NCBI RefSeq assembly: GCF_028640845.1 | Contig: NC_080546.1 | Location: 31,145,020 to 31,209,019 of the forward strand | Reading direction: 5' to 3' | DNA length: 64,000 bases | Origin: Ahaetulla prasina | Lineage: Eukaryota > Chordata > Lepidosauria > Squamata > Colubridae | Shown: one piece after another, positions 1-64,000 of the stretch | Numbering within the stretch: the first letter of the stretch is position 1 | Layout: each line of letters starts with the position of its first letter | The notes under the pieces: model-generated | Told to the model about the DNA's origin: nothing | Databases searched by the model: none | The model's input: the letters and a program-made list of their open reading frames with translations, nothing else | Translations under genes and position numbers: made by a program

Positions 1-1463
1 ACAGTGTGGCAAGTTGACAGCAGTGAGTTATCTGTGGCTTGTTGTCCTATTTTGTTCTTAAGCACAAGAGAGGAATCATAGAAGAATTCCAGAAACTCTT
101 CAACTATGGTCCACAGAGAAGCATGAAAAAATTGGAGGGATATTAAATATGAGATGAAGTTTTAATCCTGTTACATTATATGCAAAAAATACTGGTGTAA
201 TTAAATTATTAAAGTGGTGTTTAAATGTACAGTAGATAACATACCATGCTCTCAAAGGATCTCCAACCTACTGGGATGGTGGGCACATTTGGAAATTTGG
301 AAGACGATGTATTTCCCCCAAAGACTGTTGGTGGGACCTGTCCATTCATGAATTGTTGCCATGCAGCAGGTAGGTAGCTGCACAGCAGCTATTTGCCAAA
401 TGCTGCCCCTCTCACGTTTCAGCAATTCAGCAGAATCTTGTCGTTATTATTACTTTGTCCTTTTTGAGCAAGTGGACTCCCAAAAGTAGGCAGTCATTAT
501 TTTAATTCTCTATGAAGCTCATGAAGGCCATTTAGGGCCAGGGGGAATAATAGAAACTAAAGAAATTGTTGTAGGCTGGCAATTTGTTTTGCTTTGTATA
601 CAAGTCTCCTCCTATCAAGTCTAGGTTGATTGACACCAAAGAAGCCTCTCTGAATCATTGCACCCTTTGCCACCAGTACTGCAGGAAAAACCAGATTGCA
701 GGAAAAGTTAAGACACCTGGTTTTTCCCCACAGCCTCATTATTCCATTATAGACCCAGTGCCCAACCCATATCACATCTCTCAAACTCATACTAACTTGA
801 AATGTACTGATCAATTTGGGGGGGGGGGACAATTGGGCTTTGCACTAATTTCTGGTACAAGGGCTTATAAGACACCCCTTTGGGTAAAATTGGTGGGGAT
901 TCTGTTTTCCCAAATTTTACCTATTTAGACTGGTTTTATGGCAAAAGAACAACTGACAGATTTTACTAGGTTGGTGGCTGAATGAGTTGTACATTGTGGG
1001 AACAGATTAGCAATTATCTGAAAAATCTAGGAATGATTCAGTCAAACTGCCTTTAAATTAAGTTTTTGCTCATTCTTGTTAGAGATGGCCTACAAAAACT
1101 GAAGACTGCAATTCAAAATATTGAGTGAATCTCCAAATATTTTCACTTCATGTGCTTCACCCTGGTTTTTGGTTATTTTTCCCCATGGAACAAAATGTAT
1201 TTTTAAATATATAATTGACTAATCAACTATATAACTAAGAATCTTTTCTTTTATCACATGAAACCTTAAAAAATAGAGATTTTTGGGAGTTGCATCAAAG
1301 ATTTTCAGCAATCAATGCATTTCTACATTACAGTATTCCACAATTCAACATTTTTTGTAGATGAAAGCTGTCAAAAGTTTTCATTTCTTCGCTTCATTTC
1401 TTCTTTCTTTCTGAGGAAAAACTTTTTGAAGTTTACACTTAAAATATATTCCTATAACAGGGT
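1..1463. other. Unassigned intergenic sequence
   Basis: No exon, RNA gene or recognisable transposon. A G-run is at about 818-826. The frames at 557-928 overlap on both strands and have no domain likeness. Confidence 0.5.
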
Positions 1464-1640
1464 CAGTGATGGGTTGCTACCGGTTCACCCCGAATTGGGC
1501 AAACCAGTAGCAGCAGCGGTGGAAGGCTCCGTCCACCCACCTGGACGTCTCTACACATGCACAGAAGCATCGCATGTGTGTGTGAGCACCCACGCGCCCG
1601 CAAGCAAACTGGTAGCAATGGGAATTGAAATCCACTAATG
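1464..1640. mobile_element. hAT-type MITE, ACCGGTTC family, decayed
   Basis: Starts CAGTGATGGGTTGCTACCGG and ends with AACTGGTAGCAATGG and GAAATCCACTA, inverted with respect to each other. Directly followed by another MITE at 1642. No target duplication visible. Confidence 0.55.
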
Positions 1641-1641
1641 G

Positions 1642-1899
1642 CAGAGATGTCAAACTCAAGGTCCATGGGCCACATCTAGCCCACTGGGTGTTTAGATTTG
1701 GCCCATGGGGCCATTCTGGAAATAGTGAAGGACCAGCCCATGGTGCCTCTGCCAGTGAAAACGGAGCTCGCGAGAGCCATGCACAGCCCTCCCAAGTGAT
1801 GTCGAGCTGGCCACGCCTATTCCAGCCAAACCCACCCAGCCCCTGAGGTCAAACATAACCCTGATGTGGCCCTCAATGAAATCGAGTTTGACACCCCTG
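1642..1899. mobile_element. hAT-type MITE, TGTCAAACTC family
   Basis: Inverted ends: CAGAGATGTCAAACTC and GAGTTTGACACCCCTG. No clear target duplication, so ends are decayed. Same family as the elements at 2947, 18576 and 45544. Confidence 0.7.
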
Positions 1900-2488
1900 C
1901 CTTACAGTCAAATATGCTCTGTGCAAATGAAAATACTGTAGCGCCACGGGAGGGCAGTAGATAGTAATTTTCCAGCAATTGCCAATAAGTAATCTTTGGG
2001 GACAGACTTTTGTGAAAGGATTGACTGAATTTTGTGCATGCTAGCTAATTCTCAGGGACCTATTCAGATAGATTTATTTTAAACAACACATTAAAATTGC
2101 CCTCTTTTTATCAGAACATTATGTGATGGCTAGGATTAGATGAATAAAATGAAAATCAATTAGTATTTGTCCAAGTACTAAATTTAATCTGCTACTTTAC
2201 AGATTACTTTACTTTACCTATCTGTTGCCTTAATATTAAAGTCTCCATTTTGAAGCTGATTTTGTTCAGCATGCCTTTAATATCATACTAATTTTAGAAT
2301 TTTTCTTCTTTGTTTTTCCTCCTAATTATTTATTTATGCCCAACTGTAAATGTTAGATTTTTTGTCCTTTGACCAAGGGACATGAGTATACATAACAGAA
2401 AACGAAAAAGTTACACATTTCTCTAGAATTATTTATATTAAAGTACAAATATATGCAGGCAGATGTAATGTTATAATAGGTATCATCA
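1900..2488. other. Unassigned AT-rich sequence between MITEs
   Basis: No features visible. Confidence 0.5.
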
Positions 2489-2724
2489 CCCATGTTTTCC
2501 AGAAAATAAGACCCTGTCTTATATTTGTTTGACCCCCGAAATAAGCGTTTGGCCTTATTTTCAGAGAGGTTTTATTATTTTGGGGCGCGTGGAGCAAAAT
2601 GGGGCTCCTCTTGCCGTCTTACCTGATTTCCAGCTCTGTGTTTAAATATTTTTGGGGGGAGGCTTATTTTAGCACATACAATTGGGCTTATTATCAGGGA
2701 AGTCTTATTTTCGGGGAAACAGGG
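2489..2724 (-). mobile_element. MITE of mariner type (CCCGAAAATAAGAC ends)
   Basis: Ends TTTTCCAGAAAATAAGAC and CTTATTTTCGGGGAAACAGGG with TA following. The interior contains the long string about AAATAAGCGTTTGGCC shared with the copy at 47641. Confidence 0.65.
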
Positions 2725-2946
2725 TAGTTAAGTAAGATGTATTTTGTTGGATATATAAGCTTTTATAACCTCCAGTCTCCTGTTCCCTCCCTCCCTCCTC
2801 CCTCTTTTTTATTGTAGACTTATAAGAACTCGGCCAATCAATAGTAACATACCCCCTACTACAATAATTTTTGAAACGAAAATCTAATTCATTCAGTAGG
2901 ATTCCATCTCTCATTCTTCCATCATCTCTGTTTCAACAATCTAGAA

Positions 2947-3372
2947 CAGGGCTGTCAAACTCAATTTCATTGAAGGTCGCATCAGGGTTTTTTTTAAATT
3001 TGCATTTATATCCCGCCCTTCTCCAAAGACTCAGGGCGGCTTACACTATGGGTTGAGTTTTACCTTTGGGGGGCTGTGGTGGGAGTAGCCAGGGTGGGCA
3101 TGGCCAGATTGACATCACTTGTGTCGGGGGGCGCCTGTGGTGGCTCAAGTGCTCTGCTAGTGAAAACACTCCTGAGCTCCGTTTTCAGCTGTGATGGACT
3201 CCGGCAGCAAAAATGGAGCTCTGGAGGGCCGCACGCAGTCCTCCTGAGCTCCTTTTTCACTGGTAGAGGCCCTGCAGGCTGGCCCTTCGCTGTTTCCAGA
3301 GCAGCCCCACAGGCCAGATCTAAGCACCTATGGGCCGGATCCAGCCCCCAGGCCTTGAGTTTGACACCCCTG
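2947..3372. mobile_element. hAT-type MITE, TGTCAAACTC family, with L2 remnant inside
   Basis: Ends CAGGGCTGTCAAACTC and GAGTTTGACACCCCTG; 8-bp target duplication ATCTAGAA / ATCTACAA (7 of 8). An L2 3'-end piece lies at 3000-3052. Confidence 0.8.
3000..3052 (-). mobile_element. Short L2 3'-end remnant
   Basis: The segment with CCGCCCTTCTCC and CAGGGCGGC is the 3' hairpin of L2 on the minus strand, with almost nothing else, inside the hAT element 2947-3372. Confidence 0.6.
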
Positions 3373-3380
3373 ATCTACAA

Positions 3381-5972
3381 CTTATATAAAAGCCAATTGC
3401 AATCTCATTCCACAGTTTCACTGACAAAATGCATTTAGTATGGTTCAAATTGCAAACCACGTTCCCATTTTGTTAGAAAAGCAAAACCAATAAAATATTT
3501 TCTCTCTCCATCCATAACATTTCCCTTGTGTAGATAAAAGATTAAAAATGGCTTATACCAGTATGTAATGGTATGTGGGAACACTTTGTTTACTGAGGGC
3601 TAGAGGAGTTGGGGGACAAACTGTATTTTGAAACAGGCAAGATTCTATTTGTGTAGCTTTACAATAAAGTGGAATCAATTCATTTGCTTATATTTCCTGT
3701 CTGGTCTACCTTGTAAAGCTGGCACAATGTGCATATTGGCATATCTGAAATCCATATGGGGAAGGAGTGTTATCAATAATCTAGAATGCTGTCTTGTATC
3801 TTTGGCAAGATTTTCTACTACCATAACCATCAATTCCAATTATAGTGCTTTCCTGGATTTCATGCAGAACTCTTTTTCACTTCTTGCTTTTCAGCCTAAT
3901 CCTTTAGTTGGAACTAATGAATTATTATCCTTCTCAAAAGTTTTAGTCTGTTGAAATTCAATTGTCTCACAATTTAAGAGAGAATTTCTATAAAATGGTG
4001 TGCCATTGGTATTTGGCATCAGAGAATCTATCAAGACAGCAGTCCTCACCTGTCTGGCTGAACGGACTGGGAACGGTGGCAGCAGTGGTTGGTGGGGATG
4101 GGGGGATGGGGTGGTTTTGCTCATGCAACCTAGATACCACACATGTGCAAATGAAGCTTTGTGCGCTTGCCCACCGCTTCAGTGGTCCAGTTCCCAGCAG
4201 ACCACGGACCGGTAGCGGTCCATGGCCTTGGGGATCCCTGTTCTAAGATATAAAGATACTTCTATCTGTTTTTGGAAATGTAAAAAGCATGAAGGGGCAT
4301 TTTACCATACATGGTGGAGTTTGAAAAACTGAAAAATATTGGACACATACAGTATGTATAAGATGATGCAGAGAAGTTTGAAAACTTTCAGTTGAAACCA
4401 GAACTATTTTCCCTAGAACTTATGAACCTTGATTCATTTTATGGAAAATTGGTTTTAGATATCATAACTGCGGCAAAGATATTATATGCACAAAGATGGA
4501 AAAATATAAAAATACTTAAATAGAGGAGTGGATTGTGACCATGGCAAAACTTGCTGAAATGGCCAAATTGATTTTTTTTTAATTAGGAAAGGAACAACTA
4601 TTTTTAAAAAGAATGGAATCCCTTTATGGATTTTTTTTCCTGAAAATGAACAAAAATGAACTGATGATTTTGGGTTTACTAATTAAAAGGGGTTGTTAAT
4701 GGGAAGAAGAGAACTATGAGATGTTATTTGGAGGGCTGAAATAATTATGTTTCTAACAAGAAAACTGAAAATAACTTCTTAGATATTTTTCCCCTGCTCT
4801 TGTCTTGACTTTTACTGGGTTTTTTTACTTATATTTTGACATTTAATATGTTTTCTTTTTTCTAATTATTTGTGTTTCTGTTGTTTTTAATCTTGTACAT
4901 TTTTTCTCAGTGAAAATTGTATTTTAAAAATATAACAAAAACTGTGGTCCAGATGTATACAATGGGAGCTAAAAACGCAATTTGTCTTTGGAGTGTAACT
5001 CCTATTCAACACCTACATAAGATGGGTTGCCAGGAGAAGAAGCTTTGTTGATTATTGAAAGATGAGTTTCCCACTTCTTAATTTTCATTGATTATTTATA
5101 AGTTTAGGTAAAGTTTTTTTATGCAAGTAAACTCCTGGCCCCTAGATAAAAAGCAAAAAATCAAGAAATAATTTTCTTGTCGTCAAGGAAACATGAGTAG
5201 TCTTGTGATGCTTTACAATGTTAGGTAGATGAATTTGGGAATATCTGAGTTAAATCCACTTAAAAGTCAGAACGTTAAAATAATGATAAATTAATTTTAA
5301 AATTGATTACTCCCTCACTTCTATGTGAAGGATTTGGATGGATGCTGGGAGGTTCATTTTAGATCAACCGGTGGATGAAAATCGTGAGTTTTTATTCTTT
5401 TCCATGTTATAAGTTAAATATACTTTATCCCTAACAACCACTTACAGTATTTATGGGCTAAAACTTTTAGTGATATCTTGATTTGGACTAGCAGAATCTT
5501 CAGCTTCAGAGTTACTAAGGTATTATATATGATCACTAAATCCTAAGACAATAGATCTTTATAAACACCTGTTATCAATAAATACGCAAAAATTAAAGCT
5601 GAATCCATTTGGTTAAACAATAGAAAACTGTCAGTATTAAACATTCCACTAAATCTTAATTTATGTCTTTAATTTAGTTTTATTTATTTATTAAACAAAT
5701 TTATAGGCTGCCCAACTCACACACAGGTGATTTCGAATAGCTTCTAACATTTAAAGATCGACATCATAAAACTCATAAAATAATAACCCCCTCCCCATGG
5801 CACCAGTAATGTCTTGTCCAACAAAAAAGTTTCTGGACTAATTGGACTCTATTGCAGGTGTACTGAAAAGGAATGATTAAATTATTGTTGGAAAGTTAGT
5901 GACAATAATGCTTAATCATAGCATGTTTTTGAAACATAGTTAACCATTGGGTCAGCAAGATTAGATTAAAAA
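3381..5972. other. Unassigned AT-rich sequence with one probable MITE
   Basis: Apart from the possible MITE at 4039-4242, nothing coding or repetitive is recognised. A possible old LINE tail lies at about 5683-5720 (TTTATTTATTTATT then GGCTGCCCAAC). Confidence 0.45.
4039..4242. mobile_element. Probable hAT-type MITE (GGTCCATGGCC end)
   Basis: Left end about CAGTCCTCACCTGTCTGG; right end has ACCGGTAGCGGTCCATGGCC and GGGGATCCCTG. These resemble a common vertebrate hAT MITE, but the left end and target duplication are unclear. Confidence 0.45.
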
Positions 5973-6312
5973 TTAACAGAATTGGAAGGGATCTTGTAGG
6001 TCATTTAGTCCAACCCCCACCCAAGTAGGAGACCCTACATCATTTTTGACAGATGGCAGTCTAGTCTCTTCTTAAAAGCTTCCAGTGATGAAGGTTCCAA
6101 AACTTCTGAAGGCAAGCTGTTCCTTTTTTTGATTGGTCTCACTGTCAAAAAATTTCTCCTTGTTTCCGAGTTGAATCTCCCTTTGTTCGGTTTCCACCCA
6201 TTATTTCTTGTCTGGGCTTCAGGTGCTTTGGCAAATAGCTTGACCCCCTCCTCTCTGTGGTAGCCCCTCAAATATTGGAACACTGCTAACATGTCTCCCT
6301 TGATCCTGATCA
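5973..6312 (-). mobile_element. CR1 LINE 3' end
   Basis: Minus-strand peptide (6035-6313) AVFQYLRGYHREEGVKLFAK with RNNGWKPNKGRF and RRNFLTVRPIKKRNSLPSEV is the CR1 ORF2 C-terminus. The 3' end is the typical GTTGGACTAAATGACCTACA string on the minus strand near 5985-6015. Confidence 0.8.
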
Positions 6313-6317
6313 TTCAA

Positions 6318-7262
6318 AAAAACTTGATCATCTAACCGCTTGGTCTAAAACTTGGCAACTCCAAATCTCAACCAGCAAATGCTCAGTCTTACATATAGGA
6401 AAAAAGAACCCAAACACTAAGTACATACTTGATGGACATTACCTTACAGATGACCCCCACCCTGTTAAAGACCTTGGAGTTTTCATGTCAAATGATCTAA
6501 GTGCCAAAGCCCACTACAACTACATAGCAAAAAAGGCTCTAAGAGTTGTAAACCTAATCTTGCATAGCTTCTTTTCCAAAAACACTACACTACTAACCAG
6601 AGCATATAAAACATTTGCTAGACCAATTCTAGAATACAGCTCGCCTGTTTGGAACTCTCACCACATCGCTGACATCAATACAATTGAATGTGTCCAGAAA
6701 TATTTTACAAGAAGAGTTCTCCATTCCTCTGAAAACAACAAAATACCTTATCCCATCAGACTTGAAATCCTAGGCTTAGAAAACTTGGAACTCCATCGCC
6801 TTCGACAAGACCTAAGTTTAACTCATAGAATCATCTATTGTAATGTCCTTCCTGTTAAAGACTACTTCAGCTTTAATTGCAATAATACAAGAGCAACCAA
6901 TAGATTTAAACTTAATGTTAACCGCTTTAATCTAGATTGCAGAAAATATGACTTCTGTAACAGAATCATCAGTGCTTGGAATACTTTACCTGACTCTGTG
7001 GTCTCTTCCCATAATCCTAAAAGCTTTAACCAAAAACTTTCTACTATTTACCTCACGCCATTCCTAAGAGGACCATAAGGGGCGTGCATAAGCGCACAAA
7101 CGTGCCTACAGTTCCTGTCCTATTGTTTTTCTTTTCTTCTTCCTATATATATATATGCTTGTACCTCCTAATATTTACTCATATATGTTTATATACTATA
7201 TAATCTTTTTGTATGATACTTACATATATTGTTGTGACAAAATAAATAAAATAAAATAAAAT
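6318..7262 (+). mobile_element. Rex1/CR1-like LINE, 3' part
   Basis: Encodes the C-terminal end of a non-LTR reverse transcriptase (6485-7078): LGVFMSNDLSAKAHYNYIAK, AYKTFARPILEYSSPVWNSH, IECVQKYFTRRVL, SAWNTLPDSVV. The 3' UTR carries AT-repeats and ends in a TAAAA-type tail. 197 codons are open, so the copy is fairly young or constrained, though 5' truncated. It abuts a CR1 tail (5973-6312). Clade is uncertain among Jockey-group LINEs. Confidence 0.75.
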
Positions 7263-7271
7263 AAAAAATCC

Positions 7272-7438
7272 TTCTCTTCACTAGACTAGCCATTAAGATG
7301 TTGGGCTTTTCAGATGGAAAGCTGGCAGCCCAGGTTTGAAACCCAAGTGCCATGTGATGGGGTGAGCTCCTGTCTTCTCCCCAGCTCCTGCCAATCTAGC
7401 AGTTCAAAAGAATGCAAATGAAAGTACTTCCATGATAT
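7272..7438 (+). mobile_element. Sauria-type tRNA SINE, degraded
   Basis: Head with a tRNA-like B box (GGTTTGAAACCC) and the body string CTCCTGCCAATCTAGCAGTT typical of Sauria SINE. Several substitutions mark it as old. Confidence 0.65.
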
Positions 7439-7594
7439 CATGCTGGCCCCATGACCACAGAAATGTCTTCAGATGGCATTGGCTCAAAGGTCTTGAAACA
7501 GAGATGAGCACCTCCCCTATAGTCAGCAACAACTAGCAGAGTAAAATCTGCAGGGATTTCTTTATCTTTTACTTTGAAACATACTAAAGTTATA

Positions 7595-8040
7595 TTCCGG
7601 AACAATCTGGAACTGAACACACTCAAAACCATAGAAATGGTGGTAGAATTTAGGAGAAACTCTTCATACTTCCACTTCTTATAATACTAGACAACACAGT
7701 ATCAACAGTAGAGACCTTCAAATTTCTAGGTTCTACCAAATCAAAAGATCTAAAATGGACAGCTAACATCAAAAACATCATCAAAAAAGCACAACAAAGA
7801 ATGTTCTTTCTGCGCCAACTCAGAAAACTCAAACTGCCCAAGGGGTTGCTGATCCAGTTCTACAGAGGAATTATTGAGTCTGTCATCTGCACCTCTATAA
7901 CTGTCTGGTTTGGTTCTGCAACACAATACAGACACAGACTTCAGAGGATAATTAGAACTGCATAAAGAACAACCTGCCTTTCATTGAGGACCTGTATACT
8001 GCACGAGTCAAAAAGAGGGCTGTGAAAATATTTACAGACC
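7595..8040 (+). mobile_element. Snake1-type CR1-L3 LINE, left part
   Basis: End of a reverse transcriptase-coding region: translated pieces resemble the L3 C-terminal part (for example FYRGIIESVICTSITVWFGS in one frame, about 7858-7917). The element is interrupted at 8040 and resumes at 8551. Family named from the distinctive 3' end in the right part. Confidence 0.75.
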
Positions 8041-8550
8041 TGTTCTGTCCTCCTCCGCCTCCATCCGAATGATGGCTTAATTAGCCGGCACTATCAGCTC
8101 TGGCGGCAAAAGAGCCAGCGTCTGCCCTCGTTATCTTCCATGACGCTGGTGAGTCACAAACTTCAGCTCTAGTCAATCAGTGAATTTCCCTGTTACAAAG
8201 AGACACACCAGCTCTTGCTGCCTTTTATATCCTGTGGGGTGTGGCTCCATGACTCAGCACTTCCTAGGCCTGCCCTACCCTTGCTTCTGTTGTTCCCTCC
8301 TCTCCTGCCTATGAAACCTAAGATTCAACCAAGCCTGATTGCTGTCAGCTGGGTCTGCAGGCGTGGCCTGGGAGGGGGAAAGAGTCAGGGGATGGAGGCC
8401 TCATTATTTCTTCCACCTGGCCTGCTTCTGGCTCCTGGAGCTGAGCCCGGGGAGCTGGTGCTCCTGAGATAAGTCCTGATGGCCTTTCCCCCTCACTTTC
8501 CAAGTCACTTTCTGGCAGCAGGACCGGCTCGGGGGGCACAGACACAATAA
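8041..8550 (+). mobile_element. Probable solo LTR inserted in the Snake1 LINE
   Basis: A 510-bp insert starting TGTTCTGTCC and ending CACAATA, flanked by the 5-bp repeat AGACC at 8036-8040 and 8551-8555. It contains a TATA-like CTTTTATATCC at about 8222 and no coding sequence. The length, the 5-bp duplication, the TG start and the TATA box fit a solo LTR of an endogenous retroelement. The end is TA rather than the canonical CA. The internal region is absent. Confidence 0.65.
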
Positions 8551-8990
8551 GACCTCTCGCATCCTGGACATAAACTGTTTCAACTCCTACCCTCAAAACG
8601 ATGCTACAGAGCACTGCACACCATAACAACTAGACACAAGAACAGTTTCTTCCCAAACGCCATTACTCTGCTAAACAAATAATTCCCTCAACACTCTCCA
8701 ACTATTACTAACTCTGCACTACTATTAATCTTCTCATCGTTTCCATCACCCATCTCCTTCTATTTATGACTGCAAGACTGTAACTTGGTTGCTTGTATCC
8801 TTACGATTTATATTGATATTGATTGTTTCCTGATTGCTTATTTGTACCCTATGACTATCATTAAGTGTTGTACCTTAGAATTCTTGTCTCTTATGTACAC
8901 TGAGAGCATATGCACCAAGACAAATTCATTGTGTGTCCAATCATACTTAACCAATAAAAAATTATTTCTATTCTATTGTATTATATTCTA
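8551..8990 (+). mobile_element. Snake1-type CR1-L3 LINE, right part with ATTCT tail
   Basis: Continues the LINE after the LTR insertion and ends with the typical string TTCATTGTGTGTCCAATCAT, then AATAAA-like bases and a short ATTCT/ATTGT repeat (8968-8990). Snake CR1-L3 elements are known to carry and seed this pentamer microsatellite, which supports a snake origin for the window. Confidence 0.75.
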
Positions 8991-10158
8991 AAGTTATCCT
9001 CTGGAAAGAAGTAATTACATTCATTAATTAGACTTTTAGACAAAGCTTATATTTTCACATGTCCTTATTGTTTCAAATATCATACCTATTGCTGATAGCA
9101 GGAGAATACAAATGAATTCTCCACAATCTTCTTATTGCCAGGAGACTAGTCCTTCAATTTAAGGCCCGTGTTAATCATAGGATTGAAGACTTGACACCAT
9201 GACTTATGAATGGGTTAGTTACAGAGGTAGATTATGTATGAACAATTGTAATGAAATAAAGTCATCCTTATTGAAACGCTTTATAAAACATGCACTGGTG
9301 TATGGCTTTTTAAAAAGGATATCTAAGGAGCTATCTCACCCAATGGCATTAGAATAGGAATGGCCTATTCATAGGAATGCCAGTGGGAGGGTCTTTCTAT
9401 GGACTCTGTCTGCTAAAGAATTCCAATAGACAGGAACTTTTCTGTTGTGGCCCCATCCCTGTGGAACACCCAGCATCGGAGGTGAGAATTGCTCTTACCC
9501 TTTTGGCTTTATTAAAAGTTGGTATTAAAACTGGCTTGGCATGCTGAGGTGGGCACTTACTTGTCAGTTTAAGGCCACCTTATCCCTGTGCTGTTTATCT
9601 ATCAGTCCTGCAGAGTTTTTTAAAACAGCTTTTATTATCTTAATTGCTTTTTTATTTATCTTTTTATAATCTGTAAGCTGCCCAGTGTCACTTTATAGGG
9701 GTTATGGGAAGCATAAAACATTAATCAATAAAATATTTTTCTTGTTTCCTTCTATTCTTTTTTCTCTTTCTCTCTTTTATTAGAAGCAAAACCTCAAGAC
9801 AAGTAGTAATTTAGTGATGTTTTACAATGTTATACAATGGCATTTGGGCATGCTGCATGAAATCCGTGTATGTTATAGTATTATATTTTTCTTTTTTGGC
9901 ATCACTTTAACCATTGGCTTTAAAAGATCTTGACTGCTGAAGGAAATTTTTCTGATGTGTTTTCTGTTTGCTGATCAAAATAAAAAAACAGCAGCATATT
10001 ATGCAGAGATTGAATGCAGGAGGAATATCTATATATATATAGTCACAGGTGTGCAATGAGCAAATATATACAATAAATTGAAATATATACATACATATAT
10101 ATATACAAATGGGTTTTAAACCTAGTTTAGAGACTCAATTGCTCAGCTCCTAATACAT
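8991..10158. other. Unassigned sequence with a possible old LINE tail
   Basis: The end GTAAGCTGCCCAGTGTCACT at about 9670-9690, followed by AATCAATAAA, resembles a degraded LINE 3' end. The rest is unassigned. Confidence 0.4.
10022..10105. repeat. AT-rich simple repeat
   Basis: Two short ATATAT runs separated by about 40 bp, immediately before the L2 5' end. Confidence 0.7.
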
Positions 10159-10240
10159 GGTTCTTTTACGATTGGCTCAATCCGGACTGTTGGAACCTAG
10201 TACGCTGGTTCTTTTAAGATTGGCTCAATCCGGACTGTTG
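10159..10240 (+). repeat. Two copies of a 34-bp motif, 48 bp apart, at the L2 5' end
   Basis: The motif starting GGTTCTTTT occurs at 10159-10192 and 10207-10240 with one mismatch, giving a 48-bp period. It lies at the extreme 5' end of the L2 copy and is not visible at the comparable place in the minus-strand L2 near 38440. It could be a promoter monomer of this L2 subfamily or flanking sequence. Confidence 0.6.
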
Positions 10241-13200
10241 TAACATCGAGGTCGACTGGGATGAACTCATTCATATGCCGATTCGCTTTATATGCGTTAT
10301 TCTCCGATCGAACTTCTTGGCCTGCGGGATTCCCCCATCTCATGGGAATGGCCCTCCTCTTTATCGAGGGCCTACCTCAACGAGGGTCTTGGGACCCGGA
10401 GAGGTGGCATGCGTCAAAGAAGAACCTTTGGGGGTTTTTAAAGAGGTTTTTAAGGGGAGGAGGGTAGTGACGGGTGTTGGGGGAACCCGTTGGGGAGGGA
10501 GCCAGTTCCTGCATGCACTTGCGGCATTTCTTCAATAGGTCCGAAGGTAATGGGGGAGGGCTATGTTCCTATTATTGAGGGTGGTTCCATCTGCATGGTA
10601 AGTGGGAGGGGTAGATATGGCAGAAGTGGGAGGCCATATCGTCCTCTGGGGGCGCGCGTTCGCTGTTTAAAAGCGATTGCTCGCCCCGGCGGCCTCTCAG
10701 ACTTCTCCCATTCCCCGAGTGGCCAGAATCCTCTGGGCTTGGGCCTTTGGCTGATGCTGTGCAATGCACAGTCCGTCATTAATAAAGCCCCCCTGATTCA
10801 TGATCTTATACAGGGGGGTCTGCGAACCTTATGGGTATTATGGAAACCTGGTTGGGCAAAGAAGGGGGTGTTTCCCTTGTCGAAATGTGCCCACCGGGTT
10901 TCCGGGCATTTCATCAGCTGAGGGCCCAAGGAAGGGATGGGGGGTGGCGGTTGTTATTAAGGAAAGTCTAGAACCGAGGGAGACCACTGTACCTCAGATA
11001 GCCGGTTGTGAATCCCTCTTTGTGAAGTGGGGTCATAGGGCTCAGATGGGCTTGTTGATCACGTACCTGGCTCCTTGCTGCGTGACAACAGCCCTGCCCA
11101 AGCTGTTGGAGGTGCTTGCCGGGGTGGTGGTGGAGACCCCCAGACTTATGGTCATGGGGGACTTCAACTTGCCATCGACCAGCTTGTCATCAGTGACGGC
11201 TCAGGAGTTCATGGCCTCCATGACGACCTTGGACCTGACTCAAGTAGTTGATGGCCCTACTCACATTGGGGAAAGCACACTGGACCTGATTTTTATCTCT
11301 GGACAGTGGTTGAATGATCTGGACTTAGGAGATCTAGTCATTGAGCCTCTGTCATGGTCAGATCACTCTCTCCTTCGCCTGGACTTTGGGACTGTCACTC
11401 AACACCGCAGGGAGACGGAACCAATACGTTGGTTCCGTCCCAGGCACCTGATGGACCCGGAGAGGTTTCTGATGGAGCTTGGGCCGTTCCCCGAGGATCT
11501 GGCCCATGGCACGGCTGAAGAACTAGTCGCGGCCTGGGAACTGGCCACGGCTGGGGCTCTAGACTGTGTCGTATCTTTGCGGCCTCTGACCCGGCGTAGG
11601 TCTCAACCAGCTCCTTGGTTCTCCGAGGAGCTGAGGGGGATGAAACGCCGGAGAAGACGCCTAGAGAGTGCTTGGAGATCCAGCCATTCAGAGGCTGACT
11701 GGACACTAGTTAGGTCATATAGTAGGACCTACCTAGTGGCATTGAGGGAAGGGAAGTGTTTATACGTTTACTCCCTCATTGCGTTGGCAGATAACTGCCT
11801 GGCCGCCCTGTTTCGGGTGACCCACTCTCTCCTTCAACAGGAGAAGTGGGAGGACCCCTTACAAGGGCGGGCCGAGGAGTTTAGTGGTTATCTATATGAT
11901 AAAATCGTTCAGCTTCGGGATGGGTTGGATCAAGATTGGGTAGATCCAGGGGAGAGGTCGGAGACTCGTCTTGTTGAGACTGTTTGGGATGAATTTGACC
12001 CTGTGACTCCTGAGGACATGGACAGGTTGTTGGGGAGGTTGAATGCCACCACATGTTTACTGGACCCGTGGCCCTCCTGGCTGGTGCTGGCCACGCAGGA
12101 GGTGACATGAGGCTGACTCCGGGGGATTATTAATGCTTCCTTGTTGGAATGGGTTTTCCCTGCTGCCTTGAAAGAGGCGGTGGTGAGACCCCTCTTCAAG
12201 AAGCCTTCCCTGGACCCAGCTGTTTTAGGAAACTATCGTCCGGTCTCCAACCTTCGTTTTGTGGTGAAGGTTGTAGAGAGTGTGGTGGCACGTCAACTAC
12301 CCCAATACCTGGATGAAACTGTCTATCTAGACCCGTTCCAGTCCAGCTTTTGGCCCGGATACAGTACGGAGACGGCTTTGGTCGTGTTGGTTGATGATCT
12401 CTGGAGGGCCAGGGACAGGGGTTATTCCTCAGCCCTGGTCCTATTAGACCTCTCAGCGGCTTTTGATACCATCGACCATGGTATCCTGCTGCACCGGCTG
12501 GGGAGTTTGGGAGTGGGAGGCACCGTTTATCGGTGGTTCTCCTCCTATCTCTCTGACTGGTTGCAGACGGTGTTGGCAGGGGGGCAGAGATCGACCGCGA
12601 GGCGCCTTATGTGTGGTGTGCCGCAGGGGTCGATTCTCTTGCCTCTCCTGTTCAACATCTATATGAAGCCGCTGGGTGAGATCATCAGTGGTTTTGGGGT
12701 GAGGTACCAACTGTACGCTGATGATACGCAGCTGTACTTTTCCACCCCAGGCCACCCCAACGAAGCGGTCGAAGTACTGTCCCGATGTCTGGAAGCCATA
12801 CGGGTCTGGATGGGGAGAAACAGGCTCAAGCTCAATCCCTCCAAGACGGAGTGGCTGTGGATGCCGGCACCCCGGTACAGTCAGCTGCAGCTGCGGCTGT
12901 TGGGGGCGAGTCATCGGCCCCGATGGAAAGGGTGCGCAACTTGGGCGTCTTCCTGGATGGGCGGTTGTCTTTTGAAGATCACTTGACGACCGTCTCCAGG
13001 AGAGCATTTCATCAGGTTCGCCTGATTCGCCAGTTGCGCCCCTTCCTGGACCGGGATGCCCTATGCACAATCACTGATGCTCTGGTTACCTCTCGCTTGG
13101 ATTACTGCAACGCTCTCTACATAGGGCTCCCCTTGAAGAGCACCTGGAGGCTCCAGTTAGTTCAGAATGCAGCTGCGCGGGTGATAGAGGGAGCCGTTCG

Positions 13201-13783
13201 TGGCTCCCCTATAACACCACTCCTGCGCAGACTGCACTGGCTACCTGTGGTCTTTTGGGTGCACTTCAAGGTTTTGGTTACTACCTTCAAAGCGCTCCAT
13301 GGCTTAGGACCAGGTTACTTACGGGACTGCCTACTGCTACCAATTACTTCCCACCGACCCGTGCGCTCTCACAGAGAGGGACTCCTCAGGGTGCCGTCCG
13401 CCAAACAATGTCGGCTGGCGGCCCCCAGGGAAAGGGCCTTCTCTGTGAGGGCTCCCACCCTCTGGAATGAACTTCCCCCAGGATTACAACAACTACCTGA
13501 CCTTCGGACCTTTTGCCGCGAGTTGAAGACCTATCTATTTATTCGTGCAGGACTGGCATAGAAATTTTAAAAAATTTTTTTAGCAGTTTTAATTTTCTGA
13601 TTTAATTATTTGGGGTTTTTATGTTTTTAATAGTTTTAATCTGGCCTGGTGTTTAATAAGATTTTTATAATTGTTTTTATTATGTATATTTGCACTGTTT
13701 TTATTTTGGCTGTGAACCGCCCTGAGTCCTTCGGGAGAAGGGCGGTATAAAAATCTAAATAAACTAAAATAAACTAAACTAAC
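10159..13783 (+). mobile_element. Nearly full-length L2-clade LINE, inactivated
   Basis: Runs from a 5' UTR to an AT-rich tail after the conserved 3' hairpin (GCCCTGAGTCC/GGGCGG, about 13720-13746). The single long ORF is broken into pieces: endonuclease part at about 10490-10921 and 10800-11400 (VMGDFNLPST, SDHSLLRLDF), reverse transcriptase at 12141-12986 ([39 protein letters not shown]) and the L2 C-terminal region at 12785-13561 (LHWLPVVFWVHFKVLVTTFK, FSVRAPTLWNELPPGLQQL). A frameshift lies near 10915, another between about 12890 and 12980, and CpG-type decay turned a CGA codon into TGA at 12108, with another TGA soon after. The clade call rests on RT and C-terminal motifs remembered from vertebrate L2/Maui elements. 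Confidence 0.85.
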
Positions 13784-14764
13784 TTTTTTTCATTTTTGCC
13801 GTCATAGAGACCTGAATATGAAATTCTGATCTCAGGCATTATAATGGCGTAGTCATAAAAACTAAGCATTAGACCTCATGATTTAATTAGAAATAGAGTA
13901 AGACATTTTGGAGAAGGCTATTTATTTCCTATAAGAACATATAATTCATTATATGAACCTTTCATTTGCAACTTCATCTGTATCGTTAAATGAGATCACT
14001 GAGTGAAACCTAAAGCCATTTTTTGGAATTGAGAGGATTGACTGCTACAATTATAAATGGCATTTATGTGCTAAAACAATGTTAACAGCAGCACATTTGT
14101 CTTGTGAAAGCCATCAACCCCAAATAAACGGTCTCGCTCGAAATAACAGTCATTTGGCAGCATACCTGACAGGTTTTAGAAATCAAACTCATCATTCCCA
14201 TGAACGGCTTTTTGTGTCAACGGGAATGATCGTATTTAGACTGCTGTCTCTGGAGAACCTCTTATTCTGTGCAAGAAGAGATGGTCTACATATTATATTT
14301 TCTTCTTTATTTCAGCATAGTTAGACCATCTCAAACAACTTGTCACAGAATGTGGAATGATTCATCTGTCTCAGCTACATAGGAATTTTAAAATCTGTCA
14401 GCAGGAAAGAAGAGGCTGGTATTTTTGCATTGTTCAATGACTTCTCAGATTCTTTTACAGTTTGGGAAGAAGAAAAGTAAAGGGAAATGGCCAATATGTA
14501 GTTTAAACTTACAATCACTGGTATTTCTGATTTTGTGCCAGGCTTTTTGATTCCAGACAGACAATTTTTCTTCCAAAACAATGCATCCCTCACCTATTCT
14601 TTCAAGTCTCCCAAAAATGCATTCACCATCTCTGTGACTGAGCCCATCCAACTTGCTGGTCTTCCTCTCCTCTTTCATTCTACCTTTTCCAGAATTAGAG
14701 GCTTTTCCAGAGAGCTCTGTCTTGCATAATTTGTCTGAAGTAAGACATTTTTTCTGCTTCTCAA
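13784..14764. other. Unassigned sequence after the L2
   Basis: No exon or repeat recognised; short overlapping frames on both strands only. Confidence 0.5.
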
Positions 14765-15116
14765 ATCCTCTGCTTGAAATAAAATTCCCTATCCTACCAG
14801 GCTTGAAATTTTAGGTCTGGGTAGCCTCGAACTATGCCATCTATGTTCCGACCTATGCTTAGTTCATAAGATTATTTACCAAAATGTCCTACCTGTAAAT
14901 GAGTACTTTAATTTCAACCGTAATAACAGAAGTGCTATCAATAGATGTAAACTTAATGTAATTCGCTCTAATCTTGAGTGTAGGAAATATGACTTTTGCA
15001 ATAGAGTAGTAAATGCCTGGAACACTCTATCTGGTCCTGTTGTCAGTCTCACTAATCCCCATACCTTTTACTGTAAACTGTCAACCCTGGACCTTTCATG
15101 TTTCTTAAAAGATAGA
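14765..15116 (+). mobile_element. Rex1/CR1-like LINE fragment, left part
   Basis: Clearly related to 6730-7060 in nucleotide sequence (IPYPTRLEILGLGSLELCHL-like reading), but with stops. It is cut by the L2 fragment 15117-15668 and continues at 15669. Confidence 0.7.
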
Positions 15117-15668
15117 GGGAGCAAATCGAGGCTCCCATATAACACCACTCCTGCGTAGGCTGCACTGGCTTCCGGTGATCTTCCGGGTCCAATTCAAGGT
15201 ACTGGTTACCACCTTTAAAGCGCTTCATATCATGGGACCAGGCTATTTACGGGACTGCCTACTGTGACCGACGGCCTCCCAGCGACCAGTGCGCTCCCAC
15301 AAAATGGGCCTCCTCGGGGTGCCGTCAGCTAGACAATGTCGGCTGGCAACCCCCAGGGGGAGGGCCTTCTCTGTGGGGGCCCCAACCCCCTGGAACAAAT
15401 TACCACCTGGTATTCGCCAACTCCCTGATCTCCGGACTTTCCGATGCGAGCTGAAAACATGGCTGTTTCATCGTGCGGGACTGGCCTGATAGTTTTAATT
15501 GGGAATTTTAAATGGGTTTTAAGGAATTAGCCTAAATTTAAATATTTCATTTTAAATCATTTTAGTGTTTATAAAAATTGTTTTTAATACGGCTGTAAAC
15601 CGCCCTGAGTCCTTTGGGAGAAGGGAGGTATAGAAATATAAACAAACAAATAAATAAATAATAAATAA
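15117..15668 (+). mobile_element. L2 3' fragment nested in a Rex1/CR1-like LINE
   Basis: Begins in the L2 C-terminal region, includes the FSVGAPTPWNKLPPGIRQLP block at 15289-15489, the 3' hairpin near 15600-15632 and an AAAT tail. TAAAAG flanks both sides and the host element continues after it, so it is a clean insertion. Confidence 0.8.
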
Positions 15669-15895
15669 TAAAAGGTCCCTAAGGAGGCGTGCATAAGCGC
15701 ACCAGCGTGCCTGCAATCCCTGTCCTACTGTCCCCATTTATATGTAATCATTCTATGTGTTTATGGCTATGTTTTTCCTATTTATATTTTTATTTGTGCC
15801 AATTTTTTTCATGTTTCATTGTCTATGTCTATACTGTGATTTGTTTCCTTATACTTGTTGATAGATGATAGATAGATAAATAAATAAATAAATAA
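15669..15895 (+). mobile_element. Rex1/CR1-like LINE fragment, right part
   Basis: The string GGCGTGCATAAGCGCAC, also present at 7080-7099 in the other copy, places this as the 3' UTR of the same family. It ends in a GATA/AAAT repeat tail at about 15852-15895. Confidence 0.7.
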
Positions 15896-15925
15896 ATTTG
15901 AACCTGGTATAGAGTTGGTATAGGG

Positions 15926-16304
15926 TCATGATGGCGAACCTATGGCACGCATGCCAGAGGTGGCACACAGCACCCTCTCTGATGGCATAACGAGCCATCA
16001 CCCCAGTTCAACTCTGCTGCGCATGCGTGTGCTTCTGGCTGGCCAGCCAGTCTTTGGGTCTCTGCCATACATGCGCGGGGTGTGTGGCACAGGCAGGGGC
16101 CCTATGTGCATGTGCAGGAATGGTGCGCGTGAAGGATGCCCATGCCACATGCCCGTGTGTGTGGGAACACATACATGGGGCTGCATGTGCATGTGTGGAT
16201 GGGGCGGATGCACAGCTGCAGCACAAATTTCATTTTGGGAGGGGTGTCAGGTGCACTTTGGGTGCGCTTTGGGCACTCAGTCCGGAAAAGGTTAGCCATC
16301 ACTG
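15926..16304. mobile_element. hAT-type MITE, GATGGCGAACC family
   Basis: Inverted ends TCATGATGGCGAACC and GGTTAGCCATCACTG; 8-bp duplication GTATAGGG / GTATAGGA. Interior is rich in CATGTGCA-type alternation, which produces overlapping spurious reading frames. Confidence 0.8.
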
Positions 16305-16318
16305 GTATAGGATTTCTT

Positions 16319-16385
16319 AGCTGACAGGAGGTTGGACTAGTTACCTCCAAGGTCCCTTCCAATTCTGTTATTCTGTTCATTTGCA
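16319..16385 (+). mobile_element. CR1 LINE 3' tail
   Basis: A short stretch GGAGGTTGGACTAGTTACCT followed by CCTTCCAATTCTGTTATTC, the CR1 3' tail in plus orientation. It follows a hAT insertion directly. Confidence 0.7.
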
Positions 16386-16497
16386 TGTCAAGCAAGAACT
16401 CTGGCTTGATTCGTTCAATGATTCATCGGTTTGTTTCAAAATTATTAATATGCTTTCTCTCCTGTTACTCTAAGGTCCAAATTTCATTTTCATAGTG

Positions 16498-17641
16498 CAG
16501 GCATCCTCAAACTATGGCTCACGGGCCAGATACGACCTGTCAATGCAAAGTATCTGGCCCGCAGAGTGGTGGGATTCAGCCCTGCCCCTCACTGTCGTCC
16601 TTATCTTCCAACGAGCATCCACTCCAGCTGCATTTCTGGTTAGTTATTTTACCGGTTGAGCTGCACTGCTGATCACCTGCTGCTGCCAAAGGTAAGACCG
16701 AAGGGTCCAGGGGAGGGCCAGCTGACTGAGTGGTGATCTCGCCAGCGCAGCCATGTGATCCAGGCCCGGGGTGGGGTGGGGCGGGGTGGGTGAGTAGGGG
16801 AGGGGTTGCTGCTGGCTTGAAAACCAGCTGCCAGCTTGTAGTGTTTTAAAAGTCTTTAAAAACACTTTAAAAACAGCTTTTCTGGATGTTTTTCACAGTC
16901 ACGTAATCCAGGGCCGGTGGGTGAGTAGGGGAGGGGCTACTTTTAAAGTAGCACTTTAAAAGTGGGTGGGTGGGCGACATGGCTTTTTCTCCTGGCTTTT
17001 TCAAAATCAGCTGAAGTTAGCTAAGACTAATTCAAATGCAACTGCAGTACAATGCCTGAAGGAGAATTCACCCACTGCTTTGATTCTTGCTATACATAAA
17101 GTACATCCACCGAATTGGTTGTTGAACAATTTTGGTAGCTATTCACGTGTGTGTATATACATGCACAAGTGTGGCAAAAAGCAAATCAGTTTGTGAATTC
17201 TCCTCCAGGCTTAAAAGACCTTTAGCCCTGTAATCCCAATTAATTCAAAAAAGGAGTCTGGTCTCCTATCCCTTCTCTGGTTGCCTCCCCTGCTGGCAGG
17301 CACTCTCAGGTCATCTGAAACATATGATCAGGAGTTATATTTGTTTGTTTTATTCTTTTTTTAATGGCCTATTTTAAGGAGCCTGAAGCTGCTGTTGTAA
17401 TGAAGTTGGGCAAATGGCAAGAAAGTTTGCACTCTTTTTCCCTTTGGGATAGTGGTGGTCTTAAGTAAATAGATTCCTTGGGTTGAGCAAATTCAGCAAG
17501 GACAAAGGCAAAATGGACTGCTAAATTGGCCACGCCCACCCAATCACATGACCATCTAGCCGCACCCACCCAACCCATCTGCCCCCCCGACAGTCTGAGG
17601 GACTTAGGAATCAGCCCCCTGTTCAAAAAGTTGAGGACCTG
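16498..17641. mobile_element. hAT-type element, 1.14 kb, non-coding
   Basis: Ends CAGGCATCCTCAAACT and AAGTTGAGGACCTG; exact 8-bp duplication TCATAGTG at 16490-16497 and 17642-17649. No transposase frame is visible. Confidence 0.82.
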
Positions 17642-17649
17642 TCATAGTG

Positions 17650-18567
17650 TGTCGCAGGAATACCATGGCTTGCATGATTCTGATCTCTGTAGGGACAGAC
17701 ACGTCATGGTATTTGAATTCCCCCCCCCCAATCATGGTTGCTCTACTGAGCCCCAGTCTGTGGCATATTTCTTGACTGCTTGTTCCTTTACTATTGGTAG
17801 TTGATTTTAAATGGAAGAAACTACCCCTCATTTGTACTAGTAGTTGTACCAACTGTTTTTCATTTTAGGGTTGTGGTTTTTACCGTAGGCTTTGACTTTT
17901 TAGTACTAGGGCTTGCAGTTCCTTTGCAGCATTATTTACATAAGCCCCAGTTCTTCCTTTTCTGAGAAAGAACTGTGGCTTTTCATAATAAACTAGAAAA
18001 TAAAACAGGGGATGCAATTGATCTTGGCAGCCCTGTAAAAGTTAAAACATTTGGATGGAAAATATTAGGAAATCTGTGTGTAACCTAGAATGGAAAATTA
18101 AATATTTTAGAAGATGGCAGTGGAAAATATTTTTTTATGTTGTTGCCAAGAAATCAACAATCACCAGATGTCCAGCTTGATTTGAGGGAGAGATAATCTG
18201 TTTCCTACAGTGGGTGCTCATTACAAGGGAGAACATTTCAGAAATTCATCAGCTAATAATGAGATGCACAACACAAACACATATTTTGCAAATGGAATTG
18301 GTAGATCCTGTTTTCTTGCTGTTGCTTCTCTCCAATATGGTATAGAAACACTGGAAAGAGCAAATGCTGTTGGTAAGTGTCCAAATGAGCATCAAATTTG
18401 ACATTTTTTAAAAAAAATTCTTCAAGGAGGATTCAGACATTAAACTAACAGTAAAAGCAGCACATAACAAAAATAATCATTCATTTTTTTAGATTTATAT
18501 CATGCCTCTTCTCTGACAATTGATGGGATACATGAAGAGCCTTGTATAATGTTATTGCCAAACAATA
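17650..18567. other. Unassigned intergenic sequence
   Basis: No feature supported. Confidence 0.5.
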
Positions 18568-18575
18568 ATCTAGCA

Positions 18576-18915
18576 TAGGGGTGTCAAACTCGAGTTCATT
18601 GAGGGCCACATCAGGGTTGTCTTTGACCTGAGGGGACCAGGGTGGGTATGGCCATGATGGGTATGGCCTGCTCAAAGTCACTCATGTTGGGAATGCCTGT
18701 GGTGGCCCGAGCGCTCCGCCAGCAAAAACGGACTCCTGAGCTCAGTTTCCGACTGCAATGGCCTCCTTCAACCCTCTGCCACTGAAAAGAGTTCTGTTTT
18801 TGTTGGCAGATGCACCACAGACTGGTCCTTCGCTGTTTCCAGGGTGGCCCTGCGGGTCAGATCTAAGCACCCTGTGGGCCGGATTCTGCCTGTGGGCCTT
18901 GAGTTTGACACCCTG
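18576..18915. mobile_element. hAT-type MITE, TGTCAAACTC family
   Basis: Ends TAGGGGTGTCAAACTC and GAGTTTGACACCCTG; exact 8-bp duplication ATCTAGCA at 18568-18575 and 18916-18923. Confidence 0.85.
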
Positions 18916-18923
18916 ATCTAGCA

Positions 18924-20762
18924 AGATGTTTGTGCTGCAATGAGAGACTGCCCCAGAATGCCCACTGACCAAAGCAGTCAAATGGAAATTTGAATATCTT
19001 CCTGAACCACATTCAAACTATTACACATGTAAGAAGAAATAATATATAGTTTTCTTAAAAAAAAAACAACCCATGAAATAATGAGAAATTTTTATAGTGA
19101 GTTTTTCCTTTCATGATTGGCCTTTTTAAATAATCCTCTTTTGACAAGTTACTTTGGTTGCCCAACTGAAATCAAAATTAAGCCTATAGAAATGAATAAG
19201 TAGAGACAGTAGGTTGTTTTATCATATTTATTGCTTTTGTTTGGGATTACATGACTCCTTGTGCTCGAGGATCTATGTTCATATCCCTAGCATTCTTGTT
19301 TTATTGTCTATCAGAAAAGGGCAGAAAATAGCAGGACATTCAGGAAGGCAGCATCGATTATATCCAGAAAGCAGAAGCTGACACTTATCTGGCCAAAGGA
19401 AAATTGAATGTAAATTTGTAGTAGAAAATATGACACTGACCACCAATTTAAGTATAAGCAATTCTGCATTGATTCTCTTTACTTTCCTCAAAACTGATCC
19501 TTTTTGTAAATTATTTTTCCCACACTTGTGTCAGCCATAAACTGAATGCAACCCATTACAAGTACTTGTTTGATATGAAGTGTTTGCAGAAATTCTCCAT
19601 AAATTCTGAAAAGAAAACAATGTATTATTCATTTGGCAAGCTATAAGAATCAAATAAAGGACCCAAATGGCTGCCAGGAAAGGAGGGAAAACAAAATGAA
19701 AAACAGATGGATTCATTAATATTAATTTATGAATGCTGAGTGTGAAAGTAAAATAATTTTGCCATTGCTGTTAATAAAAATAAGGGTGTTGTGGTAAATG
19801 ATCTTATAGATGATGTATGCCAGCATGTAGGATCATGGTCATTTCCACTTGGAGAAAAATCCAAAAATCAGACTGCATGTATTATATCCAGCCAAATTCA
19901 GCCTACCGTTATACCATGGGCATTTGATAGTATTTTGATGGATGAATAGCAATAGTGGATAAACTTTTTAATTGTGATGGATATAAATCAAATCAACCAA
20001 TCTCTATAAGAGGCATAGGGCATACTGTGGAAAAACTGAAGGGCTTCTTGGCAAGGACCTATTTTTTTAAAAAAAGCACAATGGTTTTTGTTTTTAATTT
20101 TATTTGTTAGATCATCTAAGTCTTCATGGCTAAGGCTGAACTCAAACCTGAGCCAGTTCACCGCTAGAACCACACTGAACCACTATACTGGTTCTGAAAA
20201 CTGAAAACTAGAATAAGTTAACCAGAAACGTTATCCATCTTTTCAAAGCAAACCACGTTTTCCCCCACATACCCGCTATTCCTATATAAATATAAAATTA
20301 AAGTAGCAAATATAATTAATAGGTAAATTAAAACAATTCAGGTGACAAAATTAAATCTCCTTTTTTTTAAAAAAAATAACACAATGTCTTCAATTAAAAT
20401 ATCAGTGAAACTGCCTTTCATTAGCTTTTGGTATGGAAATACCTGTCTTGGAGGAGCTGTCTTGAAACCTATTCAGCCAAGCTTTGAATAGGTCGCTGCA
20501 TTCACAGGTATTTTTGCAGCACTGAAAAATGCCCTACATTGTTTATATTATGCAAGATTAACCCCAATAGAAGTCACTAATAAAGTGTGCAGAATAAGTA
20601 GTATAGAGCAACAAAAAACACATCTTAGGCTTATAGTGCTCTGACACCAACTCTTGGAACGCCACTAGAAGATAGGCTACCAGATGGCAGTACATTATAA
20701 TAACACCACTAATAGCAATTGTTTGAAATAAACAAGGGTTGTTTTTTTTAAAAAAAAGAATA
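18924..20762. other. Unassigned AT-rich intergenic sequence
   Basis: No feature supported; includes a few poly(A/T) runs. Confidence 0.5.
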
Positions 20763-20770
20763 ATCTATGA

Positions 20771-20904
20771 CACAGGTGTCAAACTCGTGGCTCATAGGCT
20801 GGATGCACCACGTGCTGGCCATGCCCACGCCAGTTTAGTAAAGGAGGAAAAAGTCACGATATGTCACATGACACTGCTGTGATGCTGCGAGTTTGACACC
20901 CCTG
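20771..20904. mobile_element. Short hAT-type MITE, TGTCAAACTC family
   Basis: 134 bp, ends CACAGGTGTCAAACTC and GAGTTTGACACCCCTG; duplication ATCTATGA / ATCTACGA (7 of 8). It shares its interior with 28870 and 47448, forming a short subfamily. Confidence 0.8.
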
Positions 20905-21129
20905 ATCTACGACATGGATTCTTTATCCACAAACTGGAGTACTTCCACAGATATTTTGTAAAATAACACAGCGGTGTTCAAAATATTTCTGGAATGGATA
21001 GAAGAGTGTAGGAACATTTCTGGAAAGAGAGAATATCCTGTTTTAAACGTGAAACAACTATTATTTCAATGTACAATATTTTGAATTCAAGTCACCTTGC
21101 TTAGCCCCAATACATTCAATCCTTTATGA

Positions 21130-21196
21130 CAGGGGTCTACAATCTTGGCAAATTGAAGTGCACAAGTTTTAAAGTTGCCAAGACTGGAGACCCCTG
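21130..21196. mobile_element. Palindromic MITE (CAGGGGTCTCCAACC family), 67 bp
   Basis: Arms CAGGGGTCTACAATCTTGG and CCAAGACTGGAGACCCCTG; exact 8-bp duplication CTTTATGA at 21122-21129 and 21197-21204. Confidence 0.85.
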
Positions 21197-21204
21197 CTTT
21201 ATGA

Positions 21205-23259
21205 TAATGGTCATTTCGGTAGTAAATGATAGGTAACAAATGATGAAGCCTGCAATCTCAAAAGAAAACAATGAAGCATTAAATGTCAGCATAAATCACA
21301 AATTTATTAATTCTTAAATATATCTGTCAGTTCTTTACCATTATGGCAGGAGATATATATATATATCTATATATCTATATCAATATATCAATATATAGAT
21401 ACACGCACGCACACATATATGTACATATATATGTATATACACATATATATGTATACACAGAGAGACATATATATGTATAAACACACAAATACCTATACAC
21501 TGTCTCATAATAAACTGCAGTGTATTAAAATGGCAAAAATTAGATGTATAATTCAGGTGGAGTGCAGAGAACTAACTCACATTGTATTTCTCACATCTTA
21601 GTGTGGAAGACAGACGATCTAGAATAACATGGCATCACCGCATGCTATGCTATGGTAAAAGGGTAAAAAAATTATATGCCATATTTCTATAACATAAAAA
21701 TATACTAATGCCACCTAAATCTGCTTCACAAAAGAAGAAATTTATTAATAAAAATTATGCATGAGGCCATTATCTTTTCACAGATCCCACTAGCAGATTA
21801 ATATGGCTTGAGACGTTTACTGATGATTGTTCTAAATACTTCTGTGGGTTGAAAGTATGTAATAACTATCACCAGAAAAGCTTAAATTTTTCTAACATAA
21901 TGTTTACGACATCGAGGTATAAAGAATAAGATCCACTTTTGATTAATAATCAGTATAGAGAAATGGAAGTTATACAAATTGGGACTTTTTTTCCTCTGTC
22001 TTTAAAAATTTTTCAAGCTGTTATAAGTTGTAAATTTTTACTTACCAAAAAGAATATTAATCAAAATATCATGCGCTATACAATGTTACAGAAAACTGAT
22101 TGCCCTACTTAATGAAAGAAAAATACTTTAATAAGAAAGAAAAGTATTAATACATTTTTTAAAAAAAAACTGAAATAGAAGGAGCAGTACTTTTGGAAAT
22201 ATGTTAGATTTATACAAGAAAAACAAACAAACATTATCCAAATAATGTGTTTTAACTGCTTGTTTTGCAGGTATATATGCAGTAATTGACATTCAAGGGA
22301 CATTTGACATGTAGGAAAATGAAGAAATTAATAAATCTACAGTTACTGTTTTATTTCATACTTTCAAGGCTGTCAACAAGCCATGAAAAATGGATAAATT
22401 ACTGTTAAATTTGACAACATTATTAGAAAACAGGTGTTTCCCGGTAATAAATTGATACAAAGAAAATTTAGACTTCTCCTGATACTAAGCTTTTAAGATC
22501 TAATTGTTCTAAATTGCTACATTATCTTATTAGAATATCAGTTAAAAAATCCTCTACATCTTGCTTTAATAAATGTACTGTACATCCAAAAAATGATTAA
22601 AAAAAGTTTTATTGTACCCATAAGCTATATCATCAGAAGCTACATTGAATCTGTTCACTGTTTGGCTTCTGAAAGCTAGAAATGCTATTTTTTCCCCCCT
22701 GAAAATGAGGCTAAATAAGCAATTAGAAAAGGAAAAAAAACTATTTGCCATTACATTTGCTGAACAAATGACTGCAGTGACAATTATTCTTGTTGAAGTC
22801 AAATCTGCAAATGTTTTCCCCCCAGTTATACATAGTGAATCACAGCAAAGGCAACTTCACAAGACCTCAAATCTATAGAAATGCTTTGATCTAAGTCACT
22901 ATGACTACCATACATCCTACATTAAAGATGCTGTTAGTAGGAATTTCATTAATCCTCCTATAACACAAGGATTAGGCAACAATCTTTAAAAACAAATGCC
23001 TCAGAAAAGATTAAAAACTAAACAAAGTTAATTATTTTTAACCTTTGTTTTTATAGGGTGTACATGCAGATGTTATTTGTATTTTTGCTGGAGATGTATA
23101 ATCTGAATATACTCTCGCATTTCAATTTTTCCCTTTACCCTTTATTCTTGTACCTCTCCTTCCATCTGCCATGAAACATTTCCTTCAATGAAGGGCAAAC
23201 AAAAGCTATCAATGGAATATACAACAAATGATGCAATCATAAACATATCACTTGAAGAA
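21205..23259 (-). other. CAMK2D: Probable CAMK2D 3' UTR, AT-rich, no recognisable repeats in most of it
   Basis: Downstream of the terminal exon start, this stretch holds no transposon that I can recognise, while both flanks are dense with them, as expected if it is mostly 3' UTR. Minus-strand AATAAA candidates (TTTATT on the plus strand) occur several times, for example near 21739 and 21303. An impure AT/ACAT repeat occupies 21345-21490. The poly(A) site cannot be fixed from sequence alone; 21130-21196 is a mobile element insertion and is probably beyond the end. Confidence 0.4.
21345..21490. repeat. Impure AT / ACAT simple repeat
   Basis: Runs of ATATAT and GTATAC-type alternation, with ACGCACGCACACA near 21403. 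Within or just past the CAMK2D 3' UTR. Confidence 0.85.
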
Positions 23260-23373
23260 ACTTCACAGCTTCATGCACTCGGAGAACATGCATGAAGAGA
23301 GCCAAAGGATGGCCCGGGGGAGCCAACCAAGTGCAGAGTGCGTGGACACAATATGGGTGGCGTTGACATTTAG
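23260..23373 (-). CDS. CAMK2D: CAMK2D terminal exon start: one coding base, TAA stop, then 3' UTR
   Basis: On the minus strand a long pyrimidine tract rich in TTCTC ends in TTTTAG, and the exon begins CTAAATGTC at 23373. Joined to the AA left by the upstream exon it makes AAC (Asn) and TAA (23372-23370). From memory, shorter vertebrate CaMKII delta isoforms end in VPIN rather than carrying the 21-residue tail, which fits. The following roughly 110 bp are GC-balanced and non-repetitive, unlike the AT-rich surroundings, suggesting a conserved 3' UTR start. The range given is only the part that looks distinct; the true 3' end is further down. The exon for the longer tail was not found in the window. 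Confidence 0.8.
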
Positions 23374-24588
23374 CTAAAAGACAAGAAGAAAAGAGAGAGA
23401 AAGGGGGGGAGAGGGAATTAATTATTAATTCATTAATTATTTTGTGCTAAATTCTGAGAGTAATTTTCAAACTTAATTATTTTTATTGTTCATTAAAAAG
23501 ACCCAAACAAATCAAATGCCAAACCTATTTTCTCCTTCAAATACTGATATTGAATATAAATATTTATATTCAAATAATTATATATTTTTTTAAATTAGGG
23601 GAAACTAATTTAAGATTGTACAAAATAATATTTTTTTTGCATCTTGCCATTAATAATTATTGAGTAATAATCTACATCATATTCAGACAACCAATTCAAT
23701 TTTATTAATATTGGTGTTGTGATTTATAGTATAGCATTATAAACCTACCATTTCCTGACTATGATAAGAAATTAGAAATGTGTGAACCGAGGTTAGGTCC
23801 TTCCTGAACATTATTTAACAAGCCAGGAATGAATCTAAAGATTATTCAACAAAACATTGTATTCTAATTAAAACAACCTAAGCTCAGATACAAGGTTCTA
23901 AAATTGTTGCATAGTTTTGAACCTCATCAGCTTAAACCTCAACTGATCTTTGCAAAGATTTTTCCCCTATTCCTGGTACTTTCTGGCAAGACTTGCCTGG
24001 ATATTTGGTTTGAAGGGTTATGTTAGGTGATGGTATGCTTAGTCATTTTCTAAAAATAGTCCAAAGCTATGAAACAGATGGAGGTCACAGATTCTTGTTC
24101 ATTTGTTGACACAATAAGTAATAATTTGTTGTTATTTCCACAGCCGAATTAATATCAGAACATTCATCTGTTACAGCCTAGTCAAACTCAGTTCTGTTCT
24201 TGAATCTGTGACTATTCACTGAAGCAAATTCTAAGAAACAATCTGTCATCTTTCCCAAAGCTGATTTGATAAATGTAAGAAAGATACAAAGAGGGGAAAT
24301 TACTCTTGCAAATCTTTTCTGCTTGGCTACATCCAATATGCCCCTAATTCTGTTAATTCCCAACGACTCAGAGTGATTTATTTTATACAAAATGACACTG
24401 CATTCGTGCTGTGGAAGTATACCTGATTTCATTACAAGCTATTTATTTCAATTCTTTAATGTGGTGAGCCGCTCAAGGCAGAGCTCTAGTGAAACATAAT
24501 ATGTAAATCACTGGTGATGCAAATATGGGGCTTTTATTTATTTGACAGTAGAAAAGTTGCAATGAGGGGACATGAATCCATTGCTCAC
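23374..24588 (-). other. CAMK2D: CAMK2D last intron
   Basis: 1.2-kb intron between the last hub exon and the terminal exon, free of recognised repeats. I looked here for the exon of the 21-residue C-terminal tail and did not find it. Confidence 0.75.
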
Positions 24589-24817
24589 TTGATAGGTACT
24601 GTTGGTGATCCTGAACGGTGAAAGTGAACGTTTTGCCATTTTCCATCACGGCGGTGCCAAACCCTCGTCTCTTCTGACTGCATCGTTTTGGGCATTCCAC
24701 TTCCATCCATATATTGTGTCAGTCGGATATATGCAATGCAGGCAGCATCATCCCCTACCAGATGGACATGGGGATTCAGGATAATGGTGTGGACTGGCTT
24801 GTTGCTTTTTGACAAAG
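24589..24817 (-). CDS. CAMK2D: CAMK2D hub-domain exon 3, last full coding exon
   Basis: A 229-bp exon entered in phase 1 after a CCATAG acceptor. It encodes the end of the hub domain, including [20 protein letters not shown], the [20 protein letters not shown] block and GSPTVPI, then two bases (AA) of the last codon. The donor is GTGAGC. If this donor is not used, the codon reads AAG and is followed at once by TGA (24587-24585), giving a PIK end; if spliced to the exon at 23373 the codon becomes AAC and the stop is TAA, giving PIN. Residues are as expected for CaMKII delta rather than alpha, beta or gamma (for example [11 protein letters not shown]). The donor-side intron is 1.2 kb. Confidence 0.97.
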
Positions 24818-25486
24818 CTATGGAAGGAAAGACATACGATGTCTAAAACCCTTAATGCACAAAACAGTTGCGCTCCAGATCATCAGGTCCCACTTAGGAT
24901 CAAATAAATAGTAATCCTGAACAGCCACTGATAAACTCATCTAACGTGTTCACAGAGTATAGGCACCAATGAATATATCACACAGCAATGTTTGTTTATT
25001 GGGACAGGAGATCTTAATTACATAGTGAGGTAGTTAAAAACATTAATTCTTGACCAAATTAGGTGAGGATCAAAATCTGTGACATTTTAAAATATTTTCT
25101 ACCTGTTGCAGCCTAAAACATTTCGCACATGCCCTGAACAGTATTGCTGCCATGACATATGCCATTACTACATCAAATCATATTTTCCTCAGCTGAATGA
25201 GTCTGCAGTTCCTGACATCTTATTTCCTCCCACTCCTTTAGAGAGATCGGTATAGATTTAAAACTTATCAAAAAAAATATCAAAATTTATTTCCTAGGAT
25301 ACATATAGTAACTGATAGCAAATAAGGTTTCAACTTTAGGGCTCTAAAATGCCGAACATCTAATGACCACTATTCTGAAGCTGGGTTCCCACCCCCCCAA
25401 ATCCCTGTAGATATAGCAATTGAAAGGAGCAAAGAGAACAATAAAACACTGGTTTTCGGTTTGGTTTCATTGACAAGATCATAGGT
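24818..25486 (-). other. CAMK2D: CAMK2D intron, repeat-free part
   Basis: No repeat or exon recognised between the last hub exon and the hAT element at 25487. Confidence 0.6.
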
Positions 25487-25895
25487 CAGTGATGGCGAAC
25501 CTTTTCAGCACCGTGTATCAAAAAGGTTGCATGGAAATGTTGCGTGCGCGCGCTTGTCGGGGCCATACTCCAGAAAAACTGAACTTCCGGGTTCTAGCGT
25601 GCATGCGCCCCCAACAATCAGAGCAGGCCGGTTTTCAGCACTGCCACACGCACAAAGGGATAATGCTCTGGAAAAGCCAAACTTCCGGGTTCTAGTGCAC
25701 ATGCACACCCGGCAATCAACTGGTTGGTGCACATGTGTACACCGGTTTTTTGCACTGCCACGTGTGCAAACGGCAGCTGATCATCGCACGCACATGCATG
25801 CCAAACCCCGGAAGACAAACAGCCAAGGCTGCGCATGCTGGGCCACATGGTTTTGCATGCCACTTTGGGCACGTATGCCATAGGTTTGCCATCCT
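25487..25895. mobile_element. hAT-type MITE, GATGGCGAACC family
   Basis: Ends CAGTGATGGCGAACC and GGTTTGCCATCCTG with a GC-rich interior; flanks share TCATAG. Lies in the 3' intron of CAMK2D, 670 bp above the last hub exon. Confidence 0.75.
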
Positions 25896-26118
25896 GGTCA
25901 TAGTTTTACATTCTATATACAACTAGACAACCCATGACCTCTTGGGTCATCCTTTCAGAGAGATATTTCTTTACCAGATTCCTCAAATGTCTCCAACAAT
26001 GACAAAGATAAAGTTATAAGAAAGAGAGTTACGTGGTATATTGATGGGTTCTCTCTAATATAAAACATACTATCTGAACATATGAAAAGAAGGAGTAGGG
26101 GAGACAGGATAGGACAGG

Positions 26119-26443
26119 ATGACCGTTTTTCACACTTACGAACCTTGCAGCATCTCCACGGTCACATGGTCAAAGTTAAAATGCTTGGCAACTGACTCAT
26201 ATTTATGACAGTTGCAGTGTCCTTGGGACACATGATCACCTTTTATGACCTGACAAGCAAAATCAATGGGGAAACCAGATTCACTTAACAACTGTGTTAC
26301 CAACTTAACAATTGCAGTGATTCACTTCACAACTGTGGCCAAAAAAAAAGTTGTAAAATAGGGGGAAACTCACTTAACAAATGTATTACTTAGCAACATA
26401 GATTTTGGGCTCAATTGTGGTTGTAAGCCAAGGACTACCTGTA
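26119..26443. mobile_element. Tigger-like MITE (AGTCCTCGACTTAC family)
   Basis: Contains TCACTTAACAACTGTG repeats of a short motif and ends GGCTCAATTGTGG, then AAGGACTACCTGTA, one TIR. Its left TIR is missing, so it is truncated. The same family occurs at 43850, 44781 and 53170. Confidence 0.6.
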
Positions 26444-26493
26444 TATGAGCTTTGTAACAATAATCTAAAAGGTTTGGCTCAAAAGTCGTAAGT

Positions 26494-28321
<1,828 letters not shown>

Positions 28322-28361
28322 TCAGTTCCTGAAATCCTGAATCTCTTGTGATCCCCTTGGA

Positions 28362-28688
28362 CAGGGGTCAGCAACCTGTGGCTCTGGAGCTGCATGTGGC
28401 TCTTTCACCCCTCTGCTGCGGCTCCCTGTCACTCAAAATATGCGTCACAACTGCCAATGTGCGACACCAGCCGGCACGCTATTTATTGAGCTTTTCAACC
28501 CCCACCCCAGTACGCCAACCATGGATAAATCGAAGAAAAGAAAAGTTTCAGAAGAACTACATATGCTAGTTTTGTGGCCGCTCAAGAAATAGTTGGGCAT
28601 GGGAAGGATTTTGTGGGTCCCGGTATTTTCTTTTCTGTAGGAAACGGGTCCAAATGGTTCTTTGAGTGTTTAAGGTTGCCGACCCCTG
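28362..28688 (+). mobile_element. hAT element, internally deleted, keeps a transposase start
   Basis: Ends CAGGGGTCAGCAACCTG and AAGGTTGCCGACCCCTG; duplication CCCTTGGA / CCCTTAGA (7 of 8). At 28521 a frame begins MDKSKKRKVSEELHML, and a few bases on in another frame is FVAAQEIVGHGKDF, which looks like the segment following the zinc finger region in hAT (Charlie/Buster-like) transposases. It is therefore a deletion derivative of an autonomous element. Confidence 0.75.
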
Positions 28689-28869
28689 CCCTTAGAGAAC
28701 CACAGTTTTAAGGCACTAGCTTTTCCTTGAAACAGGGCTGTTCTGGTGTCTTTCCTACTCCTTTCTTTCATTCACATACACACAACTGAGGTCATAGTTG
28801 AAGCCAGCCCTGAGGAAACTGTTCTTATCTGGGATTGCCTTCAGGTGGTCTGTCCATTTCCCACTAATA

Positions 28870-29009
28870 CAGGGCTGTCAAACTGGCGGCCAAAGGGCCA
28901 GATGCGTCACATGCAGGCCTTATTGTCCACCCCAGCTCCATGAAGGGAGAAATAAACATGGCGATACATCACGTGATGGCAACATGACGCTGCAAGTTTG
29001 ACACCCGTG
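28870..29009. mobile_element. Short hAT-type MITE, TGTCAAACTC family
   Basis: 140 bp; ends CAGGGCTGTCAAACT and AAGTTTGACACCCGTG; duplication CACTAATA / CACTAATG (7 of 8). Lies in the CAMK2D intron between hub exons 1 and 2. Confidence 0.8.
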
Positions 29010-29576
29010 CACTAATGCATGCATTTCTGCAATATGAAACACTAAGGATGCTACTAGATGAAAATGTTCCAAGAACGTTCTATTGCATCTTTGACCCACC
29101 TCTCTCTTTTCTTCCTAATTTTTGATGATGTAAATAAGCTGAGGTAAACAGTTACATGTCAATGTCCACAGTACGTTTAGGAACTATATTAAACATATGA
29201 AAGTCTTTATGCTGAACACCATCTAACAATCCTGGTTGTGTGGTTTCTTCCCAATCTGAGGCAGAAAATATATGGAAACTTTAAACTGTTAAAAGTAAGA
29301 ATAATTTAACTTCTCTTCCCTGAAAGCAGAAAAAGCCAATCTCTGACCACAAGTGTGATACAAACTTAAATTATGAGTTGATTTATCACTACCCTCAATA
29401 CTTGCTGACCACAGAAGGGTTTCCTATCTCCAATATGAGAATTTTTTTCTTCTCAATACAATCAAGAGAACTGCAACCACATCCTGGTTACAATAACCAG
29501 TTGCTGAAAATATAGTCTAATATTCTACTGATATCCAAGTAAGAAAAAGCAGAACAGGGAGCAGAAAGCAACTTAC

Positions 29577-29652
29577 GTGTAGGCTTCAAAATCCCCATTA
29601 TTGATAGCTTCTATCAGCTGCTCAGTAACCTTGATGATCTCTTGTTTACGAG
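29577..29652 (-). CDS. CAMK2D: CAMK2D hub-domain exon 1 ([20 protein letters not shown])
   Basis: A 76-bp exon entered in phase 1 after a CTCCAG acceptor and left in phase 2 at a GTAAGT donor. It completes an Ala codon, then encodes [20 protein letters not shown] and FEAY, and leaves the first two bases of a Thr codon. This is the first helix of the CaMKII association (hub) domain, which assembles subunits into 12- or 14-mers. All residues match what I know of vertebrate CaMKII delta. It lies between the 24.7-kb intron and a 1.5-kb intron that contains two hAT insertions and a palindromic element. A tRNA-derived SINE (29794-30019) sits about 140 bp upstream of its acceptor. Confidence 0.97.
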
Positions 29653-29793
29653 CTGGAGACAAGAAAGAAACATGTACAATGACAAGATTAAATATAAAAT
29701 GAAAGCCAATGGAACAAAAGACTGTATGAATAACAGTCTCAATTATGGACTTGTCTCAGTTTGAATTATGATTGTCATGCATTCAGGCAGCCT

Positions 29794-30019
29794 GAGTGGT
29801 GCAGTGGCCTAGAGGTGAAACTCTCGCTTCACAATCAGGAGGCTGTGAGTTTGATCCTAGGTAGAGGCAGTTATTTCTCTCTCTGGGCACAATGAGAATA
29901 TATCTGCTGAATATAACTCGGCATTGGTGACAGGAAGGACAGTAAACACTCAGCTCAATTTAGTTGCCCAGATTCCACTCCGCAAGGGATTATGAGGTCA
30001 TTAAAAGATGGTGATGATG
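29794..30019 (+). mobile_element. tRNA-derived SINE with 17-bp target duplication
   Basis: Head GAGTGGTGCAGTGGCCTAGA (A box) and GTGAGTTTGATCC (B box), then a body ending in a GATGATG tail. Flanked by a 17-bp direct repeat with one mismatch (29777-29793 and 30020-30036, ATGCATTCAGGCAGCCT / ATGCATTCAGACAGCCT), the type made by LINE machinery. It is antisense to CAMK2D and 142 bp from the hub exon at 29652. Confidence 0.75.
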
Positions 30020-30241
30020 ATGCATTCAGACAGCCTCTGCAGCCTCCTCATCCTTTGCTGTTAATACAGCCAAAAGTTGAGTTGCATCCAATTTTGTGCA
30101 ATGGACTGACCTCTATACATATTTCTGTATGGACAAATCGGAAGCACGGATCAGAAGTAAGAGTTGGAGAGCTATGGCTCATCCATTTTATTTTATTTTT
30201 TTTGCCTTCAGTGAATTTTGCAGCTTCAGAACCATTCAGAG

Positions 30242-30362
30242 CAGGGGTCTCCAACCTTGGTAACTTTAAGCCTGGTGGACTTCAACTCCCAGCTTTGCTG
30301 GCTTCGGGATTCTGGGAGTTGAAGTCCACCAGGCTTAAAGTTGCCAAGGTTGGAGACTCCTG
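30242..30362. mobile_element. Palindromic MITE, 121 bp
   Basis: Arms CAGGGGTCTCCAACCTTGG and CCAAGGTTGGAGACTCCTG; exact 8-bp duplication ATTCAGAG at 30234-30241 and 30363-30370. Confidence 0.88.
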
Positions 30363-30370
30363 ATTCAGAG

Positions 30371-31920
30371 AGATGTAAAAGGAAGTATGGACATAATATG
30401 AGTAGTCCTTTGATGAGTTCCACACATTTGACAGAATATCCTTCTGATACTTCCTGCAGGTTATTTGTTTTTATTCTCCTTGTAATTTCAAGAGTGGGTT
30501 AAATGGCATTTTTTAAAACTGTCCTTAATTTCACAGATTTAACCATAGTTTAAACTAGTTCCATTATGTTTGTCTATCTAGCCATTACAGAAAAACACAA
30601 AATAGAGCAAGATTGAATATTCTGTCGAACCTTAATCTTTACTCTCTTCCACGGGATCCTTTAATTGGATCATTTGCAGTTTTAAATTTAAATAGGAACA
30701 ATGTTAGATCATAATCATTCATATGTAAACTGAGTGCAGGTACATTCCTTATGACTGCTGATAGCACACAAATAACATCTTCCCCAGAGCAGGAGAAAGT
30801 ACTATTATTCCCCTTTGCAATTTCTAAGAAGGACTGTTACACAGAGTGAGTTTTCTCACTCCCAAGAGAAGGTACATTTTCCTCAAGTGTAATCAGATAC
30901 CTTCCATTCCTCCTTAGTTTTCAGATGACTTTCTCCCCTCAATCCTGAAAAACTGTTCAAGAAGAAAATGCCAGCAGGCAGGCAAACTTATAACTCTCAT
31001 TCAATATATTTTAAAACAAGAAAAGGAGGAAAGAATAAATGTTTTGATCGAGGCACTTTGCTCTGTCAAGAAAGATGTATGCTATATATAGAGATATAGA
31101 TATAATAAATACATGTATATAGATATAGAAATATTTTATATAAGTTCTCTAACATGGAGAACAACAACCAAATGAAAAGGAGGAGTAAAACAATGTGTCT
31201 AGTACTATCAAACAATGAAAATTCATTCATAGAGTAAAATACATAAGATACATTTGTTATTGGTGAAATCACTTGCTCAAAAGATCCTGTGTGGAAAAGA
31301 TTTTGGAAATCTAGGAGAGGAAGCAAACATATTGAATACACTCTCCTCATTATAAGTAGTTATATATGAAACAACAATGAAGGAGGTATAGAAATAAATA
31401 ACAAAAATACAACTTTGGATATTTTGCTTTGCAAGTTTGTGAGCTGCAGAGTGGTTTACACAAAATATACGAAATAAAATCGTATGAATCTACAGAATAA
31501 ACACATTTCCACAGAATAAAATGCAACATGTTTTTATTTTTAATATTTCTATTCTGCAGCAATCAAACAACATTCCCCACCTTCCAGTCAAAGCTGAAGA
31601 AGCTTCTTAGATGAGAAGCAAAATATCTTCAAAGAAAAACAAGTTGCCTGCTGAAAAAGCACCATTGGGATAAACAAGGAACAGAAAGTGTAATGTTTGG
31701 AATCTGGACGCATGTTAAAAGCCAAGGGCCCATGGAATGTGTCTCATTCTGCATCAACCTGACCTCTAATCAAATATTAGAAAAATATTTTCTCTCTGTT
31801 CTTTCTGATAGAAAAGGCAATGTATCCATTGTGTGGGAGATCTCCCAACTCTAGAGAGTCCTTTTTTCACAAAAGTCCATCTGGTGTCAACATTGTACCC
31901 CTAACAGCACCATAAAAATG
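30371..31920 (-). other. CAMK2D: CAMK2D large intron, no repeat recognised apart from 31075-31135
   Basis: Part of the 24.7-kb intron. No exon with matching phase and splice sites was seen. Confidence 0.5.
31075..31135. repeat. ATAG/ATAT-rich simple repeat
   Basis: Short impure run of TATAGATATAGATA type in a CAMK2D intron. Confidence 0.6.
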
Positions 31921-31928
31921 CTTATAAT

Positions 31929-32319
31929 CAGGGGTGAAATCCAGCAGGTTCTGACAGGTTCTTGAGAACTGGTAGCAGAAATTTTGAGTAGTTTGGAGAA
32001 CCAGCAAATACCACCTCTGGCTGGTCCCAGAGAGGGGTGGGAATGAAGTTTTTGCAATATCCTTCCCCCAGGAGTGGGGAGGGAATGGGGATTTTGCAGT
32101 ATCCTTGCCCTGGAATGAGGTGGAAATGAAAATTTTGCAATATCCTTCTCCCAAGAGTGGGGTGGGAATGGGGATCACTCCCCTGGAGTGGGGTGGGAAT
32201 GGAGATTTTACAGTATCCTTCCCCTGCCATGCCCACCAAGCCACATCCACCAAGCCAGAGTATGCCCACCAAGCCATGCCCACAGAACTGGTAGTAAAAA
32301 AAATTGAATTTCACCACTG
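31929..32319. mobile_element. hAT-type MITE, ACCGGTTC family
   Basis: Ends CAGGGGTGAAATCCAGC and GAATTTCACCACTG; exact 8-bp duplication CTTATAAT at 31921-31928 and 32320-32327. Interior has an imperfect tandem of a GGAATGGGGATTTTGCAGTA-type unit (32030-32220). Confidence 0.88.
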
Positions 32320-32327
32320 CTTATAAT

Positions 32328-33278
32328 ATAGGCACTTGGCACATACACACATATTTCAATCAAGGCTTTAAAAGATGTGTAACTAAGATTCAAAAACAAA
32401 ACCAATCTCAATGGATGAAAGTCCATTAATCCATAAACAATTTTCAAATTTACAAAGTAGCAACTGCAGCCCAACTAGATAAATAGAGCTGACCAAGAAG
32501 TTAAGCTCTTTTACTCAGTCAATATTTAGAAGAATACTTATTACAAAACAATTATATATGCTACTTCCAAGCATGAAATCCATTAAAGTGAGAACTTCCC
32601 TCCATCATCCAAACAGAAATGTCTTATGAATATTGTGAAATATAATTAAAATTTGGAAGAAATAGAAGCAAGATTTAGCTCATTATTCATACTGAATGGC
32701 CTTAGAGACTTCTACATAGAGATTTTCTGCAGGAAGTATAGAAAATAACAACAGTGGTGATAATAATGATAACAACCGAATGGATCTGAAAAAGGCCTCA
32801 AACATGAGCTGTATTAGTTATGATAAAGATTATGGCTGCCCAATTCAAATGGAGAATATAATAAGGGAATAAATAGACATAGTATGTTTTATGTGTTGGA
32901 TTATTTAATGGGGAACCAGTAGCAGAAGATTTTTAAAACCTTTTTACCTTTCTTGTTGAAAGTTATTTTGTCAACTTTTAAATATAAAGCTCTAAACTGA
33001 AACAATCCAGTCTTTCTTGATTTTCCATTTTAATCTTGAATCTAACTGCTTTTCTTACTTTTGCTGATAATGTCACTGTTCTTTGATGTTGTTCAAACTC
33101 ATGGGATTTTATTTCCATTACAGCTTCAAAAATTTTCTTGGTATTGCTAAACTATACCATAGATCATTTAGGTACCCTCTATCCTTTTGAAATGTGTCTT
33201 ATGTATCTTTTATATTTATATAGAAAGAGTTCATGAAACATAATACTCGTTTATCTGTTGGATATCACTTGGACAATT
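32328..33278 (-). other. CAMK2D: CAMK2D large intron, unassigned
   Basis: AT-rich, nothing recognised. Confidence 0.5.
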
Positions 33279-33954
33279 AGTTTATTTATTTATTTATTTA
33301 TTTATTTAATCGTATTTATATACCGCCCTATCTCCCGAAGGACTCAGGGCGGTTTACAGGCACTTAAAAAACACATAAACACATAAATACAATATAAAAA
33401 CAATTAAAAAACTTATTCTATAAGCCCGTTAATTAAAATATAAAAATAAAACCCAATTAAAACCCATAAATTTAAAATCTAGCTCAGTCCTGCACAATTA
33501 AATAAGTATGTTTTAAGCCCGCGGCGGAAGGTCCGAAGGTCCGGAAGCTGGCCAGTCCGGGGTAGTTCGTTCAGAGGGTGGGAGACCCCACAGAGAAGGC
33601 CCTTCCTGGGGCCGCCAGCCGGCATTGTTTGGCGGACGGCACCCTGAGGAGACCCTATCTATGAGGCGCAGGTCGGTGAGAGGTATTCGGTAGCAGTAGG
33701 CGGTCCCGTAAATAACCCGCCCAATGCCATGGGCGCTTTAAAGGTCATAACCAACACCTTAAAGTGCACTCGAAAGCCACAGGCAGCCAGTGCAGTCTGC
33801 GCAGGATGGGTGTTATCAGGGGAGCCACGAGGGCTCCATCTATCACCCGCGCAGCCGCATTCTGGACTAACTGTAGCCTCCGGATGCCCTTCAAGGGGAG
33901 CCCCATGTAGAGAGCATTGCAGTAATCCAGGCGAGACGTCACGAGTGCGTGAGT
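33279..33954 (-). mobile_element. L2-A: 3' part of a truncated L2, interrupted by a younger L2
   Basis: Starts with a TTTA-repeat tail and the 3' hairpin near 33320 and contains the C-terminal L2 coding region (minus-strand peptide [20 protein letters not shown] region). It stops abruptly at 33954 where another L2 tail begins. The next L2 bases of the same element reappear at 39491 and run to about 39521, so L2-A was split by an insertion. GAGT is present at both edges and is the probable target duplication. Confidence 0.75.
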
Positions 33955-34806
33955 TTGTTTATTTATTTATTTATTTTATTTAATTTTTATACCGCCCTTC
34001 TCCCGAAGGACTCAGGGCGGTGTACAGGCAAAAATAAAACAACACAATATGCAGATTAAAATACCATTTAAAAACTTATTAAATTAGCCTGAGATTAAAA
34101 TTTTCCATACTAAAAACCCCATTTAAAATTAATAAAATTTCCCCTTAAAACTAATTTAAGCCAGCCCCGCGCGGATAAAAAGATGTGTTTTTAGTTCGCG
34201 ACGAAATGTCCGGAGGTCAGGTATTTGACGTAAACCCGGGGGAAGCTCATTCCAGAGTGTGGGTCCCCCCACAGAGAAGGCCCTTCCCCTGGGGGCCGCC
34301 AGCCGGCATTGTTTGGCGGACGGCACCCTGAGAAGTCCCTCTCTATGGGAGCGTACGGGTCGGTGGGAGGCATGTGGTAGCAGCAGGCGGTCCCGTAAGT
34401 ACCCAGGTCCTAAGCCATGGAGCGCTTTAAAGGTCATAACCAACACCTTAAAGTGCACTCGAAAGCCACAGGCAGCCAGTGCAGCCTGCGCAGGATCGGT
34501 GTTACATGGGAGCTACGTAGCTCCTCTATAACCCGCGCAGCTGCATTCTGGACTATCTGAAGCCTCCGAGCGCACTTCAAGGGGAGCCCCATGTAGAGAG
34601 CATTACAGTAATCCAAGCGAGAGGTAACGAGCGCATGAGTGACCGTGCATAAGGCATCCCGATCAAGGAAGGCGCAACTGCGGATCAGGCGAACCTGGTG
34701 GAAGGCCCCCCTGGAGACGGCCGTCAAATGATCTTCAAACGACAGCCGATCGTCCAGGAGGACACCTAAGTTGCGCACCCTATCCTTTGGGGCCAATAAC
34801 TCGCCA

Positions 34807-37624
34807 CCAACAGCCAGCCGCGGCTGCAGCTGACTGAATCGGGGTGCCGGCATCCACAGCCACTCCGTCTTGGAGGGGTTAAGCTTGAGCCTGTTTCTCC
34901 CCATCCAGACCCGTACGGCTTCCAAACACCGGGACAGCACTTCAACAACTTCATTGGGGTGGTCCGGGGTGGAAAAGTACAGCTGGGTGTCATCAGCGTA
35001 CTGCTGGTATCTCACCCCGAAACCACTGATGATCTCACCCAACGGTTTCATGTAGATGTTGAACAGAAGGGGCGAGAGAATCGACCCCTGAGGGACCCCA
35101 CAAGTGAGGCCCCTCGCGGTGACCTCTGCCCCCTGTCAACACCGTCTGCGACGGTCAGAGAGATAGGAGGAGAACCACCGATATACGGTGCCTCCCACTC
35201 CCAATCCCCCAACCGCGCAGCAAGATACCATGGTCGATGGTATCGAACGCCGCTGAGAGGTCTAATAGGACCAGGGCAGAGGAATAACCCCTGTCCCGAG
35301 CCCTCCAGAGATCATCCACCAATGCGACCAAAGCTGTCTCCGTGCTGTATCCGGGTCGGAAGCCGGACGGGAACGGGTCTAGATAGACGCCTTCACCCAG
35401 GTATTGAGGTAGCTGCCGCGCCACGGCACTCTCTACAACCTTCGCAACAAGGCGAAGGTTGGAGACTGGACGATAATTACCCAAAATAGCTAGGTCCAGG
35501 GAAGGCTTCTTAAGGAGGGGTCTCACCACCGCCTCTTTCAAGGCGGCAGGGAAAACCCCTTCCAACAAAGAAGCGTTGATAATCCTCTGGAGCCAGCCTC
35601 GTGTCACCTCCTGAGTGGCCAGTACCAGCCAGGAAGGGCACGGGTCCAGTAAACATGTCGTGCCGTGGAGCCTCCCCAACAACCTGTCCACGTCCTCGGG
35701 AGCCACAGGGTCAAACTCATCCCAAATGGACTCAACAAGACGTGCCTCCTCTCCCTCGCTTGGATCATCCCAAATTCGATCCAGACCGTCCCTCAGCTGA
35801 GCGATTTTATCGTATAGATAACCGCTAAACTCCTCGGCTCGTCCCTGCAAAGGGTCATCCCGCACCTCCTGATGTAGGAGAGAGCGGTGACCAAACAGGG
35901 CGGCCGGGCGGTTATCTGCCGATGCAATGAGGGTGGAGGCGAGGAACGCCGCTTCCTCATTGCCACAAGGTAGATCCAAGAATAGGACCAAACTAGTGAC
36001 CGATCAGTTTCGGAGCGACTGGACCTCCAGGTGCTCACCAGGCGTCTTCTCCGGTGTTTCATCTCCCACAGCCCCTCGGAGAACCAGTCGAGATCTACGC
36101 CGGGTCAGAGGCCGCAGAGGCGCGACACCGTCCAAGGGCCCGCCGCCTGTTCCCAGGCCACGACCAGTTCCTCAGTCTGGGGTCTCAACCGCCACAGCAG
36201 CAAGTACCTCCAACAGCCAGCCGCGGCTGCAGCTGACTGAATCGGGTGCCGCATCCACAGCCACTCCGTCTTGGAGGATTAAGCTTGAGCCTGTTTCTCC
36301 CATCCAGACCCGACGGCTTCCAAACACCGGGACAGCACTTCAACAACTTCATTGGGGTGGTCCGGGGTGGAAAAGTACAGCTGGGTGTCATCAGCGTACT
36401 GCTGGTATCTCACCCCGAAACCACTGATGATCTCACCCAACGGCTTCATGTAGATGTTGAACAGAAGGGGCGAGAGAATCGACCCCTGAGGGACCCCACA
36501 AGTGAGGCCCCTCGCGGTCGACCTCTGCCCCCGTCAACACCGTCTGCGGCCGGTCAGAGAGATAGGAGGAGAACCACCGATATACGGTGCCTCCCACTCC
36601 CAATCCCCCCAACCGGCGCAGCAAGATACCATGGTCGATGGTATCGAACGCCGCTGAGAGGTCTAATAGGACCAGGGCAGAGGAATAACCCCTGTCCCGA
36701 GCCCTCCAGAGATCATCCACCAATGCGACCAAAGCTGTCTCCGTGCTGTATCCGGGTCGGAAGCCGGACTGGAACGGGTCTAGATAGACGTCTTCATCCA
36801 GGTATTGAGGTAGCTGTCGCGCCACGGCACTCTCTACAACCTTCGCAACAAAGCGAAGGTTGGAGACTGGACGATAATTACCCAAAACAGCTGGGTCCAG
36901 GGAGGGCTTCTTAAGGAGGGGTCTCACCACCGCCTCTTTCAAGGCGGCAGGGAAAACCCCTTCCAACAAAGAAGCGTTGATAATCCTCTGGAGCCAGCCT
37001 CGTGTCACCTCCTGAGTGGCCAGTACCAGCCAGGAAGGGCACGGGTCCAGTAAACATGTCGTGCCGTGAAGCCTCCCCAACAACCTGTCCACGTCCTCGG
37101 GAGCCACAGGGTCAAACTCATCCCAAATGGGCTCAACAAGACGTGCCTCCTCTCCCTCGCTTGGATCATCCCAAATTCGATCCAGACCGTCCTCAGCTGA
37201 GCGATTTTATCATATAGATAACCGCTAAACTCCTCGGCTCGTCCTGCAAGGGTCACCCCGCACCTCCTGTTGTAGGAGAGAGCGGGTGCCCCGAAACAGG
37301 GCGGCCGGGCGGTTATCTGCCGATGCAATGAGGGTGGAGGCGTAGGAACGCCTCGCTTCCCTCATTGCCACTAGGTAGGTCCTAGAATAGGACCTAACTA
37401 GTGTCCGATCAGTTTCGGAGCGACTGGACCTACAGGTGCTCTCCAGGCGTCTTCTCCGGCGGTTCATCTCCCTCAGCCCCTCGGAGAACCACGGGCCGGT
37501 CGAGATCTCGCGGGTCAGAGGCCGCAGAGGCGCGACACGGTCCAAGGCCCCGGCCGCGGCCTGTTCCCAGGCCACGACCAGTTCCTCAGTCTGGGGGTCT
37601 CAACCGCCACAGCAGCAAGTACCT
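34807..37624 (-). repeat. Tandem duplication of about 1.4 kb inside L2-B
   Basis: Copy 1 is about 34807-36209 and copy 2 about 36210-37624. Both start with the 8-bp string CCAACAGC, which occurs a third time at 37625-37632; this microhomology marks the junction. Both copies carry the same endonuclease deletion, so that deletion came first. They differ by scattered substitutions and many one-base indels, several in homopolymers. Confidence 0.85.
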
Positions 37625-39460
37625 CCAACAGCTCAGGCAGGGCTGTGGTCACGCAGCAAGGAGCCAGGTACGCGATCACCAAGCCCAACTGATTCCTATA
37701 GCCCCACCGCACATAAAGGGATTCACAACCGGCAATCTGAGGAATAGTGGCCTCCCTCGGCTCTAGATCCTCCTTGATAACAACCGCCACCCCCCCACCC
37801 CTACCTTGGACCCTCGGCTGATGAAATGCTCGGAAACCTGGAGGGCACATCTCAACCAGGGGGACCCCTCCCTCTGGGCCCAACCAGGTTTCCGTAATGC
37901 CCATAAGGTCCGCGGACTCCCCCTGAATAAGGTCGCAAATCAGAGGAGCCTTATTAACCATGGACCGGGCATTACATAACATCAGCCGAAGATCCAAGCT
38001 CTGAGGATCACGACCACCCGAGGAACGGGTAGGGACTGAGGGGCCGGAGCACGCGATCGCTTTCAGACATCGAACGCGTGCTCCCACAACTCGGTACGGC
38101 CCCTCCCCCCCGCCATATCTGCCTCTCCCACTTACCGTACAGATCGAACATCCCTCTAAACCTGGAACGTCCTCCCCCCCTGCCTTCAGACAAGATGGAA
38201 TAGTGTCGCGAACTAGCACAGGGGCTGGATCCCTCCCGACGGGTTTTCACCCCACCCGTCAATCCCTCCCCTTAAAAACCCTTATTTAAAAACGGTTTAA
38301 AAACCCCACAGATTCTTCTTCCTCGATGCCACCTCTCCGGGTCCCAAGACCCTCGTTAAGGCCGCCATCGATAACCCGAGGGCCATTCCTGCGAGGCGGG
38401 GAACCTCGCAGTCGGAGAAGGTCAGCGGACGAATATTTCATGCTAAAAGATTAAATAACAGTGGGGAAAAAGGTGTTCCTAGCCACTTGATGTTATCGTA
38501 GCCTGTGGACAAAGTCAGGACAGTCACAAACCAGGGCCAAATGCCCGGTAAGGGTAATAAATAAGATGGAAGTTTGGCTGATGGATTCCGCCATTCAGTA
38601 CTGCCCATAATGGATACAGCAAAAGTTTTTGCCCGCTGGTGCCGCCCATAATCAGGTCCAAGGCCGTCCACGATTGATGCCATCAATAAATAAATAAATA
38701 CCGGGGACAGGAAAAAAGTTTTCAGCCGCAGATGTCGAATGATGGTATATATAAGAGTCAGCTAAAGTTCTAAAATCCAAAATGTCCAAGCTACCTGTGT
38801 CCAATGTCTGTGGTGCCGCTGAAAATAGTCCAGCAAAACAATCCAGCCGCCAGCCGCTGATGATAAGTGCGGACCATAACGCAGCCAGACAATCCCAGAT
38901 GTTGCCAATGGAACCATCAGATGGGTGGAATCGTAGAAACCATGCTGCTGAGCCATGCCACTGAAGGATAGAGCGGCGGAACATCCAGCCGCCGATGGAC
39001 ATATGCGGCCGGCAGCAGCAAACCACGATCCAGCCCGGCCATTCCTAGCGAGCGCCGCTCCGCGCCCCTCCAGAATGGCCGGCGCCATCTACCGTTGCCG
39101 CTGCTGGTATCAGTGCCGCTGCTGCTGGTATCCAAGCCGCTGATGGTATCACTGCCGCTGGCCAGCCTACCGCACCCCCCAACTGGTCGCTGATGTCCGA
39201 GCGACCGCTGCGCCAGCCGGCTCGTTTCCGCGGGCCCGTTTCCGCGGACGCCAGCCAAAATGGCCGCCGGCAACCGTCCACCGCTCGCCCGCCTCTCCAG
39301 CCCCGTTCCCGGCAGCCGAGGGTCTAACAAGACCCAAAGATCTCATTTCGGCTGCCGGAAAGATGTTCTGTGGGGCGGCGGGCCCAGATAGCTTGAAAAC
39401 ACCCCCGAGGCATCGCGGCTAGAAAAAACGCCAACCCACCGCCTGCATGATTCTCAGATC

Positions 39461-39490
39461 GCCGCCATTTCCGCGCATGCGTAGAGAGGA
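39461..39490 (-). promoter_or_regulatory. Putative L2-B internal promoter start with YY1- and NRF1-like sites
   Basis: At the extreme 5' end of L2-B, read on the minus strand, are CGCATGCGCG (39472-39481, resembling NRF1) and AAATGGCGGC (39461-39470, a good YY1 core). The next kilobase (38900-39480) is GC- and CpG-rich. YY1 sites at the 5' edge set the start site in mammalian L1; the same role here is inference by analogy. Confidence 0.4.
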
Positions 39491-39521
39491 GAGTGACCGT
39501 GCATAGGGCATCCTGGTCCAG
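39491..39521 (-). mobile_element. L2-A: continuation after the L2-B insertion
   Basis: About 31 bp (GAGTGACCGTGCATAGGGCA and onward) continue the L2 coding sequence that stops at 33954, then end in unique sequence, so L2-A is 5' truncated here. A comparable stretch is seen uninterrupted in the neighbouring L2 at about 40293-40325. Confidence 0.7.
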
Positions 39522-39611
39522 TTTGAGGTTAATTCCAAGTTCTGCCATAGAGGCATTGTACAAAATTTATTGAGACATTAAAAACACCATGAACCAAGAA
39601 AATTTGACAAC

Positions 39612-42600
39612 TTTTTATTTTATTTATTTATTTATTTATTTAATCGTATTTATATACCGCCCTATCTCCCAAGGGACTCAGGGCGGTTTACAGGCACTAA
39701 AAACAGATAAATAGAATATAAATACAATATAAAACATTTAAAAAACTTATTCTAAAGCCCGTCCAATTAAAAATAGAAATAAAACCCAATTTAAAACCCA
39801 AAATTTAAAATCTAGCTCAGTCCTGCACAATTAAATAAGTATGTTTTAAGCCCGCGGCGGAAGGTCCGAAGGTCCGAAAGCTGACGAAGTCCGGGGGGTA
39901 GATCGTTCCAGAGGGTGGGAGCCCCCACAGAGAAGGCCCTTCCCCTGGGCGTCGCCAGACGACATTGCCTCGCTGACGGCACCCTGAGGAGACCCTCTCT
40001 GTGAGAGCGCACGGGACGGTGGGAGGTATTCGGTCGCAGTAGGCGGTCCCGTAAATAACCCGGCCCAATGCCATGGAGCGCTTTAAAGGTGGTCACCAAA
40101 ACCTTGAAGCGCACCCGGAAGGCCACAGGAAGCCAGTGCAGTCTGCGCAGGATAGGTGTCATATGGGAGCCACGAGGGGCTCCATCTATCACCCGCGCAG
40201 CTGCATTCTGGACTAACTGTAGCCTCCGGATGCCCCTCAAGGGGAGCCCCATGTAGAGAGCATTGCAGTAATCCAGGCGAGACGTCACGAGTGCGTGAGT
40301 AACCGTGGATAGGGCATCCCGGTCCAGAAAGAGGCGCAACTGGCGTACCAGGCGAACCTGGTAGAACGCTCTCCTGGAGACGGCCGTCAAATGCTCTTCT
40401 AGAGACAGCCGTTCATCCAGGAGGACGCCTAAGTTGCGGACCCTCTCCATCGGGGCCAATGACTCGCCACCGATGGTCAGCCGCGGATTTAGCTGACTGT
40501 ACCGGGATGCCGCATCCACAGCCACTCTGTCTTGGCGGGATTGAGCTTGAGCCTGTTTCTCCCCATCCAGACCCGTCGGCCTCCAGACACCGGGACAGCA
40601 CTTCGATAGCTTCGTTGGGGTGGTTCGGTGTAGAAAGTACAGCTGAGTATCATCCGCATACAGCTGATACTTCACACGAAACCACTGATGATCTCACCCA
40701 GCGGTTTCATGTAGATGTTAAACAGAAGGCGAGAGAATCGACCCCGCGGCACCCCACAAGTGAGGCGCCTCGGGGCGACCTCTGCCCCTGTCAACACCGA
40801 CTGCGACCGGTCGGAGAGATAGGAGGAGAACCACCGATAAACGGTGCCTCCCACTCCCAATCCCCCAACCGCGCAGCAGGATACCATGGTCGATGGTATC
40901 GAAAGCCGCTGAGAGGTCTAATAGGACCAGGGCAGAGGAACAACCCCTATCCCTGGCCCTCCAGAGATCATCTACCAACGCGACCAAAGCCGCCTCCGTG
41001 CTGTAACCGGTCGGAAACCGGACTGGAACGGGTCTAGATAGACAGTTTCATCCAGGTGCAAGGGAAGCTGATATGCCACCATACTCTCTACAACCTTGCC
41101 GCAGCGAAGGTTGGAGACCGGACGATAATTACCTAAAACAGCCGGGTCCAGGAAGGCTTCTTAAGGAGGGCCTCACCACCGCCTCTTTCAAGGCGGCCGG
41201 AAGACACCTCCACCAAAGAAGCGATCGAATCGCCTGAGCCAGCCTCGTGTCACCTCCCGAGTGGCCAGCACCAGCCAGGAGGGGCACGGGTCCAGTAAAC
41301 ACGTGGTGGCATTCAACCTACCCAGCAACCTGTCCATGTCCTCGGAGCCACAGGGTCAAACTCATCCCAAATAATGTCGCCAAGACCACCCTCGGCGTCT
41401 CACCCACATCACCGCAATCTTGGTCCAGACCATCCCGGTTGAACGATTTTATCGTATAGATAACCGTTAAACTCCTCAGCCCGTCCCTGCAACGGGTCAT
41501 CCCGCCCCTGATGAAGGAGGGAGCGAGTCACCAAACAGGGCGGCCGGGCGGTTATCTGCCGATGCAATGAGGGAGGAGGCGAGCTACGCCGCTTCCTCAA
41601 TGCCACTAGGTAAGTCCTAGTATAGGACTTCACTAGTGTCCGATCAGCTTCCGAACGGCTAGACCTCCAGGAACTCTCTAGGCGTCTTCTCCGGCGCTTC
41701 ATCCCCCTCCGCTCCTCGGAGAACCAAGGAGCCGGGTGGGCCCTGCGCCGGGGCAGAGGCCGCAAAGGCACGACTCGGTCTAAGGCCCCGCCGCGCCCGC
41801 TCCCAGGCCGCAACAAGTTCCTCGGCCGAGCCGTGAGCCAGACCTCAGGAAATGGCCCAAGCTCCGTCCGAACCCATCCGGGTCCATCAGGCGCCTGGGA
41901 CGGACCCAACGGATCGGTTCCGTCTCCCTGCGGTGGTGAATGGCGGTCAGAAAGTCCAGGCGAAGAAGAGAGTGATCTGACCATGACAAAGGTTCAGTGA
42001 CTATTTCCTTTAAGTCCAGATCTCTCAACCACTGACCAGAGAGAAAAATCAGGTCCAGAGTGCCACCCCCAATGTGAGTAGGGCCATCAATTACCTGGGT
42101 CAGGTCCAAGGCCGTCATGGAAGCCGTGAACTCCCGAGCCGCTGTCGATGACGGGCCGGAAGATGGCAGTTAAAGTCCCCATGACTAAAAGTCTGGGGTC
42201 TCAACTGCCACCCCGGCCAGCACCTCCAGGAGCTCGGGCAGGGCAGCTGTCACGTAGCAAGGAGCCAGGTACGCGATCAGCAAACCCATCTGACACCTAT
42301 GACCCCATCTCACAAAGAGGGATTCGCACCCGGCAATCTGAGGCACAGTGGTCTCCCTCGGCTCTAGACTCTCTCTAATCACAACCGCCACCCCACCACC
42401 CCTACCCTGGGCCCTCGGTTGATGGAATGCACGGAAACCCGGCGGGCACATCTCCACGAGGGGCACACCCCCTTCCGTGCCCAACCAGGTCTCCGTAATG
42501 CCTATAAGGTCCGCGGAACCCCCCTGAATAAGATCACAAACAAGGGGGGCTTTGTTCACCACGGACCGAGCATTGCACAACATCAACCGAAGGCCCGGGC

Positions 42601-42680
42601 TCTGAGGATCCTGACCATCCGGGGAACGGGAGAAGTCCAAGGGGTCGGAGCGCGTGATCGCTTTCAGACATCGAGCACTT
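39612..42680 (-). mobile_element. L2-C: 5'-truncated L2 LINE
   Basis: Tail and 3' hairpin at 39615-39690, C-terminal/RT at 39812-40675 ([29 protein letters not shown]), RT continuation at 40672-41000, linker at 41409-41984, and endonuclease at 41780-42730 ([42 protein letters not shown]). It ends near the 5' start of the coding region. Several frameshifts break the ORF. It keeps the endonuclease segment that L2-B has lost. It is sense to CAMK2D. Confidence 0.8.
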
Positions 42681-43849
42681 CTGGTTAAGGTATGGTTTAA
42701 ACCACATACCAGAAGACTGAGTACTCTCATATTTGCAATAAGACGTTAATTATACAAACTATACACCCCCAGTGTATTAAGCCTATTATACACAATTTTA
42801 CCTTCCTATTTGTACTAAATGCAATCTATACTTGCATATAAGCCCATCCACGGACAATCCAACCCTTGACTTTTTAACCAAAGTATCATGAAAGGTGGAT
42901 AAGGCCATCTTTTGAATTTTGATATGTTTTAATCTTCACATTTGTTTTATTTATGAGTACATCAGTTAAAATTTTGAGGGTTAGCTTATCCACAGACAGG
43001 CTTTCTGTGAGTATGTCTGGGATATATTTTTAAAAGCTGAGGGAAAAACCTACTGTATATACTTATGCATAATTAATAGTGTATATTATCTGTGTATAAG
43101 CTGAGCCCTATTTTGGGGGGGTGTATTTAGACACCTAAAAGTTTTGAGTATACTGTATATGACAAGTGATAAGGATATTAGTTACATTACTCAACAGGGT
43201 TATATATAGTATTTCTTCCCTCCCCCCACCTTCTCAATTGCCACAACATAATTCTTTCTTTAGTTCTCTCCTTTAAGGACTGAGAATCATATTCCTTGGC
43301 CATGCATTTTCTCACTTTCTAGCTCCCATATTTCAGTAGGTCCTGTTGCAGGTTGGGGTTGCATTTTTCTGAGTTGTTTATCAACCCTTATCGGGTTATA
43401 CTTTTTTGGGGGGAAGGAGAATCAATTATTCGTTGCTGATTGGTTGTAGCTGGTATACATCTTAGAATGCTTGTGAGGCTGTTAGGCTCTGGTACTTCTC
43501 ACTTCACCTGTCCTCATTGCTCATTCCACCATATGGTTTACATTCAGTTTCAGCTCCTCCATGCACAACTTGCTTCTCCTTCAGTTTTTCAAGTCAACTC
43601 TTTTTCTTTCATCAACACCCATACTGTACGCCTTCAAAATTTATCTTCATTTCTCTGCAGCACAAGTGTGACCCTCTCCATTGTTAAAATCCCAAGGGAC
43701 ACAAAATCATAGAGAGGGAAAACTCATGTTGGCAATTTCAAGTTTTTTTCTGTCACAAACCTGCTTCAACAAAGGTTTCAAACCTACTGATTAAAGCAAG
43801 AGCAATTTATCTCCTAATTTTGTACGGAGCCTACATCTCCTTGTTATAT
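42681..43849 (-). other. CAMK2D: CAMK2D large intron, unassigned
   Basis: No exon recognised. A weak likeness to CCTGTATATAC-type repeat flanks is seen around 43050-43150 but not enough to name it. Confidence 0.45.
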
Positions 43850-44225
43850 ATGCTTACAACCACAACTGAGCCCTAAATTTCTGTTGTTAAGGGAGACATT
43901 TGTTTTGTCCTATTTTATGACTTTTCTTGACTCAGTTGTTAAAGGAGTCATTGCAGTTGTTAAGTTAGTATCCTGATTGTTAAGTGAATCTGGCTTTCCC
44001 ATTGACTTTGCTTGTTAGAAGGTCACAAAAGGGGATCACATGATCTTGGGACACAGCGACGGTCACAAATATGAACCAGTTGCCAAGCATCTGAATTTTG
44101 ATCACATGATCATGGGGATGCTAGAAAGGTAGTAACTGTGAAAAACGGTCATAAGTCACTTTTTCCAGTGCCATTGTAGCTTTGAATGGTCACTAAATGA
44201 ACTGTTGTAAGTCGAGGACTACCTT
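43850..44225. mobile_element. Tigger-like MITE
   Basis: Begins in ACAACCACAACTGAGCCC and ends TTGTAAGTCGAGGACTACC. It is in inverted orientation to the copy at 44781, about 560 bp away. Confidence 0.65.
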
Positions 44226-44522
44226 TATTCAGTCTGTACAACTAATTCAGTTTTGTAGAGTCCTTGCTTGTTGTTTGCTTGTAGATGTTTCCTTAACTGA
44301 CTAGGTAATATCATCAGCCCACAATCTCCAAGCAATCAGCCAAGATAAGAGAGCATCAAGGACTTCACAGTTTAGCTCTGAGTTACATACCCTATATTTA
44401 CGAGTTACATACCCTATATTTTTTTTCCTTGGTATTTCAAATTTTCTTGTGAATCACAGGTAGGAATGATCTGCATATTTGTATGCATATGATGGTAACT
44501 AATTATCACAAAGGTTGACTTT

Positions 44523-44683
44523 GATGTAAAGGTAAAGTGCTAGGTTTCAAACTGCTAGGTTGGCAGAAGCTGGGACAAGTAACGGAAGCTCACCCATTAC
44601 GCGGCACTAGGGATTTGAACCGCTGAACTGCCGACTTTCGATTGACAAGCTCAATGTCTTAGCCACTGAGCCACCGTGTCCCT
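44523..44683 (-). mobile_element. Sauria-type tRNA SINE
   Basis: On the minus strand: GACACGGTGGCTCAGTGGCT (A box), a B box in GCGGTTCAAATCCC, then TTCTGCCAACCTAGCAGTTT. Only the 5' two-thirds is present; the LINE-derived 3' tail is missing. It is sense to CAMK2D. Not a functional tRNA. Confidence 0.8.
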
Positions 44684-44780
44684 TTGATTTTGTTGTAAAT
44701 TAACACAAATGAACCAGATATTTCAACTTGTACTTTAAAAGAGAACAAAACTAAGCCCTTAGTAAATGATGAATTTTCTA

Positions 44781-45155
44781 CAGGTAATCCTCGACTGTTC
44801 ATTTAGTGACTGATCAGTTACAATGGCACTGAAAAAACTGACTTTTTTTTCACATCTATGACTGTTGCAGCATCCCCATGGTCACATAATCAAAATTCAG
44901 AGGCTTGGAAACTGGCATGTACTTATGACAGTTGCAGTGTCTTGAGGTCATGTGATTATTTTTTGATAACTTCTGACAAGCAAGGATAAGCCAGATTCAC
45001 TTAAAAACTGTGTTACTAACATAACAACGTAAGTGAATCACTTAACAACTAAGGCAAAAAACGTTTGTTCAATTGGGGCAAAATTCATTTAACAACTGTC
45101 TTGTTTAACAACACATATGTTGGGCTCAATTGTGATCGTAAGTTTAAGACTGTAT
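44781..45155. mobile_element. Tigger-like MITE, inverted partner of 43850
   Basis: Begins CTACAGGTAATCCTCGACTG and ends in GGGCTCAATTGTGATCGTAA. A Sauria SINE lies between it and its partner. Confidence 0.65.
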
Positions 45156-45543
45156 AATATTACTTGTATAGTATTCAGTGAATACTCAAAAAGAACATTC
45201 CTAGCAATTTGCCCATTAGATCTTACAATTAATTTTTAAGAATTAGTTTAATTCTCTCTTGATGTTCTGTCTTGATGTTTATAGGACATGGCCTTGGAAA
45301 TCATCTAGGTGGAGATAAAATGAAGGAAATATCATATTAAGGAATGGTATATTTTAACTGGAGAGGTAAAAGCATCTCCATATACAAGCATCCCATCTGA
45401 CAAGAAACCACAATAAGTGGGCATATTCATGAAATTGAGCAGGTACAGTAAATTTACTAGAATATGAACTCTTTCTTGTCATATATGAAGTCCATAAAAG
45501 TTGCAATCTAGGTCACCCATCTGCAGTATAACATCCTCTAAAT

Positions 45544-45830
45544 CAGGGGTGTCAAACTGAAGGCCCGCAGGCCAGATTTGGCCCACAGGGTGCTTAGATC
45601 TGGGCCGCAGGTCTGCCCTAGAAACAGCAAAGGACTGGCCCCAGTGCCTCTCCCAGAGAAAATGGAGCTTGGGAGGGCCGTGCACAGCCTTCCCAGGCTC
45701 CATTTTCAATCGTGACGGCCTCCTGCAACCCCCTGCTAGTGAAAGCAGAGCCTGGGCAGGCCATGCCCCCCACTCAAGGTCAAACACAACCCCGATGTGG
45801 CCCCCAGTGAAATAGAGTTTGGTACCCCTG
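45544..45830. mobile_element. hAT-type MITE, TGTCAAACTC family
   Basis: Ends CAGGGGTGTCAAACT and GAGTTTGGTACCCCTG; exact 8-bp duplication CTCTAAAT at 45536-45543 and 45831-45838. Confidence 0.88.
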
Positions 45831-45838
45831 CTCTAAAT

Positions 45839-47001
45839 TGCTGGGGAAAATAAACTAACTTTGGACAATTGTAGATAAATATGATGGGCTATTTTCATAC
45901 CACATATTTGGTTGAAAATTGACTTAAGCTTGATTGCGTTAAGACTATAATTTGATTACTGGTAAACAGTCTTTGAATTTCATACAGAAAAAAATCATAA
46001 GAAATATTTAACTTTGAAAAACAGATTATTCTGACATTGCTTACTACAAAAAAGAAGCCAGGGACTCTTTTTAATGCATGTAAATATTTTTATGTTGCTT
46101 TTAAACAGCATGAACAATTCTCTGTACAGTGATCTGGCTTTCATATTTCTGGATCTCCAAGCAATTCATTCAGTAATGAACTAGCAAGAGTATTAAGATA
46201 GCTGATTCTCTCTTCAATTTCCTAAGAAGCAAAGATCCTCCTGAGATTCAATGCATGTTTAGTGAAAACGCAAACACTTCATTCCCTAAAATGAAAACCA
46301 ATAAAGTTACTGTATATCTTTTATTCAAACGTACTAATGGATATGGGTAACTCTTCAATTGTAACAGTTGCATTAGAATAACTGACACCTGGCTACAGGT
46401 AAATAAATAATTACCCTTTCCCAAACATGTAAATACTACTTCTCCATTTGGCCTGAATCTTGATTACAGATATGGGATCACTGCCATGGAAAAAGTCTGT
46501 TTCAAATGCAACGGCAAGATTTTGGGAGAGCCAAAAAGCCAAAAATTTATATTCCCACATATTTTAGATTCACTATAAAATTGCTAGCCAGCACTGAGGA
46601 GGCAATTTTTTTTATAACTATCTTTAAATTAGTGACACTATAAGTGAGAACACACCGCATGTGAATTTCTGGGATAGGTTCTTCTGGGATCAACCGGTTA
46701 TTTTTAATATTGACTATAATTTTTAAACATTTCTTCTTTTGTAACATCTTGTCTTAGACTCTAACACAATCGCTGTTCAAAAACAGAAAAATGAGACCCT
46801 GCTCCTGATGAAATCAACTCAAGTCAAGGAATGAGTTTGATTAAAAATGGTAGGAATCATCATTGCATCCTTTCTCTCTTTCTTTTCTGCCATTTCCCTC
46901 CATTTTAACAGCAAAGAAATCCTTACTCTGAGAAAAAGACCATGGGAAATAAGAAGATGGGAAAGGATATTCTGTGAGTTATCTTTTGTGAGAAATCTTG
47001 G
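45839..47001 (-). other. CAMK2D: CAMK2D large intron, unassigned
   Basis: AT-rich, nothing recognised. Confidence 0.5.
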
Positions 47002-47009
47002 GACTTGCA

Positions 47010-47198
47010 CAGGGGTGAAATGTTACCGATTCGGAGTGGTTCGGCTGAACTGGTAGTGATGGCAGCGCGAGGCTCTGCCACCCGCCCAGTCGTCATGTTT
47101 TTTACCCCCTGTACATGCGTAGAAGGGTTTGCGCAGAAGGTCCGTGCTTGCACATGCACTTCTGAATCGGTGAAGAAGGTAAATAGATTTCATCCCTG
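47010..47198. mobile_element. hAT-type MITE, ACCGGTTC family, short
   Basis: Ends CAGGGGTGAAATGTTACCG and GATTTCATCCCTG; duplication GACTTGCA / GGCTTGCA (7 of 8). Confidence 0.8.
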
Positions 47199-47447
47199 GG
47201 CTTGCAGCTTACACCTAATTACACCAGGAAGGATTTGGAATCATAGAGGGCCTCCAACCATTGCTTTTCTTTCATTCTCAGTACAGTACAAGGCTTTCCT
47301 TTTTGGGAGGAGGGGGAGAAAGAAATCAAGGAGTTAATGGGAAGATTAAAAAATAATTAAGATTTCAAACAGATTCTGGAATCTGAGATCTACCCAATGT
47401 ATCTCCAGTCATAAAAGCTAATTGAGATGACTCTGGATCTCTTAGCT

Positions 47448-47579
47448 CAGTGGTGTCAAACTCACAGTCGTGTTGTCATCACATGATGTATCGCGACTCC
47501 CCTCCCACTTCGCAAAACTGGGGTTGTGAATGGCCAGTGCGTGACACATCTGGCCCACGGGCCGTGAGTGACACCCCTG
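47448..47579. mobile_element. Short hAT-type MITE, TGTCAAACTC family
   Basis: 132 bp; ends CAGTGGTGTCAAACTC and GAGTGACACCCCTG; exact 8-bp duplication TCTTAGCT at 47440-47447 and 47580-47587. Confidence 0.88.
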
Positions 47580-47640
47580 TCTTAGCTTGAATCACTTCAC
47601 AGGGTTAGTTTCTGTGTGGAGCACAAAGGGAGAGATGGTA

Positions 47641-47901
47641 CCCTGTATCCCTGAAAATAAGACATCCCCTGATAATAAGACCAATTGGGCTTTAGAGCAC
47701 ATGCACTAAAATAAGCCTACTCCCTAAAATAAGTCCTCCCCGAAAATATTTAAATGCAGAGCTGGAAATCAGGTAAGACAGCAAGAAGAGCCCCAACTTA
47801 CTCCACGCGCCCCAATAAAACCTCCCCGAAAATAAGGCCAAGCACTTATTTCAGGGTTCAAAAAAATATAAGACAGGGTCTTATTTTTGGGGAAACACAG
47901 G
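47641..47901 (+). mobile_element. MITE of mariner type (CCCGAAAATAAGAC ends)
   Basis: Left end CCCTGTATCCCTGAAAATAA, right end TTATTTTTGGGGAAACACAGG, flanked by TA on both sides. It is in the opposite orientation to the copy at 2489. Confidence 0.7.
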
Positions 47902-48072
47902 TATGTATGTTACCTTGAGCTCTTGGAGGAAAGACAGGGTTTAAATCTAATAAACAAACAATCCTACATTTGAACTCACTGAATTTTTTTTTTAACCTAT
48001 ACCTGGGAAACGAGACGCATCTCAAGTATTTCTACATAAGCAAGACACAGACCTGCTTTCCTGGGGGAGGTT

Positions 48073-48197
48073 TCACTCTCCCTCTGTGCCCAAAGTTTGG
48101 TTATGGATGCTGTGTAGAGCATCCTCATTAGCCTCATCCATTTCACAGATGTTTTCCGAATCAACAACACCATCTAGAAAAGGGCTGCAATATCCAT
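48073..48197 (-). CDS. Candidate alternative 3' exon of CAMK2D with in-frame stop
   Basis: On the minus strand the sequence TTTCTTCTTATTAG (a strong pyrimidine tract and acceptor) ends at 48198. If the exon at 54330, which leaves in phase 1 with a G, is spliced here, the reading frame is Asp followed by 40 codons beginning GYCSPFLDGVVDSENICEMD, ending in TGA at 48075-48073. The peptide is acidic and low in repeats. Possible donors past the stop are CAG/GTCTGT (exon end 48053) and CAG/GTATAG (exon end 48003). A protein made this way would keep kinase, calmodulin segment and linker but lack the hub. I do not recognise this peptide from known CaMKII isoforms. It may be a genuine alternative end, a poison exon, or chance: a 40-codon open frame alone is weak evidence. 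Confidence 0.4.
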
Positions 48198-50858
48198 CTA
48201 ATAAGAAGAAAGCCATATTAACCTTTTCTATATACTTTAGGAATGAGATGCTTTTGGTTTGCAAACCTAGTGATTGCTTTGTAATCTGTTTCTGGAACGC
48301 ACTGATATCTCTCATTTAAAATGCTTCACATTTTCCTGTCCACGGATATTTCTTTAGTTTGTAGCAGAGATTAACATCCAATACAGAATTCTATTATGCT
48401 TCATAATAAGGAACTAATGTGGTATTTCCCGTCCATTTAGTAAGATTTTGTTTTTAGTTTTTAGGTCTGGGCTTCAAGCTCTAGTGTTTTTAGACCTTTA
48501 TTAAATGAACGAAAGATTATTGGGTGGAAATCAAGTCAGGGTTCAGAAGACTTGCAGGGACTCACTTAAATGGAGCCTCTTCTCAATTTCATAATATGCC
48601 TATTTAAATGAAGTACCTGTAGTCATACTATTATTTAGAATTCACACTGGTTTACATCAGGCCTGTCAGAATATGTTTTGTCCATATATATGTATGCTAC
48701 TCCAAAATGCACAGAAGTCAAATATTTGTACTCTACCAAGGTTTATTTTTATTCTGATGGAATTTAGACAGGAAACCTTTTCTCTAAATATTCAAAGTGG
48801 GGGTTCATGGATTTCAAGCAAATTCTTTGTTTAAAAGAAAATATGTTTTATTTAAATATAATTGCTTTCAATTATGCTTTTAAAAATGTGATTATTACAA
48901 TCTGTTTCTAGCATAACTATTGAATGTTCCAATTTTACAGCAAAGCCATCTGTCATTAAAGTTTTACTTTTGGGAATTTTCAACTAAGAAAGTCTCTCTT
49001 ATTTTTCATATCCATCTAGATATCCATATATCATTCCCCCAATAATATATTTTTATAATTTCAATTTGAATATACTTCATTCTATAAGCAATTTCAGTCT
49101 TTGGCACTATTCTCTAGTGCACTTATATGTGAATTAAACTTGAACTTCTTTTCATTCTATGCGTGTAAAAATGGCTACCCTGATTCAGATCACAGGAAGG
49201 ATAGTTCAGTTATCTGTCTGTCAAAGCAATCATATATGATCAACTAATATGTGAGTAATTATTTTTTAAGTTTCATGAATGGAAACTTAATTATGGAAGT
49301 AAGAAAATATATTCATTCACATCAACAAGAGAAGCAACAAGTCTTCAAATTACAATAAGTGCCTATTTTCACTTCACCTCTAAACTATTTTTAAATGACT
49401 CATCTCTTAATTCCATCTGGGAATGGATTAGTAACTACATGGACTTCATCTCTCAACTTACACAAAGGAGAGGGAGATGTGGACTGAGAAGGCTCATATT
49501 CAAGCAAGATATCCTGTGCATCTGCCAAATTCTTGAATCCTGCCATTGAATTGATGGAAACACAACAGTTGAATAAAGATGAAGCTATAGAGCATAAGGA
49601 GAAGCAGAGACATTGACAATAGGAATAGCTACTAAAAAACAACAACAAGCAACCAGAACAACTCTGAATAGGATAAAGGTATCCTTTAATGTTGAACACC
49701 TATTTACAAGGATCTTACCAGACTGACTGCCCTCCCTTGGGAAACAGTAGATTTGTAGTAGTCTTAAGCATGAAATTCTCAGACCTTTTCTTCCCCAAAT
49801 CGACTCTATGCTGGAATGTCTCTTTACTCCCCCACTGGAAGGACTCCCTCTACTTCAACCGATGATTCCATCAGAGAAGGAGAATGATGAATAGAACTTA
49901 ATACCTACATGTGACCCTCCTTTTTGAGAATTGTATTGGGGGTGGAGGGAGATAGATGGAGATAAAAGGAAAAGAAAAGAGGGCCAGAACAAAACCTCAA
50001 AGTAGTAATTTAATTACACACAACAAATGAAACCAGTACATTGCAACATCAATGTATAAGAAAAACAGAGATGGAAAAATCTCATTTGGTTTCAATTTAC
50101 ATTCCAGTAGCATGAAAGATATTCTTAGATTCCCACCATGTTATATAATCTTACAAAGATAAATAATTATCACAAGAAACAAAGTCAATATACCTTGTCT
50201 GTTTATAACATTGTGATCCAACTACAAATAATATAAATCAGTAAATAAACCTCTAATTAATACATGACTTTCATTCATTATGCTGAAGTTTACCAAATAT
50301 AGGGGAAAGAGAGATTTTATAAAATGCATGGAAGTATCTTGTGTAAGAATAAGAGTATCAAAATCTGCTGCAACTAATCTAGTTGTGTACCATTAAATCT
50401 CCAAAATATTACATTATACTATTCTAGCAGTTTTCTGGCTATAATGATGAAGTCCAATGCATAATATTGAATGAATAAATGAATCTTATTAAATAATTAA
50501 CCCTAAAACCAGGACTTGTAAAACAAATAATGGATGTAATAGTTTACATTATGTTATACAGTCTTTCCATGCTTAGGAAGATACTAAAAGGCTCCCCCTT
50601 TTTTAAAAATATTTTTTACATTTTTATTTTGACTAATTTCTAATATACATTTAATTAAGGATAGGCACAACATTAATATTTATAAAATTTGTCTGTCACT
50701 GTTGAGAAAATCTTGTACTGAAAAATCAATCATACAACATGGTGAGATACAGTATCCCAGAATTTAGGATTTAAAAAAAACAAAACAAACCCTTGCCTAG
50801 GAAGCCATTATCAGTATGAGAAGGTCTTCTTAACTCTTCTTTTCCCTACACTTTCTCT
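48198..50858 (-). other. CAMK2D: CAMK2D large intron upstream of the candidate exon
   Basis: No transposon recognised over 2.6 kb, unusual for this window. This is the intron segment just upstream of the candidate exon. Confidence 0.5.
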
Positions 50859-50866
50859 CCCTATCA

Positions 50867-51803
50867 CCGTGATGGCAAATCTATGGCACGCATGCCACAG
50901 GTGGCACGCGGAGCCATATCGGTGGGCACACGAGCTCCGCTCCAATGTGCATGTGTGCACCGGCCAGCTGATTTTCAGGCCCTCTGAACCCACTGGAAGT
51001 AAGGAAACACACTGTTTCCAGCCTCTGGAGGGCCTCCGGGGAAGGCCCGTTTTTCACTCTCCCCAGGCTCCAGAGCTTTTCTAGGCCTTCCCCAACGCTC
51101 TGGAGGCCCTCTGGAGGCCGGGAACAACCCATTTCCCAACTGGGGAGAGCGAAAAACGGGCCCACCATGCCATCGCGTGCCAAAAGCATGGGAGCGTGGG
51201 GGGGGTTGCATGCACATGCACGGGGGGGATAGAATTATGGGTGTGGCATGCATGTGGGTGACCCCCCCTGTGCTCCCCCCACTTTTGGCATGTGATGGCA
51301 AAAAGGGCCTGGGTACTTACGGGACCGCCTGCTGTTACCGCATGCCTCCCACCGACCCGTACGCTCTCACAGAGAGGGACTTCTCAGGGTGCCGTCCGCC
51401 AAGCAATGTCGGCTGGTGGCCCCCAGGGGAAGGTCCTTCTCTGTGGGGGCTCCCACACTCTGGAATGAGCTTCCCCCGGGTTTACGCCAAATACCGGACC
51501 TTCAGACCTTTCGCCGCGAACTGAAGACACATCTTTTTATTCGCGCAGGGCTGGCTTAAGTTTTATCGATTTTAAATTTCTTATTATTAATTTTAAATTG
51601 GGGTTTTAGTTTTTTATATATTTTAAAGTTCTTAGGCTGATTATAATAAGTTTTTTAACTTGCATTTTAAATGGTATATTGTATTGTTCCTTTTTTACTT
51701 TCGCCTGTACACCGCCCTGAGTCCTTTGGGAGAAGGGCGGTATAAAAATCAAATCAAATAAATAAATAAAATAAATAAATAAATAAAAGGTTAGCCATCA
51801 CTG
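50867..51803. mobile_element. hAT-type MITE, GATGGCGAACC family, split by L2
   Basis: Ends CCGTGATGGCAAATC and GGTTAGCCATCACTG; exact 8-bp duplication CCCTATCA at 50859-50866 and 51804-51811. The L2 fragment 51310-51788 lies inside, leaving about 450 bp of element. Confidence 0.88.
51310..51788 (+). mobile_element. L2 3' fragment nested in a hAT element
   Basis: Covers the L2 C-terminal end (SLWGLPHSGMSFPRVYAKYR in one frame), the 3' hairpin near 51710-51745 and an AAAT tail. It lies inside the hAT-type element 50867-51803, dividing its 3' end from its body. Antisense to CAMK2D. Confidence 0.85.
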
Positions 51804-52871
51804 CCCTATCAGCTACCTGTAATGTATATCTACATATTACTAAAACGTTGATTCCTGTAATCTTTTCCCGGGTGAAATAGTGCACTACAGGGTAGGGTTA
51901 ATACTTCAAAAGAGCTAACTTACAGAATGCGTCCAAAATCTCGGATCAATGATTCCCATGGAATTTGGCAAATTTTATAACACATTTTATGACATAAATC
52001 AATTTCATATTATGAAGCAATTTATGATATAATACAAATGGTGTTTCACCATGCTATATCGTTCAGGATGCACTATTTTCACAGCAGATACATCTCTGAA
52101 TGTATCCCTGCATTTCTAGTAAAGGCAGTAGATTAGGAATTCTGTCATTAGGTATTCAAGGAACTAGCTCTGAAATGGTGACCCAGCATCCAACCCTATT
52201 TACAAAGGAGTGCTCCATCTAGAAAAATACGCCTTTGAACTTACATGGCAAAGTCTTCTTCAGCCATTTAATTTTGGATGGATCAAAGCTGTACAATAAA
52301 TGCAAGGAACTGATGGCTACTTAAGTTGTTATTATTTCCATCATTCCCTAATGAGGAGTGTGTGCTAATATCCAAATGGCCAGAGTCTTCCATTCATACC
52401 TGAATTATTTTGAAAGCATGCTATCATAATAGAAGGAGTCAGTCAAGACTTAAAAAAATTACCCAGAAAACTACAAATACTAGCATCTAAACAGGTTTTA
52501 TTTTTGAAAATGCTCCATATAGCTACTGTATATCGATATTATTATCTATGTCTGCATCTGTATCTATAAAGGTCTTTGATATGATGTTACTGTCAGACCT
52601 TGCACTTGCAAGACTAGAAGGGAAACTTTTGGCATCACACAGATTTCCCAGTAGAAGATCCAGATTAAGAGACTGCGCAATCTGTAGCGGGAGGGGAGGG
52701 GACTGTGCTATTCCCAAGATTCAGGGTAGTCCTACATTAGAATATTTCAGGATGTAGGTAAGAATTATAGCTTTAGTTTGGCAAGATTCTGTCTATTAGG
52801 TATAAGAAAATAAAGGGTGAAACTCGATTGGGTCTTGCTATCTCATCTCTTGGCTTGTACCTGACACTGTT

Positions 52872-52930
52872 TAGATACAGATTAACAGAGTTGGAAGGGA
52901 CCTTGCAGGTCATCTAGTCCAACCCCTAGC
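52872..52930 (-). mobile_element. CR1 LINE 3' tail
   Basis: AACAGAGTTGGAAGGGACCT and TCATCTAGTCCAACCCC give the CR1 3' tail on the minus strand. Only about 60 bp are present. Confidence 0.7.
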
Positions 52931-53169
52931 CTTTTTCTCAATCTCTTGGTTGAAAAAAAGAAAAGAAGTTTTCCACCCAACCCTTGCAGTTATGGCTATC
53001 TCAGGGCCCCATGGTCATGGTGCCCATGATGATCACTATCTAGGTGCTTTGCACTGGCATGCATTTATTACACTATCCCATAGTCACTTGCCCTCAATTT
53101 CCAACTTCACAACTGGCTCCCCAAAAATAGAATTAATGGGAATAGCAGCCATGGTTATACATCTATCTA

Positions 53170-53602
53170 CAGGTAGTCCTCAAATTATGACTGTAATGGA
53201 GCCTATACATCACAATTGTAACTATGATGGTCATAAACTGTCTTGCTCAGATATTTATATAACATGTGACTGACTCAATTTTGCACCTTTTTTTTTGCAG
53301 CGATTGTTAAGTAAATGCCACAGACATTCAGGAAACCAATCACTCACTATGGGTGTGGTTTTGCTGAAAACCAGAAATAAATGCCAGTTTTTGACAAAAG
53401 AATCGTAAAATACGGTCACATGACCATGGAATGCTGTAAAGAGCCGTAAATGCAGCCTGGTTGTGAGCACTCAAATTACAGTCATGTGACTGTGCATGGA
53501 TGGAGGGGGGAACCATTGGAACTTCAAATCTGTCATAAGTATCCATCAGGCAGGTCCATCAGAACTTTAAATGACCAATTGTAAGTCATGGACTGCTGGT
53601 TT
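53170..53602. mobile_element. Tigger-like MITE, diverged
   Basis: Begins ACAGGTAGTCCTCAAATTAT and ends TTGTAAGTCATGGACTGC; interior with ATGACC-type repeats. More diverged than the other copies. Confidence 0.55.
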
Positions 53603-54329
53603 AACTCAACTGAAAAGGTGTAAAAATGGAAAAGTCTGGACAGTTTATACATCTGCCCATAAACACAGCAATAATTTATCTATAATATACTCTACTTATT
53701 TACTTTTAATTTAACAGAAATCCAGGCCAAACAGTGAAACCAGGTCACATGACCAATGATGAGATTTTATCTGAGATTTTATTATATCATTCAAGTTTTT
53801 CAGAGAACATTGTTCTGTTGAAAAGTTTGGGATACAAACGGATACACTTAGCTGGTAGAAGAAAGCAGCATGGGAATACTTTCACAAATACTATACATTT
53901 AAATAAGAAACAATTTGTTTTTTGGACAGTGTAGCAACCGAAGAGCTTATGAAACCAAGAAAAATATATTCCAAGAAATCTGAGGAAGCAGCACAACTAT
54001 GGCATGGAATCCTGTCCACAATACACCTGCCAATTAACATAGGGTGTGTTCAGGTTCAAGGCTAGCGGATAATAGTTAAAACAGCAAAAACAACATATAG
54101 TGCTGGGAAAATAAATTACTAAAGTTCTAAAGTCAACAAACCTCTGAATGTGATGTAAATGCTGTTATACGGACAAATGAGTTGATGCATCCCACCTCCT
54201 ATTCCTATTCTATTAATTTTTTTTCTAACATGATAATGAATTTTTTTACTTCGCGCGTTAAACAAATAATACCAAACATGAGCAACTGTTATATTTGTAT
54301 AAAAAATATGATATCTCTTCATATCATAC

Positions 54330-54378
54330 CTTTTACATCTTCATCTTCAATGGTTGTGTTGGAACTCTCTGTTGATTC
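54330..54378 (-). CDS. CAMK2D: CAMK2D linker exon ending in the hub junction (ESTESSNTTIEDEDVK)
   Basis: A 49-bp exon encoding ESTESSNTTIEDEDVK plus the first base of the next codon. It enters in phase 0 after a CCACAG acceptor and leaves in phase 1 at a GTATGA donor. It is the acidic end of the variable linker that precedes the hub domain and is shared by most CaMKII delta isoforms. Joined to the exon at 29652 it reads DVK-A-RKQEII as expected for the family. The intron that follows is about 24.7 kb and carries the L2 nest and the candidate exon at 48197. A TGCATG lies 78 nt upstream of the exon (54456-54461). Confidence 0.95.
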
Positions 54379-54455
54379 CTGTGGAGTACAAGAGTAATTC
54401 ATTAAAGGATCCCACACTCTTAACATCTGCTTTGGATGTATGGTATTAAACAAAT

Positions 54456-54461
54456 CATGCA
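54456..54461 (-). promoter_or_regulatory. TGCATG motif upstream of the ESTESS exon
   Basis: A TGCATG on the minus strand 78 nt upstream of the 54378 acceptor. An upstream RBFOX site normally favours skipping. A single short motif, so low confidence. Confidence 0.2.
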
Positions 54462-54869
54462 AAGCTCTGAAGCAGGCCATATGAATTTAAGACTTAGACA
54501 AATAATCACAGTGAATGACGGCTTCTGGTTTAAGTCAAATATCAGGCAGTTTGAAAGGAACATTAAAAGAGATGCATTTCCTATTGACCTATGCTGGACT
54601 TCATAGGAACAAAAAGGAAATACAACTGTGAAGAATGAACAGATTTGGTTTTCTTAAGCCCTTTTGACACTTTTTAGATAAATGGTAGCAAAATTATGAA
54701 CATTGGCTGTCAGAACTAGTCATTTAAGACTGGCAAACACTGAACATAGAGCTAAATAGTCCCTATAAAAATAGGCTAATACTGTAGCTCGATCTACAAT
54801 CTTTTAACAATATTGTAGACCTAGAAAAGCTCACATTGATTTGACCTTGACATAATCCAGTCTGCGGCA

Positions 54870-55105
54870 TTTATTTACTCGTATTCTGCCTTTTTAAATT
54901 ATTTCTACCTAACTCAAGGCAGCAAACACACCTTCCTTCTCCAATTTTCCCCACAATAACAAACCTATGAGGTGGATTGGGCTGAGAGAGAATGACTGGT
55001 CAAAAGTCATTCACGGCTTTCGTGGCTAAGATGGGACTTGAACTCATGGTCTCCTGATTTCTAGCCACAAGACCTAATTGGCTTTCCATTGCTAGGATTC
55101 AGATT
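54870..55105 (-). mobile_element. CORE/MIR-like tRNA SINE
   Basis: On the minus strand a B-box-like GAGTTCAAGTCCC is followed by a core including ACTTTTGACCAGTCATTCTC and a CCTCATAGGTTTGTTATTGT segment, the usual layout of reptile CORE-SINEs. Substitutions are frequent, so it is an old copy. Confidence 0.6.
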
Positions 55106-58100
55106 ACTTTACAATCAAGATGTCCCACTTGTTCAAGGGCCTTTGAGCATGTGTTTCTTAAACAGAAGCAGCTCTTACCCTGCCATTTCCACTTCCCCTG
55201 ATGATATGAAAATGGGAAGTTTCAAGACATGATGTTGTATAATAGGCTTCCAGTCCTGAATGCACAAAGAAAAGTGTTGCTTTATTAAAGCTTTGACTAA
55301 AATTATGGAGACCTGGTAGGATTTAAAAGAATTTGCATCCTTTGCTGAAACAGCAAAGTCCAATCTGGGTGTTGATGATTTACAAGGATTCCTATGAATA
55401 TTATATTTTTCAGTCTTGAAAATGTTGCAGTACAAATATAGCTGAAATATAACTGAGACTTTCTATTTTGTTGCAATAATTAAAAAAATAATATATTCAA
55501 TAGAGAAGTAGTTATTGGCAAATTATATAACACAGATGTGCTCAAAAAATATCTGTGTTTATGTTTGTTTCTTGTGAAATTTTCACTCTATCCTTTTCAG
55601 ACATGTTGTTCTCTGCCAGTTTAAAATTACTAGTTTCTCAGACAGCAGATTTGAAAAGCCTATTTTAGTATCAAAAAGGCAAGTACCTCTGATGTTTGAT
55701 GGATTATAAATAACAAAAATAGTTAGTTGATACAGTTAAAAGGACACTATCAAAGATAGTAAAAAGTATAGCCTTATATTTTTTTTCAAAAAATGACTTT
55801 GCAAAGATTTTTTATGAAACTTGGCAAAACAAAAAACAAAAGCAGAAAAATAAATAAGATTAAGAAATAAAATAAAAAGAAATAAAATAAGAAAAAGGTA
55901 TTAACTTCATTTAAGTATTAAGGGTGACTAAGAATTATGGGGCACTTAGACCCTTAAAAGTATGCTTAATTAAGCACAATTCTTATAACCGAAGGATAAG
56001 GTCAACAGATCGTCAAATATAGGTTTGCACAAAGTATACACTTGTATATGACTATTGGTTTAACCACTTGAGATAACTAAGATTCATTACCAGGTTAAAA
56101 AAGAGAGAACTCTTTTGTTCATATCCCAAAAGCATATGTGGAAAAACTACAACACTGTATTAAGTTATTTAGATTTATAAGTCTTAACTTCTTTTAGATG
56201 TCTCATTGTTTGGGATAAACATAATTCACAATCAATATCAACAGTTCTTGGTAGTGTCCTTTCTTTCTGTAATGCTAATTCAAACAAACATGTATTGTCA
56301 GCAAGATATACACACACTAACACATGTGTCAGTGAATGCCACATCATCCCAAATATTTGTCCATCCATTGAAAATAAACCACCATGCTCTGACTGGTTGA
56401 AAAATGATATATACAGAGAGTTGCTTGGTTATAAAAGTCACTCTTAGAAATGATTATGAAACCTAGACACACTTATGCAGAAGAAATTTCATGCATCACC
56501 TTTGAAGTCAACTCCATGGAAACACTGAATTTGCCCATCATTTTGGGCTTTATTTTTTAGGGGGGGGGGAGACGTAAGTGATGCACATTTAACAAATATT
56601 TCTTCTACAAAAGTTTTGTTTCTTCCATATTGAAACTCATTTTGGCTTCTGTTTAACAGGAAGTAGGAAGGGCAGTAACCATTTATATAATTATACAGGG
56701 AAAACAAACAATTTAGTCATGTTAGAGAATTACGATGGTTTGCCTAATATGGACTTTGAGGTCAAGTAAAATTTTGATATTAGTGAAAATATACAATGTA
56801 AATTTCATATTGTTTACATATAATATAAAAGCCAAAATACGATGTAATGAGGAAGTGATAGCAAGGCAAACATAAAAATCTAACACATAAATATGAAAAT
56901 GAGTCACAGATCTATATAAAATAAGCTAATATTTGTGCTTGAGAAAAGATTATAGTATTAATGCTAATGCTCAACTACTATCCAGAAACACAACAGAGTA
57001 AGTTACAAGTAAATTAAATCAGACAAGAATACTGATGACAAAGTATAAAGAGATATTTTCTTCCATTATTGGATTGCAGTAAACACACCGTAGAATTAAA
57101 CATTGTAGTATTAAACACTGTAGCACAGGGTTTCTTCTTCTGTAAAATGATAGTTGCTTATCTCAGAGTTTAAGTCACTTAGCCCCTTTTCAAGTTTATA
57201 CAGAAAGAAAATTAAAAATGTAACACAATTCCAATCCTACACATACAGCTGAACACTAGAACAAAAATGTAATGGGTAATACCCAAAAATAACATTTTTG
57301 TCACTGAAAGTGTGAGTAGCTGATTGATTCAGCGAAAAGTCAATGAAGTTATTCCTCTATTTAGGAATGGAAAGCTTCTTTTCCAGACCATATTGTTTTT
57401 CATTGGTTCTATATCTTCTTCAAGGGTCATATATGCACTGAGCTATTGGAATCCCCAGGAAGGCAGAGAGGAACATAAGGGGCATGCCGGTAAATTTATT
57501 TTGACTGCCAATAACAGAATTGCTGTTCATAACTGGAAAAGTTTAAAATATTGATTGGGGCTGATGATATCTTGAGATGGTTCCTTGCTTGATCTAATCT
57601 CTTATGTTTTATGCATTTTTAACCTTTTGGTTTGACTGCTTTAGATGTGTTTCGTATTTTTCTATTTTTTCCTGCATGCTGCCTAGTTCTCTTGAGATGG
57701 GCAGTCATATAAATGTTATCAATCAAGAAATATATAAATAACCAAACACAACTGATAATCTGTATTCAAGTTTCTATGGAGGAAAAGATATTACAACTTT
57801 ATAAGAATAGCATCTGCTAAAATGCACATAGGTGTAGCTCACTAGGGAATTTAAAATTAGCAGTGCTTTGCCAAAGAATTCCTAGTTTGACTGCATAAAG
57901 ATGAATGACCAGGCTGAAAAACAGAAGATAAAATAAATCTCTGAGTGTGTCTTCCTTGAACTTTAGTAATTATTGCATTAATAAAAGAGTACCCTGCATT
58001 TGAAGAAAACTGTTTTTTCCCCTATTCCAAACTAGAAGCCTGAAAGAGAAACTAGAAGAATTAAACAGCTCACACTACAATTTCTTGGTTCTCAACCTGT

Positions 58101-58285
58101 CTGATCTCTATTGTGGTCGAGGAAAAGTGATCACCAGGATCTGGTTACAAATGGCATAGGGCTCTACAGACTTCATGAATTCCTAATCAATTTCCTAGCT
58201 AACACTTGCATTAACATAGCGATTTGGAAAACTGAATGGAACATGGAACTTGAAAAGAACAGAGCAAACTTCCCTTTCTGAATAC
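55106..58285 (-). other. CAMK2D: CAMK2D intron between linker exons
   Basis: Mostly unassigned AT-rich sequence. A worn LINE-like 3' end lies at about 57670-57740 (GCTGCCTAGTTCTC then GGGCAGTCATATAAATG). Confidence 0.5.
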
Positions 58286-58327
58286 CTTATTTCCATCTGG
58301 ATTGTGGATTACTGTAGTTTGGGGCTC
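58286..58327 (-). CDS. CAMK2D: CAMK2D alternative exon encoding EPQTTVIHNPDGNK
   Basis: A 42-bp phase 0 to phase 0 exon encoding EPQTTVIHNPDGNK, with a CTCAG acceptor and a GTATTC donor. This is the linker exon used together with the delta-A exon, or alone in the delta-9 type isoform, in vertebrate CaMKII delta (family knowledge). It lies 1.45 kb downstream of the delta-A exon and 3.9 kb upstream of the ESTESS exon. All 14 residues are as I remember them from mammals. It has no catalytic residues; its role is linker length and splice-form specific targeting. Confidence 0.95.
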
Positions 58328-59496
58328 CTGAGTGAGAGTAAAATAGAGAGAAAAAACAGTTCTTGGTCAATAGATTTTGCATTAGTAAGAGAAGGAAGAA
58401 TGAAATGACCAGATGAAATGTGCTTAATACGGACAAGAGCTAAAGCAATGTTAACTGCTGCCAGAGGATGTCACCGGACAAATGCTAGAAAAGTAATCAT
58501 ATCTAGTGTAGCAACATGCAAAAAAATCTTAGTGATGATCTGGAAACTAGCAGGGCTTTGAAATTCTGGAGATCTAGAGAGGCATTGAATTTTCCAAGCA
58601 AATGCACTGATCATTTGTATGGCCATCCTGTTCTTTACATCATTTATACCATCCTTCTTTTTTTTTGACATAGTTTCCGTGAGGGAAAGTATATTAATTA
58701 ACTGATTAAACCACAATTAAAGTTACAAAAATACAAGAGATCATAATAGGCTAAGCACCTGCATGATGTGCATTCGTAAGTATGCAACAATCCAAGGAGC
58801 AATGAGAAGTGCTAACAGCCTTTAATTCGTTTTAGTTAGAGTTTTCCAAGGCCACACAATCTTTAGATGTGAGCCCAGCATTTTCAATCTGGGGTGGATT
58901 TAAGCGTTTTCATAAATTGTGCAAAGGCATTTGGGAAATACCTTGTAAACATATCTTATGAAGCTAGTACCTCCAAGTAAATTGGAGTGTCTTGTAAAAC
59001 TTGACAAAATCAATTTTTTTTCCAAATTTATCAAACTATGCAAGGTGGGATATCTCTGTCAATTAATAAAAACAGGCCTTAATTTTAAAGCTTTGCCACA
59101 TAGCCCTGAGAAATCAGAATAAACAAAAGAAGCAAGGTTATGATATAAATAGCCAAACTCATTAGTTACACATTCCCCGCAGGGGCTATTATGGCACAAT
59201 GATTTTTATATAATCAAAGATAACCGTAAAGTATAGCAAGCTTTCAGTACTAGATGCCTCTAGATCTCAGTAAGCAAAGTCATGCAAAGTCCTGCTGAGA
59301 AAGTAAAGGAATGAAAAGCTGAATAAGGTCTACTTGGTTGTTGCCTAGCAATAATCTCATTAGCTCTCCTTGATCTTGACACTCTTGTTAAATTGAAGAA
59401 ATTTGGTTGGAACCTAATTTGTAAATACTGAAATAGCAATCAGGCAAAGAAGCTAAAGGCAACACAAAAGCACACTCTATTCACTTTCTTACACAG

Positions 59497-59502
59497 CATG
59501 CA
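59497..59502 (-). promoter_or_regulatory. TGCATG (RBFOX-type) motif in intron after delta-A exon
   Basis: TGCATG on the minus strand lies 278 nt below the delta-A exon, and a second copy lies at 59281-59286. RBFOX proteins bind (U)GCAUG and usually promote inclusion from downstream intronic sites. Six-base motifs occur by chance, so this is suggestive only. Confidence 0.3.
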
Positions 59503-59633
59503 AAGAAATTCAACTGTGGCGGTGACCAATGTTACTACTGTGTAAGTGCATCCCCTTCCATGGCACACCGGCTAATTACAAATAACACTCTTTGACAGCA
59601 AACTACCTCCTAAGAAGTACAATCCCCAGCTCC

Positions 59634-59738
59634 CAAGAAAGAGAAAAAGAAGGAAAAAGCTCGACAATTTTAAAAAGCAAACAAGAAGTAAAAAAAAGTA
59701 GAAAGGAAAGAGAATGCGAATGAGGAAAAAAAGATGGA
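59634..59738 (-). promoter_or_regulatory. Pyrimidine-rich UCUU cluster downstream of the delta-A exon
   Basis: The plus strand is almost pure purine here; in the CAMK2D transcript it is a CUUU/UCUU-rich tract with six UCUU tetramers in about 105 nt, starting 42 nt below the delta-A exon donor. UCUU is the known recognition core for RBM20 and also for PTB, and CAMK2D is a known RBM20 splicing target in heart. Binding here is inferred, not shown. Confidence 0.4.
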
Positions 59739-59779
59739 AATGGAACTCAAAAACAAGTTAAGGATAAAGCCAGATATAC

Positions 59780-59839
59780 CAGCGCTGGGGTGGGAATATT
59801 TTCTTTAGGGCTGGTTACTACGTTGGTTTTGTTGTTTAT
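59780..59839 (-). CDS. CAMK2D: CAMK2D alternative exon, delta-A type linker segment
   Basis: This 60-bp exon encodes INNKTNVVTSPKENIPTPAL in phase 0 to phase 0. It is preceded by a CTACAG acceptor and followed by a GTATAT donor on the minus strand. The peptide matches the variable linker exon that defines the neuronal and fetal delta-A isoform of CaMKII delta; from memory the mammalian version has Ala where this has Thr at position 5. The linker joins the kinase/calmodulin part to the hub and its exon content sets subunit spacing and targeting. The next exon downstream in the window is at 58286. Skipping leaves the frame intact, as expected for a cassette exon. Likely splicing signals lie just downstream (59634-59738 and 59497). 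Confidence 0.95.
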
Positions 59840-60357
59840 CTGTAGATATGCAGAAAACAGAAACAAAACAAGCCTTAGACCTCTCTCTTCAGTTAATCAT
59901 ATCTATAAATCTGCCTCTGTAGAACGCTATTGAGTCTGTCTTCTATAGAATGCTATTGAATAGCTGCTCTATGATGATAAAGATAAATGGATGAATTTAT
60001 AGCAAGAACACATTTATAAGAAACAACTGCAGCAAACTTTTCAATCCAGTTTAACATTGCTGTATAGGAGGAATTTCACAGATTATCATTTCAAACGTGT
60101 TACAAAGCAGCTTCTTAAAAATACTTTGTATTAAGCGATGTGTTATTAATGCAAATTTAAATAGGACAAAAAGCTGATTTGTCACTTTCCACATTTATAT
60201 GAGATATTACTGAACATGACAAACAAAATGTTTTCTAGTTGTTTTGCTCCGACTCCCATCAACTTTAGCTAGCATTGCCAATTCTTTAAAAAATACGGGA
60301 GCTGTAGTCCAGAATATTTGAAAACCAAACCATTAATGGCTTGCTGTTGATTACTAC

Positions 60358-60845
60358 AGAATAACAGAGATGGAAGAATTTTGGAGGTCTTCTAGTCCAA
60401 TCCCCTGCTTAGGCAGGAAACCCTATAACTTTTCAGAGAAATTGTTGTCCAATCTCTTCTTAAAAACTTCCACTATTGGAGCATTCACAACTTCTGAAGG
60501 CAAGTTGTTCCACTGATTAATTGTTCTCACTGTCAGGAAATTTCTCCTTAGTTCTAGGTTGCTTCTCTCCTTGATTAGTTTCCACCCATTTCTTCTTGTC
60601 CTACCCTCAGGTGCTTTGGAGAATAGCTTGACTCCCTCTTCTTTGTGGCAACCCCTGAGGTATTGGAACACTGCTATAATGTCAACCCTAGTCCTTCTTT
60701 TCATGAAAGTAGACATACCCATTTCCAGCAACCGTTCTTGATATGTTTTAGCCTCCAGTCCCCTAATCATCTTTGTGGCTCTTCTCTCCACTCTTTCTAG
60801 AGTCTCAACATCTTTTTTACATCATGGCGACAAAAACTGGATGCT
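60358..60845 (-). mobile_element. CR1 LINE 3' end
   Basis: Minus-strand frame 60423-60791 encodes MERRATKMIRGLEAKTYQER, FQYLRGCHKEEGVKLFSKAP, RNGWKLIKERSN and TINQWNNLPSEVV, the CR1 ORF2 C-terminus, with the 3' tail at 60358-60410. The frame is open for 122 codons. It lies just upstream (in transcript sense) of the delta-A exon. Confidence 0.8.
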
Positions 60846-60984
60846 GAAGAAGTACATCAGGTATTAGTTCAGTTTCAGACTGACATATATCTTAGTCTCC
60901 TACTTAACCATAAGGGAATATTTCCTTGCTATGGATCACATGGATTCACAGTATCTACCTTTAAATAGATGCTGTCACCTAGAG

Positions 60985-61111
60985 CAGGAGTCTCCAACGT
61001 TGGCAACTTTAAGCCTGGAGGACTTCAACTCCCAGAATTCCCCAGCATTCTCCCAGCATTCTGGGAGTTGAAGTCCTCCAGGCTTAAAGTTGCCAATGTT
61101 GGAGACCCCTG
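60985..61111. mobile_element. Palindromic MITE, 127 bp
   Basis: Arms CAGGAGTCTCCAACGTTGG and CCAATGTTGGAGACCCCTG; exact 8-bp duplication ACCTAGAG at 60977-60984 and 61112-61119. Confidence 0.88.
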
Positions 61112-61119
61112 ACCTAGAG

Positions 61120-63155
61120 TCATCTTGTGTCTTGGGTGGCATAAACATTTAATAAATAAATAAATAAAACTAAATAAATAAATATGTCCTTAAATAAGGT
61201 TACTTATAAGAAAAACATTCCTTCAATTTTTTTTGTTGTTGTTAAGTAATATCTCTTAAATATGAAAAATTATGTTAACTCACTGCCAAGGAAGAAAAAT
61301 GTTGTTATCTGAAGTTCAGGCTAAATTTTCAGCACAATATAATATTTTTTTTTCTCCAGATACAAATGAAAATCACTTTAATCAACAATAAAACATTTAT
61401 TATTATTTAACTATTATAGCAAACATCTCTTCTATATTGAGCCTTTAAAAACAATGTAATCAGAAAGATTGGTTTCCTGAAATATAACTTTAAACATGAT
61501 TTGAATTAATGAACAGCTCAAATGAATAATTAGCATACAGTATTCATAACACTGAGACATATATAATTTTTTTTCATTTGGTAAGCACATTTTAAAGTAA
61601 ATTATGTAGAAAATTAACTAAATTAATAGATCGTTTCATCCAAAATTGGCTGGTTTCTCTGTATACAAATTAATCTTTCAGTCTAATCTACATTATGAAC
61701 TAGATTTAAACTCTTAAGAACTAAAAACGCACATACCACAAATGCACCCTAAAAATTTTTTGTATTTGCTGCTTTAAAAACCGCCTCATGTGTTAAATGT
61801 AATTTTGAAAATTTGATTAATTTTCTTCATCATATAAGTAAGCTGAAATTTAGAACTACCATGAATATATTTATTTTCAGGCATGGGTGTATGTGTGTCG
61901 ATATGTATGCCTGTATACCCACATATACAAGCATAAACAGAGAGAAACAGAGAGAATGGAGAATGAAAGCAACTTTTGAAACAATAGAGCTGACCAGACA
62001 AAAGGTTTAACTGATCAGCAACACAGAAGTAAAATAAAAATAATAATTTTGTTTTTCACCCATCTTCTTTGACCAGCATTAAATGAATATGGGTCAGCTA
62101 ATGATATCACATTTACACTTATTATTGGGTAATGCAAGTATTATTCTGGCAGACTATACTGAGATGTCAAATTTTTCCTTAAAAAAAGCATGAAGCCAAA
62201 GAGATGATGAATCTGAAGTTGTTATTTAAATACAACAGAGAAGACAGTCAAACATTTGGAATTCAAAGGGTAGCTTGAGTGTCACCCACAAAAATAAAAC
62301 ATTTTACAGAAGTGATAAAAATAAATGAAACTCTGTGATAGCTTATCTATCATAGATCTGAGATATAACAACATGGTGGGGGATACATCCACTACGTTCA
62401 TCTTTAACCATTTACAGTATGCTTAAAATGGGAAATATTCACAGTACTTTTATCAAAAATGCAGTATTTTAAAAAATAGGGTCTTGCAGTATTAGGAAAA
62501 GAAATCATATTAGCAAGGCTCTGTAAATGAAGCCTTGTAGATTGAATATTAAGTAATCTACAAACATGATCTACAGAAATGTTCATAGACAATGTTCTAC
62601 TACTAAATTGTTCAGGAACTTCTGTATCCTTTCAATTAAACATTTTTTTAAAAGTTACCAATTTATTTTGAATTAAAAGATGGGTGAAAAAACTAATTTC
62701 ATGCTTTTTTTCTATGTAACACAAAAAAGTAATTTATAATTTCAAGCAAGCTCATTAACAGGAACACAAGCTGGCATACTAAAAAATTGGTGCTTTAAAA
62801 ATAGAAGAAAATAAACAGACAAAAAGAAAAAATATGGCGTATCAAAATCCTGAGCAGGAATCAAATATGAAGTATTAGTCAAGCAGTTTTAATCTTGAGA
62901 AGGATATGTGGCCAAGAGAAAATACTTTACAATGTAAATCTATACATCAGTGGCATAAATACCTTTCAAAACTTACAGCCTCTAACTGGATAGTCGTTTT
63001 ATAATGATATACAAACCATTCAGAAATTGCAATGAAGATCATTATTTTCACTAATAATGATAGTTATCACCTTTAATGCATATAATCTTTTTTTTTAAAG
63101 GACTAACATTTAGGAAAAGGTTTTAGAAGCTAATTCAAATTTTTATGGTTTCAAC
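61120..63155 (-). other. CAMK2D: CAMK2D intron upstream of the delta-A exon
   Basis: AT-rich, no exon recognised. The nuclear-localisation exon (KRKSSSSVQMM type) expected upstream was looked for and not seen. Confidence 0.5.
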
Positions 63156-63487
63156 CAGTGGTGGGTTTCAAATTTTTTTACTACCGGTTTGGTGGGTGTG
63201 GCTTGGTGGGCATGGCATGGCTTGGTAGACATGACAGGGAAAGGATACTGTAAAATCTGCATTCCCACCCCACTCCGGGGAAGGTTACTGCAAAATCTCT
63301 ATTCCCTCCCCAATCCAAGGGAAGGTTTCTGTAAAATCCCCATTTCCTCCCGAGCAGCTGGGACTTGGGAGGTAGAAAAAGATGGAGGCAGAGCCAGTCA
63401 GACTTTTTACTATCGGTTCTCCGAACTACTCAAAATTTCCTCTACCGGTTCTCCAGAACTGGTCAGAACTGCTGAAACCCACCTCTG
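63156..63487. mobile_element. hAT-type MITE, ACCGGTTC family
   Basis: Ends CAGTGGTGGGTTTCAA and GAAACCCACCTCTG; duplication GTTTCAAC / GTTTCAAA (7 of 8). Interior again has the TTCCC-CCAC-CTCC-AAATC tandem seen at 32030-32220. Confidence 0.82.
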
Positions 63488-63495
63488 GTTTCAAA

Positions 63496-64000
63496 GTACT
63501 ATTAACCAATACCTTCTAAAATGAATGTGGAATTGTAGACCCTTTTCCTAAAGACTGATGTCCCATGAATCAGTAGAATAGAAATAGTTTCTTTTGTCTT
63601 AATTTAGACAGAGTAAACCTTTTGCAGATGTAATGCAGAAATAGAAAAATAAGGAAACTATTCTGAGACGAAAATCAACATTTACTGATTGATTCACACT
63701 TCTAATCTATTTTGCCACAATATTAAATACTATAACAATATTTAAATCACCTACAAATTTAACAAACATTTAAAATCTCCCAGGAAACACACAGGCATAG
63801 CCAAGTAGGATTCAACATTTTCTATTCACCAATGTAATTTTACTTCTTTTTAAATTTGAGTTAACTATTTATGATATTCTGCAATATTTGTTAATAATTT
63901 GTTTTTCATTTCCTTCTTGTATTTATGAATGAATATCTATGAATTCAGGTTTGCAGTTCTAAGCACATGGTAAAAATAGTGTTCTACATTAAAATAGTAC
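63496..64000 (-). other. CAMK2D: CAMK2D intron, window edge
   Basis: AT-rich, nothing recognised. Confidence 0.5.

Follow-up and report, generated by a model that had tools for sequence, protein, structure and literature searches.

We analysed a 64,000-nucleotide stretch of the Ahaetulla prasina genome (hereafter the window; C8:31145020-31209019), with genome searches run against the 1.77-Gb assembly of 745 contigs. A tblastn search with a manually entered CAMK2D protein as query placed the 3' part of CAMK2D on the minus strand of the window. Two linker exons lie on this strand, one at 58327-58286 encoding EPQTTVIHNPDGNK (tblastn) and one at 54378-54330 encoding ESTESSNTTIEDEDVK (tblastn and boundaries). 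The latter, referred to below as the ESTESS exon, ends in phase 1 and is the upstream splice partner of the candidate exon that concerns us here. The hub, or association domain, is the part that builds the 12-unit ring of CaMKII. Its exons, also on the minus strand and placed by tblastn and boundaries, are hub exon 1 (29577..29652, 76 nt), the normal downstream partner, hub exon 2 (27964..28058, 95 nt) and hub exon 3 (24589..24817, 229 nt to the donor ATCAA/GTGAGC); an earlier sequence-only reading of this DNA had put them at 29652, 28058 and 24817, exactly where tblastn found them. Joined to the ESTESS exon, the hub exons form a single open frame, and their translation matches Pfam CaMKII_AD with an E value of 3.9e-61. 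Just upstream on the same contig, where 20 kb past the window end were examined, we located in order the KRKSSSSVQMM exon and the exons for residues 173-328 of P0013, a tiger snake CaMKII-delta described below; the exons for residues 1-172 lie outside those 20 kb. As a side observation, hub exon 3 read across its own donor (24585-24590) continues as VPIK followed by TGA, so that a transcript left unspliced at that donor would end in this short peptide.

Inside CAMK2D, on the coding strand and between the ESTESS exon and hub exon 1, lies the candidate exon. The sequence-only reading had begun it at 48197, behind an AG at 48199-48198 (48198..48199, minus strand), and had counted 41 residues from the split codon at the phase-1 ESTESS join to a TGA at 48075-48073; this count is confirmed, and the GT donors proposed after 48053 and 48003 are both present. 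The AG is likewise there, but as an acceptor it is not strong, scoring 6.58 with hand-entered splice matrices, versus 8.0-10.75 for the five CAMK2D acceptors of the window. A second AG in the same frame (48174..48175, minus strand; score 6.16) follows 24 nt downstream, and an ATG stands after each of the two. Counted from this second acceptor, the exon would span 121 nt with the donor GCAG/GTCTGT (48053..48173, donor score 6.02) or 171 nt with the donor CCAG/GTATAG (48003..48173, donor score 4.58), both scores lying inside the 3.61-8.29 interval spanned by CAMK2D's other donors. Translated with the G contributed by the ESTESS exon, the coding part (48073..48173) reads DGVVDSENICEMDEANEDALHSIHNQTLGTEGE and then the stop. 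The G+C content of the exon is 0.47 versus 0.33 and 0.31 in the flanks. Upstream, the frame of the tail passes both acceptors unbroken and meets its first stop at 48318, giving 80 open codons (48073-48318), and an ATG at 48216 in this frame gives a 47-residue ORF. A separate acceptor-like site at 48002-48016, TTTCCCAG/GTAT, is the strongest near the exon (score 11.34); it overlaps the donor at 48003 and, entered in phase 1, meets a stop after three codons.

To look for relatives, we searched a protein database with the spliced protein, comprising the kinase, both linker exons and the candidate tail. Among 630 candidates, only one protein reached E <= 1, at an E value of 2.6e-11. This entry, P0013, is the NCBI automatic model for CaMKII subunit delta isoform X3 of the tiger snake Notechis scutatus, an elapid, and has 388 aa; isoform models of this kind usually rest on RNA-seq introns. 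It departs from the usual CaMKII-delta sequence after EDEDVK, which is the same junction as in the window, and its end reads ESTESSNTTIEDEDVK-DGDVDSENICEMDGANKDALPSIHNQTLDTEGE. Its tail (residues 356-388) and that of the window align without gaps, end together and are identical at 28 of 33 residues, each of the five differences being reachable by a one-base change; acidic residues number 10 in each tail, and neither has more than one lysine. This comparison concerns P0013 alone, taken from a cluster of 110 member sequences. P0013 contains Pkinase (E 5.1e-77) and gives no CaMKII_AD match at E <= 0.001, and the window's own product would lack the hub through the stop ahead of the hub exons. The two thus share the gene, the splice junction, nearly the same 33-residue tail and the loss of the hub; they differ in that P0013 lacks the EPQTT exon and contains the nuclear-signal exon KRKSSSSVQMM.

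The tiger snake model also bears on where the exon starts. Use of the AG at 48199-48198 would add eight residues, DGYCSPFL, that P0013 does not have, and the 24 nt separating the two AGs encode precisely these eight, the difference between 41 and 33. Since the P0013 tail begins exactly at the AG 48175-48174, the exon most likely begins at 48173, behind the second of two tandem acceptors, which is probably the true one; the predicted addition is then 33 residues rather than 41, and the earlier start at 48197 has to be given up. The AG at 48175 is preceded at 27 nt by a branch-point-like CTTAT, and that at 48199 is preceded at 19 nt by a TTAAT; in view of the latter, the upstream acceptor may be used as well.

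A separate NCBI snake model with a matching tail at the same junction thus bears out, at the level of sequence, the proposal that an alternative CAMK2D exon at this place truncates the protein before the hub. We consider it probable that CAMK2D has a real alternative exon here, downstream of the ESTESS linker exon and ahead of hub exon 1, that truncates the protein. This exon would be spliced in the window's own species, and its inclusion would swap the whole hub for a strongly acidic 33-residue tail.

We examined how readily such a structure arises by chance in the same 24,677-nt intron, using the candidate's own values as thresholds; by this construction the candidate is the weakest of the 16 that pass. 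Of 1459 AGs there, 66 reach the score of 6.58. Sixteen of these 66 acceptors open at least 41 codons in the right phase, and in 9 cases a donor scoring 4.57 or more is also present within 30-350 nt. On the opposite strand, frames of that length or longer follow 19 of 64 acceptors, and all of 20 first-order Markov sequences contained at least one such acceptor (mean 5.55, maximum 9). Lowering the thresholds to 6.15 and 33 codons, as suits the second acceptor, lets 21 of 80 acceptors through; five of these have a donor scoring 6.0 or more no further than 200 nt from the stop. By sequence alone, the acceptors and frame are unremarkable and within chance; it is the match to P0013 that lifts the candidate above it.

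These counts and the weak acceptors favour an explanation in which the exon is splicing noise, namely a rarely used cryptic exon or an unsupported NCBI model, with intron sequence shared by descent in two snakes. The same explanation is compatible with the outcome of a drift simulation, in which two sequences diverged neutrally and a run passed if at most five changes arose with frame and stop kept. Passing runs made up 85, 71, 48, 21, 9.5, 2.8 and 0.3% at divergences of 0.03, 0.05, 0.07, 0.10, 0.12, 0.15 and 0.20, respectively, and neutral drift explains the five tail differences if the species differ by up to ~10%; a comparison of these two sequences thus does not establish selection at the protein level. 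The ORF alone is also without a relative: the 47-residue ORF retrieved no candidate sharing three 5-residue words in the protein database. Against noise stands the Notechis model, which has the same junction phase, frame and stop and no indels. On balance we regard splicing noise or a model artefact as rather unlikely.

Further searches addressed the origin and spread of the exon. It is single-copy in the genome by both DNA search and protein search, which rules out a repeat as its source. A search for the same exon in the CAMK2 paralogues of the window genome, run without a positive control, matched only the locus itself at E <= 10. A query of linker plus tail returned 11 short genomic ORF proteins at E <= 10 (from 14 candidates), all of which carry the ESTESS exon and none the tail. 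The database therefore contains DNA with the ESTESS exon from several animals, but nothing in it is recognisable as a short ORF related to the tail, which argues weakly against a widely conserved exon. The exon matched no known domain, solved structure or RNA family, and a search with the window likewise gave none.

Granted that the exon is real, what its transcript would yield depends on how it is joined. As a terminal exon, it would give a Ca2+/calmodulin-dependent monomeric kinase unable to enter holoenzymes. If the exon is instead joined to the hub exons, its stop would send the mRNA to nonsense-mediated decay (NMD), which usually applies to a stop lying more than ~50 nt before a later junction. 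Taking hub exon 3 as spliced on at 24589 for the last figure of each series, the donor at 48053 would put the later junctions 20, 96, 191 and 420 nt beyond the stop, and the donor at 48003 would put them 70, 146, 241 and 470 nt beyond it. The sequence-only reading had tied NMD to the donor at 48003. This dependence does not hold: with junctions at least 96 nt (48053) or at least 70 nt (48003) past the stop, either donor is predicted to yield an ordinary NMD candidate. A stable hub-less kinase accordingly needs a terminal exon or an escape from NMD.

These distances, together with donors that score within the gene's range, argue for a poison exon. In that case the exon would be an internal cassette, 48173-48053 or 48173-48003, spliced to the hub exons; its stop would trigger NMD and lower CaMKII-delta, and no hub-less protein would accumulate. 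Here the exon is common to both accounts and the product alone differs. Two points weigh the other way. NCBI lists a protein isoform with this very end, and NMD candidates tend not to be listed as proteins by NCBI. In addition, a possible poly(A) signal, an AATAAA found by pattern only, is present downstream at 46320..46325 on the minus strand, 1748 nt past the stop. The sequence after it is 70% G/T in +16..+56, the highest among AATAAA/ATTAAA sites down to 43000, compared with 40% G/T after a nearer ATTAAA at 46708. A poison exon is in our view quite possible, at somewhat short of an even chance. Owing to the NCBI protein listing and the AATAAA with G/T-rich sequence after it, we lean slightly to the terminal-exon form over the internal one. 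That a stable hub-less protein exists in cells we nevertheless hold to be unlikely, and the fuller proposal, that in snakes, and perhaps in squamates generally, an alternative terminal exon gives rise to a natural CaMKII-delta that is stable, fully hub-less and acidic-tailed, and hence to a monomeric CaM kinase from a gene whose other known products are dodecamer subunits, is distinctly doubtful.

We compared the truncating exon with known systems. The strings of the tail peptide did not occur in the literature searched. Neither the exon nor a natural hub-less CaMKII isoform was found in the non-subscription literature searched; the exon is annotated automatically in one snake (Notechis). The closest natural case found there is CaMKII-beta H, a variant from which one hub exon (h2) is skipped but which retains co-assembly with alpha, according to the available text of PMC5882894. 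It resembles the predicted snake isoform in being a natural splice variant whose hub is damaged and whose homomeric assembly is impaired. However, CaMKII-beta H loses one hub exon and keeps its alpha partner, whereas in the snake isoform the whole hub would be gone and with it any partner surface. A second comparison is with monomers engineered to lack the hub (CaMKII-alpha 1-316 and other truncated forms), which do not co-assemble according to the available text (PMC5882894, PMC12236485). Like the predicted snake isoform, they consist of kinase and regulatory segment with no hub, and by analogy the latter would be a calmodulin-dependent monomer; unlike it, they are laboratory truncations of alpha, with neither an alternative exon nor an acidic tail.

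For the poison exon, the nearest likeness in the text available to us is Ptbp1 exon 14, an unannotated alternative exon with premature stops for which NMD is expected (PMC4801060). The snake exon is similarly unannotated, stop-bearing and alternative. Ptbp1 exon 14, in contrast, belongs to another gene, is conserved between mouse and human, and was shown by RNA-seq and RT-PCR (PMC4801060). A known CAMK2D poison exon was considered as a match and dismissed, as the poison exon in the available text of that paper is the one in Ptbp1. The Camk2d variants there are linker-exon combinations, none described as truncating in that text (PMC4801060), and a review devoted to the variants of CaMKII-delta gives 11 isoforms; where its available text says 'truncated', on two occasions, other things are meant (PMC7991079).

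Hub-mediated assembly has a central place in the understanding of CaMKII. In the portion of the literature found, hub-less monomers are laboratory constructs. If a natural hub-less isoform were true, the need for the hub would become testable in an animal, and in brain, heart or muscle kinase activity would no longer be coupled to the holoenzyme. If the exon were a poison exon, it would provide lineage-specific control of CaMKII-delta dose. Either would mean that the CAMK2D transcript set differs outside mammals, where it was worked out.

Several further features of the region were recorded. The intron that holds the candidate exon also contains stronger acceptors with longer phase-1 frames, for example of 173 codons at 38035 and of 107 codons at 37837, the latter with a donor of 9.1. 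An abundant dispersed repeat of ~200 nt (47700-47918) starts about 85-110 nt beyond the donor at 48003; of 40 matches scored out of 3292 genome candidates, one is the locus itself and the other 39 are 87-90% identical. A further copy of this repeat, ~86% identical, lies at 2493-2672 of the window. Tandem arrays built of 40-42-nt units occur at two places, 32026-32170 and 63235-63351.
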